Positions 1 to 43,575 of a stretch of 43,575 bases of DNA are shown piece by piece. Source of the DNA: Candidatus Korarchaeota archaeon NZ13-K. GTDB taxonomy: Archaea > Korarchaeota > Korarchaeia > Korarchaeales > Korarchaeaceae. A program made the translations under genes and the position numbers. Where the stretch lies: contig MAIU01000003.1 of the NCBI GenBank assembly GCA_003344655.1, forward strand, positions 1 through 43,575, given 5' to 3'. The notes beneath the pieces are model-generated. The model saw nothing but the letters and a program-made list of their open reading frames with translations. It was not told the DNA's origin and made no database searches. Each line of letters begins with the position of its first letter. The first letter of the stretch is position 1.

Positions 1-1053
1 ATCTACATAGACGGGGGGAGGGTGAGGCTTAGGGTGAGGGAGGTTAAGGATGAGCTGCTGAAGTGCGAGGTGATTCAGGGTGGGCTCGTGAGGGACAAGA
101 GGTCAGTGCACGCATCGAAGCCCTTCGATATGAGGGGGCTCACTGAGGAGGACAAGGAGGCGATAAGGCTATCGGTGAGCAAGAAGGTGGATTTCATAGC
201 CCTATCCTTCGTCAAGTCTGCGGATGATGTTCTGGAGGCTAGTAGGTTCATTGAATCCCTCACGGATGATCCACCAGCGATAATATCCAAAATAGAAACA
301 AGAGAAGCCGTTGATAGAATAAAGGAGATACTGGAGGAATCATATGGGATAATGGTGGCGAGAGGTGATCTAGGGGTTGGAATATCGCTTCAGGAGGTCC
401 CCACCGTTCAGAAGAAGCTGATAAGGCTCGCCAACATGCAAGCCAAGCCCGTGATAACTGCAACGGAGATGCTGGAGTCGATGGTCTCCAGCCCGGTTCC
501 AACGAGGGCCGAGGTGACTGACGTCTATAACGCGATCCTTGACGGTAGCGATGCCGTCATGCTCTCAGCGGAGACAGCCATCGGGAAGTACCCCGTTCTG
601 AGCGTGAGATGGATGAGGATGATATGCGAGGCAGCTGAGAGTTCCCTTGACATAAAGCTTGATTTCCCCGTCGATACGATGCCCTCCTTCATCGGAAGGG
701 CCGCCGTAGAGGCCTCAGAGACCTTGAACTGTCCCCTCATCCTATGCTTCACTTACTCCGGCTACACGGCGAGGCACGTGGCCAGGCACAGACCTAGAGC
801 TAGGATCATAGCCTTGAGCAGCGATCCGAGGACTAGCAGGATCTTAACGCTGACATGGGGAATCGAGATACTGGATGTGGGTCTAGATACGGAGGAGGCT
901 ATCGAGAAGGCTTTGAAGTACTGCCTGGATAATGAACTGATATCCGAGGAAGATTGCGTTGTCGTGACCTACGGCCATCCACACGGAAGGGCCAAGACCA
1001 ACACTCTGAGGATACACAGGGTCAGGGAGCTGCTGGGCTTGGCTCCTAGCTAG
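1..1053 (+). CDS. pyk: Pyruvate kinase, 3' part (5' end outside the window)
   Basis: Converts phosphoenolpyruvate and ADP to pyruvate and ATP, the last step of glycolysis. The reading frame is open from base 1, so the N-terminus lies upstream of the window; about 350 codons are present against roughly 450-480 for the family. Seen: the conserved run VDFIALSF, then IISKIETREAV, the MVARGDLGV motif with the metal and substrate ligands, and PVITATEMLESM followed by PTRAEVTDVYNAILDGSDAVMLS-type sequence of the active-site barrel. The remainder is the C-terminal domain, ending near the usual family C-terminus. It converges on pyrC with about 75 bp between the stops. No start or promoter can be judged. 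The family assignment is secure. Confidence 0.95.
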   Translation: MYIDGGRVRLRVREVKDELLKCEVIQGGLVRDKRSVHASKPFDMRGLTEEDKEAIRLSVSKKVDFIALSFVKSADDVLEASRFIESLTDDPPAIISKIETREAVDRIKEILEESYGIMVARGDLGVGISLQEVPTVQKKLIRLANMQAKPVITATEMLESMVSSPVPTRAEVTDVYNAILDGSDAVMLSAETAIGKYPVLSVRWMRMICEAAESSLDIKLDFPVDTMPSFIGRAAVEASETLNCPLILCFTYSGYTARHVARHRPRARIIALSSDPRTSRILTLTWGIEILDVGLDTEEAIEKALKYCLDNELISEEDCVVVTYGHPHGRAKTNTLRIHRVRELLGLAPS

Positions 1054-1128
1054 CTTCTAAGAGGATTCAGAACAACAAGCGGGGCTCTAGCATCGATTTT
1101 TAGGGCTCATGGTGGCACCTCATTCTCC

Positions 1129-2355
1129 TCAGAGGGCAGGTTCGCCGAATCCAATCGGAACGATGGGCCCATCCTGGAAGGCGATCTCCCCCCTCAGGAT
1201 GACCCTATCCACCCTCCACCTGAGCTCCCTACCGAGCAGGGGGCTCGTCCCAGCCCTGGTGTAGAGGTCATCAGCCCTGGGGACCCACCTCTCCCTCCTC
1301 AGGATGACCAAGTCAGCCAGGTTCCCGGGCGAGAGGGATCCCCTCCTCAGGCCCAAGTGCGAGGCCGGCTCCGAGCTGTACATGAGCAGGGCCCTGAAAG
1401 GGAGCGAGCCCTCCTCGACGCACTGAACCAGGAAGGGGGCGAAGGAGTCGAGCCATGGGATGCCGGGGGGCATTTCATCGTAGCCTCTCGACTTCTCCTC
1501 CAGGCTATGGGGCGCGTGATCCGTGACCAGGAAGTCTGCGTAACCAGCTTTAACCATCATGAGGAGCTCTCTCCTGATCTCCGGTCTTCTGATCGGCGGG
1601 TTCACCTTGAAGAGACTCCCCAGTCTTTCAGCATCCTCCGAGCTGAAGAGGAGGTGATGGGGGGTCACCTCGGCCCTCACCTCGAATCCCCTCACCCTAG
1701 CCTCCTTCACGGCCGCCAGCGTCGATGGGAGGGTTGCGTGGGCTATCCTCAGCCTGGTCCCATACCTCATGGCAAGTGAGATCACCCTGGTCACGGCGAT
1801 CTCCTCAGCTATCTCGGGCCTGGCAATGGGATGTTCCATCAGGTCATGAGCCTCATCTGCCTCCATCAGGGCGATGGGGTCCTCCGCGTGCACCACTACC
1901 TCCTTACCCAGCTGAGCCGCTCTCCTGAACACCTCCCTCATGTCGTTCCCCATGTCCTCAGGGTAGACCTTCACGCCTATGACGAAGCTTTCCTCGGCCA
2001 CGTATGGGTAGGCCGTGTAGAGCAAGAAATCAACGAGGCTCTCCCTCCTTGCCTCCTCCAACTTCATCGCGAGGGTCTCAGCGCTATCTATCCTGGGCGA
2101 GTTGTTAGGCATGTCTGCGACGACCGTAACACCCCCACTCAGAGCGGCTGAGGATTCGGACCTCCAATCCCCCTTGTGCCTCTGATTCAACCCCCTCATG
2201 TGTACGTGGAGGTCAACCATGCCCGGGAGTATCAGATCCACCTGCTCGCAGCCCCTCATCACCTTGGATATGCTGACTATCTCGCTGCCCTCCACCTCGA
2301 TGCAGGCATCCAGAAAACCGGTGGGGAGCATCAGCTTACCGCAGAAGCATTTCAT
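1129..2355 (-). CDS. pyrC: Dihydroorotase
   Basis: Cyclises carbamoyl-aspartate to dihydroorotate, step three of UMP synthesis; cytosolic zinc amidohydrolase. The 408-residue protein shows VDLHVHMRG at 47-55 (metal His50 and His52), VVVHAED (His156), RIAHAT (His206) and LVTDHAPHSLEEK with catalytic Asp279. Lys129 in GVKVYPED is a candidate bridging carboxylated lysine, but that is inference. The ATG start has GAGGTGAT just upstream and overlaps the pyrK stop as ATGA, so translation is probably coupled. It is the last gene of the pyr operon. Related amidohydrolases (hydantoinase, allantoinase) share the motifs; the operon makes dihydroorotase much the likeliest. Confidence 0.95.
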   Translation of the reverse strand: MKCFCGKLMLPTGFLDACIEVEGSEIVSISKVMRGCEQVDLILPGMVDLHVHMRGLNQRHKGDWRSESSAALSGGVTVVADMPNNSPRIDSAETLAMKLEEARRESLVDFLLYTAYPYVAEESFVIGVKVYPEDMGNDMREVFRRAAQLGKEVVVHAEDPIALMEADEAHDLMEHPIARPEIAEEIAVTRVISLAMRYGTRLRIAHATLPSTLAAVKEARVRGFEVRAEVTPHHLLFSSEDAERLGSLFKVNPPIRRPEIRRELLMMVKAGYADFLVTDHAPHSLEEKSRGYDEMPPGIPWLDSFAPFLVQCVEEGSLPFRALLMYSSEPASHLGLRRGSLSPGNLADLVILRRERWVPRADDLYTRAGTSPLLGRELRWRVDRVILRGEIAFQDGPIVPIGFGEPAL

Positions 2356-3164
2356 CTTATCACCTCATGCAAGTCCCTCAGGCTGATCTTTCTTCCATCG
2401 AAAACCCTCCAGTAATTCCCGAAGTCCCTGGTGGCGGCTAGTATTCTCCCATCGAAGACGGGGCCGTCCCTGCAGACCAGTATCCCGAGGGGATCCAGGG
2501 AGCAGGATCCGCATATCCCTATGGAACACCTTATCAGCCTCTCTAGGGAGACCTCAACCGCCTTTCCCCTCCAAAGGGACTCCCTCACAACCTCGACGAG
2601 CATAGGCTCGGGACCGGCCGCGTATATCCTGTCCGGCCAGTCGAAGTCGACGTGCTCCGTGATTCTTCCCCTAAGCCCCTTTGAGCCGTCCTCGGTGGCG
2701 AGTATAAGTCTATCGCTGATCGAACTGAGCAGATCATCCAAGATGACATCGCTCCCACTCCTGAAACCAGCGTAAAACCTCAGCTCGACTCTCCCAGATG
2801 CTCTCAGCCTCTCGGCCAGGAATATGAGTGGGGAGATGCCGTAGCCCCCGCCGATCAGGGAGATCCTGCCCTCCGCTGACGAGAATCCCCTTCCATAGGG
2901 CCCCCTCAGCCAGAGGAGGTCCCCCTCCCTCAGGGAGTGAAGGGCAGAGCTGACCCTGCCCACCTTAGCCACCAAGAGCCAGACCTCTTCTTCCAGCTCT
3001 CTGGCCACGCTTATCGGGATCTCTCCAACTCCCGGAACCCAAACCATGACGTACTGACCTGGAGAGGAGCCAAGATTCCCCCGCAAGACTATCTTCTTAA
3101 CCTTGCCACTCAATTCCTCAGCTTCCATTACCTCCATCACTCTATATGCCTGAGAGCTGTTCAA
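2352..3164 (-). CDS. pyrK: Dihydroorotate dehydrogenase electron-transfer subunit
   Basis: Ferredoxin-reductase-like subunit that carries electrons from PyrD to NAD+ through FAD and a [2Fe-2S] cluster. In the 270 residues the FAD-binding barrel occupies about 1-100, a nucleotide-binding domain with [13 protein letters not shown] follows at about 103-115, and the cluster cysteines are Cys213, Cys218, Cys221 and Cys231 in the usual C-x4-C-x2-C-x9-C pattern. The TTG start chosen has GGAGGAGGAG upstream, but that stretch also encodes acidic residues of PyrI, so GTG or ATG codons 8-9 codons downstream remain possible. It overlaps pyrI by 23 bp and pyrC by 4 bp. Its usual partner pyrD is not in this window. 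Confidence 0.88.
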
Positions 3165-3615
3165 CGATCTCCTCCTCCGTCAGGTACTCACCGCAGTACT
3201 CGCAGACCATTCTGAGGGGATCTCTCGATATTAGGGTGAAGGTCGGCTTGACGGCCTCCCTAGGGGCATTAGTCACGCAGTTCGGGTTCATGCACCTCAG
3301 TATCCCGACTATCCTGCTAGGAAGCTCAACTCTCCTCTTCTCGACGACCTCATAGTTCCTGATTATGTTTATGGTCGCTCTGGGTGCGATGAGCGATATC
3401 TTATCCACCTCCTCCTTGCTCAGCTCCTTCCCCTCCACCTTGACTATGTCCTTCTTTCCCAGCTTGCGGCTCGGGACGTTCATCACGAGCGCAACAACCC
3501 CCTCCCTCTCCCCGGTTATGCCTAGGAGCTTGAGCACCCTGAGCGCCCTCCCGGCTGGTATGTGATCTATCACGCTGCCATCGGATATCCTCCTGACCAC
3601 AAGCTCCTCCTTCAA
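3142..3615 (-). CDS. pyrI: Aspartate carbamoyltransferase regulatory chain
   Basis: Regulatory subunit that binds nucleotide effectors (CTP/ATP in known relatives) and holds PyrB trimers together. The 157-residue protein has an N-terminal allosteric domain (about 1-95) and a C-terminal zinc domain with Cys108, Cys113, Cys138 and Cys141 (C-x4-C and C-x2-C), all present. The TTG start is supported by a strong GGAGGTGAT 3 nt before it and overlaps the pyrB stop as TTGA, a 4-nt coupling junction. Its presence suggests allosteric control of this pathway at the enzyme level. Normal length for the family. Confidence 0.95.
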
Positions 3616-4502
3616 GGTATCACCTCCGAAAGGAGCGCCATCCTCAGAGGGACCCCGTTGGCCGCCTGCTTGAAGTAGTAGGCGTAGGGCGTTGAATCGA
3701 CCTCGATGGATATCTCATCCACCCTGGGAAGCGGATGCATTATCATCAGGGTCTCCTTGACCTCCTTGAGCAGTGATGCATCAACCCTGTAGCTGCCCTT
3801 GACCCTCTCGTACTCAGCAGGATCCGGGAACCTCTCCTTCTGCACCCTGGTCACGTAGAGCACGTCCAGCTCTGAGATGACCTCCTTGAGATCGGCGAAC
3901 TCCCAAGGTATCCTCAGGGAGTCCAGCAGCTCCTGCCTCGGCCTGAGGCTCTCTGGGGATATAAGGTAGACCTTCCTCGGGGAGTAAAGGTTGAGGGCCC
4001 TGAGGAAGCTCGCGGCAGCCCTCCCGTATCTGAGATCTCCGAGAACCCCGTAAGTAAGGTTATCTATTCCCCCCCTCTCCCTCCATATGGTGTAGAGGTC
4101 TATCATCGCTTGGGTGGGGTGATTCTTCGTGCCGTCCCCCGCGTTTATAACGGGGACCTCCGCGAGCTCAGCTGCCAGCTTTGCGGCCCCCTCTATGCTG
4201 TGCCTCACCACTATTCCATCGGAGTAGGCATCTAGCATCCTTATAGTATCAGAAAAGCTCTCTCCTTTGGCCAGGGAGGTGGATTGCGCGGCCTCAAACC
4301 CTATATAACTCCCCCCAAGTCTTAAAGTGGCCGTCTCGAAGCTGAACCTGGTCCTAGTGCTCGGCTCGAAGAAGGCCATCGCTATGACCTTCCCCCTGAG
4401 CTCATCCCCCTGGAACCTGGATGAGGCCACCCTGAAGAGTCTCTCCAACTCGCTCCTCTTGAAATCGGATATGGAGATGACATCCCTACCCCTAAGGCTC
4501 AT
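3612..4502 (-). CDS. pyrB: Aspartate carbamoyltransferase catalytic chain
   Basis: Joins carbamoyl phosphate to aspartate, the committed step of pyrimidine synthesis. The 296-residue protein shows the carbamoyl-phosphate motif FFEPSTRTR (STRTR at 48-52), the catalytic lysine region SLAKGES (Lys79), HPTQ at 128-131 and HPLPRVDEI near residue 256. Length is typical. The ATG start overlaps the pyrE stop as ATGA, and the gene hands over to pyrI through TTGA. The PyrI partner next door supports aspartate rather than ornithine carbamoyltransferase. Confidence 0.96.
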
Positions 4503-5086
4503 ACCCCGACCTCCCTCAGGTACCTCAGGGCGTGCTCCCTATACCCATCCGGGAGGGAGTCCAGGAGCATCTCTACAATCTCCGGTAGAGTTGCTAAACT
4601 CCTCAGGATGATTCCCTCCTCCTTCAGGCTCTCAGAGGCCCCTTGCATCCTGTCAACAACGACCCAGGCTTCCTTAACATCGGCGCCCGCCTCCCTGATT
4701 ACCCTGGCCGCGTGCATGATCGAGCCACCGGTGGTGGCGACGTCATCTATTATGACGTAGCTCCTCCTGTTCAAGAAGCCCTCGAGGAGGCCCTCGGTTC
4801 CGTGCTCCTTCCTCTCCCTTCTAACATATATCAGGGGTCTCCTCAAGTTTAATGAGACTGCCGTAGCCAGGGGAAGCCCTCCGACGGCCACTCCGCAAAC
4901 ACCGAAGTCCCCCTGTCCGATCCTCCTTGAGATCTCCTGGGCTATGAGGAGGAACTCCTCCGGGAAGGAGGGAAGCGGCCTGAGGTCCACGTATATGCTG
5001 CTCCTCCTCCCGGATGTGAGCGTGAATTCGCCGAACCTCAGCATCCCCCTGGATAGCAGGAGAACCCCCAGCTCATGCGCGTCCAT
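4499..5086 (-). CDS. pyrE: Orotate phosphoribosyltransferase
   Basis: Transfers phosphoribose from PRPP to orotate, giving OMP. The PRPP-binding motif [10 protein letters not shown] is at about 113-122, preceded by the flexible-loop segment [11 protein letters not shown] with catalytic Lys and His. I place the start at ATG 5086 (195 aa), because the protein then begins [11 protein letters not shown] and aligns with the family N-terminus just before [18 protein letters not shown] lies upstream. A TTG at 5110 in the same frame would add eight residues. The gene overlaps the pyrF 3' end by about 14 bp and pyrB by 4 bp. Confidence 0.94.
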
Positions 5087-5754
5087 GGATGACACCCCTC
5101 TGAGCCTCAACGATCCTCATCGCTTCCTCGATAGGATCCTCACTCCTGAGGATGCTCCTACCGACTATCTCGAGGTCCGCGCCCGCCTCTATCGCGGATC
5201 CCGGCTCCGCTCCCTGGGCCCCCACGCCGGGGGAGAATATCCTTACACCTGGCAGCCTCCTCCTGGCCTCCCTTATCATCTCCGGCCTGGTCGCACCAAC
5301 CACGATTCCCTCAATTCCCAAGAGCTCGGCCTCCTCGAGCAGCCTGATGAAGTCCCTCCTGAAGAGCTTGGCCTCGGGATGACTCATGGCAGCTACCCCT
5401 ATAAGATCCATAGCGGTCTCATAGTTCCTGTGCCCTGTGAATAGGTGCAATATTGTCGCATCAAATCCCATCCCCTCCAAGTGGCCGATTATGTGCTGGA
5501 CGACCTCAGGGATGTCGGCCAGTTTGTAATCGGCTATCCAGTAGTATTCGGGGAACTCCCTCACGAGCTTCCCCACGCCATCGAACCCCATCGATAGTGT
5601 TATGGGGAAACCGACCTTCACCCCGACAGCTAGGTCCCTGAGAGCCACCAAAAGCTCCTTAACTCCCTTGGATGGGAAATCAAGTGCCAATATGAGTCTA
5701 GAATCGAGGGAAGAAATCCTCTCGGTGAGCTTGCTCCTTATCGGGACCCTTCAA
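5073..5754 (-). CDS. pyrF: Orotidine-5'-phosphate decarboxylase, start region frame-ambiguous
   Basis: Decarboxylates OMP to UMP, the final step of the pathway. The catalytic motif ADYKLADIP (Asp-x-Lys-x-x-Asp) and the phosphate-site segment FSPGVGAQG followed by IVGRSI are present. The start is a problem. The first in-frame canonical codon, TTG 5690, would begin at MALDFPSKG and cut off most of strand 1. The frame stays open upstream to 5750 and encodes KLTERISSLDSRLILALDF-type sequence, a natural N-terminus, but contains no ATG, GTG or TTG. A TTG at 5752-5754 sits well placed after a TATA box but one base out of frame; one G fewer in the GGG at about 5746-5750 would join them. Either the sequence has an indel or initiation is unusual. 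First gene of the pyr operon. Confidence 0.9.
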
Positions 5755-5770
5755 TCCCCTGCCGTGATCC

Positions 5771-5778
5771 CTATATAA
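5771..5778 (-). promoter_or_regulatory. TATA box for the pyr operon
   Basis: On the minus strand AGTTATATAGGG lies about 20-25 nt upstream of TTG 5754, the spacing expected for an archaeal promoter. It overlaps the last codons of purA, so the pyr operon may be transcribed independently of purA although the two genes are only about 17 bp apart. Confidence 0.5.
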
Positions 5779-7105
5779 CTGTTGGCTCCCTCGCGCGAAC
5801 TCCGGTCAGGGAGCCGATGAGCTCATCGAAAGCCGGCGTGGTGATGGTCATCTCCCTCTCCGGGCCCAGCCCAACTAGGACAGTCTTCACGTTCAACTCC
5901 CTCTCCAGAAACCTTATGTAGGCCTTCATCTCCTCGGGCAATCCCTCCCACCCCTCATCAATCACTCCCCTCCAGTCTCGGTCCTCCCAGCCCTCCAGTT
6001 CGACGTAGCCGGGCCTAGCCCTGCTCATCTCATCGACGTAGGGAGGGGCTACCCTGAGCTCCTCCCCATCCAGCTCATAGGCAACGGCTACCTTTATCCT
6101 CCTGATGCCGGAGAGCACATCCAGCTTCCTTATGGCCAGGTAGCCCACGCCGTTTATCAGGGCTGAGTACCTCAGCATGGGGATATCGAGCCAACCGACC
6201 CTCCTGGGCCTGCCGGTCGTCGTCCCGTACTCCCCTCCCCTCTCCCTTATGCGATCGGCCTCCTCACCGAAGAGCTCCGTTGGGAAGGGTCCTGCCCCCA
6301 CCCTGGAAGTATAGGCCTTGCAGACCCCAAGAACGGCATCTATGACCAGGGGACTCACTCCGACGCCCGTGCAGGCCCCTCCGGCAATCGTGCTCGATGA
6401 GGTGACGAAGGGATATGTGCCATGGTCCACGTCGAGCAGGGTTCCCTGGGCCCCCTCGAATACGACCATCTTACCCCTCGCTATCGCATCGTTCACCTCT
6501 ATGTGGTCGTCCCCGACGAAGGGTCCGAGGAACTCCCTCCAAACATTCGACCTGGCTAGGAGATCGCCGTAATAGCTCTCCATATCTCCTCTCAGGACAT
6601 TGGCCCTCCTCAGCTCCGCCTCCTTGAGCTCAAGCACCCTCCTGAGCTTCTCAGGGAACTCGCGACTGAAGAGGTCCTTCACCCTCAGGCCCGTGACCCT
6701 GGCCATCTTATCCTGATAGGCGGGGCCGATCCCCCTCTTCGTCGTGCCCAGCGAGTCGCCCGCCAGGGAGGCGTCCAGCTCCCTGTGGTAGGGAAGCAGC
6801 AGGGTGGCCTTGAGGGACACCAGTATGTCGACCTTCTTCCCCCTCCTCCTGAGCTCCTCAACCTCCTCCATGAATACCTCGGGGTCGAATGCGACACCGG
6901 CTCCTATCACGCACCTCTTACCCCTGGCGGCGCCCGAGGGTATCAGGTGGAACTTGTACTTCGAGCCCTCCGCCACGACCGTGTGACCGGCGTTGCTTCC
7001 CCCATTGTACCTCACGACGAGATCCGCCCACCCGGCTAGGAAATCAACGACGGCGCCCTTGCTCTCGTCACCGAACTGCATGCCGACGACGACTATCGCT
7101 GGCAT
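5771..7105 (-). CDS. purA: Adenylosuccinate synthetase
   Basis: Makes adenylosuccinate from IMP, aspartate and GTP, the first step to AMP. The 444-residue protein has the N-terminal GTP loop GDESKG (12-17), where GDEGKGK is usual: the IMP/GTP-binding Lys is kept, but Gly becomes Ser and the second Lys becomes Ala. NGGSNAGHTVV with catalytic His41 and GTTKRGIGPAY follow. At 444 aa it matches bacterial-type length; as I recall many archaeal PurA proteins are about 340 aa. The ATG has GAGGTAAT upstream and a weak TATA-like TTAAATT at 7137-7143. It ends immediately before the pyr promoter. Confidence 0.95.
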   Translation of the reverse strand: MPAIVVVGMQFGDESKGAVVDFLAGWADLVVRYNGGSNAGHTVVAEGSKYKFHLIPSGAARGKRCVIGAGVAFDPEVFMEEVEELRRRGKKVDILVSLKATLLLPYHRELDASLAGDSLGTTKRGIGPAYQDKMARVTGLRVKDLFSREFPEKLRRVLELKEAELRRANVLRGDMESYYGDLLARSNVWREFLGPFVGDDHIEVNDAIARGKMVVFEGAQGTLLDVDHGTYPFVTSSSTIAGGACTGVGVSPLVIDAVLGVCKAYTSRVGAGPFPTELFGEEADRIRERGGEYGTTTGRPRRVGWLDIPMLRYSALINGVGYLAIRKLDVLSGIRRIKVAVAYELDGEELRVAPPYVDEMSRARPGYVELEGWEDRDWRGVIDEGWEGLPEEMKAYIRFLERELNVKTVLVGLGPEREMTITTPAFDELIGSLTGVRAREPTVI

Positions 7106-7369
7106 CCAGCATTACCTCAGCTGCGCGCCCGGTGAGAATTTAAGCGTTGCAGGGGGTTGTGAGGATACTGAAAATAAATACTAATTAGATTCGATAATTC
7201 TTTAAATTCTTTTAACAAAAAATTGAATTAACTGAAATGATTTTGGTTAAACGGATGAGAACGATCATGTTCATGACCCACTCATCGCGTTCTCCGGCCG
7301 CGCTCCCGCGATCCCATGAGCCTCACGGGTGCTAATCCTAGGCCTAGGCTAAGGAAAAACAGAGGGAGG
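7106..7369. other. AT-rich intergenic stretch with a 12-bp palindrome
   Basis: No convincing gene. It holds the purA promoter side (TTAAATT on the minus strand at 7137-7143), a strongly AT-rich block at about 7167-7250 that contrasts with the GC-rich genes, and a perfect palindrome CCTAGGCCTAGG at 7337-7348 just past the stop of the Fe-S gene. The palindrome could end that transcript or be a protein site; I cannot decide. Confidence 0.4.
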
Positions 7370-9235
7370 TCATTCTAAAAGCTCAGAGATCTCTAGGACC
7401 CTGAGGTCCTCCGCTCCCATACCCTTGATGGCATCATTGATCATGGCATAGCAGAAGGGACAGGCAACCACCACGTTCTTAGCTCCGATCTCCTGGGCCT
7501 CCTTGACCCTCTCCTTCGCCATCGAGCTCTCGCCCTGGTACCAGTAGTTGGCTCCCCCAGCACCGCAGCAGAAGGTGTCCTTCCCGCTTCTCCTCATCTC
7601 CCTGTATCCCCTCAACCCCCTGAGCACCGACCTGGGCTCCTCAACTATGCCATTGTACCTCGATAGGTTGCATGGGTCATGGAAAGTCAGATCGTCGATC
7701 TGCCTCAGCTTGAGCCTGCCCTCCCCATGAAGCCTCGCCAGGAGCTCCACGTGCGAGACCACCTCCACGTCCCAGTCCCTCACGATCCTTGGATACTCCT
7801 TCCTGAAGACCGTGAGTCCATGGGGACAAACAACGAGCAGCTTCTTGACCCCTAGCTCCTTGAAGAGTTCCGAATTCGCCATGACGAACTCCTGGAACAT
7901 TCCCTCCTCACCCAGCCTCCTCACGGGTTCCCCACAGCAGGTCTCCATCTCCCCGAAGGTCGCTATCCTCAGCCCAGAGCTCCTCAGGAGCTCCACCAGC
8001 CTGCTGACGATCCTCTTGCCGATCGGATCGAAGGAGTACTGGCATCCCACCCAGATGTAGTAATCAGGATCCTCATCGCTGCTCAGCCAGCTAAGCCTGC
8101 CTCTCTGCGGAACTGAGAGGGAGTTCCTGTACCTTCTGAGGCTGTTTACAAGCTCACCCATCTTCTTATCTATTCTGCCATCGAAAACAAGTCTGCGCCT
8201 CCTCTCCATCAGGAAATCTAGGGGCTTGACGTAATTGGGACAGGAGAGGGAGCAAGCGCCGCATGCCACGCAGGACCAAACAGTCTCATCCCTGAGCTCA
8301 TAGTGAGCTCCCAGCAGGGATCCCCTCAGCCCTATGACCACGTCCCTAGGGGAGAGCGGTCTGCCGACCTGATTGGCTGGGCAGGAATCCGTGCATCTCC
8401 CGCACTTGACGCAAGCAGCCAATCTGTATTTCTCGTACCAGGGGAGCTCCTCCGGCCTCTCGAATCCCACCCTCAGCTCCTCCACGTTCTCAACATCCTG
8501 AAGGAGGAAGGGCTCCCTCGGGAACTCCACGCCATCCTCCTCAAGCGAGGAGGTCACCAGAGAGGTTAGGGAGTGAAGGAGATTGCTGTAGGGAAGGTAA
8601 GCTATCATGATGAAAGCCAAAATGGCGTGACTCCACCAAATAGCCTCATATAATCCTCTTAATGAGCTCCCGATCAAACCTGACAGGGAATTTCCTATGA
8701 ATGAGTATATAGATGCCTCATTCGGTGAGGAGGATATTCTAGTGGCCTCCATCAAGAAGCCGGAGATCCCTATGTAGAGCAGACCGAGGAGCAGCAGCTT
8801 CCCCTCCCTCTCCCTCGTTGGGAGGAGGAGCAGAACTCCGATGAGGAAGATTAGGCCTGATAGGTCCATGATGAGCTCGAATAGGAAATAAGAGGTGTCC
8901 TTGAGGATCAAGAGACCGAAGTGTTTGAGCACATCCGTCTCCAGGAAGACGGTCACGGTTCCCAAGAACAGAAGAAGGGTGCCGAAGAAGAGGAAGATGT
9001 GTGGAAAACCTTTGAGCTTCTCTATGACCCTCCTCTGGGTGATAACGCGACTGAAACCCCTGGATAAGGAGCCGGTGTTCAGCGATCTCAGGGCCTTCCA
9101 GAGCTCGAACCTCGCGAAAACCCTGTAAATTCCATATATGAAAGCAATAGCTATAGGAACAAGTATTGCATACATTACCGCGGGGACGTATGATGGAAGC
9201 AGAGCGAAGCTCTCCCTGACCACCAACCTGCGCAC
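7370..9235 (-). CDS. Membrane-anchored HdrD/GlpC-type iron-sulfur oxidoreductase
   Basis: Likely passes electrons between a dehydrogenase and membrane quinone or heme. In 621 residues an N-terminal module resembles NarI/DsrM/HdrE cytochromes, with about five membrane helices (roughly 15-38, 78-98, 117-138, 147-165, 196-218) and candidate heme histidines His79 and His203. Two [4Fe-4S] ferredoxin motifs follow (Cys275, 278, 281, 285; Cys322, 325, 328, 332), then two CCG-type cysteine-rich domains (CC 433-434 with Cys398, Cys470; CC 556-557 with Cys522, Cys592, Cys595). This is an HdrE-HdrD-like fusion. GTG 9235 is used; TTG or GTG 3-4 codons later are possible. It is divergent from an FAD oxidoreductase with a 58-bp shared promoter. 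True substrate unknown; no methanogenesis genes are nearby. Confidence 0.85.
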   Translation of the reverse strand: MRRLVVRESFALLPSYVPAVMYAILVPIAIAFIYGIYRVFARFELWKALRSLNTGSLSRGFSRVITQRRVIEKLKGFPHIFLFFGTLLLFLGTVTVFLETDVLKHFGLLILKDTSYFLFELIMDLSGLIFLIGVLLLLPTREREGKLLLLGLLYIGISGFLMEATRISSSPNEASIYSFIGNSLSGLIGSSLRGLYEAIWWSHAILAFIMIAYLPYSNLLHSLTSLVTSSLEEDGVEFPREPFLLQDVENVEELRVGFERPEELPWYEKYRLAACVKCGRCTDSCPANQVGRPLSPRDVVIGLRGSLLGAHYELRDETVWSCVACGACSLSCPNYVKPLDFLMERRRRLVFDGRIDKKMGELVNSLRRYRNSLSVPQRGRLSWLSSDEDPDYYIWVGCQYSFDPIGKRIVSRLVELLRSSGLRIATFGEMETCCGEPVRRLGEEGMFQEFVMANSELFKELGVKKLLVVCPHGLTVFRKEYPRIVRDWDVEVVSHVELLARLHGEGRLKLRQIDDLTFHDPCNLSRYNGIVEEPRSVLRGLRGYREMRRSGKDTFCCGAGGANYWYQGESSMAKERVKEAQEIGAKNVVVACPFCYAMINDAIKGMGAEDLRVLEISELLE

Positions 9236-9250
9236 CCACCCCCGCTCACT

Positions 9251-9270
9251 GATAAATTTTTAATATTTAT
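9251..9270. promoter_or_regulatory. Shared AT-rich divergent promoter core
   Basis: A 20-bp block reading GATAAATTTTTAATATTTAT lies in the 58-bp gap between the Fe-S membrane protein and the FAD oxidoreductase. It can supply TATA elements in both directions at 25-35 nt from each start, which suggests joint control. Confidence 0.5.
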
Positions 9271-9293
9271 CGCCGCAAAACATCGGTGGTATC

Positions 9294-10565
9294 TTGGAGG
9301 CTGATCTGCTGGTCGTGGGTGCGGGCGTATTCGGGCTCTCGACGGCCTATCATTACCTCCGCGAAAATCCCGGGAAGAGCGTCCTGATAGTGGATAGGAT
9401 GGGGGACGTTGGTCAGGGAGCCACTGCTAAGAGCGCCGCAGCATTCAGGGCTAACCTGTTCACTTCAGCCACTAACAGGCTGCTTGCGGGTACATCCGTT
9501 GATTTCTTCCTGCATGTTCAGGAGAATGAGGGTTACGACCTGGGGATAATGAAGGTCGGCTATCTGGTCCTGAGAAGCAAGGATCAATTTGAGAAGGTGG
9601 CTGAAGTTGCTAGGATGCTCGAGAAGATGGGAGCCGTCAGGATATACAGGAGGGAGGAGCTCAAGGAGAGGCTGAAGATGAACTACGAGTTCCCGGGTGA
9701 TGAGGAGGCTGAACTGCTGAACGTTAAGGAAATTGAGTACGGGATATTCGGCTACAAGTGCGGTTACATGGATGCCGATAAGCTCGCCTACTACTACAGG
9801 GACAGGATAAAGGAGATGGGGGGAAACTTCCAGTTCAACACGAAGGTGGAGAGCATAATAGTCGAGCCAGAGGTCAAGCTGGGGATCCCAAGGGAACCTA
9901 GGGCCTGGCAGAAGGTGAGGTTCCCTGGAGTGGAGACTAACAAAGGTGTCCTTAGGGCGAAGAACCTTGTCATTGCGGCTGGGGGATGGACACACCTTCT
10001 CCTAGATCCCATAGGGATAGATTGCATATCAAAACCCAAGAAGAGGCAGATATTCACGATAAGGCCCAGAACAGAGGAGCAGAGGGCTCTCCTCTACACA
10101 ACAGGGTTCAACGAGGAGGGGGTGCTACCCTTCACGATACTCCCGACCGAGCACTATATAAGGGCGGATAAGAGGGATGGAACTCTCTGGCTGGCCCTCT
10201 CAGACGAGATAAGACCCTTCTCGACGGACGATGAGCCCGAGGAGTCATTCTACTATGACAACATATACCCCGTGGTCGTGAAGTACTTCCCGCAGCTCGA
10301 GGGCGCCAGGGTGGACAACATGTGGGGAGGTCTCTACATGATAAACTCGGTGGATCACAACCCTGTCGTCTTCAGGAGGTCCAACATGGTCGTGGCCACT
10401 GGCGACAGCGGCAGCGGGATAATGAAGGGGGATGCCGTGGGCAGGATAGCTGCGGCTCTTGTTCAGGGTAAGAGGGAAGCGGAGCTCTTCGGAGGGGAGA
10501 GGATACCAACGGACAGGCTGGAGGTGGTCGGTAGATCTCTGGAGCCTGAGAGCTTCGTCTTCTGA
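9294..10565 (+). CDS. FAD-dependent oxidoreductase (DAO/sarcosine-oxidase-like family)
   Basis: Probable amine, amino-acid or glycerol-phosphate dehydrogenase. The N-terminal VVGAGVFGLSTAYHY is the GxGxxG dinucleotide fold, followed by an acidic-ended strand IVDR and, near residue 45, the GATAKSAAAFR segment typical of D-amino-acid-oxidase-type proteins. NLVIAAGGWTH closes the second FAD contact, and the C-terminus has the family's ATGDSGSGIMKGDAVGRI loop. At 423 aa it is a single-domain member. The TTG start is preceded by GGTGGTAT. Divergent pairing with the HdrD/NarI-like protein suggests that this enzyme feeds electrons to the membrane (inference). The substrate cannot be read from sequence. 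Confidence 0.82.
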   Translation: MEADLLVVGAGVFGLSTAYHYLRENPGKSVLIVDRMGDVGQGATAKSAAAFRANLFTSATNRLLAGTSVDFFLHVQENEGYDLGIMKVGYLVLRSKDQFEKVAEVARMLEKMGAVRIYRREELKERLKMNYEFPGDEEAELLNVKEIEYGIFGYKCGYMDADKLAYYYRDRIKEMGGNFQFNTKVESIIVEPEVKLGIPREPRAWQKVRFPGVETNKGVLRAKNLVIAAGGWTHLLLDPIGIDCISKPKKRQIFTIRPRTEEQRALLYTTGFNEEGVLPFTILPTEHYIRADKRDGTLWLALSDEIRPFSTDDEPEESFYYDNIYPVVVKYFPQLEGARVDNMWGGLYMINSVDHNPVVFRRSNMVVATGDSGSGIMKGDAVGRIAAALVQGKREAELFGGERIPTDRLEVVGRSLEPESFVF

Positions 10566-10625
10566 TGGGGGCTCTCCATAAATTTTTACTTGAGTGGCTC
10601 GGTGCCACCGGCACGCTCGGGAAAG

Positions 10626-10632
10626 TTTATAT
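10626..10632 (+). promoter_or_regulatory. TATA box for the secreted sequon-rich protein
   Basis: AAAGTTTATATTAC places TTTATAT about 27-36 nt before GTG 10659/ATG 10662, so this mRNA is probably leaderless or nearly so. It also argues against an upstream start at 10590, which would put the promoter inside the gene. Confidence 0.55.
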
Positions 10633-10661
10633 TACTGGGTTGCCGGGTGCAGGGATGCGTG

Positions 10662-11351
10662 ATGAGAAAGTCCTTACTGGTCCTGATTCCTATCATCCTG
10701 GTGGCGGCCTTGATGATGGGTCTCCTAATTTTCAGGGGGGGCCAGCCGGCTGGCAGGAGCTTTGAAGAAGCCTATTCATCGGCTAGGAAGCTCACATTCT
10801 CCGTGGGTGAGGGCTCCGTCATAACGTGGGAGGAGGAGATCAGGCTGTCCTACGGCAACACGAGCTCCCCAGTGAACAGCTCAATAGAGTCTGTGGTGAT
10901 CAAGAACCTGACATGGCCGAACTTCGTGATATGCACAAAGAACGGAACCTCGGAGGGCGAATGCGGTGAGGTGTTCTTTCACATGATCGCTTTTCCGCGT
11001 GAACTGGTTGGTGTGACCTCCATAAATCTTCCCTCCCTGCTGTACGAGAACATGACCGTCCTGATGGTGAATAACGGTCTGACCGAGCTGAAAACAGCCT
11101 GGGGATCGAGCAAGGCTTTTAACTACACAAACTCGACGTCAAATTATCCGATGCAGAACGTATCGACCATAACCAAGCTTTACGTTGACCCTGAGAGTGG
11201 GTTGGTGCTGAGGGGGGACATATGCCTGATGAGGGCCGACATCTCACTGACCTTCACTTACAGCCTGACATCCAAACCGGAGCCCAGGGGTGGGTTCCAG
11301 ATAGACAAGCCGGGGGAATGGGAGTGGGGCCGCCCATCTCCCGGAGCCTGA
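10662..11351 (+). CDS. Secreted or membrane-anchored, sequon-rich hypothetical protein
   Basis: No family recognised. The 229-residue product starts MRKSLLVLIPIILVAALMMG, a positive end plus hydrophobic stretch of about 19 residues: a signal peptide or N-terminal anchor. The rest is polar and carries eight N-x-S/T sequons (for example NTS, NSS, NLT, NGT, NMT, NYT, NST, NVS), consistent with N-glycosylation outside the cell, and two cysteines close together near residue 90. Beta-rich appearance, no catalytic motif. GTG 10659 is an alternative start one codon earlier. It stands alone between the FAD oxidoreductase and an unrelated gene. Confidence 0.72.
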   Translation: MRKSLLVLIPIILVAALMMGLLIFRGGQPAGRSFEEAYSSARKLTFSVGEGSVITWEEEIRLSYGNTSSPVNSSIESVVIKNLTWPNFVICTKNGTSEGECGEVFFHMIAFPRELVGVTSINLPSLLYENMTVLMVNNGLTELKTAWGSSKAFNYTNSTSNYPMQNVSTITKLYVDPESGLVLRGDICLMRADISLTFTYSLTSKPEPRGGFQIDKPGEWEWGRPSPGA

Positions 11352-11474
11352 GATGACATGGTGTAGAAATTAGGGGTACGCCGGTCATTCCCATGAAAAA
11401 TATTGAAAATTCTGTGGACCACTGCGGGGATATGAGCGGATAAAATTTATGAGTGACACCTCCTCGGAAGGGGG

Positions 11475-12050
11475 ATGGGTCTGTCATCGGAGTCGAGGGA
11501 TCTCCTACTTATCCCCGTGCTCATGAGCGAGGTACCGCTGAGGAGCATCGGCGATGAGGAAGCAGCTAAGATAGCGGCTGTGATAAGGAGGATGCTCCCC
11601 CCAATGGATGGGGCTAGGGTCGTGATAGTGCCGGCACTCTACTACCTGAGCGACATCCTAGGGAGGATGAAGCTGGATGAGATAGTGGTTAACTCCGCGG
11701 CCCTAGTGGAGATGATGGAGAGGAGGGGCCTTAGGTCGGATGTATACGTCCTCAACCCTTACTCGTCCAACGGCATGATCCCGGCGCCCAACAGGTTGGG
11801 AGGCGGTACTGGAGGGCTTACCTGGGCCATCATACCGATAATCGTGCTGGGCGGTGATGCCCCCCTGAGCTACGACGATGAGGAGCTCGAATACCTGTTG
11901 GATGACCTTGAGTCCCTCCTCTCGAGAGTTTACGGGACGTTGAATCTCAGGATATTCCCGCCAATTACGATTGAGAATCTTTTGGATCTAATGGACTCCG
12001 TGGAGGAGATTTATGAGGAGAGCTGGGATTCCTGGGCATCAGCCGGCTAA
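11475..12050 (+). CDS. Conserved-looking hypothetical protein, 191 aa
   Basis: Function not recognised. A soluble acidic protein with alternating hydrophobic strands (RVVIVPALYYLSDIL, WAIIPIIVLGG) and a glycine-rich loop RLGGGTGGLTW at about 113-123, followed by a strongly acidic helix (YDDEELEYLLDDLESLL). The fold looks alpha/beta. ATG 11475 follows TAAAATTTATG at 11441-11451, about 30 nt upstream, and a GGAAGGGGG stretch that could serve as ribosome site. It converges on elp3 and the two coding ends overlap by 12 bp. Codon use matches the neighbours. Confidence 0.7.
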   Translation: MGLSSESRDLLLIPVLMSEVPLRSIGDEEAAKIAAVIRRMLPPMDGARVVIVPALYYLSDILGRMKLDEIVVNSAALVEMMERRGLRSDVYVLNPYSSNGMIPAPNRLGGGTGGLTWAIIPIIVLGGDAPLSYDDEELEYLLDDLESLLSRVYGTLNLRIFPPITIENLLDLMDSVEEIYEESWDSWASAG

Positions 12051-13463
12051 CTCCTTCCACATGTAGAAGGATCCAGGCAACTTCCTGTAGCCCAGCCTCC
12101 TGAAGTACTCCCTAGCCCCTATCCCTGCTATCACCAGCACCTTCTTCGCTCCCATCTCCTCGGATGAGATCCTCTCGGCCTCCCTGACGAGCATCGCCCC
12201 ATAGCCCCTGTGCTGCGCGTGGGGTCCGGGCGCCTCACCTATGGGGACCATCTGCCCGTAGACGTGAAGCTCCCTTATGAGGCTCGTCCTATCATCGACC
12301 TCCCACCTGTGGGCCAGGGGGGAGGGATCCCTCAGCCTCAGTATCCCCATGAGGACGTCTCTCCTATCGACCAGTGAGAGGAGGAACTCAGTACCCCCGC
12401 CAGCCTCGTACTCGAGGATCTCCATCCTAACGGAATCGTAATCAGGCTCAATTCCCTTATTGGATACTCTACCAGCCTCCCTGAACCTCATCTCCTCTAT
12501 CTTGATCCCCCTCGCCATGAGGGCCTCCTCCACAAGCTGCCTCATGTTCCTCCTCCTCGGTCCGGCGATTATGAACTCCTCAGGTATGTCCCTCTGAACG
12601 TGCTGGAGTCTCATCCACCTGGGAAGCATGGGGAGGGCCCTCATCAGGTACTCCTCGAACTCCTCATCGGTCATGCCCCTGTACTCCCCTCTCTCCCACA
12701 TCCTTTGGAGGGGGGTGTCCCTTATCACGAGCGTCGGGTATATCTTAAGGGCATCCGGTCTGAATGACGGGTCCTCTATGATCATCCTGAGGGCCTCGAG
12801 ATCCCTATCCAGATCGCTGCCTGGAAGGCCCGGCATCAGGTGATAGCCCACCTTGTAAGCCGCGTCCCTGAGCACTCTGGTGGCCCTGCGCACCTCTCCC
12901 ACGGTGTGAGCTCTCCCCACCCTGAGGAGGACGTCATCGAACGGGGATTGAACGCCCAACTCGACCCTGGTGAACCCGAGGTAGAGCATCCTGTCCACAT
13001 GATCCTCCATGGCCCAATCGGGCCTGGTCTCCAGGGTCATGGCGACGCACCTGACTGAAGACACCTCGTTCAGCTCCTGGGCCTCTAAGAGGTTCCTTGA
13101 TATCCTCTCAGGTCCCATGTAACTGTTCATGGAATCCAGGGCCCTCTTCACGAACCACTCCTGGTAATCGAAGGGCTGGGCGTTGAAGGTGCCACCCATT
13201 ATTATGAGCTCCACCTTCGATGGATGAACGCCCGACCTGGAGAAGTCCTGGAGCCTCCGGGTCACCTGGAGGTAGGGGTCGTAGTCGAGCCTGGACCCCC
13301 TCATCACCACGGGGCTCCTCTCAACGTAGCTCTGGGGCGTTCTCCCCCCACCAGGGCAGTAGAGGCATCTTCCATGGGGGCAGGGGAAGGGCCTGGCGGC
13401 TATCGAGACCACGGCAACGCCTGATGCTATCCTGGATCTGCTCGCCCCCCTCTCCCTCAGCAT
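12039..13463 (-). CDS. elp3: Elp3-type tRNA uridine-34 carboxymethylation enzyme (radical SAM + GNAT)
   Basis: Elp3 adds an acetyl-derived carboxymethyl group to wobble uridine 34 of tRNAs. With ATG 13463 as start the protein has 474 residues. CPHGRCLYC (Cys28, 33, 36) is the radical SAM [4Fe-4S] motif; ELIIMGGTFNAQ, LGVQSPFDDVL and YHLMPGLPGSD follow in order; the C-terminal GNAT domain shows HAQHRGYGAMLV for acetyl-CoA. I prefer this ATG because GTGAGGAG precedes it and a TATA box (TTTTTATC, 13494-13501) lies about 34 nt upstream, inside the longer reading that would begin at TTG 13526. The N-terminus is short: archaeal Elp3 usually has about 70 residues before the cysteine motif. Confidence 0.94.
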   Translation of the reverse strand: MLRERGASRSRIASGVAVVSIAARPFPCPHGRCLYCPGGGRTPQSYVERSPVVMRGSRLDYDPYLQVTRRLQDFSRSGVHPSKVELIIMGGTFNAQPFDYQEWFVKRALDSMNSYMGPERISRNLLEAQELNEVSSVRCVAMTLETRPDWAMEDHVDRMLYLGFTRVELGVQSPFDDVLLRVGRAHTVGEVRRATRVLRDAAYKVGYHLMPGLPGSDLDRDLEALRMIIEDPSFRPDALKIYPTLVIRDTPLQRMWERGEYRGMTDEEFEEYLMRALPMLPRWMRLQHVQRDIPEEFIIAGPRRRNMRQLVEEALMARGIKIEEMRFREAGRVSNKGIEPDYDSVRMEILEYEAGGGTEFLLSLVDRRDVLMGILRLRDPSPLAHRWEVDDRTSLIRELHVYGQMVPIGEAPGPHAQHRGYGAMLVREAERISSEEMGAKKVLVIAGIGAREYFRRLGYRKLPGSFYMWKELAG

Positions 13464-13493
13464 AGACTCCTCACGACCGGCCCCTGAGCAGCG

Positions 13494-13501
13494 ATAAAAA
13501 G
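13494..13501 (-). promoter_or_regulatory. TATA box for elp3
   Basis: Minus-strand GAGAACTTTTTATCGC centred about 34 nt from ATG 13463 fits an archaeal promoter with a short leader and decides the start of elp3. Confidence 0.45.
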
Positions 13502-13544
13502 TTCTCTGGATCAGCTGAGATCCCAAGGATCCTGCCGGGGGTGA

Positions 13545-14939
13545 TCAGGGGGAGGAGCCGGATGAGATCCTCCTCGCTATGTCCAATAACCTTCTCTCGC
13601 TCTCTGTCTTCTCAGCCTCATAATCAGCCAGCCTCGATATGTCATCCCTCAGGAGCTTCCTCCTAGCCTCTATCTCAACCCTGAGCTCCTCTGGGTTGGG
13701 ACCTCCCCTGACCCTCGTGGCTATCGCCTCCTCGAAGCTCGGGATCTCAAGTCCCAAGCTGCTCAATGCCCTCCTCAGGTCCCAGTCCGACTCCCTGAGT
13801 GCCGAGGCCAGCAGGGAATGAGCTGCTCTGTAGCTGATCCCCCTCCTCCTGCTTATCTCCTCCGCGGCGAGCTGAGCCAGTGTCTCCTCAACTCTAGCCT
13901 CCCTGAACCTGATCCTCCTCACTAGGTCTGAGAGAACCCTTAGGGACTCCTTCACGTTCCTCAGAGCTTCCAGGAAGTGCCTGTTGGTCTCCTGTAGGTC
14001 CAGATTGTAACCGCTGGGCAGTCCCTTCACTATCGAGAGCACCGTGACGAGGGATCCCATGACCTCCCCGGCCTTCGCCCTCACAACCTCCAGCGTCACG
14101 GGGTTCCTCTTCTGCGGCATTATGCTGCTCGTGGAGACGTGATCCTCCGGAAGCTCCACCAGGGCGAATCCCGGGGTGGACCACACTATTAGGTCCTCGC
14201 AAACCCTGCTAAGGGTCACCATGAGGGAGGAGAGCACGGCCAGGGTCAGTGTCTCGAAGGATCTGCTCCCAGTGGCCAGGAGGGTGTTGCCCTCCACTCC
14301 GGAGAACCCGAGCAGATCGGCGAGCCTCCCCCTATCCAGGGGGACCGAGCTGCCGGCGGCCGGCCCTGAGCCCAGGGGACAGAGGTCCACGACCTGCCTC
14401 AGGACGTGCCATATCACCCTGTAATGGTGGAAGAGCTCCTGCTCAACGTAGAGGAGGTAGTGAGAGGCCGTGGAGGGCTGGGCCGGTCGGAGGTGCGTGA
14501 ACGCCGGTATCACTAGCTCCAAGTTTGAGAGGGCGGAGTCCAGCAGGGCTCCCCTAAGTCTGTTTATCTCCCAGAGGATCGCTATTAGCTCCCTCACGGC
14601 TGAGTACCGCAGGGCCGTCGCCACCTGATCGTTCCTGCTCTTCCCGTAGGCCATCCAGCCGCCCATCTCCCCAGCCCTCTCCAGTAACCAGCTCTCCAGC
14701 GCCTCGTGCACGTCCTCGAAGTCTCCGGAGAGTATCTCCTCCTCCCTGCTCAGGGCATCAAGGAGAAGGGAGATTGTGATTCTGGCCTCCTCAGGTATTA
14801 GCTTCAGCTCAAAAAGATGAATTTGATGGGCCAGGGCAGTGAGAACGGCTGCCCTAAATAGGTCCCTGTCTTCCTCAAGCGATGAGGTGAACTTAAGCAA
14901 CCAGCCCTCCTGCTCCCCCAGCCCCGGTTTTCTGTACAT
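13545..14939 (-). CDS. argH: Argininosuccinate lyase
   Basis: Splits argininosuccinate to arginine and fumarate, the last step of arginine synthesis. The 464-residue protein has SRNDQVAT at 101-108, THLRPAQPSTASH with catalytic His160, and the signature SSIMPQKRNP at 271-280. ATG 14939 gives an N-terminus MYRKPGLGEQEG...FTSS that fits archaeal lyases; GTGAGGA sits immediately upstream. Its first 47 bp overlap the 3' end of argG in another frame, an unusually long overlap, implying tight coupling of the two genes. Confidence 0.95.
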   Translation of the reverse strand: MYRKPGLGEQEGWLLKFTSSLEEDRDLFRAAVLTALAHQIHLFELKLIPEEARITISLLLDALSREEEILSGDFEDVHEALESWLLERAGEMGGWMAYGKSRNDQVATALRYSAVRELIAILWEINRLRGALLDSALSNLELVIPAFTHLRPAQPSTASHYLLYVEQELFHHYRVIWHVLRQVVDLCPLGSGPAAGSSVPLDRGRLADLLGFSGVEGNTLLATGSRSFETLTLAVLSSLMVTLSRVCEDLIVWSTPGFALVELPEDHVSTSSIMPQKRNPVTLEVVRAKAGEVMGSLVTVLSIVKGLPSGYNLDLQETNRHFLEALRNVKESLRVLSDLVRRIRFREARVEETLAQLAAEEISRRRGISYRAAHSLLASALRESDWDLRRALSSLGLEIPSFEEAIATRVRGGPNPEELRVEIEARRKLLRDDISRLADYEAEKTESERRLLDIARRISSGSSP

Positions 14940-16137
14940 TCCTCACAGCCCTCGATGTCACAGCATATAAACCCCAGGCCTGTATGAAGCCCCTGGCCTC
15001 CTCGTCAGTGGGGTACCATCCCTCATCGTAGCCCGCTATGCTCACGTCATACAGGGCGAGATCCGACCTCCTTCCGACCACCATCAGGCTCCCCTTGAAG
15101 AGCCTCAACCTGACCTCACCGCAGATGTGCTCGTTCATGTTTTCTATGAACTTCTGGAGGCTCTCCCTGAGGGGCTCGCTCCAGAGACCCTCGTAGACTA
15201 GGTTGGTCCACTCCCTATCGGCTAAGGACTTGAACTGAAGTTCCCTCCTCGTCAGAATCGCCTTCTCAAGGTCCTTGTGCGCCCTTATTATAGTGACCGC
15301 GGCGGGGGCCTCGTAAACCTCCCTGCTCTTGAAACCGACTATCCTGCTCTCCATGTGATCTATCCTCCCGACCCCGTGCCTTCCAGCGATGGAATTGAGC
15401 CTGACTATCAGCTCGCTCAGCCTCATCCTCTCCCCGTTTAGGGCCACAGGGAGCCCCTTATCGAACTCAATCGACAAGTACTCCGGCTCTTCTGGGGCTC
15501 TATCAGGGGGAACCGTCCACTCGAAGGCGTCCTCCGGGGGCTCGTTCCAGGGATCCTCGATTGGCCCGCCCTCTACGCTCCTACCCCAGATGTTGGAATC
15601 TATTGAGTACCTCTTGTGGCTCTCGGGGATCCTTAGACCCCTGGATCTCGCGTACTCAAGCTCCTGATGTCTGCTCGTCCTCCATATCCTCGTTGGGGCT
15701 ATCACCTTGAGTCTGGGATTCAGGGACCTCACGGTCACGGCGAACCTGACCTGATCATTACCCTTGGAGGTGCAGCCGTGGGCGACGGCGTCGGCGCCCT
15801 CCCTCTCCGCCACCTCCACGAGCTTTGAGGCTATGAGGGGCCTGGAGAGCGAGCTGGATATGGGGTACTCCTCCTCATACATGGCGTTTGCGAGTATTGC
15901 CGGAGCTATGTAATCATGAGCGAACTCATCAACGAGGTTGAAGCTGTAATGACGCACGGCCCCGGCCTCATAGGCTCTCCTCTCTATCTCCTCCAGCTCG
16001 GCTCCCTGGCCGAGCTCCACCGTCAGGGTGACGACCTCAACACCGTTCTCGGAGAACCACTTTATGGCCACGGTCGTGTCAAGTCCACCGGAGTATGCGA
16101 GGACCAGCTTGGAGATACTCTCACTCAAACGAGGCAT
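14893..16137 (-). CDS. argG: Argininosuccinate synthase
   Basis: Condenses citrulline with aspartate using ATP. In 414 residues the ATP loop LAYSGGLDT is at 13-21, then AHGCTSKGNDQVRF (citrulline/aspartate contacts), and PDRAPEEPEYLSIEFDKG typical of the family. ATG 16137 is the usual call, but it has no spaced Shine-Dalgarno. The good GGTGAT at 16155-16160 instead serves a nine-codon ORF (16125-16154) that overlaps this start. TTG 16128, whose TTGA overlaps that ORF's stop, is an alternative argG start giving MSESISKLVLAYSGG, closer to normal family length. Only argH follows; earlier arg genes are absent from this window. Confidence 0.95.
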   Translation of the reverse strand: MPRLSESISKLVLAYSGGLDTTVAIKWFSENGVEVVTLTVELGQGAELEEIERRAYEAGAVRHYSFNLVDEFAHDYIAPAILANAMYEEEYPISSSLSRPLIASKLVEVAEREGADAVAHGCTSKGNDQVRFAVTVRSLNPRLKVIAPTRIWRTSRHQELEYARSRGLRIPESHKRYSIDSNIWGRSVEGGPIEDPWNEPPEDAFEWTVPPDRAPEEPEYLSIEFDKGLPVALNGERMRLSELIVRLNSIAGRHGVGRIDHMESRIVGFKSREVYEAPAAVTIIRAHKDLEKAILTRRELQFKSLADREWTNLVYEGLWSEPLRESLQKFIENMNEHICGEVRLRLFKGSLMVVGRRSDLALYDVSIAGYDEGWYPTDEEARGFIQAWGLYAVTSRAVRNVQKTGAGGAGGLVA

Positions 16138-16154
16138 CTCCGGTAACTCATCAT
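16125..16154 (-). CDS. Possible leader mini-ORF upstream of argG (MMSYRRCLV)
   Basis: A nine-codon ORF with strong GGTGAT just before its two tandem ATG codons encodes MMSYRRCLV and stops at 16125-16127, inside argG. It contains adjacent Arg codons CGG-AGA and its stop makes a TTGA overlap with a potential argG TTG start. The TATA box at 16183-16190 would place the transcript start near 16160, so the mini-ORF would be the first thing on the mRNA. That it acts as an arginine-sensing leader is inference; a chance ORF of this size is quite possible. Confidence 0.3.
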   Translation of the reverse strand: MMSYRRCLV

Positions 16155-16182
16155 ATCACCTGCGGCCCCCCTGAGCCTCCAC

Positions 16183-16190
16183 TTAAAAAT
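16183..16190 (-). promoter_or_regulatory. TATA box for argGH
   Basis: Minus-strand GAAAGATTTTTAAGTGG has a TATA-like TTTTTAAG about 25 nt before position 16160, consistent with a transcript starting at the GGTGAT that precedes the mini-ORF. Confidence 0.45.
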
Positions 16191-16295
16191 CTTTCGTTCG
16201 GCGATGGTGGCGCGGCTGGTCGCTCAGGCCGAGGAGCAAGTCGATGAGGATCTTGAATAGCCAGCTTGGAGCCCCGCGAACAGATAAGCTGAGCC

Positions 16296-17768
16296 TCATA
16301 ACTCCTCATGGTCAGAGAATTCCTCGATGAGCCCATCGAGATCAGGGCCCTCAGAGGAGCTCCTGGAGCTCCCGCTCCTAATGAAGTTCCAGATGGCCCT
16401 CAATATGCTCGGGAGGGCCCTCCTCACCAGGGATTCCCTGAACCTGAGCAGGTCCCTGAGGAGGTACCTCGGCCTGAGGTAGAAGGTGAGATAAGCCTTA
16501 ACGAGCATGCTCTGAATCTGATTAGCCGTCAGGTAGAGGCCCCTCATCACGGCATTCACCGTCGTGTAAAGCCTCCAGTCCAGAGTGATTAGGAGCCTGT
16601 TCCTGAGGGCGAAATCCCATAGTCTGGTCCCTGGATAGGGGGTTGCAACGGTGAACTGGGCGTAATCGAGGCCGAGCCTCTTGGAGAAGCCTATGGTCCT
16701 GTCAATGTCCTCCTCCCTCTCTATGGGGAAACCTATGACGAAGGAGCCGAGGGCCTTGAGCCCGGCTTCCGCAGCGGTCTTGACCGCTTCGACGGCCTGA
16801 CTAAGCTTTATCCCCTTCCCTATGAAGTCCAGCACCCTCTGAGTGCCGGATTCTATCCCGAAGTAGATGGTGTGGGCCCCCGCCCTCCTCATCGCTTGAG
16901 CGGTCTCCCTGTCGAACGTGTTCACCCTGGAGGAGGCGCTCCAGCTGACGTCGAGGCCCTCCCTCAGGATCCCCTCGCAAACCTCCCGGGCCCTCCTCCT
17001 GTCCAAGGTGAATGTGTCATCCAGGAACTCGATCTCCCTTATCCCGAAATCCTCCCTCAGGATCCTGAGCTCCTCAATCACTCTATCAACGCTGTGGGCC
17101 CTCCAGATCTTCCCGAACTGGAGGGAGGATGAGCAGAAGATGCAGTTGAATGGGCATCCCCTGGAGGTCATAAGGACCCCATACCTCAGCTTCCTGACCC
17201 TGTAGAGGTTCCAGTCTATCAGGTCATAGGCGGGGATCGGGAGGTCATCAAGCCGGCCGACCAGGGGCCTGGGGGGGTTGTGCCTCACCCCTCCCTCGGG
17301 ATCCCTGTAGGATATCCCCTTTACATCCCTGAGGGAGCTCAGATTCATATCACTTTTCTCAAGAGCCCTGAGGACTTCCCTGAACGACTCCTCCCCCTCC
17401 CCCCTGACGACCACGTCCACGTGAGGGCAGCTCCTGAGCGTGTGGTCCGGGAGGAAGGTGACGTGAGGTCCACCCAATATGATGACGGCGTTCTCATTCA
17501 GCTCCTTCGAGATCCCGGCCAAATCATAAGCATCATATATTGCTGGGGTTGTCGCTGATATGCCGACGACGTCGGGATCGAATCCCTTGAGGATGCGTCC
17601 CGAGGAGCTTATGTCGGCGTTCATCGAGGGGAAATCGAAGATGGCCACCTCATGCCCCTCCTCCCTGGCGATGGAGGCCAGGTAAGCCAAGCCCAGCGGT
17701 ACCCCGTTGACCCCGAGCACCTCCTTAACCGAGGAATGCGTCGGGGGCATCACCAGGGCGACTCTCAT
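16296..17768 (-). CDS. B12-binding radical SAM protein
   Basis: A 490-residue protein with an N-terminal cobalamin-binding Rossmann domain (MRVALVMPPTHSS, VVGISATTPAIYDA, VIILGGPHVTFLPD) and a radical SAM domain with SRGCPFNCIFCSSS (C-x3-C-x2-C), EIEFLDDTFTLDR and YFGIESGTQRVLD. The C-terminal region holds DYAQFTVATPYPGTRLWD, common in the BchE/methyltransferase-like class. The chemistry is probably methylation or ring rearrangement, on an unknown substrate. I start at ATG 17768: TTTATAT lies 27 nt upstream, which fits a leaderless message, whereas extending to 17897 adds 43 residues with no domain and swallows the promoter. Divergent from a pair of small paralogues. Confidence 0.88.
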   Translation of the reverse strand: MRVALVMPPTHSSVKEVLGVNGVPLGLAYLASIAREEGHEVAIFDFPSMNADISSSGRILKGFDPDVVGISATTPAIYDAYDLAGISKELNENAVIILGGPHVTFLPDHTLRSCPHVDVVVRGEGEESFREVLRALEKSDMNLSSLRDVKGISYRDPEGGVRHNPPRPLVGRLDDLPIPAYDLIDWNLYRVRKLRYGVLMTSRGCPFNCIFCSSSLQFGKIWRAHSVDRVIEELRILREDFGIREIEFLDDTFTLDRRRAREVCEGILREGLDVSWSASSRVNTFDRETAQAMRRAGAHTIYFGIESGTQRVLDFIGKGIKLSQAVEAVKTAAEAGLKALGSFVIGFPIEREEDIDRTIGFSKRLGLDYAQFTVATPYPGTRLWDFALRNRLLITLDWRLYTTVNAVMRGLYLTANQIQSMLVKAYLTFYLRPRYLLRDLLRFRESLVRRALPSILRAIWNFIRSGSSRSSSEGPDLDGLIEEFSDHEEL

Positions 17769-17791
17769 CCATTCAGATCCCACGGACACGG

Positions 17792-17798
17792 ATATAAA
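17792..17798 (-). promoter_or_regulatory. TATA box for the B12/radical SAM gene
   Basis: Minus-strand CAACGTTTATATCC centred 27 nt before ATG 17768, the spacing of a leaderless archaeal transcript. Confidence 0.55.
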
Positions 17799-17841
17799 CG
17801 TTGACGAAGGGCTCCGACTGGGGAATGGATCACCAGGGGTT

Positions 17842-17861
17842 CCCCGGGCCACGGCCCGGGG
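17842..17861. repeat. Perfect GC inverted repeat (9-bp arms, 2-bp centre)
   Basis: CCCCGGGCC-AC-GGCCCGGGG lies between the divergent B12/radical SAM gene and the hypothetical gene at 17889. A second palindrome, AAAAGCTTTT, follows at 17869-17878. No run of T follows the hairpin on either strand, so a terminator is unlikely; an operator or an mRNA hairpin fits better. Confidence 0.6.
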
Positions 17862-17888
17862 AGGAGAAAAAAGCTTTTGTAAGGATCG

Positions 17889-18272
17889 ATGCAACATAAC
17901 CCTATGGGAGGGCTTGACGAGGTAGAGGACATACTGGAGGAGGAGGGCATAGACTACAGGAGGGTGGGGGACGCCTTGATAACATACTTCAAGGGGGAGG
18001 AGCTCTCCTACATGCTCATAGTCCTTCTGGATGGCGATATGACCGTGATCGTTGGTAAGACGGATCCTCCCTTCATACCTACCGAGAAGATGGCCCGTAA
18101 GCTTCTGGAGGAGAACTTCAGGATGAACTTCGCCTCATATCATCTCGGGGAGGGCAACGAGATCATAGTGACATCCTTTCTCAAGACCAGGTGCATAAGA
18201 CAATCCTTCATGAGGAACTTCTATGCAGTGATATCCTTCCTCAGGAAGTTAGGTGAGGATTATGCTTATTGA
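17889..18272 (+). CDS. Hypothetical protein, possible YbjN/chaperone-like fold (copy 1)
   Basis: 127 residues, no family recognised with certainty. Order of elements: an acidic N-terminal helix (LDEVEDILEEEGIDY), antiparallel strands (DALITYFKG, SYMLIVLLDGDMTVIVGK), a central PPFIPTEKMARKLLEENF helix, strands again (NEIIVTSFLK) and a C-terminal helix. That layout resembles YbjN/type III chaperone-like proteins; this is inference from pattern only. The next gene has the same order, suggesting a tandem duplication. ATG 17904 is an alternative start (MGGLDEVED). Genes overlap by 11 bp, so both are likely co-translated. Confidence 0.65.
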   Translation: MQHNPMGGLDEVEDILEEEGIDYRRVGDALITYFKGEELSYMLIVLLDGDMTVIVGKTDPPFIPTEKMARKLLEENFRMNFASYHLGEGNEIIVTSFLKTRCIRQSFMRNFYAVISFLRKLGEDYAY

Positions 18273-18666
18273 GGAAGCGAAATCCATGCTGAGGGAGGCC
18301 GGTGTCAAGCTGGCCGAGCGGGAGGGTGCCCTCATACTCATGGTGGAGGATGAGGGAAGGGAGGTGATCGTCTACATAATGGCCGAGGAGGAGAGGGGCA
18401 TAGTCTACGTGATAGCCTCGGCCAATCCCCCTATATCGCTTGGGGAGAGGGCCTTGGATGCCCTGAAGGCCTCTTGGGAGATAGCCGACAGGGGGGTGCC
18501 CTGCAAGGTGTCCCTCAATGGTGATATAGTGGTCGTGGAGCACGACATAGACTCCTGCCACTTCACCAAGGAGTCCCTTCTGGAGAGCATATACTTCGCG
18601 GCTGAGAGCATGCTCTACCTCATGAAGAGGCTCAGCGAGGCATCGGAGGGGGATGCCGATTTATGA
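18262..18666 (+). CDS. Hypothetical protein, paralogue of the preceding gene (copy 2)
   Basis: 134 residues from ATG 18262, chosen because AGGTGAG lies 4-10 nt upstream; an in-frame GTG at 18253 is inside that site. The layout repeats the previous protein: N-terminal helix IEEAKSMLREAGVKL, strands ALILMVEDEGREVIVYIMAE and GIVYVIASANPPISLGE, a middle helix ALDALKASWEIAD, strand GDIVVVEHDID and a C-terminal helix SIYFAAESMLYLMKRL. The shared NPP/DPP-I element before the middle helix supports common descent. Function unknown; a protein-binding role would fit the YbjN-like layout but is not shown. Confidence 0.65.
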   Translation: MLIEEAKSMLREAGVKLAEREGALILMVEDEGREVIVYIMAEEERGIVYVIASANPPISLGERALDALKASWEIADRGVPCKVSLNGDIVVVEHDIDSCHFTKESLLESIYFAAESMLYLMKRLSEASEGDADL

Positions 18667-18690
18667 GCCTACGGGACCGGGCCCCTGAGG

Positions 18691-18708
18691 CGATCCCCCG
18701 GAGGATCG
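18691..18708 (+). terminator. Hairpin after the paralogue pair
   Basis: CGATCC-CCCGGA-GGATCG forms a 6-bp stem with a 6-nt loop about 25 bp after the stop. Only a weak T4 run follows at 18723-18726, and this lies in the next gene's TATA-like element, so termination here is tentative. Confidence 0.3.
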
Positions 18709-18782
18709 GGCATCTACCCTCCTTTTAAGTTTGGAGCCGCAGGGGCTGGCTGGAGTTTGAGGGGCCATGTGGTGAAAGAGAG

Positions 18783-19565
18783 ATGGAGGAGCTCGTGGAG
18801 GCCGCGCTAGCCGGCCTATCCCAATCCAGCAAGAGGAAGTACAGGCTCGTGTTCCTCTCATTCCTGAGCATGGTTCCCCTGAGCGAAGCCAAGCCGATTC
18901 ACGTGAGGATATGGGCTTCCAGGAGGGAGTCAACCATCTCCAGGAAGACGCTGAAGCAGCAGCTTTACATGCTCTCCAGGCTCTTCAAGGTCGCCGGAAG
19001 GAAGGATCTGAGCGAGGAGGCCAGGGCCCTGGCCAAGGAGATAAGATCTCCTGCCCCCCCTCCCAAGGTGGACGAGTCACTGATCAGGACGTACAGTGAG
19101 GTGGAGAGCCTGCTGGAGGACGCGAAACCCCTCGTCAGGGCTGCCATAATGATGCTCGCTGAGACAGGGATGAGGGTGGGGGAGCTCGTATCCCTGAGGT
19201 GGGATGACCTGGACTTGGGCAATAAGAGGGCCCTGGTGAGGGGAAAGGGGGATAAAAGCCGCTTCGTCTACTTCACCGAGAGGACGGAGTCGCTGCTCAG
19301 GAATCTGGAGAGGAGGGATGAGAGGGTCTTCCCGGTGAGCGATAGGACGATCAGAAGGTGGGTGGCCAGGCTCCTCAAGACGCATCCACATGCCGTCAGG
19401 CATGCATTTGCGGTCTGGTTCCTCTCCAAGGGCGGGAGCCCCAGGGTGCTGCAGCACATACTCGGCCACAGTAACCTGCGAACAACCGAGGTGTACCTCG
19501 ACATATCGCAGAGCCTCATCGAGAGGGAGTACAGGCTCGTGGTCCAGGGGGATCGAGGATCCTGA
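18783..19565 (+). CDS. xerA: XerA-type tyrosine recombinase
   Basis: Likely resolves chromosome dimers at a dif site, as archaeal XerA does; cytosolic, DNA bound. The 260 residues comprise an N-terminal core-binding domain (about 1-90) and a catalytic domain with every expected residue: Arg131 (TGMRVGEL), Lys155/Lys158 (RGKGDKSR), His203 and Arg206 (HPHAVRH), His229 (ILGHSN) and nucleophile Tyr238 (TEVYLDIS). ATG 18783 follows GGTGAAAG, with TTTTAAG at 18723-18729. No att-like direct repeats or phage genes surround it, and its length and codon use match a resident housekeeping gene rather than an integrase. Confidence 0.9.
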   Translation: MEELVEAALAGLSQSSKRKYRLVFLSFLSMVPLSEAKPIHVRIWASRRESTISRKTLKQQLYMLSRLFKVAGRKDLSEEARALAKEIRSPAPPPKVDESLIRTYSEVESLLEDAKPLVRAAIMMLAETGMRVGELVSLRWDDLDLGNKRALVRGKGDKSRFVYFTERTESLLRNLERRDERVFPVSDRTIRRWVARLLKTHPHAVRHAFAVWFLSKGGSPRVLQHILGHSNLRTTEVYLDISQSLIEREYRLVVQGDRGS

Positions 19566-19622
19566 GGCATCCTCGGATGGCTCCATCAAAATGTATTTAG
19601 CTTGAGGGATCATGCTGGAGTG

Positions 19623-20159
19623 ATGATAGAGGTGAGGAGATTCTACCTCCTGCTCCACCCAAGGCCGGCTTACGTCATAGGCAGCGGCAGGCTGGGGGAG
19701 AGGGTCAACTTCATGGCGGCGAGCTGGGTCAGCCCCGTCGGGGAGGAACCGCCCTCACTCATGGTGGCCATAGGGAAGGAAGCTCTCACCTTGGAGCTGA
19801 TCGAGAGGTACGGCGATTTCTCAGTGAACGTGGTCCCATCATCCATGCTGGATAAGCTTTACCTCGTCGGAAGCAGGAGCGGGAGGGAGGAGAATAAGTC
19901 ATCGATCTTCGATCACGTCAAGGGCCGGGAGGTGGATGCACCCGTCATCAGGGAAGCCATAGGAGTCCTGGAGTGCAGGCTAAAGGGGGAGCTGGAACTA
20001 GGTGATGTGAAGCTGGTCCTGGGGGAGGTGGTCTCGGCGAGGGCCGACGGCAGGTTCTTCAGCGAGAGGACCGGGTGGAACTTCAGGGAGATCAACATAC
20101 CGCTCCACAATTGGGGCAAGGGCTTCTTCCAGGTGGGGAGCTACCTGAGGGTCAAGTGA
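19623..20159 (+). CDS. Flavin reductase-like FMN-binding split-barrel protein
   Basis: 178 residues resembling the flavin reductase/flavoredoxin family, which binds FMN and reduces flavins or transfers electrons. Seen: PAYVIGSGRLGERVNFMAASWVSPVGEEPPSLMVAIGKEALTLELI order, that is the split-barrel N-terminus with N-x-M-A-x-S-W-V-S-P, then the DFSVNVVPSSMLDKL segment and the downstream GVLECRLKGELELGD strand typical of these proteins. ATG 19623 (or GTG 19620) lies about 27 nt after TGTATTTAG (19592-19600), so the message is probably leaderless. The physiological electron partner is unknown; neighbours give no clear hint. Confidence 0.83.
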   Translation: MIEVRRFYLLLHPRPAYVIGSGRLGERVNFMAASWVSPVGEEPPSLMVAIGKEALTLELIERYGDFSVNVVPSSMLDKLYLVGSRSGREENKSSIFDHVKGREVDAPVIREAIGVLECRLKGELELGDVKLVLGEVVSARADGRFFSERTGWNFREINIPLHNWGKGFFQVGSYLRVK

Positions 20160-20265
20160 TCCCTGGGATCATCTCCCGGCCCCTTTAGCCTGGATGAACT
20201 GGGGGCGTTGACGATCATCGAGTCAAGTTAATATAGCGGCTGAAGAGGCCAGGGGTGGACCGGAA

Positions 20266-21513
20266 TTGAGGCGAGTCGCTCTAATGCTGGGCCTCATGAT
20301 GGTATCCACGCTCACGCTTCATGCCATCGACTTCGAAGCGGATGTCTACGGAGGGGGAAGCTTCAGCCTATCCGATCTCAGGGGTAAGGTTGTTATAATA
20401 TTGGTCGCTCAGACGACCTGCCCTCACTGCAAGGACTTCCTTCCGGCTCTATCGAGCGCATGGAAATCCGATCAGGAGCTACTGAGCGGGAATTACGTCC
20501 TGGCCGTGGTGATGCTCGATCCGATTCACCCGCTCTCGAGCACGGGCTGGGCCGAGGACAAGAGGGCCTTCGATGCCGCATCCCCTCCCAGGGGATGGCT
20601 GCTGCTACCCGAGGCCTGGCATGCGATAGACAGGTTCGGCATAAGGTACACCGCGTCAGTGGTGATAATAGACCAGCGGGGGAATTTGGTTGAGGTGGTG
20701 GATCCTCAGCGTCATCCTAGGATAGAGGAGATGGTCTCCTACACGATAGCTAAGGTGAAGGAGGTGGGCTCCAGGACACCCGTCCTCAAGCTGGAGTTCC
20801 GAGCACCCAGGGTTGCTGTGGTTGGCGAGGCCCTGGAGGTTAGAGGTGAGGTGCAGCCACCCTCGGTTGAGGTCAACATCAGCATAAGGAGACCGGATGG
20901 AAGTGAGATGATCCTTAGGCCGAGGTTGATCGGGAACGGCGAATTCTCGCTCATGTTCACACCGGATTCAGAGGGAATCTGGCTGCTGAGGGCCAACGCA
21001 GGCTCTGAGGTGAGGGAACTGAGGGTGACGGTGATACCGAACAAGCCCAGGGGCATAGAGAGCTATGAGGTGCTTTACGGCACCCACGATGAGAGGGCCG
21101 GTAAGATGATAAGCGAGAGGGCCAGGAGGGCGGGGAGCCTGCCTAACGATAACGTGGTCCTCCTAGGGGGTCCCAAGGCGAACAGCCTCGTCTTGGAGTT
21201 CAACTCCATAGCTGGCGTGTCCATGTTCCTGAGGGGCAGCGAGGCCAAGCTCTACGTGAAGTCGAAGGAGTACGATCTAAAGATCTCGTTCGGCAGGGAG
21301 GATTACGCGGTCGTTTACTGGCTTAGATGGGAGGGCAGGTTCGTGGTGGTGGGCGAGGGCTTCACCAGATTCGGAACCCTGGCGGCTTCGATCTTCATGA
21401 GGGCTAACCAGTTTGAGGATCAGCTATACCTGCTCCACTGGGTGGATTCCAACGGGGACGGTGACGTGGAACTGGGTGAGGTGGAGGTCATCGCTAGGCT
21501 GGAGAGGATTTGA
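20266..21513 (+). CDS. Secreted thioredoxin-fold (TlpA-like) protein with Ig-like and S-layer-like regions
   Basis: A 415-residue exported protein. Residues 1-20 form a signal peptide (MRRVALMLGLMMVSTLTLHA). A TlpA/peroxiredoxin-like domain follows: FSLSDLRGKVVIILVAQ then TTCPHCKDF with active cysteines Cys52 and Cys55. Around 175-265 is an Ig-like beta domain (APRVAVVGEALEVRGEV to ELRVTV), then a C-terminal part with NVVLLGGPKANSLVLEF, which recalls archaeal S-layer proteins, and near the end DSNGDGDVELGEV, a calcium-loop-like acidic segment. Possible role: disulfide handling at the cell surface (inference). TTG start, with TTAATATAG 30-38 nt upstream. Its stop abuts that of the convergent gene as TGATCA. 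Confidence 0.75.
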   Translation: MRRVALMLGLMMVSTLTLHAIDFEADVYGGGSFSLSDLRGKVVIILVAQTTCPHCKDFLPALSSAWKSDQELLSGNYVLAVVMLDPIHPLSSTGWAEDKRAFDAASPPRGWLLLPEAWHAIDRFGIRYTASVVIIDQRGNLVEVVDPQRHPRIEEMVSYTIAKVKEVGSRTPVLKLEFRAPRVAVVGEALEVRGEVQPPSVEVNISIRRPDGSEMILRPRLIGNGEFSLMFTPDSEGIWLLRANAGSEVRELRVTVIPNKPRGIESYEVLYGTHDERAGKMISERARRAGSLPNDNVVLLGGPKANSLVLEFNSIAGVSMFLRGSEAKLYVKSKEYDLKISFGREDYAVVYWLRWEGRFVVVGEGFTRFGTLAASIFMRANQFEDQLYLLHWVDSNGDGDVELGEVEVIARLERI

Positions 21514-22518
21514 TCAGGGGATCCTGCTCAAAAGACTGGAGATCCTCATGCCGTAAGTCAGGATCAGATCGCTCACGAAGGTCACATGGGTGTTGGGCCT
21601 GTAGACCCTAACCTCCTTCCCCCTCATGCTGTCCCTCTCCGCGGTCAGCAGGCAGCCCCTCGTCATCCCCGGTATCACGTACCTCCAGAGGTAGGCCTTA
21701 TCGATGCCCGTGACCAGGGACAGCTCCGTGAGGGTGAGCCCCTCCCTCAGCCCCCTGCTCGATAGGGATCTCTGCAGCCTCGCCCTCTGGGCGCTGGGTA
21801 ACCCGATCAGGTCGGAGAGGAGGGAGGCCATCTGCCTATCTGACAGGTTGGGAATCCTGTCAATCGCCTCCTTGATGCAAAGGGCTCTCAGGACCTTCAT
21901 CTCAGCGGGCGACAGGTCCGGAGTATGGAGGAGCTCCGCTTTGGATATGGGAGGGGATATGCCCAGTGAGGAGAGCGCCATGAAGGCCTTCATAATCTCA
22001 GGGATATGTTCGATTCCGCACAGGAAGAGGAGGGCCCTAGCGAAGGACTCATACCTCCTTCCAAGCCCCAGCTCCTCCGATAGCCTCTCGTATGCAGATG
22101 AGATCCCCACCCCGACCAAGGAGGGGTCCGACCATATCGCTGGATTAGCGTAAAATAGGATCCTGGACGCGAGCCCCTCCTCGATCACCAACTTAGGGTT
22201 CTGGAATGAGAAGATGCTGATCATTGAGATGTCCATGGGTATTATCGTCTCCGCAGAGGGGTTCCCCAGTGAGAGCTCCTTCCAACTTAGGGAGAGCCTC
22301 ATTCCATCTGGCGTCAGGGAGAGCGTGGCCAGACTCTCATCAGGGGGCTCCTCCCTAAGCTCCACGCAGAACCCCAGGCTGTAGGTCCTCAGACTTTCGG
22401 AGAAATTCGCCAGTAAGATCCACTGTTTGCCGATCCTCCTCTCTATGATTGAGTTTAGATGGCGGAGGGGTTCCAGCTCCCAGAGCTCCTGAGCAGGATC
22501 GCACCTGGAGATGAGCAC
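21514..22518 (-). CDS. Putative winged-helix regulator, 334 aa
   Basis: Not assigned to a known family. The first 200 residues have no recognised motif. The C-terminal part (about 255-325) looks like a winged helix: LTLTELSLVTGIDKAYLWRYVIPGMTRG, a helix-turn-helix, then basic strands ending in KEVRVYRPN. A second helical segment, LSDRQMASLLSDLIGLPSAQ, precedes it. GTG 22518 is the only canonical start available near the promoter TTTATATA (22558-22565, about 43 nt upstream). Divergent from a larger putative regulator across an AT-rich spacer, so the two may be co-regulated. Alternative: a protein of another function with an HTH-like tail. Confidence 0.6.
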   Translation of the reverse strand: MLISRCDPAQELWELEPLRHLNSIIERRIGKQWILLANFSESLRTYSLGFCVELREEPPDESLATLSLTPDGMRLSLSWKELSLGNPSAETIIPMDISMISIFSFQNPKLVIEEGLASRILFYANPAIWSDPSLVGVGISSAYERLSEELGLGRRYESFARALLFLCGIEHIPEIMKAFMALSSLGISPPISKAELLHTPDLSPAEMKVLRALCIKEAIDRIPNLSDRQMASLLSDLIGLPSAQRARLQRSLSSRGLREGLTLTELSLVTGIDKAYLWRYVIPGMTRGCLLTAERDSMRGKEVRVYRPNTHVTFVSDLILTYGMRISSLLSRIP

Positions 22519-22864
22519 GTACTTCAGAGCGACCCCTCGGATGGGGGGGCGTCCCCATATATAAATGATACGACATTTTTTTCAGTTAAATCCATATACC
22601 AGCAAAAATGGATTTTATTGGTTCTCTCCTAAAAATTGAGGTAGATTCAGCCTATCGGGGGACCAGGCGGGAAGAAAGGTCCATCCATCTCACGATCACC
22701 TCTTTCATACCTTCTCTCTTATTGCCGTTGCCAGATATTGTAGCATGCTCAGAGCTTATTTTAGTTCATAGATATCTTTGGCTAGCTCAATTGCATCCTA
22801 GGAAGATCGTAACTACCTATTTTTCTGAGAAAACGCTTATATATCCTTTAACTCACCAATCATC
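22519..22864. other. AT-rich divergent regulatory spacer with inverted repeat
   Basis: 346 bp without a credible gene. It holds a minus-strand TATA box TTTATATA (22558-22565), an inverted repeat AAATCCAT-N12-ATGGATTT (22588-22615) just upstream of it, and a plus-strand TATA box TTATATAT (22838-22845) centred 23-24 nt before GTG 22865. Base composition is markedly more AT-rich than the genes. A 97-codon reading frame from 22608 spans it but has poor codon use and would contain the promoter. Confidence 0.5.
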
Positions 22865-24415
22865 GTGCCATCTCCCGAAACTGAAAAAACTGACGAGCTG
22901 ACTAGGAAATTCCTGAGGGAAGTTGAGGACATCAGATTCCTCCTGAATGAGAACCCAGTAAGGAGTATTCCCAGTAGGATAGTTCTGGGTGAGGTTCATA
23001 CCTCCAAATGCCCTAGAAATCACGTTATTGAGGATAGGGGGATTCTCATAATCGATAGAAGGCTCAGTGAGGAGGAGATAGATGCTATAATAAGGAGGGA
23101 GGCTTTCATCAGGTTTTTACCGGAGGCAGATTTCCCCCAGCTATATGACATAGCTTGGTACTACGCTGGGAACCTGGCCCTCTGGTCGAGATGTCCGTCA
23201 GAGATCAGGCTAAGGACGCTACCTGCCTACAGGGCCCCGGATGACTTCCTCCCAATAGAACCCGGAAGCTCGCCCTCAGTCATCAAGGGCATCGTGAAGC
23301 TCCTCCTTAGGCGCTGGAGGCTGGAGGGGAGGATAAGCGCAAGGACCTTCCTGAGGATATTCCTGGCGGTTAGGGGATATCCCTCGATCCGCATGAGCAA
23401 AAGGGAGGCGAGGACGCTCAACTCGCTGCTGCAGGTGCTCCAGGATGGAGGGGAATCGAAGATAGAGAGGCTTGCCGTGAAGAGCAAGCAGTCCCCTGCC
23501 TCCGTCTCCAGGGCGATAAGGGTGCTGGTGAGCAAGGGCGTGATAGTGGGTCCCTACGTGCTCTATCCCTCCAACTTGGGATTGTCCACCTATATAATGG
23601 AGATCGAGGATCCTGAGGATGAGGAGCTAGCTTTCCTGGACGAATTTCCCTTCACATACTCCGCTCTCGTGACCTCAAGTGATACTTACTATGTTAACTT
23701 ACTCGTCCCCCAGCACCTGGAGGGAGCTCTTGAGGGGCTGAGCGGTGATGGGATGAGGCTGGGTAAGAGGGTCGCCCTCAGCTTCGACCTGCTCCCGGCC
23801 CAGCACATCGCCCCCGAGCTCATAATGGAGAGGATGCTGGAAGGGTATGAATCGGCTGGAGACACCCCTCTGAGCATACTAGAACTCTCCAGACCCAGGA
23901 AACCATCCATCAGGCTTGATGATAAGGACATGGTTGCCCTTAAGGAGGTAGAGGAGAGGGGTAGGGTGTCCAGGGATCACATGAGGGGCATGGGGATACC
24001 TAACCCGGCCGAGAGGTTCGCTAAGTACAGGAGGGCGGGCATAGTGGTGAAGGGTTACTTCCCAACGGGCTTAGGTTTGGGGGAGGGAGTCATCATGAGA
24101 ATTGATGTGCCGTTCAAGGACTTCCTGAGGGTGAAGAGGGCCATCTCGAGCGTCTCATCCGTGGCGCTCTTTTTCACCGAGGGTGAGCTGCGCGGGGTGA
24201 CGGGGGTGGCTTTCCTGAGCGGGGGAATGGTGGGGCCGTTCATGAGGGCTTTGAGCACTTTCCTCGGTGACAGGATCGAGAGGTTGGAGCTGGCCTCCTC
24301 CTTGGGGCCCTCCAGCTGGCAGGTCCCCGTTGAGCTCTGGAACGTTGAGGAGCAGAGGTTTGAGATGGATGTTGAGGGATTCAAGAGGGCTTTCTCGAGG
24401 AGACTGAGGCGCTAG
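22865..24415 (+). CDS. Putative Lrp-like regulator with two winged-helix segments, 516 aa
   Basis: Residues about 1-190 are of unknown type (LSEEEIDAIIRREAFIRFLP and YDIAWYYAGNLALW stand out). A first helix-turn-helix follows, SKIERLAVKSKQSPASVSRAIRVLVSKGVIVGP, then strands like an Lrp effector domain. A second unit near residue 355 repeats the order: DKDMVALKEVEERGRVSRDHMRGMGIPNPAERFAKYRRAGIVVKGYFP, then MRIDVPFKDFLRVKRAISSV. So it appears to be a double HTH-plus-RAM-like protein. GTG 22865 lies 23-24 nt after TTATATAT, so probably leaderless. Its last 35 bp overlap the convergent dehydrogenase gene. Function as a transcription regulator is inference. Confidence 0.62.
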   Translation: MPSPETEKTDELTRKFLREVEDIRFLLNENPVRSIPSRIVLGEVHTSKCPRNHVIEDRGILIIDRRLSEEEIDAIIRREAFIRFLPEADFPQLYDIAWYYAGNLALWSRCPSEIRLRTLPAYRAPDDFLPIEPGSSPSVIKGIVKLLLRRWRLEGRISARTFLRIFLAVRGYPSIRMSKREARTLNSLLQVLQDGGESKIERLAVKSKQSPASVSRAIRVLVSKGVIVGPYVLYPSNLGLSTYIMEIEDPEDEELAFLDEFPFTYSALVTSSDTYYVNLLVPQHLEGALEGLSGDGMRLGKRVALSFDLLPAQHIAPELIMERMLEGYESAGDTPLSILELSRPRKPSIRLDDKDMVALKEVEERGRVSRDHMRGMGIPNPAERFAKYRRAGIVVKGYFPTGLGLGEGVIMRIDVPFKDFLRVKRAISSVSSVALFFTEGELRGVTGVAFLSGGMVGPFMRALSTFLGDRIERLELASSLGPSSWQVPVELWNVEEQRFEMDVEGFKRAFSRRLRR

Positions 24416-25769
24416 TTCGATCAGGCATTTCCAAGCCATCCATCAGGCCGTATCTCGATCCCATCCACTTCCCGAATATCCTGGTGACCTCCTCAACGAT
24501 CCTCCTCTCGGACTCCCGGCTGGTTCCACCTATGTGGGGGGTCATTATCACGTTGTCGAAACCCAGGAGCCTCTCGAAGACGGGGTCACCGAAGGGCGGC
24601 TCCCTAGGGAAAACGTCAAGGCCAAGGCCCCCCAGCTTACCGGAGTCCAGGGCCTCAACAGCGGCCTCCAGATCCAGGAGCTCCCCCCTGCCCACGTTTA
24701 TCAGGATGGCTCCATCCTTCATGAGGGAGATCTCCCTCCTCCCGATGAGCCCCCTCGTCTCCTCGGTCAGGGGTGAGGCCAGGACCACGACATCGCTCTC
24801 CCTCAGCAGTCTCTCGAGTTCCCTCCCACCAGCCCTGTACTTATCGTAGTAGTCAACGCTCATCCCTATCCCTCTGAGGAGCTCGGCGATCTCGCTTCCT
24901 ACGATCCCCATAGATATTATCCCGGCCCTCTTGCCCGCCAGCTCGAAGCACCTCACCCTCCCCTTTGCCCAGGAGCGATCCCTCATCAACCTGTCCGAGA
25001 GGCATATCCCCCTGCTGAGGCTCAATATCATCCCCAAAGCGAGTTCTGCGACGGCTCTTGCTCTCACTGGGACCCTCTCAACTATGATGGCCCTCCTCCT
25101 CGCTTCATCCGTATCTATGTGATCGAGACCGTGCGTCGCCGTCACTATCAGCTTGAGCATGGGGGCTCTTGAGAGCTCCTCACTCCCTAGCCTCTTATCG
25201 GTCCTTATGACGAGAGCAGTGGCATCCTCAAGCCTGTTCCAATTCCTGCTGACCTCTCCATAGGCCTCAAGCTCATGATCCAGCTCCTTGGGTAGGCTCT
25301 CAGCTACCAATATGAGCTCCTCCTTGGGCCAGTCCACGCTGATCCTGTCCCCGGGGAGGTACTGGTTGACTCCCCTCATCCCTGTGCTCACGTCCGATAT
25401 TATCGCCAGCCTGTCCTTCATCACGAGGCTGAACCTCATGGCCGCGTTCACCGCAGAGCCGAAGTCTTCGTGGGGGTTTCCGAGCTCGGAGAGATATCCG
25501 TGCCTGAAGATGGGGTGGGACGCTATTGTTATGCTCGCTCTGGTCAGGGAGGAGGCCGTTGGCGCCAGGCCCCATCCCACGGCTGCCAAGGTCCACCTGT
25601 CAGCGTAGCAGTCCACCCAGTCGAGCCTAGCGAGTGGCCTCGCGAGCTCGTAGAATTCCTCCTCCCTCAGGCCGAGGAGAATGTTTCTGAGTCTCTCAAG
25701 GCACGGACCCCAGAAGTAGGAGCAGTCAACACCAAAGGAGATCACCTTGGAGGCCCGAAAAGCTGACAC
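24381..25769 (-). CDS. D-isomer 2-hydroxyacid dehydrogenase with N-terminal extension
   Basis: NAD-dependent dehydrogenase of the PGDH/glyoxylate reductase family. In 462 residues the family domain spans about 149-445: LKLIVTATHGLDHIDTDEA, nucleotide loop AGIISMGIVG (282-291, first Gly of GxGxxG replaced by Ser), and the catalytic triad Arg361 (INVGRGELLD), Glu390 (DVFPREPPF) and His412 (MTPHIGGTS). The first 148 residues have no counterpart that I recognise and contain Cys16, Cys23 and Cys54. The GTG start directly follows AGGAG; shorter forms starting nearer MKDRLAIISD are possible but have no better signal. The substrate is unknown; serine synthesis is possible. It converges on the 516-aa regulator with a 35-bp overlap. 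Confidence 0.82.
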   Translation of the reverse strand: MSAFRASKVISFGVDCSYFWGPCLERLRNILLGLREEEFYELARPLARLDWVDCYADRWTLAAVGWGLAPTASSLTRASITIASHPIFRHGYLSELGNPHEDFGSAVNAAMRFSLVMKDRLAIISDVSTGMRGVNQYLPGDRISVDWPKEELILVAESLPKELDHELEAYGEVSRNWNRLEDATALVIRTDKRLGSEELSRAPMLKLIVTATHGLDHIDTDEARRRAIIVERVPVRARAVAELALGMILSLSRGICLSDRLMRDRSWAKGRVRCFELAGKRAGIISMGIVGSEIAELLRGIGMSVDYYDKYRAGGRELERLLRESDVVVLASPLTEETRGLIGRREISLMKDGAILINVGRGELLDLEAAVEALDSGKLGGLGLDVFPREPPFGDPVFERLLGFDNVIMTPHIGGTSRESERRIVEEVTRIFGKWMGSRYGLMDGLEMPDRTSASVSSRKPS

Positions 25770-25883
25770 CTCCTAGGAAAGCCTCATCCAACCTCACAAC
25801 CAAGAGGCCTCCCATGCCGAGCACCCGGACGTCCGGGGATCCAACTACTTAAGGATTTCGCTCAGCGCCGCCGGAGGATAAAC

Positions 25884-25892
25884 TTATATATA
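25884..25892 (+). promoter_or_regulatory. TATA box upstream of the 169-aa membrane protein
   Basis: ATAAACTTATATATAGC is a strong TATA element, but the gene starts about 95 nt further on, leaving a leader of about 70 nt that holds a four-codon ORF (MSVN, 25920-25934). Of the 213-bp gap this is the only clear signal. Confidence 0.5.
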
Positions 25893-25982
25893 GCATCGAC
25901 GCCGATGGAGCGGAGCGGTATGAGCGTTAACTGACTCCAGATCCTCGGGAGAGCCGGGAGAGAGGTCAAGTATCCTAGGATC

Positions 25983-26492
25983 ATGCTTCTCATCCTGAGT
26001 TACCTTCTAGCCATGATACTGGTCCCCGGCCTAAGGATACCGGAGCTGATCGCGAGGCTGGGCCACCTCGGGATGGTGATGCTAGGGCTGCTGTACGTTT
26101 ACTCCTTCACCGCAGGTATCGCCACATTGACCTTGCTCACAATGGCCGGGGGACAGGATCCAATCCTGAGAGTAGCTATGGCCGGGTTCGGCGCCCTCAT
26201 AGGGGATCTCATCCTCTCCTACCTCATGAGGGAGGAGATTAATGGTGAGATATCCGAGCTAGCGAGGGAGAGGATCGTCCAAATGATCCTGGGCATTTTG
26301 CCCCCCAGATTCAAGGGCGAGACCCTCAAAATATCGCTCGCCTGCCTGCTCATAGCATCCCCCCTTCCCACGGAGCTGGGGGCCGCGCTCCTGGCATCAG
26401 TGAGGAGGTTGCGGGTGAGGGAGATGGTCCTCATCATGTGCCTCCTGCACACGGCGGGGCTCTCCTCGATCCTCCTGCTGGGGACCCTCTAG
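25983..26492 (+). CDS. Small polytopic membrane protein, unknown function
   Basis: 169 residues with four or five hydrophobic helices: MLLILSYLLAMILVPG, LGMVMLGLLYVYSFTAGIATLTLL, VAMAGFGALIGDLILSYL, ISLACLLIASPLPTELGAALLAS and MVLIMCLLHTAGLSSILLLG. A polar loop (about 80-115) separates the third and fourth. The IASPLPTELG element before a helix recalls small DedA/YqaA-type membrane proteins, but I do not claim that family. ATG 25983 is chosen as the first start after the leader; there is no strong ribosome site. The gene converges on the phosphatase gene and the coding ends overlap by 59 bp. Confidence 0.65.
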   Translation: MLLILSYLLAMILVPGLRIPELIARLGHLGMVMLGLLYVYSFTAGIATLTLLTMAGGQDPILRVAMAGFGALIGDLILSYLMREEINGEISELARERIVQMILGILPPRFKGETLKISLACLLIASPLPTELGAALLASVRRLRVREMVLIMCLLHTAGLSSILLLGTL

Positions 26493-26958
26493 TGCGATCA
26501 TCGCTCAGGAGCGATCTGTATGTGTAGTAATGCCACAGGGCGTTGTATTGAGCTTGACTCTCTATGGAACAAGGTCTTCTGGAGTTTAGGTGTGAGAGAG
26601 CTTCCTCTGGTGTCATCCCCTTGGAGATCAGGTAGCTAGCGAGCACGGTCCCCGTCCTACCGCAGCCGGCGAGACAGTGGACGAGCACCCTCCTCCCGGC
26701 ATCCACCCTCTCCCTGATGATGTCCACTATCCTCGCTAGGACCTCGATGGGAGGGGCCTCGAACTCCTCCACCGGGAAGAGGAGGTGCTCCACCCCGAGC
26801 TCCGCGAGCCTCCTCCTCACATCACGTCCCGGCTCGACCAGCGAGATCACAACAGTTATACCGTTCGCCGCCAGCCAGTCGACCTCCTCCTCGGAGCTTA
26901 TCAAAGATGAGCCGGCGACTTGCTGATCTATGAATGAGAAGTTCCTGGGTCTCCTCAC
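26434..26958 (-). CDS. Dual-specificity/tyrosine protein phosphatase
   Basis: Archaeal small PTP-type phosphatase. In 174 residues the P-loop VHCLAGCGRTGT carries the Cys95 nucleophile and Arg101, followed by SYLISKGMTPEEALSHLNSRRPCSIESQAQ, the usual recognition helix with Gln positions. The general acid region reads VEEFEAPP, with Glu where Asp is common. GTG 26958 has GAGGTCGG upstream. It is the last gene of the metal-uptake operon, 10 bp after the NikR-like gene, so it may act on proteins linked to that function (inference). The C-terminal 20 residues, rich in Arg, Gly and Pro, lie over the 3' end of the convergent membrane gene. Confidence 0.88.
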   Translation of the reverse strand: MRRPRNFSFIDQQVAGSSLISSEEEVDWLAANGITVVISLVEPGRDVRRRLAELGVEHLLFPVEEFEAPPIEVLARIVDIIRERVDAGRRVLVHCLAGCGRTGTVLASYLISKGMTPEEALSHLNSRRPCSIESQAQYNALWHYYTYRSLLSDDRTRGSPAGGSRRAPPCAGGT

Positions 26959-26968
26959 GATCCCGACC

Positions 26969-27349
26969 TCATCGGATGCAGGCGAGCGGCAGATACCTCT
27001 CCGAGACCCCCTTGATCCTCTTGAGCTCCCTCCTCAGGCTGATTATCTCGCTGGAATCCGCCTCCAAGAAGCCTATGTCGACGCAGCAGCCCTCGGAGTG
27101 ATGATGGCTCCTGGACACTATGCAGCTGCTGTACTTCTCCAGCACCTTGGATGCCCCCTCCGGGGTCCTCGAGATGACTATAAGGACTCCCCTGCACCTA
27201 TGAGGCCTGAGGAGGTGGGACCTCTCATCTATCGCCTCCCTTATGAGCTCCTCTATGATGGACGACCTGCTGACCATAAGCTCCCTGGATAGGGAATCCA
27301 GCTTCTCGAGCAGCTCGCTTGGGATGGAGACGCCGAACCTCCTCCTCAT
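26969..27349 (-). CDS. NikR-like ribbon-helix-helix metal-responsive regulator
   Basis: 126 residues: an N-terminal RHH DNA-binding unit (RRFGVSIPSELLEKLDSLSRELMVSRSSIIEELIREAI) and a C-terminal ACT-like metal domain. The segment SRSHHHSEGCCVDIGF (His82-84, Cys88-89) takes the place of the NikR metal site H-x-H-x5-C, one residue shorter. So a metal-responsive repressor is likely, though the metal need not be nickel; next to a ZnuABC-type transporter, zinc or manganese are options. ATG 27349 overlaps the permease stop as ATGA. Probable target: the GTGCACAT inverted repeat at 28914-28951. Confidence 0.85.
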   Translation of the reverse strand: MRRRFGVSIPSELLEKLDSLSRELMVSRSSIIEELIREAIDERSHLLRPHRCRGVLIVISRTPEGASKVLEKYSSCIVSRSHHHSEGCCVDIGFLEADSSEIISLRRELKRIKGVSERYLPLACIR

Positions 27350-28173
27350 CTTCCCCCCCTTCCGAGCATGGAGATCAGATAAACGGAGAACATAGTCAAA
27401 CCGATGCAGCCAGATGGTGATAGACCGGTTAGGAGTCCCAGGATCAGGCCGGCGAGCCCTCCCAAGAGGGAGATAGTGAAAGAGAAGAGGATGAATTCCC
27501 TCAGGCTCCTCGCCAGTGAGGCGGCCGTTATGGCAGGGAGCATGATCATCACATGCTCCAGCACGAAGCCGACGATCCTAAGGAGTCCTACTGTTGCGAT
27601 TGCCAGGGATATGGCGGCTAAGGCATCATAAAAAGCCACTTTAACTCCGGATATCCTTGCGAAGTCCCTATCCGCCCCTATCAGTGCTTGCTTCCTCAGG
27701 ACGGGCAGGTTGATCCCGAGGATCGCGAGGGATATGAGGGCAGCGTAGCTGACGTCATCCCAGGTCACCAGGAGCGGGTCACCGACTAAGTAGGACCAGA
27801 GGCTTTCCCTCAATGGGAAGCCCGTTATCACGTAGTAGAGGGAGAGCGCGGTGAGCGAGACCGTGAGGGATAGGAAGGCTGCAGTGGCTACATCGGGCCT
27901 CACGCCCTTGGATACCATGTAGAAGACTGAGGATACCATCGCGATGCTGAGGATGAGGGAGCCCATCTGGTGAGGGATGCTGAGGATTCTGTCCAAGATT
28001 ATAGCTAGGATGGCCGAGAGCAGGGCCGAATGGGGGAGGGAACCGGCCAGGAAGAGGAGCCTCCTGGATAGAACCAGGGGGCTGACCACGCCGAAGGCCA
28101 TGGAGGAGAGGGATATAACGACCAACCACCTGAAGTCTAAGATGAGCTCAAACGGCATGGTAATCCACCACAT
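27346..28173 (-). CDS. ABC-3 family metal transporter permease (ZnuB/MntB-like)
   Basis: 275-residue inner-membrane channel of a divalent-metal ABC importer. About eight hydrophobic helices; the family segments SLPHSALLSAILAI and LPAITAASLARSL (cytoplasmic coupling area) are recognisable, as is the repeated Gly-rich C-terminal pair of helices. ATG 28173 follows GAGGTGCC; ATG 28158 (MPFELILDF) with GGTGGAT before it is an alternative. The start overlaps the ATPase gene by 26 bp and the stop overlaps the regulator by 4 bp, so the three genes form a tight operon. Confidence 0.9.
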   Translation of the reverse strand: MWWITMPFELILDFRWLVVISLSSMAFGVVSPLVLSRRLLFLAGSLPHSALLSAILAIILDRILSIPHQMGSLILSIAMVSSVFYMVSKGVRPDVATAAFLSLTVSLTALSLYYVITGFPLRESLWSYLVGDPLLVTWDDVSYAALISLAILGINLPVLRKQALIGADRDFARISGVKVAFYDALAAISLAIATVGLLRIVGFVLEHVMIMLPAITAASLARSLREFILFSFTISLLGGLAGLILGLLTGLSPSGCIGLTMFSVYLISMLGRGGR

Positions 28174-28912
28174 GGAGGCACCTCTCTACGAGCAAGACGT
28201 TTCCACCGTAGACTCGTTTCATCACATCCTCTCTGAGGACCTCCTCTGGAGGTCCCATGGCGACTATCCCCCTGTTCAGGGCAACCAAGGCCTTCGCCCT
28301 ATTTATGAACAGTGTGGGATCGTGGCTGCTCACCAGTAAGAGCTTTCTCTCTGAGAGTTCGAAGATGATCCTGATGAGATTCTCCCTTCCGGTTGGGTCC
28401 ATTGCCGTCAGCGGCTCGTCCATTATCAATATCGGGGGGTCTCGGATGAGCGCCCTCGCCAGCATGACCCTCTGCTTCTGTCCCCCGCTCAGCTGCTGGA
28501 AAGGCCTCTCCATGATCTCCGAGAGACCAAGATCCCTGACAAGGGATTCGATGGATGCTTTCCCCTCGTCCCCCACCTCACGCCCGGCGGACCCTCCCCT
28601 GAGGATCGCAGCGGACTCCAAGAGCTCCCTGACGCTCAAGGGAAAGGGTGGGCTAAGAATCCCCAGCTGAGGGACGTATCCGGCGAATCTGCCAGCTCTC
28701 TCAGGGCTTCCTGTGACCTCCACACCGTTCATGTAAACCCTGCCCTTGACCTCGATCAGACCGAGCAAAGCCCTGAAGAGAGTGGTCTTCCCGGCTCCAT
28801 TGGGTCCTATCACCAGGAAAAGCCCTGGACCGATGAACTCGAAGCTCTCTCCTCTGAACACGATCTCCTCTCCGTAGCTGACCGATAGATCCTCAGCTCG
28901 TATCGACTGCAT
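28148..28912 (-). CDS. Metal ABC transporter ATP-binding protein (ZnuC/MntA-like)
   Basis: 254-residue ATPase with Walker A GPNGAGKTT (36-44), the Q-loop at GYVPQ, signature LSGGQKQR, Walker B ILIMDEP with the switch His in VSSHDP. It drives the permease encoded downstream. I place the start at ATG 28912: the protein then begins MQSIRAEDLSVSYG as in the family, and a TATA element lies 20-29 nt upstream, consistent with a leaderless mRNA. A longer reading to 29095 would run through the divergent promoter and the signal-peptide region of the neighbouring gene, and is rejected. Confidence 0.92.
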   Translation of the reverse strand: MQSIRAEDLSVSYGEEIVFRGESFEFIGPGLFLVIGPNGAGKTTLFRALLGLIEVKGRVYMNGVEVTGSPERAGRFAGYVPQLGILSPPFPLSVRELLESAAILRGGSAGREVGDEGKASIESLVRDLGLSEIMERPFQQLSGGQKQRVMLARALIRDPPILIMDEPLTAMDPTGRENLIRIIFELSERKLLLVSSHDPTLFINRAKALVALNRGIVAMGPPEEVLREDVMKRVYGGNVLLVERCLHVVDYHAV

Positions 28913-28913
28913 C

Positions 28914-28951
28914 GTGCACATTTCCATGAACATATTTATAAAGATGTGCAC
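28914..28951. promoter_or_regulatory. Divergent promoter with perfect inverted repeat operator candidate
   Basis: GTGCACAT at 28914-28921 and ATGTGCAC at 28944-28951 form a perfect inverted repeat around a 22-bp spacer that contains CATATTTATAAAG, usable as TATA box in both directions. Each half also contains the palindrome GTGCAC; the two centres are 32 bp apart, about three helical turns. The ATPase gene starts at 28912 and the binding-protein gene at 28968, so a protein bound here would control both. The NikR-like protein of the operon is the natural candidate. Confidence 0.7.
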
Positions 28952-28967
28952 AGCAGGCAAGGGCTCG

Positions 28968-29924
28968 ATGAGCAGAGCAGTCCCGGCGTTCCTAATACTC
29001 CTGCTGGTGATGGGCTCATCCCCCATAAGCGCCGGTGGAGGTGGTGTGAGGATAGTGGTCACCTTCAGCAATCTGGTGCATGACATTAGGCTCATAGCAT
29101 GCGCTGATGACGAGGTTGACTACCTGGTCCCCCCGGGTCTGGATCCTCACGACTACGAGCTGAGGCCCGGGGATATCGAGAAGCTGAGGAGGGCCGATCT
29201 CATAGTCTCTACGGCCCACACTCCCTTCGAGGTCTCGGTGAGGAAGATGGTCTCTGAGGGGAGTGTGAGGGCGAGGCTGATGGAGATACCATCGGTTAAG
29301 GGGATCAGGATATACGAGAACCCATCGACGGGCCAGCCTAACTATCACATGCCCATCTACGATCCCCTCAATTACCTGGCGTTCATGAGGGAGCTCAGGG
29401 ATGTGCTGAAGGAGCTGAACCCGTCCCGCTCCGAGACCTATGATAGGAATTACCTGGAAGTGGAGGAGAGGATTAGGAGTATGATGGCGGAGGCCCACAG
29501 GATGAACGCAACGGCTCTAGCCTCGACTCCGATGGCGCAGTACGCTTTGGAGTGGCTCGGCGTGAGGGTGAGGTTCCTGTTGATGAAGGATGAGGGCCTT
29601 CCTGTTACCCCCTCGGAGCTCTCTGAGATCTATAGAGCTGCCAGGAGCGGGGAGATAGACTTGGTGGTCACTGTAGGTGATGAGAGAACCCAAGCGAACC
29701 TGAAGGCCATTGAGATATCCGAGGAGTTCGGGATAAGGAGGGTGAACATCCCCTCCCCCTTGGAGGGGAGCAGCATCCCGGATAAGCTGGATAGGATCGT
29801 CAGATCGCTAGGGGAGGGAATAGAGAGGGGGAAGTCTACCCAGGGGGACAGCATGGTGCTGGTGCTGATACCCGTGGCTCTAGCGCTGCTGGTGGTCTAC
29901 CTCCTCAGGAGGAGGATCAAATGA
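28968..29924 (+). CDS. Metal ABC transporter substrate-binding protein (ZnuA-like)
   Basis: 318 residues from ATG 28968: signal peptide MSRAVPAFLILLLVMGSSPI, cluster A-I binding domains, and a C-terminal membrane anchor (VLVLIPVALALLVVYLLRRRIK), so the protein is tethered outside the cell. Metal ligands in family positions: His in GLDPHDYELRP, His in PNYHMPIYDP, then Glu/Asp in later strands; the usual His-rich loop of ZnuA is absent. The TATA box lies 26-35 nt upstream, so the message is probably leaderless. Divergent from the ATPase-permease-regulator operon and sharing its operator. Zinc or manganese uptake is the likely function. Confidence 0.88.
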   Translation: MSRAVPAFLILLLVMGSSPISAGGGGVRIVVTFSNLVHDIRLIACADDEVDYLVPPGLDPHDYELRPGDIEKLRRADLIVSTAHTPFEVSVRKMVSEGSVRARLMEIPSVKGIRIYENPSTGQPNYHMPIYDPLNYLAFMRELRDVLKELNPSRSETYDRNYLEVEERIRSMMAEAHRMNATALASTPMAQYALEWLGVRVRFLLMKDEGLPVTPSELSEIYRAARSGEIDLVVTVGDERTQANLKAIEISEEFGIRRVNIPSPLEGSSIPDKLDRIVRSLGEGIERGKSTQGDSMVLVLIPVALALLVVYLLRRRIK

Positions 29925-29968
29925 TGCATTAAGCTTATCTTCTCCCCTCGGGTCTCCTGGGGAGGCTC

Positions 29969-30220
29969 ATGAGCGAGTGGGCGCGCAGGGCTCACCACTA
30001 CCTTAACGTCACCGGCAGGCTCAGGGGCTTCAGGAACCTGAGCGAGGGTCAGAGGTATGAGGTGATAAGGGAGGGCATTCTGGAGTTCATGAGGGACAAC
30101 CCGATCGGTGAGGATGAGGCCGAGGAAGCCCTAGAGTGGTTCCTGGCGAGGAGGAAGATTCACGAGGCCAGGGTGTTCGCGAAGGTCATGGGGCTGAGGA
30201 TTGGGAGGAGGCGTGTCTGA
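29969..30220 (+). CDS. Small helical protein, 83 aa, unknown
   Basis: No family recognised. A basic, mostly helical protein: MSEWARRAHHYLNVTGRLRG, then QRYEVIREGILEFMRDN, EDEAEEALEWFLARRKIHEARVFAKVMGL and a basic tail RIGRRRV. ATTAAGCTTATC at 29927-29938 sits about 35 nt upstream of the ATG. The metallophosphoesterase follows after 20 bp and has no TATA box of its own, so the two are probably one transcript. Nucleic-acid binding would suit the charge, but nothing in the sequence proves it. Confidence 0.65.
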   Translation: MSEWARRAHHYLNVTGRLRGFRNLSEGQRYEVIREGILEFMRDNPIGEDEAEEALEWFLARRKIHEARVFAKVMGLRIGRRRV

Positions 30221-30240
30221 CCTAGAGGGATGATGTCACG

Positions 30241-30957
30241 ATGAGGATCTACAAAATACTCAGGAGTTACGCGCCAAAGGTTATCAGGGTCAACTTGAAT
30301 TTGGGAATGGGATTGAATGCGATGCTGCTGGCTGACCTGCACGTCCACGGGTGGGGGAGGAGGGAGGAGACAATCAGGGAGCTCGTGGTCGATCTATCTA
30401 AGGAGGCTGATGTCGTCTTCGTGCTGGGGGACTCATATGATGAGAGAACCAGGGACTTGGAGCCGCTGATAGAGATCCTTGAAGGGATAGATGGGCCCAA
30501 GTTCGGGGTGCTCGGCAATCACGAGCACTGGGCGAGTCCCAGGATACCGCTGGAGGTTGGGGTGAAGGCGCTCGAGAGGGCCGGTGTGAGGTTGCTCCTG
30601 AACGAGGCCACCGAGGAGATGGGGCTCAGGATCGGGGGGCTAGACTGGTACACAGAGGATGAGCAGGCCTCGGAGGCATTGGAGAGGCTCGGGGATCTTG
30701 ATTTGCTTCTCTCTCACACCCCTGATGTGATAGAGCTCCGACCCAGAGCTAAGATCGTGGTGGCCGGTCACACGCACGGTGGCCAGGTCTGCCTACCCGT
30801 GATAGGTCCCCTCTGGACCCCCAGCAGGTACGGGACCAGGTACGCGAGCGGGCTCTTCAATGTGGGGGGAAGCTACCTCTACGTGAGCAGGGGCCTGGGT
30901 GAGAAGAACCCCCTGAGGCTGAACTGTCCGAGGGAGCTCACTCTCATGAGCATCTGA
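30241..30957 (+). CDS. Calcineurin-like metallophosphoesterase (YkuE/LpxG-like)
   Basis: 238 residues with all five metallophosphoesterase blocks: ADLHVHGWG (Asp32, His34), VLGDSYDE (Asp64), LGNHEHW (Asn93, His94), LLLSHTPD and VVAGHTHGGQ. The last block with GGQ and the following LPVIGPLWTPSRYGTRYASG and YVSRGLG are typical of the YkuE/YaeI branch, which hydrolyses phospholipid-linked or diphosphate substrates at the membrane. A hydrophobic N-terminus (NLGMGLNAMLLADLHV) is short and does not look like an anchor. The natural substrate is unknown; the next gene makes inositol-phosphate compounds, but has its own promoter. GGGATGAT precedes the ATG. Confidence 0.87.
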   Translation: MRIYKILRSYAPKVIRVNLNLGMGLNAMLLADLHVHGWGRREETIRELVVDLSKEADVVFVLGDSYDERTRDLEPLIEILEGIDGPKFGVLGNHEHWASPRIPLEVGVKALERAGVRLLLNEATEEMGLRIGGLDWYTEDEQASEALERLGDLDLLLSHTPDVIELRPRAKIVVAGHTHGGQVCLPVIGPLWTPSRYGTRYASGLFNVGGSYLYVSRGLGEKNPLRLNCPRELTLMSI

Positions 30958-31064
30958 TGACTCATCGAACCCGCAAGGATGCGAGCTTAGAGGCTCTGAT
31001 GGGGCGATCTCATTCCGAGGGAACAACTTATATTATTATCAGCCGAATGTGAGCGTGAATTAAG

Positions 31065-32942
31065 ATGGTCTCAGTGATAATATGCGCCGGCGGGGTCGCA
31101 TCTAGAATGGGAAGATACTCAAGTGGGATACCCAAGACTCTCTTCGAGCTGGAGCCCGGAGTCACGATCCTGGATCACATAGTGGAGAGGATCAGGAAGT
31201 TAAGGCCTGAGAGGATCTTGATAGTCACTAGGCCTGAGTTCAAGGAGTTGATTGAGGGGAGAATTGGCAAGGAGGCCGAGATTATACTGACGGATCTGGA
31301 GGATTTCGGAAACCTGTACACGGTCTCCCTGGCCCTGGATAGGGTGGGTGATGACTTCCTGATAGTAATGTCCGACCACATATTCGAGCAATCCATCCTG
31401 GAGGAGCTGATCGATCACTGGAGCGATAGGGCCTTCACAGTATGCTTGGACAGGAGTCCGTCCAGATCCGAGACCATAGAAGGGCTGAAGCTCCTGCTGA
31501 GGGAGGGAGATGTCGTCCTGACCGGCAAGGAGGTCCCCCCGCACTACGGCATAGATACGGGCCTCATAATGTGCAGGGGGAGGGCCAAGGATTACATAAG
31601 GGCCACCGTGAGGGAGAAGGGGCCCCAGGCTAGGATAGCTGATGCTCTCAACATGGCCGCCTCATCGGGCGATGTTGATTACGTGAACGTCACCGGGAAG
31701 GTTTGGAAGGATGTGGACACTCCGGAGGATCTAGAGAGGGCCAGAAAGCTCTACTGGGAGATCCTGAGGAGGGAGCTCGTCAAGCCCGAGGACGGGCTCG
31801 TGTCCAGGTATCTGAACAGGCCCATATCCACCAGGATATCTTTGATGCTCTACAGGAGGAGGATCTGGGTAAATCCAACGATCATATCATCGCTCTCCTC
31901 CATCCTTTGCCTGATAGCAGCCTTTCTCCTGGCCGAGGGGAGCCTCCTCCTGGGTGGACTGCTGGCGCAGGTCGCATCGCTACTGGACGGCGTCGACGGG
32001 GAGGTGGCCAGGCTATTCAAGAGGTCATCGAAACTAGGTGGCTTCCTCGATTCCCTCATGGACAGGGTCTCCGATGTAGCCCTCGTCGCTGGACTGACCC
32101 TCTCACTTGACCTGGGGCGATCCGCCCTTCTGCTCCCGATACTGGCCTCGGCCAACAGCGTACTGGTGAGCTACGTCACCTCGGGCCTGGCGGGAGCTGG
32201 TGTGAGGATCCGCATGCTCAGGTCGATACCCGCGACCAGGGACGTCAGGATATTCATCATATTCTTAGCATGCTCCCTCTCACAACCCTGGCTGGCCCTC
32301 TGGTACCTCTCCACGGTTCCCCTGATCTACCTGGCCGCATCAGTCTACCTGGCATACAGGGATCTCAGGGAGCCAAGGAGCCTCAGGATGCCGGAGAGAA
32401 GGAAACCGCTTCCCGAGCTCTCAATGGAGAGGGGTGAGCTGAGCGTCATTTTGAGGGAGATATTATCGAACCTCTTCAGGATGATTGTAGCTCTGCTGCT
32501 TGTGAGGATCCTCTCCCCCGTGATCTCCGACGTCACCCTCATATCTAGTGAGGACCTCCTGATAAGGGGAGAGCTGCTCCTAACCTCCCTGGACTTCCTG
32601 ATAACGATATACTTCGGTTACAGGATACTGGTGCCCCTCAAGGGGCTCTTCGACATGGCCTCCGATAGGTTCGCTGAGAGGATAGGTGTGACCAGGACGA
32701 CGCTGGGAAGGATCGTAACGGATCTCATTTACATGACGATAGGCTCCATCCTCTGGGTCTACTTGCCTAGGATAGCGATGCAATTGCTCGGAGAGTGGAT
32801 ATCCAGGCTGATATACCTGGGATTGGCCGTTCTCCTCATGATAACTGCCTACGATCTCATGAAAACCCTTTACAGGACTTTCGGGGATCTCTACTCGAGG
32901 CTGATCGAGGGACTGACTAAGAGGATAGGAGGGGCCGGGTGA
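31065..32942 (+). CDS. Bifunctional IPCT/DIPP synthase-like protein with extra C-terminal membrane domain
   Basis: Related to CTP:inositol-1-phosphate cytidylyltransferase fused to di-myo-inositol phosphate phosphate synthase, which makes the thermolyte DIP in hyperthermophiles. Residues 1-240: nucleotidyltransferase with IICAGGVASRMGRY and IPKTLFELEPG. Residues about 245-430: CDP-alcohol phosphatidyltransferase with the exact D311-G-x2-A-R-x8-G-x3-D-x3-D333 motif and several helices. Residues about 445-625 are additional: four more hydrophobic helices with GVTRTTLGRIVTDLIYMTIGS between them, not part of the roughly 430-450-aa enzymes I know. Archaetidylinositol-phosphate synthesis is an alternative role. 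TTATATTAT lies 29-37 nt upstream. The stop abuts the convergent gene as TGATCA. Confidence 0.83.
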   Translation: MVSVIICAGGVASRMGRYSSGIPKTLFELEPGVTILDHIVERIRKLRPERILIVTRPEFKELIEGRIGKEAEIILTDLEDFGNLYTVSLALDRVGDDFLIVMSDHIFEQSILEELIDHWSDRAFTVCLDRSPSRSETIEGLKLLLREGDVVLTGKEVPPHYGIDTGLIMCRGRAKDYIRATVREKGPQARIADALNMAASSGDVDYVNVTGKVWKDVDTPEDLERARKLYWEILRRELVKPEDGLVSRYLNRPISTRISLMLYRRRIWVNPTIISSLSSILCLIAAFLLAEGSLLLGGLLAQVASLLDGVDGEVARLFKRSSKLGGFLDSLMDRVSDVALVAGLTLSLDLGRSALLLPILASANSVLVSYVTSGLAGAGVRIRMLRSIPATRDVRIFIIFLACSLSQPWLALWYLSTVPLIYLAASVYLAYRDLREPRSLRMPERRKPLPELSMERGELSVILREILSNLFRMIVALLLVRILSPVISDVTLISSEDLLIRGELLLTSLDFLITIYFGYRILVPLKGLFDMASDRFAERIGVTRTTLGRIVTDLIYMTIGSILWVYLPRIAMQLLGEWISRLIYLGLAVLLMITAYDLMKTLYRTFGDLYSRLIEGLTKRIGGAG

Positions 32943-33890
32943 TCACCAGATCACCCTAGTTATCCTTATCCTCCCGCTCTCCTCCTCCAGCATCATCCAA
33001 TCTTGCAGGCTCATCCTCCAGTCAGCAGCTCCGGCGTTCTCCCTCACCTGCGACGGTGTCTTGGCCCCCGGTATCACGATCACCCTGTCGCTGGCCATCA
33101 GCAACCAGTTGAGCGCCACCTGAGAGGGGCTCTTCCCGTACCTCGTCCCGACGTCGGTTAGGAGCTTCACCAGCTCGTAGATCTTCGTGAAGTTCTCCGG
33201 GTGGAAGAGGGCGGACCCCTCCCTGACGTCGGAGAACTTGGGGAGGTTCTCCGGAGTGTATTTGCCAGTGAGGGCTCCCTTGGCGAGGGGAGACCATGCC
33301 AGCACGCTTAGATTGCTTGCCTCAGCGTAAGGGATTATCTCCTTCTCAGCATCCCTCTCAACCAGGTTGTACTTCACCTGAACGCTCACTATGTCCTCGG
33401 TGGAGAGGCAGGACCAGGCGGATTCTATGAGCTCTGGCGGGAAGTCGCTGAGCCCTATCATCCTTATCGCTCCGAGGTGCACGAGCTCCTCAAGGGCGCG
33501 CATGTACTCGCATGTGGGGAAGTTGTCCCAGCAGGGGGGCCAGTGGACCTGCATCAAATCTATGTAACTCGTGTTGAGCCTCTCGAGGCATCTCCTTGTT
33601 GCCTTGAAGACGTCGTGCCTCGATAGGAACTCACCAGGTATCTTGGTCGCCACTATGACTTCCTCCCTTATCCCAAGCTCCCTCATCGCCTCTCCCAGGA
33701 ACCTCTCGCTCATCCCCCTCCCGTAAACGGCGGCAGTATCGAACAGGTTGATCCCGACCTCTAAGGCAGCCTCGACTATGGATCTAGCCGTCTGGTAGTC
33801 CGTCACCCCCCAGGACTCGCTGAACTGCCACGTGCCCAGGCCGACGGAGGAGACCTTGACGTCCGAGCCGCCCAAGTACCTGAACTCCAT
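32943..33890 (-). CDS. Aldo/keto reductase
   Basis: NAD(P)H-dependent oxidoreductase of the AKR superfamily; 315 residues, (beta/alpha)8 barrel. Catalytic tetrad: Asp in NLFDTAAVYG, Tyr in the same motif, Lys in VATKIPGE and His in MQVHWPP. VIVIPGAKTPSQVRENAGAA near the C-terminus binds the cofactor phosphate. The sequence resembles the AKR11/YajO-type general reductases; the substrate is not predictable. TTATAAG at 33912-33918 is 25 nt before ATG 33890, so the mRNA is probably leaderless. Monocistronic. Confidence 0.92.
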   Translation of the reverse strand: MEFRYLGGSDVKVSSVGLGTWQFSESWGVTDYQTARSIVEAALEVGINLFDTAAVYGRGMSERFLGEAMRELGIREEVIVATKIPGEFLSRHDVFKATRRCLERLNTSYIDLMQVHWPPCWDNFPTCEYMRALEELVHLGAIRMIGLSDFPPELIESAWSCLSTEDIVSVQVKYNLVERDAEKEIIPYAEASNLSVLAWSPLAKGALTGKYTPENLPKFSDVREGSALFHPENFTKIYELVKLLTDVGTRYGKSPSQVALNWLLMASDRVIVIPGAKTPSQVRENAGAADWRMSLQDWMMLEEESGRIRITRVIW

Positions 33891-33911
33891 GGGCCTTCGC
33901 GGATCCCCCAG

Positions 33912-33918
33912 CTTATAA
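33912..33918 (-). promoter_or_regulatory. TATA box for the aldo/keto reductase
   Basis: Minus-strand GGTTATAAGC centred 25 nt before ATG 33890, fitting a leaderless transcript. The plus-strand gene at 33982 has its own ACTTATTA at 33944-33951. Confidence 0.5.
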
Positions 33919-33981
33919 CCGTTTCAGACGGGGAAACCAAAAAACTTATTACCTGGTACTCGGCCTAGCGACCGAGCTGAA

Positions 33982-34407
33982 ATGGACGGAGTGGAACAGA
34001 TAGGGATCAACTGGGATAGGTTCGCCCGAGAGGTCGAGGAGGACCCACTCAGGCTCCTGGGCCTGGGCGTCGGCAGGATGAAGAGGGTGATCCTGAGGCA
34101 TCTGGAACCCCTCGCCAAGTTCCTCGGGATGAAGGCCATAACCTTCGAGTGGGGGAAGTGGTACGCCAGGATGGAGAGGATAGATTTGGATGAAGAGGAG
34201 CCAGAATTGAGCGTGATAAATGATAAGGAGCTTTACGTCTCCCTAGAGGATGAAAACGGATGCAGCATAGTTGTCCTAGCAGTCAGGGAGGACGACTCGG
34301 GTGATGTGGATGTCTTCAGCAGGTCATCCGGGGAGATACTCGAGATAGTCTTCAGCGGTCGTATCTGCGAGAATCAAGATGTCCCCTGGGATGATGAGTT
34401 CTGGTAA
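33982..34407 (+). CDS. Hypothetical acidic protein, 141 aa
   Basis: No family recognised. The N-terminal half is helical (DRFAREVEEDPLRLLGLGVGRMKRVILRHLEPLAKFLG), the second half is beta-like and very acidic (MERIDLDEEEPELSVIND, LYVSLEDENGCSIVVLAVREDDSGDVDVF), ending PWDDEFW. No transmembrane segment or catalytic signature. The ATG lies about 34 nt after ACTTATTA. The last 34 bp overlap the 3' end of the convergent V4R-HTH regulator. Codon use matches neighbours, and the ORF has a good promoter, so I consider it real. Confidence 0.66.
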   Translation: MDGVEQIGINWDRFAREVEEDPLRLLGLGVGRMKRVILRHLEPLAKFLGMKAITFEWGKWYARMERIDLDEEEPELSVINDKELYVSLEDENGCSIVVLAVREDDSGDVDVFSRSSGEILEIVFSGRICENQDVPWDDEFW

Positions 34408-35069
34408 TATTTGAGAGCGACCTCAGCTGGGTAAAACTCTGTCATGTTTCCCTTCCTCCTCTCCTTAACTAGGCCCCTCCTCTCGAGGACGCTCAGGTGC
34501 CACCTGAGCGATCCGAGGCTCATCCCCAGATCCCTAGCGATCTGCCTCATGTGAGCCCCGGGATTGGCCCTCAGGTACTCCATTATCATGTCCCTGGGGG
34601 GCTCCAGATCGACGTTCTCGAGGGATTCCATGACCCTGAGGAGGCAGTCCTCATCACGGCACTCCACATCGGTGACGAGGACGTACCTCCCAGATGCCTG
34701 GGAGATGAATCCGGCTATTATCCCCCTTACGAAGCTACATCCGGCCTTCCTTCCGTGTTTCTCAGTGCACCTCACCCGGAGCAGCGTGCCTCCGGGCTCA
34801 TCGGAAACAACATGGATGCTCTCAGCAAGTCCCATGTAACTCAGCACCTCCGACAGGACGCTCCAAGGATCACCCTCGCGGATCTCCCTCCCAACCTTCT
34901 CACCCAGCTTAAGGCCGAACATGTATATCAGGAGCTCACCCTCCTGCGAGGACGACTCGATCACCCTCATGAGTACGGAGCAGGTCTTCCCGATGAACTC
35001 AGATGGGGATGATCCGAGTATCCCCTCCAGAAGAGCGAACACCCTGCCTCCCGAGGTCCCCTCCAACAC
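34374..35069 (-). CDS. V4R-domain winged-helix transcription regulator
   Basis: 231 residues. Residues about 25-150 match the V4R (4-vinyl reductase-like) ligand-binding fold: RVRCTEKHGRKAGCSFVRGIIAGFISQASGRYVLV then DVECRDEDCLLRV, with Cys111, Cys137 and Cys142 in family positions that can bind metal or a small ligand. Residues about 158-215 are an ArsR-like winged helix: MRQIARDLGMSLGSLRWHLSVLERRGLVKERR. So a ligand- or redox-sensing regulator is likely. GTG 35069 (TTG 35066 next) follows AATAATATCG by about 30 nt. It is divergent from a membrane protein, with repeats CAATAGTT in between. Confidence 0.82.
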   Translation of the reverse strand: MLEGTSGGRVFALLEGILGSSPSEFIGKTCSVLMRVIESSSQEGELLIYMFGLKLGEKVGREIREGDPWSVLSEVLSYMGLAESIHVVSDEPGGTLLRVRCTEKHGRKAGCSFVRGIIAGFISQASGRYVLVTDVECRDEDCLLRVMESLENVDLEPPRDMIMEYLRANPGAHMRQIARDLGMSLGSLRWHLSVLERRGLVKERRKGNMTEFYPAEVALKYYQNSSSQGTS

Positions 35070-35120
35070 GACACCCCCGGACTCATCGCGCTCGCGATAT
35101 TATTCTAGACGATTGTTCAG

Positions 35121-35148
35121 CAATAGTTATAAAACAATAGTTGTACAA
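35121..35148. promoter_or_regulatory. CAATAGTT direct repeats and TTGTACAA palindrome over a promoter
   Basis: CAATAGTT occurs at 35121-35128 and 35135-35142, 14 bp apart, and the second runs into the palindrome TTGTACAA (35141-35148). Between and over them lies GTTATAAAAC (35126-35135), the TATA box of the membrane-protein gene starting at 35164. A protein bound to these repeats would block that promoter; the adjacent V4R-HTH regulator is the likely binder (inference). Confidence 0.6.
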
Positions 35149-35163
35149 TGAACCGGGTATATT

Positions 35164-35633
35164 ATGCCCGGTCCAGGCAGGTTGTTCAGATACGCCTCGC
35201 TGATTCACCTGATAATAGCCTCTATAATCACGCTTCTGATAGCCTACGAGCCCCTAGAGATCCCGAGGATAATAGCGGGCGGTAGCGCGGGGATGTGGTT
35301 CACCATGGGTTACCTGATGTACCTGATAGCGGGGCCTGTGGGGAACCTCTACTTCTCCTCAGTGTATGGAGATGTGGACTCGAAGATCGGGCTCCTGTCC
35401 TTCCTGCTCTACAACGCCGGCGTCCTGGTGGCATGTCTCTCCTTGATGTACGGGGGCTACCATGCTGGCTGGATGATGCACGTCTACCCGGTGCACACTC
35501 AGGGGGCCAGATCCCGACGCAGCAGATCCACCTATGGCTGGTCAACTTCGTCCTCCCAGCCGGCGTGGGAACGATCCTAGCCGGGCTCGGTGCCCTGACG
35601 GGGGCCCTAGACGCCCTGAGGATTAGGAGGTGA
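35164..35633 (+). CDS. Four-helix membrane protein with an apparent frameshift
   Basis: The first frame gives MPGPGRLFRYASLIHLIIAS and three hydrophobic helices up to GGYHAGWMMHVYPVHTQG, then turns into low-complexity Arg/Ser sequence and stops at 35580. From the GGGGG at about 35506-35510 the next frame continues sensibly: GQIPTQQIHLWLVNFVLPAG, a fourth helix ILAGLGALTGALDAL and RIRR, stop 35631-35633. One more G would restore a protein of about 156 aa. This could be a sequencing indel, a real mutation or programmed slippage. Function unknown; its promoter is covered by the repeats next to the V4R regulator. A hairpin terminator follows the second stop, supporting the longer product as the natural one. 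Confidence 0.6.
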
Positions 35634-35649
35634 GGCGTTAGCTCGCCCA

Positions 35650-35676
35650 GAGGGACGATCAACTCCCTCCTTTTTT
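35650..35676 (+). terminator. Intrinsic-type terminator
   Basis: GAGGGA (35650-35655) pairs with TCCCTC (35664-35669) around an 8-nt loop and is followed at once by six T (35671-35676), 17 bp after the stop of the membrane protein read through the frameshift. Confidence 0.55.
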
Positions 35677-35683
35677 CCGACCC

Positions 35684-36031
35684 GGGGCATATAGGCCGGT
35701 GCCCCCAAGCGGAAACCTGAGCGCGTTCAGGAGAGAAGCGGTCCACGGAAGCTGTCACGGAAGCCTCACCTCACAGCATCCCAGGCTAGGACGGTGGCCA
35801 CTTTCCGATGGGATCCAGGCATGGCATGTGGGCATCCCAGACACCACGACCTGAATGCGCGCGAGGATTGATCTTTAGTGACTCTGCGGACTCACCTTTA
35901 GTGAGAGTTCACATCAGCGCATGCCTCACGCGAGTAACCGCCAATGAATGGAATCCACTCTCATATGATCCCGGGGGTCGGCTGAGCACCTCAGGCTGGT
36001 TCGCCGGACCATCGACTCGGGCAGCATGCGA
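35684..36031. other. Gene-free stretch with several small inverted and direct repeats
   Basis: About 350 bp without a credible gene. It holds the inverted repeats GGGGCA-N10-TGCCCC (35684-35705), CCTGA-N6-TCAGG (35716-35731) and CTCAC-N5-GTGAG (35891-35905), and the direct repeats GCATCCCAG (35776 and 35832) and CTTTAGTGA (35873 and 35896). A small structured RNA is possible, but no known RNA signature is visible. Confidence 0.35.
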
Positions 36032-36037
36032 TCATGA

Positions 36038-36045
36038 ACTTATAC
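36038..36045 (+). promoter_or_regulatory. TATA box for the ferritin-VIT1 gene
   Basis: GAACTTATACGG lies 34-41 nt before ATG 36079 and inside the longer reading from ATG 36034, which argues for the downstream start. Confidence 0.5.
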
Positions 36046-36078
36046 GGAAGATATCCCTCCGGACCCCGGGTGAGGGTG

Positions 36079-36948
36079 ATGACCGACCTGAGGCCGGAGG
36101 TCATTGAGGCTCTGCTGGAATTTCAGAGGAGTGAGATAACGGAGCATAACATCTACCTGAGCCTGGCCCGGAGGTTAAGTGGAGAGAACAGGAAGGTACT
36201 TGAGGGAATAGCCGAGGACGAGCTCAGGCATTACTCAATCTTGAGGAAGTACACTGAAAGGGAGGTGAAACCGGACGGCAAGAGGATCCTCCTCTACTCG
36301 GCGCTGGCCAGGATATTCGGCGTGACTTTCGCGATCAAGCTGATGGAGAGGGGAGAGGAGCTCGCTCAGGAGGAATATGGAAGGCTGATGAATGATATTC
36401 AGGAAGTTGCGACGATCCTTCAGGAGGAGGAGAGGCATGAGGACAAACTAATCGAGCTCCTGAGGGAGGAGAGGGTTGAGTACGTGGGATCCATCGTACT
36501 GGGACTCAACGATGCCCTTGTGGAGCTAACTGGAGCTCTGGCTGGCCTGACATTGGCCCTGCAGAACACCAGGCTCATAGGCATGGCCGGCCTCGTCATG
36601 GGGGTGGCGGCCAGTCTCTCCATGGCCGCCTCCGAGTACCTCTCCAGGAGATCGGAGAGGATGGGAAACCCGTTGAGGGGAGCACTCTACACGGGAGTCA
36701 CCTACGTGATGACGGTGGCCCTCCTGGTATCCCCATTCATGACTCCCTTGGATCCTTACATGGCCCTGGCATCGATGCTAGGGATAGCTGTAACAATCAT
36801 AGGAATCTTCTCCTTCTTCGTGTCGGTCGTCAAGGATCAGCCCTTCGCTAGGATTTTCCTGGAGATGCTGGCCATAAGCTTCGGCGTCGCCTTGGTATCC
36901 TTCGCGGTGGGATGGATCGTCAGGGTGGCATTCGGGGTGGAAGTCTGA
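36079..36948 (+). CDS. Ferritin-like domain fused to VIT1/CCC1 iron-manganese transporter
   Basis: 289 residues. The N-terminal half (about 1-135) is a rubrerythrin/ferritin-like four-helix unit with carboxylate-His pairs: FQRSEITEHNIYLSL, EDELRHYSIL, ERGEELAQEEYGRL and QEEERHEDKLIELL. The C-terminal half is a VIT1-type membrane domain with about five helices: SIVLGLNDALVELTGALAGLTLAL, GVAASLSMAASEYLSRRSE and later hydrophobic segments. The arrangement is that of MbfA-type membrane ferritins, which bind iron and move it across the membrane. ATG 36079 follows GGTGAGGG and fits the promoter at 36038-36045. Role in iron or manganese export is inferred from the family. Monocistronic. Confidence 0.88.
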   Translation: MTDLRPEVIEALLEFQRSEITEHNIYLSLARRLSGENRKVLEGIAEDELRHYSILRKYTEREVKPDGKRILLYSALARIFGVTFAIKLMERGEELAQEEYGRLMNDIQEVATILQEEERHEDKLIELLREERVEYVGSIVLGLNDALVELTGALAGLTLALQNTRLIGMAGLVMGVAASLSMAASEYLSRRSERMGNPLRGALYTGVTYVMTVALLVSPFMTPLDPYMALASMLGIAVTIIGIFSFFVSVVKDQPFARIFLEMLAISFGVALVSFAVGWIVRVAFGVEV

Positions 36949-36977
36949 TGGGAATGCGACTTGTGAGGGCTCAGCTG

Positions 36978-37844
36978 TCATCTCATGCTCTCGAAGACGA
37001 TCCTGTTCCTGATCCTTCCGACGCCCCAAACCTCCACCTCAACAATGTCTCCGTGCCTCAGGAGCTTGGGAGGGTTTGAGAAGGCCCCAACTCCGGCGGG
37101 AGTTCCCGTCGCGATGATGTCACCGGCCTCGATGGTCATCCCCCTGCTGAGCGTGACCAATATCTCCCAGGGTTTGAATATCATCTCCTTAGAGCTGGCC
37201 CTCTGCCTGAGCTCACCATTCACCCAGGTTGAAACGCCCAGCTCCTCAAAATCCACGCTCAAATCGATCCAAGGTCCTATCGGAGCGAAGCCATCCAGGC
37301 TCTTCCCCCTCACCCATTGCTTATCCCTCCTCTGGAGATCCCTCGCTGTGACATCGTTGAAGGCCAGGTAGCCGAGTATCGATGATCTGGCCTCCCCCTC
37401 GCTCAGCCTCCTGCCCCCCCTCCTGACGATGAAGGCTATCTCCCCCTCGTAGTCCACCTCCGAGGTGTAGTCATCGGGCACCATCACGTCAGAGAAGGGA
37501 TCGTTCAGCGAGGTCCTGGGTTTCATGAATATCACGGGCTCCTTCGGAGGCTCGCTACCCGTCTCGGCAGCGTGTTCAGCGTAGTTCCTCCCCAAGCAAA
37601 TTATCTTCGGTGGATCAGAGATAGGTCTGATTACCTCAACCTCCTCTAGCCTCAGGGTCCCCTCGAAGGTCCCATTCCCCAAGCCGATGACATCCTCCAC
37701 CAATCCGGTTTTTATGAGGTCATCTAATGTAGGTGGAAGCCTCTTTCCGAGCCTCCTCGATAGCTCGGATGATGGTACGATCTCATCGTCCAGGAGGATA
37801 CCGTAATCCCTCACCCCTCCGTGAACGAAGCTCAGCAGCCTCAT
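36978..37844 (-). CDS. Fumarylacetoacetate hydrolase (FAH) family protein
   Basis: 288 residues; FAH-family enzymes cleave or isomerise acylpyruvates and catechol-derived dioates in a metal-dependent way. The N-terminal domain (1-75) precedes KIICLGRNYAEHAAE; metal ligands are Glu residues in VDYEGEIAFIV and Asp in LAFNDVTARDLQRRD; KSLDGFAPIGPW and the GDIIATGTPAGVGAF loop close the active site. This is the common acylpyruvase/HHDD-isomerase branch; the exact substrate is unknown, and no aromatic-catabolism genes are in the window. TTTATAAG (37873-37880) is about 32 nt before the ATG. Converges on the ferritin-VIT1 gene with a 29-bp gap. Confidence 0.9.
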   Translation of the reverse strand: MRLLSFVHGGVRDYGILLDDEIVPSSELSRRLGKRLPPTLDDLIKTGLVEDVIGLGNGTFEGTLRLEEVEVIRPISDPPKIICLGRNYAEHAAETGSEPPKEPVIFMKPRTSLNDPFSDVMVPDDYTSEVDYEGEIAFIVRRGGRRLSEGEARSSILGYLAFNDVTARDLQRRDKQWVRGKSLDGFAPIGPWIDLSVDFEELGVSTWVNGELRQRASSKEMIFKPWEILVTLSRGMTIEAGDIIATGTPAGVGAFSNPPKLLRHGDIVEVEVWGVGRIRNRIVFESMR

Positions 37845-37872
37845 GCGGATCCGGGAGAATCACTGGCCGGTG

Positions 37873-37880
37873 CTTATAAA
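37873..37880 (-). promoter_or_regulatory. TATA box for the FAH-family gene
   Basis: Minus-strand CTCGTTTATAAGCACC centred 32 nt before ATG 37844. Confidence 0.5.
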
Positions 37881-37991
37881 CGAGCATTCCGCCGATGCCA
37901 TCGCGCATCAACAGTCTTGAAATTATATTTCCAAAAATCTGGATAAGAGGAAACAATTTAACAATATGCTGGGGGTCCGAAGGAACGAGCT

Positions 37992-38984
37992 TCAGAGGAA
38001 GGACCTCAGGATCTCCAATACCCTCTGGCCCACCTCCCTGGTCCCGAGGGAACCTCCTACGTCAGGGGTGACGAACCCCAGCTCACAGGCCCTTCTCACG
38101 GCATCCTCAATCAACCTAGCCCCCCTTCCGTATCCCAACCAATCTAGCATCATCGAGGCCGAGAGCATGGTCGCCATGGGGTTGGCCAGGTTCCTCCCGG
38201 CCAGTTCGGGAGCGGTCCCGTGGACCGGCTCGAATATCGCCCTCCCCTCGCCCAGGTTAGCGCTAGGGTACATGCCCAGCCCCCCTATGAAGGCCGCCGC
38301 CAGGTCCGAGAGTATGTCACCGAACATGTTGGTAGTTATTATCACGTCAAAGGGCCTGTCAGTGGCTATCCTCATGGCCGCACTGTCAACGTACATCTCC
38401 CTGTACTCGAATCCCTCCTCCGAGGCCACCTGTGAGCAAACCCTCCTGAAGAGCCTGCATCCCTCCAGCACATTGGCCTTGTGAACAACGTAAACCCTCT
38501 CCTTCCCCCTCCTCCTCGCGTACTCGTAGCCGAACCTGCATATGCGCTCACTCCCCCGTTTAGTTATCACCCTGAGATCCACGGCAGCATCATCGCCGCT
38601 CCACCCGGACATTATGTAGAGGTCCTCAGTGTTCTCCCTGACTATCGTGAGATCGAACCCGGGAACGGCCTTTGGCACGGGATAGGACCTGGCCGGCCTG
38701 AGATTAGCGTAAAGATCAAGTTTCTGCCTCAGGGGAAGTATAACCTCCCTCGCGGTCTCCCCTATGGCCACCATGAGGGTGGCATCCGCCTTCAAAACTC
38801 CCTGAAAAGTCTCATCCGGCAGTGCGACTCCTATCTTCCTCTTGGTCTCATCACCGGCCTCGTAGAACCTGAGATCCATCGGGATGTTCAGGTGGTCAGC
38901 CACAACCTCCAGCAGGGGGACCACAGCATCCATTACCTCCGGACCGACACCGTCTCCCGGGATCAAGGCTATCCTCGGCATCAT
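37992..38984 (-). CDS. leuB: 3-Isopropylmalate dehydrogenase
   Basis: NAD-dependent oxidative decarboxylation of 3-isopropylmalate, third enzyme of the leucine branch. The 330-residue protein has RIALIPGDGVGPEV, ANLRPARSYP, the substrate-loop VRENTEDLYIMSG (R-E-N-T-E type, shared with isocitrate and homoisocitrate enzymes), VHKANVLEGCRLF and the signature NMFGDILSDLAAAFIGGLGMYPSAN, then PVHGTAPELAGRNLANP. The leu operon context makes isopropylmalate the best substrate; beta-methylmalate in a citramalate route is also possible. The ATG overlaps the leuD stop as ATGA. The minus-strand sequence beyond its stop is T-rich (37922-37965), a likely termination zone. Confidence 0.93.
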   Translation of the reverse strand: MMPRIALIPGDGVGPEVMDAVVPLLEVVADHLNIPMDLRFYEAGDETKRKIGVALPDETFQGVLKADATLMVAIGETAREVILPLRQKLDLYANLRPARSYPVPKAVPGFDLTIVRENTEDLYIMSGWSGDDAAVDLRVITKRGSERICRFGYEYARRRGKERVYVVHKANVLEGCRLFRRVCSQVASEEGFEYREMYVDSAAMRIATDRPFDVIITTNMFGDILSDLAAAFIGGLGMYPSANLGEGRAIFEPVHGTAPELAGRNLANPMATMLSASMMLDWLGYGRGARLIEDAVRRACELGFVTPDVGGSLGTREVGQRVLEILRSFL

Positions 38985-39469
38985 CTCATCCCCTTGAGAT
39001 AGGGGATCAATCCCCCAGCCTTGATCATATCAAGCATGAAATCCGGCAGCTTCCTCCCCTTCAGGGTTATCCCCCTCTCCGGCAGCCGCACGACCCCCTC
39101 CTCCAGGGAGGCCTCGACGAGATCGCCGTCCTCTATCACCCATGCCTCCGGGAGCTCCAGCAGGGGGAGACCGAGGTTTATAGCATTCCTGAAGAATATC
39201 CTGGCGAAGCTCTCAGCTATAACCAGCTCGACTCCAGAGTACTTCAACGCTAGGACGGCCTGCTCCCTGCTGGATCCACAGCCGAAGTTTCTCCCCGCAA
39301 CCACTATTCTCCTCTCCCTCACCTTCTCCCGGAAGAGGGGATCCAGGTCCTCCATGGCGTGGGCCCTCAGGACTTCCGCGTCGGAGCCGTGCTTCAGGTA
39401 CCTGGCTGGTATTATGACATCAGTATCTACATTGTCTCCGTACCTCATGACCCTGCCCCTGATGATCAA
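38981..39469 (-). CDS. leuD: 3-Isopropylmalate dehydratase small subunit
   Basis: Swivel subunit that, with LeuC, isomerises 2- to 3-isopropylmalate. 162 residues: GDNVDTDVIIPARYLKHG, the substrate loop GRNFGCGSSREQA, VIAESFARIFFRNAINLGLPLLE. The short loop class is usual for archaeal LeuD/AksE-type proteins, which can be promiscuous. The TTG start follows GGGAGGTGATCC, one of the strongest ribosome sites in the window, and overlaps the leuC stop as TTGA. Confidence 0.94.
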   Translation of the reverse strand: MIIRGRVMRYGDNVDTDVIIPARYLKHGSDAEVLRAHAMEDLDPLFREKVRERRIVVAGRNFGCGSSREQAVLALKYSGVELVIAESFARIFFRNAINLGLPLLELPEAWVIEDGDLVEASLEEGVVRLPERGITLKGRKLPDFMLDMIKAGGLIPYLKGMR

Positions 39470-40713
39470 CGGATCACCTCCCTTGGATCCGTGATCCTAC
39501 CGGTGATCGCTGATGCTGCCACAGTGGCGGCGCTCGCCAGGTAGACCTTAGAGCTCGCATGCCCCATCCTCCCCCTGAAGTTCCTGTTGGATGTCGACAC
39601 GGCCACCTCACCCTCCGCTAAAACCCCAAGGTGAGCTCCCAGGCAGGGGCCGCAAGTTGGGGGACCTATGACGGCCCCGCTCTCCACTAGGGTCTCCAAT
39701 ACTCCACTCCTCAGGGCCTCAAAGTATATCCTCCGGCTCCCGGGTATGACTATGAGCCTCACCCCATCCCTCACCCTCCTTCCCCTCAGTATCCTAGCAG
39801 CCGCCATCAGGTCGCTCATCCTCCCGCCCGTGCAGGAGCCTATGAAGGCCTGATCTATCTCTTCCTGAACCTCTGAAGCCGGTTTAACGTTCGCCGGAGA
39901 GTAGGGTAAGGCGACCAGGGGCTCTAGGGAGCCGGCATCGAGATCGATCTCATCGGAGTGACTACCAGGATCAGAGTACTCCGGTCTCATCGGCCTTCTA
40001 GCCCTGCCGCTCAGGTAGGAGAAGGTGATCTCATCCGGAGGTATAATGGCCGTCTTCGCCCCCGCCTCGACCGACATGTTCGTGAGGACGAACCTCTCAT
40101 CCATGGGCATTCCCTCAACCACATCCCCGCTGAACTCCAAGGCCTTGTAATTCGCCCCCTCGACCCCTATCATCGATATGACCTTCAGCACCAGGTCCTT
40201 CGCGAACACGAGCTCCGGGAGGGACCCATTAACCCTGATGAGCGTGGTCTCCGGAACCCTGAACCAGAGCCTGCCCGTCGAGAGGGCCGCTGCCATCTCG
40301 GTGGCCCCTATGCCGACCGCGAACGCCCCCAACGCGCCTGACGTCGGTGTGTGGGAATCTGTGCCTACCACGATGTCCCCTGGGACAACGTGCCCCTCCT
40401 CCGGGAGCAGTATGTGGCATATCCCGCTGCCCACCTCGTAGTGACTGGATATTCCCTCCCTCCTGCAGAACTCCCTGAGCCTCTTGCTCAGGTTGGCTGA
40501 CTCTATGTCCTTCGCCGGCACGAAGTGATCCTGGATTGCCACCACCCTCTCCGGATACCTGACCCTCCCGCCGAGCTCCCTCAGGGCGTCCTCCACCAGG
40601 GCGCCCATGGGATCGTGTATCATGAACACATCTATCTCGGCCTCCACTATATCCCCCGCGGAGGCCTCCCTGCCGGAGGCCCTACTCAGTATCTTCTCCA
40701 CGGCCGTCCTCAC
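39466..40713 (-). CDS. leuC: 3-Isopropylmalate dehydratase large subunit
   Basis: Aconitase-family [4Fe-4S] subunit. In 415 residues: VGTDSHTPTSGALGAFAVGIG near 120-140, FIGSCTGGRMSDLM giving the first cluster cysteine, and GPPTCGPCLGAHLGVLAEGE giving the C-x2-C pair; SNRNFRGRMG follows in the normal place. Length agrees with the archaeal two-subunit enzymes. The GTG start has AAGGTGATG upstream. Its 5' end overlaps the leuA 3' end by 32 bp; its stop overlaps leuD by 4 bp. Confidence 0.95.
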   Translation of the reverse strand: MRTAVEKILSRASGREASAGDIVEAEIDVFMIHDPMGALVEDALRELGGRVRYPERVVAIQDHFVPAKDIESANLSKRLREFCRREGISSHYEVGSGICHILLPEEGHVVPGDIVVGTDSHTPTSGALGAFAVGIGATEMAAALSTGRLWFRVPETTLIRVNGSLPELVFAKDLVLKVISMIGVEGANYKALEFSGDVVEGMPMDERFVLTNMSVEAGAKTAIIPPDEITFSYLSGRARRPMRPEYSDPGSHSDEIDLDAGSLEPLVALPYSPANVKPASEVQEEIDQAFIGSCTGGRMSDLMAAARILRGRRVRDGVRLIVIPGSRRIYFEALRSGVLETLVESGAVIGPPTCGPCLGAHLGVLAEGEVAVSTSNRNFRGRMGHASSKVYLASAATVAASAITGRITDPREVIR

Positions 40714-42264
40714 CGCTCATCACCTTGTTCAAGGCATCCACCAGGGCATCAAGGCTAGCCCTGACTATGTCCTCGCTTATTCCGTAACCCTCAGATGAGA
40801 CTTCACCAGCCTCCAACTTGACGTAGACCTCTCCCCTCGCGTCGGTGCCCCTGCTGGTGGCGTTCAGCTTGAACCTGGTCAGCCTGAATTGAGGGATCCC
40901 CTGAATTGACCTGAGGGCGTTTGAAAGGGCATCCACCGGTCCCACGCCCCAACCGTGATTCCTGATGTCCCTTCCCCTGAACCTCACCCTGATGAATGCT
41001 GAGGGCGTCACCCCGCTCCCCGTGACCACGAGCCACTCGCTGACCTCGAGGATCCTGGCGCCCTCCCTCTCACCGATGACGTCAGCGACTATCCTTCCGA
41101 ATTCCCTCTCCGTAACTTTCATGCCCATGTCCCCAAGCTCCTTGACCCTCCTAACGACCTCATCCACTTCCTCCTTCCTGGCCGCGTACCCAAGCCTCCT
41201 GATGGCCTCCTCAACAGCGTGCCTCCCGGTGTGCTTCCCGAGCACTATCCTCCTCCTCATTCCGACGCTCTCGGGCGAGAGAGGCTCGTATGTTCCGGGG
41301 TGCTCCAGGACCCCGTGGACGTGGATCCCAGACTCGTGGGAGAAAGCGTTGTCCCCGACGATCGGATGGTTAGGCGGGACCTGTATTCCCGTCAGCTTCT
41401 CAACTAGTTCGGAGACCTGCCTCAGCTTGGTCGTATCAACGGATGTTCTGACACCGTAGAGATAGTGCAAAGAGGCCACGAACTGCTCCAGGGAGGCGTT
41501 ACCAGCTCTCTCACCTATCCCGTTAACTGTGACGTGGGCCTGCTGGGCTCCAGCCTCTATCGCGGCTAGAGAGTTCGCGACGGCCAGCCCGAAGTCGTTG
41601 TGGCAGTGCACGCTCACGGGCACGCGCAGCTCCCTGACGACCTCGGAGATGAGGTACCTCATGGAGGCTGGGGTCATCACCCCCACCGTGTCGGGGATGT
41701 CCACCCTGTCCGCCCCGGCCTCCTCCACGGCCTTGAGGACATCTATCAGGAAATCTAGCTCCGTCCTGGTCGCGTCCTCGGCGGAGAACTCCACCTTAAC
41801 CCCCCTGGATTTGGCGTACTCCACGGCCTCGACTGCCTTACTCAGCACCTCCTCCTTGGTCATCCTCAGCTTGTACTCCCTGTGGAGCGGGGATGTCGCT
41901 ATGAAGATGTGAACTGAATCGACGCCTGAGTCGATCGCGAGATCTATGTCCTTGAAGTTTGATCTGGCGAGCGCGCAGACCTCCGCCCTGCTTATGGAGG
42001 AGATCTCGGCCAAGACCTTAGCTATCTCCCTGACGGACCTGGCCTCACCCTCTGATGTGATCGGGAATCCCGCCTCTATGACGTCCACACCGAGCTCGTT
42101 CAGGGCGATGGCTATCTCCACCTTCTCCTCTGGTGTCAATGAGACGCCTGGTGTCTGCTCGCCATCCCTCAGGGTGGTGTCGAAGACCCTGACCCTCTCG
42201 GGGAGGTTGAGATCCCCCCTGAGGACCGAGTTGAGCCCCGAGATGTGAGCTACGCTAGTTCCAA
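40682..42264 (-). CDS. leuA: 2-Isopropylmalate synthase family enzyme, start region frame-ambiguous
   Basis: Condenses acetyl-CoA with 2-oxoisovalerate (or pyruvate, if a citramalate synthase). The catalytic barrel shows RVRVFDTTLRDGEQTPG, VSVHCHNDFGLAVANSLAA with the HxH metal site, and NGIGERAGNASLEQ; the C-terminal 110 residues are the LeuA allosteric domain. The first in-frame canonical codon, TTG 42139, would remove the essential DTTLRDGEQ motif, so the gene must begin upstream. The frame is open to beyond 42262, reading GTSVAHISGLN before NLPERV, without ATG, GTG or TTG. TTG 42262-42264, after GAGGTGG and a TATA box, is out of frame by one base; one extra G at the GG there would give MGTSVAHISGLN. 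Indel or unusual initiation; see findings. Confidence 0.9.
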
Positions 42265-42294
42265 GGTACCACCTCGGCCCGAGGGATGAAGCAG

Positions 42295-42302
42295 TTAAAA
42301 AA
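42295..42302 (-). promoter_or_regulatory. TATA box for the leu operon
   Basis: Minus-strand GAAAATTTTTTAACTGC centred about 34 nt before TTG 42264, with the ribosome site GAGGTGG (42269-42275) in between. It supports translation starting at or near 42264 rather than at 42139. Confidence 0.5.
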
Positions 42303-42337
42303 TTTTCGTACGATCTCAGCTGGACCCTCGGGAGCTG

Positions 42338-43575
42338 TCAATAAACGTACGTCTCCTCCTTCCTCTCCTCAGGTATCGTGGCGGCTCTCAGGGTCTTCTT
42401 GACCTCCTCGAAGTACTTCAGTATCTCATCCGTGAGGCTCGGCTTGACCCTGCTGAGCGCGATCTCGAAGTGCCTTGCCTCAACCTTATCAGCCTCAAGG
42501 TCCTCCCTCAGGGCCGCCATCGCAGCCTCCCTCACAAGGGCGGCGAGATCGGCTCCGCTGTACCTCTCAGTCATGAGGGCTATCCTCCTCAGGTCCACTT
42601 CCTTGGATAAGGGGACCCTCTTCGTGAGTACCCTGAGTATCTGGTATCTGGATTGGGCATCCGGCGGGCCGACGTAGACGAGCCTCTCCAGCCTGCCCGG
42701 TCTCAGTATGGCTGGATCTATGAGGTCCGGCCTGTTTGTGGCCCCTATCACGACGACATCCCTCAGGGGATGTATTCCATCTATCTCGGTCAGCATCTGG
42801 CTCACAACCCTCTCGCTGACCCCCGAATCGGCGTGAATTCCCCTCCTAGGGAAGAGGGAGTCTATCTCATCTATGAATATTATCGCTGGGGCCACCTGCC
42901 TGGCCTTCCTGAATATCATCCTGACCGCCTTCTCGCTCTCCCCAACCCACTTGCTGAGCAGCTCAGGTCCCTTCACGCTTATGAAGTTCGCCTCGCTCTC
43001 GTTGGCTACCGCCTTGGCTATGAGCGTCTTGCCGCAGCCGGGAGGGCCGTAGAGGAGGACCCCCCTCGGTGGCTCTATGCCCATCCTCCTGAAGGCATCC
43101 GGGTTCTTGAGCGGGAGCTCCACAACCTCCCTGAGCTCCCTCTTGACCTCCTCAAGCCCTCCAACATCTTCCCAGGTGACGTTGGGTATCTCTATCGATA
43201 TCTCCCTCAGGGCCGATGGCTGGACTATCTTCAGGGCCTCCATGAAGTCATCGTTCGTCACCCTCAGCTCCTCCAGGACCTCTAGGGGTATGCTCTCGGC
43301 TTCTAAGTCTATCTTGGGCAGGACCCTCCTCAGGGCCGCCATCGCAGCCTCCCTCACCAGTGCGGCTAGATCCGCCCCAACGAAGCCGTGAGTTATGTCA
43401 GCCAGCCTGTCAAGGTCCACGTCATCTGAGAGGGGCATGTTCCTCGTGTGTATCATAAGTATCTCCTTCCTCCCCTCCCTGTCAGGCACCCCTATCTCTA
43501 TCTCCCTGTCGAACCTCCCCGGCCTCCTCAGCGCCGGATCTATGGCCTCGGGCCTGTTCGTTGCCCCTATCACTA
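42338..43575 (-). CDS. cdc48: Cdc48/VAT-type AAA ATPase, C-terminal part
   Basis: Unfoldase that extracts and feeds proteins to the proteasome. Only the last 412 codons are inside the window; the frame runs off the end. Seen: end of the first AAA domain ([21 protein letters not shown] with arginine finger region) and a complete second domain: [14 protein letters not shown] (Walker A), [13 protein letters not shown] (Walker B), [27 protein letters not shown], then [20 protein letters not shown] in the lid. The C-terminus ends EETYVY, hydrophobic and tyrosine-rich as in proteasome-docking tails, although the penultimate residue is Val rather than the Tyr of a strict HbYX motif. Upstream of the leu operon on the same strand, but leu has its own TATA box. 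Confidence 0.95.

Follow-up and report, generated by a model that had tools for sequence, protein, structure and literature searches.

What does a pair of short palindromes, set between two divergent metal-uptake genes of a korarchaeon, do at this promoter, and which protein would read it? The pair lies in a 43,575-nucleotide stretch of Candidatus Korarchaeota archaeon NZ13-K (the window), in the gap between a znuC-like gene starting at 28912 on the minus strand and a znuA-like gene starting at 28968 on the plus strand. An earlier note, made from the letters of the window, had proposed an operator here and had pointed to a NikR-like ribbon-helix-helix (RHH) regulator in the neighbouring operon. 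The proposal was followed up in a comparison set of 29 genomes of the phylum, 16 of them in the genus and the window genome among them; dyad searches in these genomes were conducted as pattern scans.

The paired boxes and the genes around them

Three genes are arranged in order on the minus strand: a znuC-like metal ABC transporter ATPase (28148-28912; PF00005 and synteny), a znuB-like metal ABC transporter permease (27346-28173; PF00950 ABC-3, E=2.4e-24) and, behind znuCB, the NikR-like RHH regulator proposed as the binder (26969-27349; RHH Pfam match, NikR fold, own clade, below the NikR cut-offs). On the plus strand is the znuA-like substrate-binding protein (28968-29924; PF01297, E=5e-22). 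The order znuC-znuB-RHH is conserved in the loci of the genus, with divergent znuA in most, and wherever the neighbourhood is assembled (14 genomes) the regulator gene is linked to znuCB. A dual-specificity-type phosphatase behind the regulator (26434-26958, minus strand; PF22785/PF00782) is listed for linkage only, being adjacent or about 1-3 kb off in relatives. Downstream of znuA, most genus members carry an 83-aa protein with no Pfam match (29969-30220 in the window), which is better conserved than znuA (68-83%) and recurs as distant copies in two other genera (three genomes). Further along, the protein encoded at 31065-32942 looks by eye like a fused nucleotidyltransferase and CDP-alcohol phosphatidyltransferase, resembling an enzyme that makes the heat protectant di-myo-inositol phosphate.

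The element GTGCACAT-TTCCATGAACATATTTATAAAG-ATGTGCAC was found at 28914-28951 exactly as the note had given it, in letters and in coordinates. At up to three mismatches it has one match in the window, against 0.07 expected from shuffles, and no second match in the 1.37-Mb genome. The note's centre-to-centre distance of 32 bp is correct for the GTGCAC hexamers (box 1, 28914-28919, 1 bp from the znuC start codon; box 2, 28946-28951, 3 bp from TATAAA) but not for the 8-bp arms, whose centres lie 30 bp apart. The TATA it placed in the spacer is TATAAA at 28937-28942. Written as GTGCAC-N26-GTGCAC (28914-28951), the whole operator is an exact match, unique in the genome; like the boxes and TATAAA it was annotated without strand.

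Whole-genome scanning with GTGCAC-N26-GTGCAC located the dyad at the znu promoter in 14 of the 16 genus genomes, once in 13 of them and twice in the genome labelled G018, giving 15 sites; the first 13 promoters read had all carried GTGCAC twice, 32 bp apart (13/13). In one of the two genus genomes without the dyad (G013) the contig ends inside the regulator gene, and in the other (G019), which is 70% complete, neither a regulator ortholog nor znuA was found. Alignment of the 15 sites showed that all 12 arm positions, the 32-bp spacing and TATAAA in fixed register are invariant. Just 5 of the 15 sites (14 genomes) match the 8-bp arm's outer AT on both sides, which rules out the inverted arm GTGCACAT, the half-site of the note, as the conserved unit; what stays invariant in this alignment is the 6-bp palindrome GTGCAC. 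Because an A follows GTGCAC on the plus strand in 14 of 15 copies of each arm, outside the palindrome the copies look no less like a direct repeat than an inverted one.

Scanning of gaps from N12 to N40 in the genus returned no other spacing that recurs at promoters with an AT-rich, TATA-bearing spacer. The note's suggested search for pairs at other metal genes yielded none, whether as exact pairs or at up to three mismatches of the arm and TATA pattern, except in G018, where the separated znuA and znuCB have one pair each. Weak matches in G015, G026 and G028 have altered arms. Orthologous loci that keep the regulator and lack the dyad, which the note had named as telling against its reading, were looked for and none was seen: the dyad is present wherever a genome has the regulator and the znu promoter is assembled, and where the regulator ortholog is absent the promoters are without it. 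As judged by sequence comparison, the dyad is a real, strongly conserved operator dedicated to znu promoters.

Promoter geometry and proposed mode of repression

With distances counted from the first T of TATAAA, most species have their nearest plausible znuA start 28 nt away (31 nt in the window; range 25-35 nt), and most have their znuC start, on the opposite strand, 30 nt away (32 nt in G018, about 37 nt in two species). In archaea the centre of the TATA box lies some 26-27 nt upstream of the transcription start; znuC and znuA would therefore be leaderless or nearly so, with one common TATA serving both directions. Box 1 would cover the znuC start, and box 2 would overlap the TFB-recognition side for znuC and sit between TATA and start for znuA. 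From these positions over both promoters, a bound protein should therefore repress in both directions.

The site is likely to be the dedicated operator of the NikR-like RHH regulator encoded behind znuCB, with two bridged dimers masking the TATA in metal-dependent repression. Each GTGCAC, a palindrome suited to one symmetric RHH dimer per box, would be read in the major groove by one two-fold-symmetric dimer, and the two dimers, on one face of the DNA and separated by three helical turns, would be joined via NikR-like C-terminal domains, as the predicted fold suggests. The metal-loaded protein would then cover the single TATA of the two leaderless genes, so that importer, substrate-binding protein and the regulator's own gene would be shut off together, and at low metal it would release the DNA.

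The span of the pair bears on the bridging step. The NikR operators of E. coli (GTATGA-N16-TCATAC; PMC7055735) and of delta-proteobacteria (GTGTTAC-N13/14-GTAACAC; PMC545781) have half-site centres 20-22 bp apart, versus 32 bp in 15/15 sites here, so a tetramer of NikR shape might span the boxes only if the DNA bends or the hinge is longer, or two tetramers might be required. The boxes might instead be two independent sites, one per gene, each with its own dimer and no bridging, the spacing being a by-product of promoter geometry; the span exceeds those known for NikR, each box is critically placed for one promoter, and the spacing could be set by constant distances from TATA to start. A natural REARRANGEMENT speaks to this in G018, where znuA lies on another contig and znuCB-RHH keeps its own promoter. 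There each promoter serves one znu gene set, yet both boxes, the spacing and the TATA are kept at both, with dissimilar spacers. Because both split promoters keep the full pair, it appears to work as one unit and to follow the znu genes, which leaves independent sites an unlikely explanation, if one that still has some weight. The relocated znuA (contig L082, 6685-7539) stands behind a gene that by eye resembles an erythrin/vacuolar-iron-transporter protein.

The znu-linked regulator and its metal

The regulator of the window has an N-terminal RHH domain (PF12651 and PF01402 above cut-off), and its predicted structure (mean pLDDT 85.9) matches NikR structures best, in agreement with the note's description of a NikR-like RHH protein. 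No Fur match was found in the linked regulator. It is present in 15 genus members including the window genome, the other 14 copies being 45-82% identical to that of the window. Against NikR_C (PF08753) it scores 17.4 bits with a cut-off of 22, and 13/13 family members match at E≤0.1 (best 1e-6); the best score against curated NikR models is 34.3 bits with a cut-off of 105, and every NikR cut-off is missed. When a tree was built that also took in part of P. horikoshii NikR and the phylum's 20 NikR paralogs, the znu-linked proteins grouped together with 100/100 support. The four nickel-ligand positions (His76, His87, His89, Cys95) are kept in 20/20 of the NikR paralogs; the znu-linked regulators lack an equivalent of His76 in 15/15, retain HxH and Cys, and have an added invariant HLLxxHxC (H45, H50, C52) between the two domains. 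By tree and ligand alignment the znu-linked regulator is a separate clade without one nickel ligand, and the note's reading of a NikR-like protein with a different half-site and spacing holds. A pattern-limited scan of 84,980 species genomes for relatives beyond the genus returned nine genus members and five distant RHH/NikR-like matches, the latter not above 47% in short stretches or 30% overall.

The operator could be genuine and yet be bound by another regulator encoded elsewhere, with the RHH protein controlling something else: binding by the RHH protein is a prediction, and the candidates weighed were proteins encoded at the locus. However, RHH regulator and dyad co-occur across the 29 genomes and stay linked, and the distribution of the other conserved neighbour, the 83-aa protein, is mismatched (G018 has two dyads but no copy of it, and G006-G008 have copies but no dyad at promoters), so that it was rejected as binder. 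Another regulator is on these grounds rather improbable.

As to the metal that the RHH regulator would sense, the loss of a nickel-binding histidine argues that it is probably not nickel. It might still be a nickel sensor at a transporter that carries nickel, since it retains HxH and Cys, three of the four NikR ligand positions. Against this, His76 is missing throughout, the transporter is of the ABC-3/ZnuA type, and the same genome encodes a NikR with the full nickel-ligand set at a nickel locus (L047, 5992-6423; G000:C5, about 23524-23880), adjoining by eye hypF, hypD and a cbiM/nikM-type ECF transporter; we regard a nickel sensor here as quite doubtful. Because that paralog sits in a nickel context and the znu-linked protein is without His76, the two seem to have divided the task between them. 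Importers of the ABC-3/ZnuA type carry Zn, Mn or Fe. Zinc is the favoured guess, moderately supported by the family of the transporter and by a ligand set rich in His and Cys; manganese and iron stand as alternatives. Three histidines (His61, His84, His127) are invariant in the ZnuA-like protein, which also has a C-terminal hydrophobic anchor; a canonical four-ligand metal site was sought in it and not recognised, so this protein does not reveal the metal.

Chance may be dismissed: short words do recur, and outside the genus G006 and G007 have one exact pair each, inside a long open frame and without TATA, but 15 sites invariant at one fixed spacing, against a mean pairwise spacer identity outside TATAAA of 39% (33% among the six most different sites), refute it almost beyond doubt. 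By eye, the frame holding the G006 and G007 matches is like a sulfate adenylyltransferase.

Relation to known systems

According to a 2019 review, NikR is the sole RHH protein regulated by metal (PMC7055735), and neither a NikR-like zinc regulator nor a GTGCAC archaeal operator was found in the literature searched (open papers). The korarchaeal system resembles NikR in the RHH and ACT-type fold (predicted here), in widely spaced paired half-sites and in the link to metal uptake genes. It differs in the protein, which lacks His76, has the added HLLxxHxC and falls below every NikR cut-off, and in the operator, with a palindromic half-site, 32 bp rather than 20-22 bp between centres and a ZnuABC-type importer as target. 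The clade has the look of a NikR relative adapted to another metal, in which ligand set and operator have both changed. Tentatively, and with somewhat less than an even chance in our judgement, it may represent a second, non-nickel (probably zinc) branch of metal-sensing RHH proteins, which would repress a two-way promoter in archaea by spanning a shared TATA between two palindromic boxes set three turns apart. With the full-ligand NikR paralog in the same cells it would provide a natural pair for studying the evolution of metal and DNA specificity within one fold, and the dyad is a precise candidate operator from an archaeal lineage in which few regulators have been described.

The metal-dependent repression of znuABC proposed here is the role that Zur, of the Fur family, has at znuABC promoters; Zur is a winged-helix protein, in contrast to the RHH protein here, and the operators are unrelated. 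The CopG-type RHH repressors resemble the regulator in the sequence of the DNA-binding domain (2cpg, hmmsearch E=0.0033), and the CopG operator contains TGCA boxes, but CopG is without a metal-binding domain and controls plasmid copy number.
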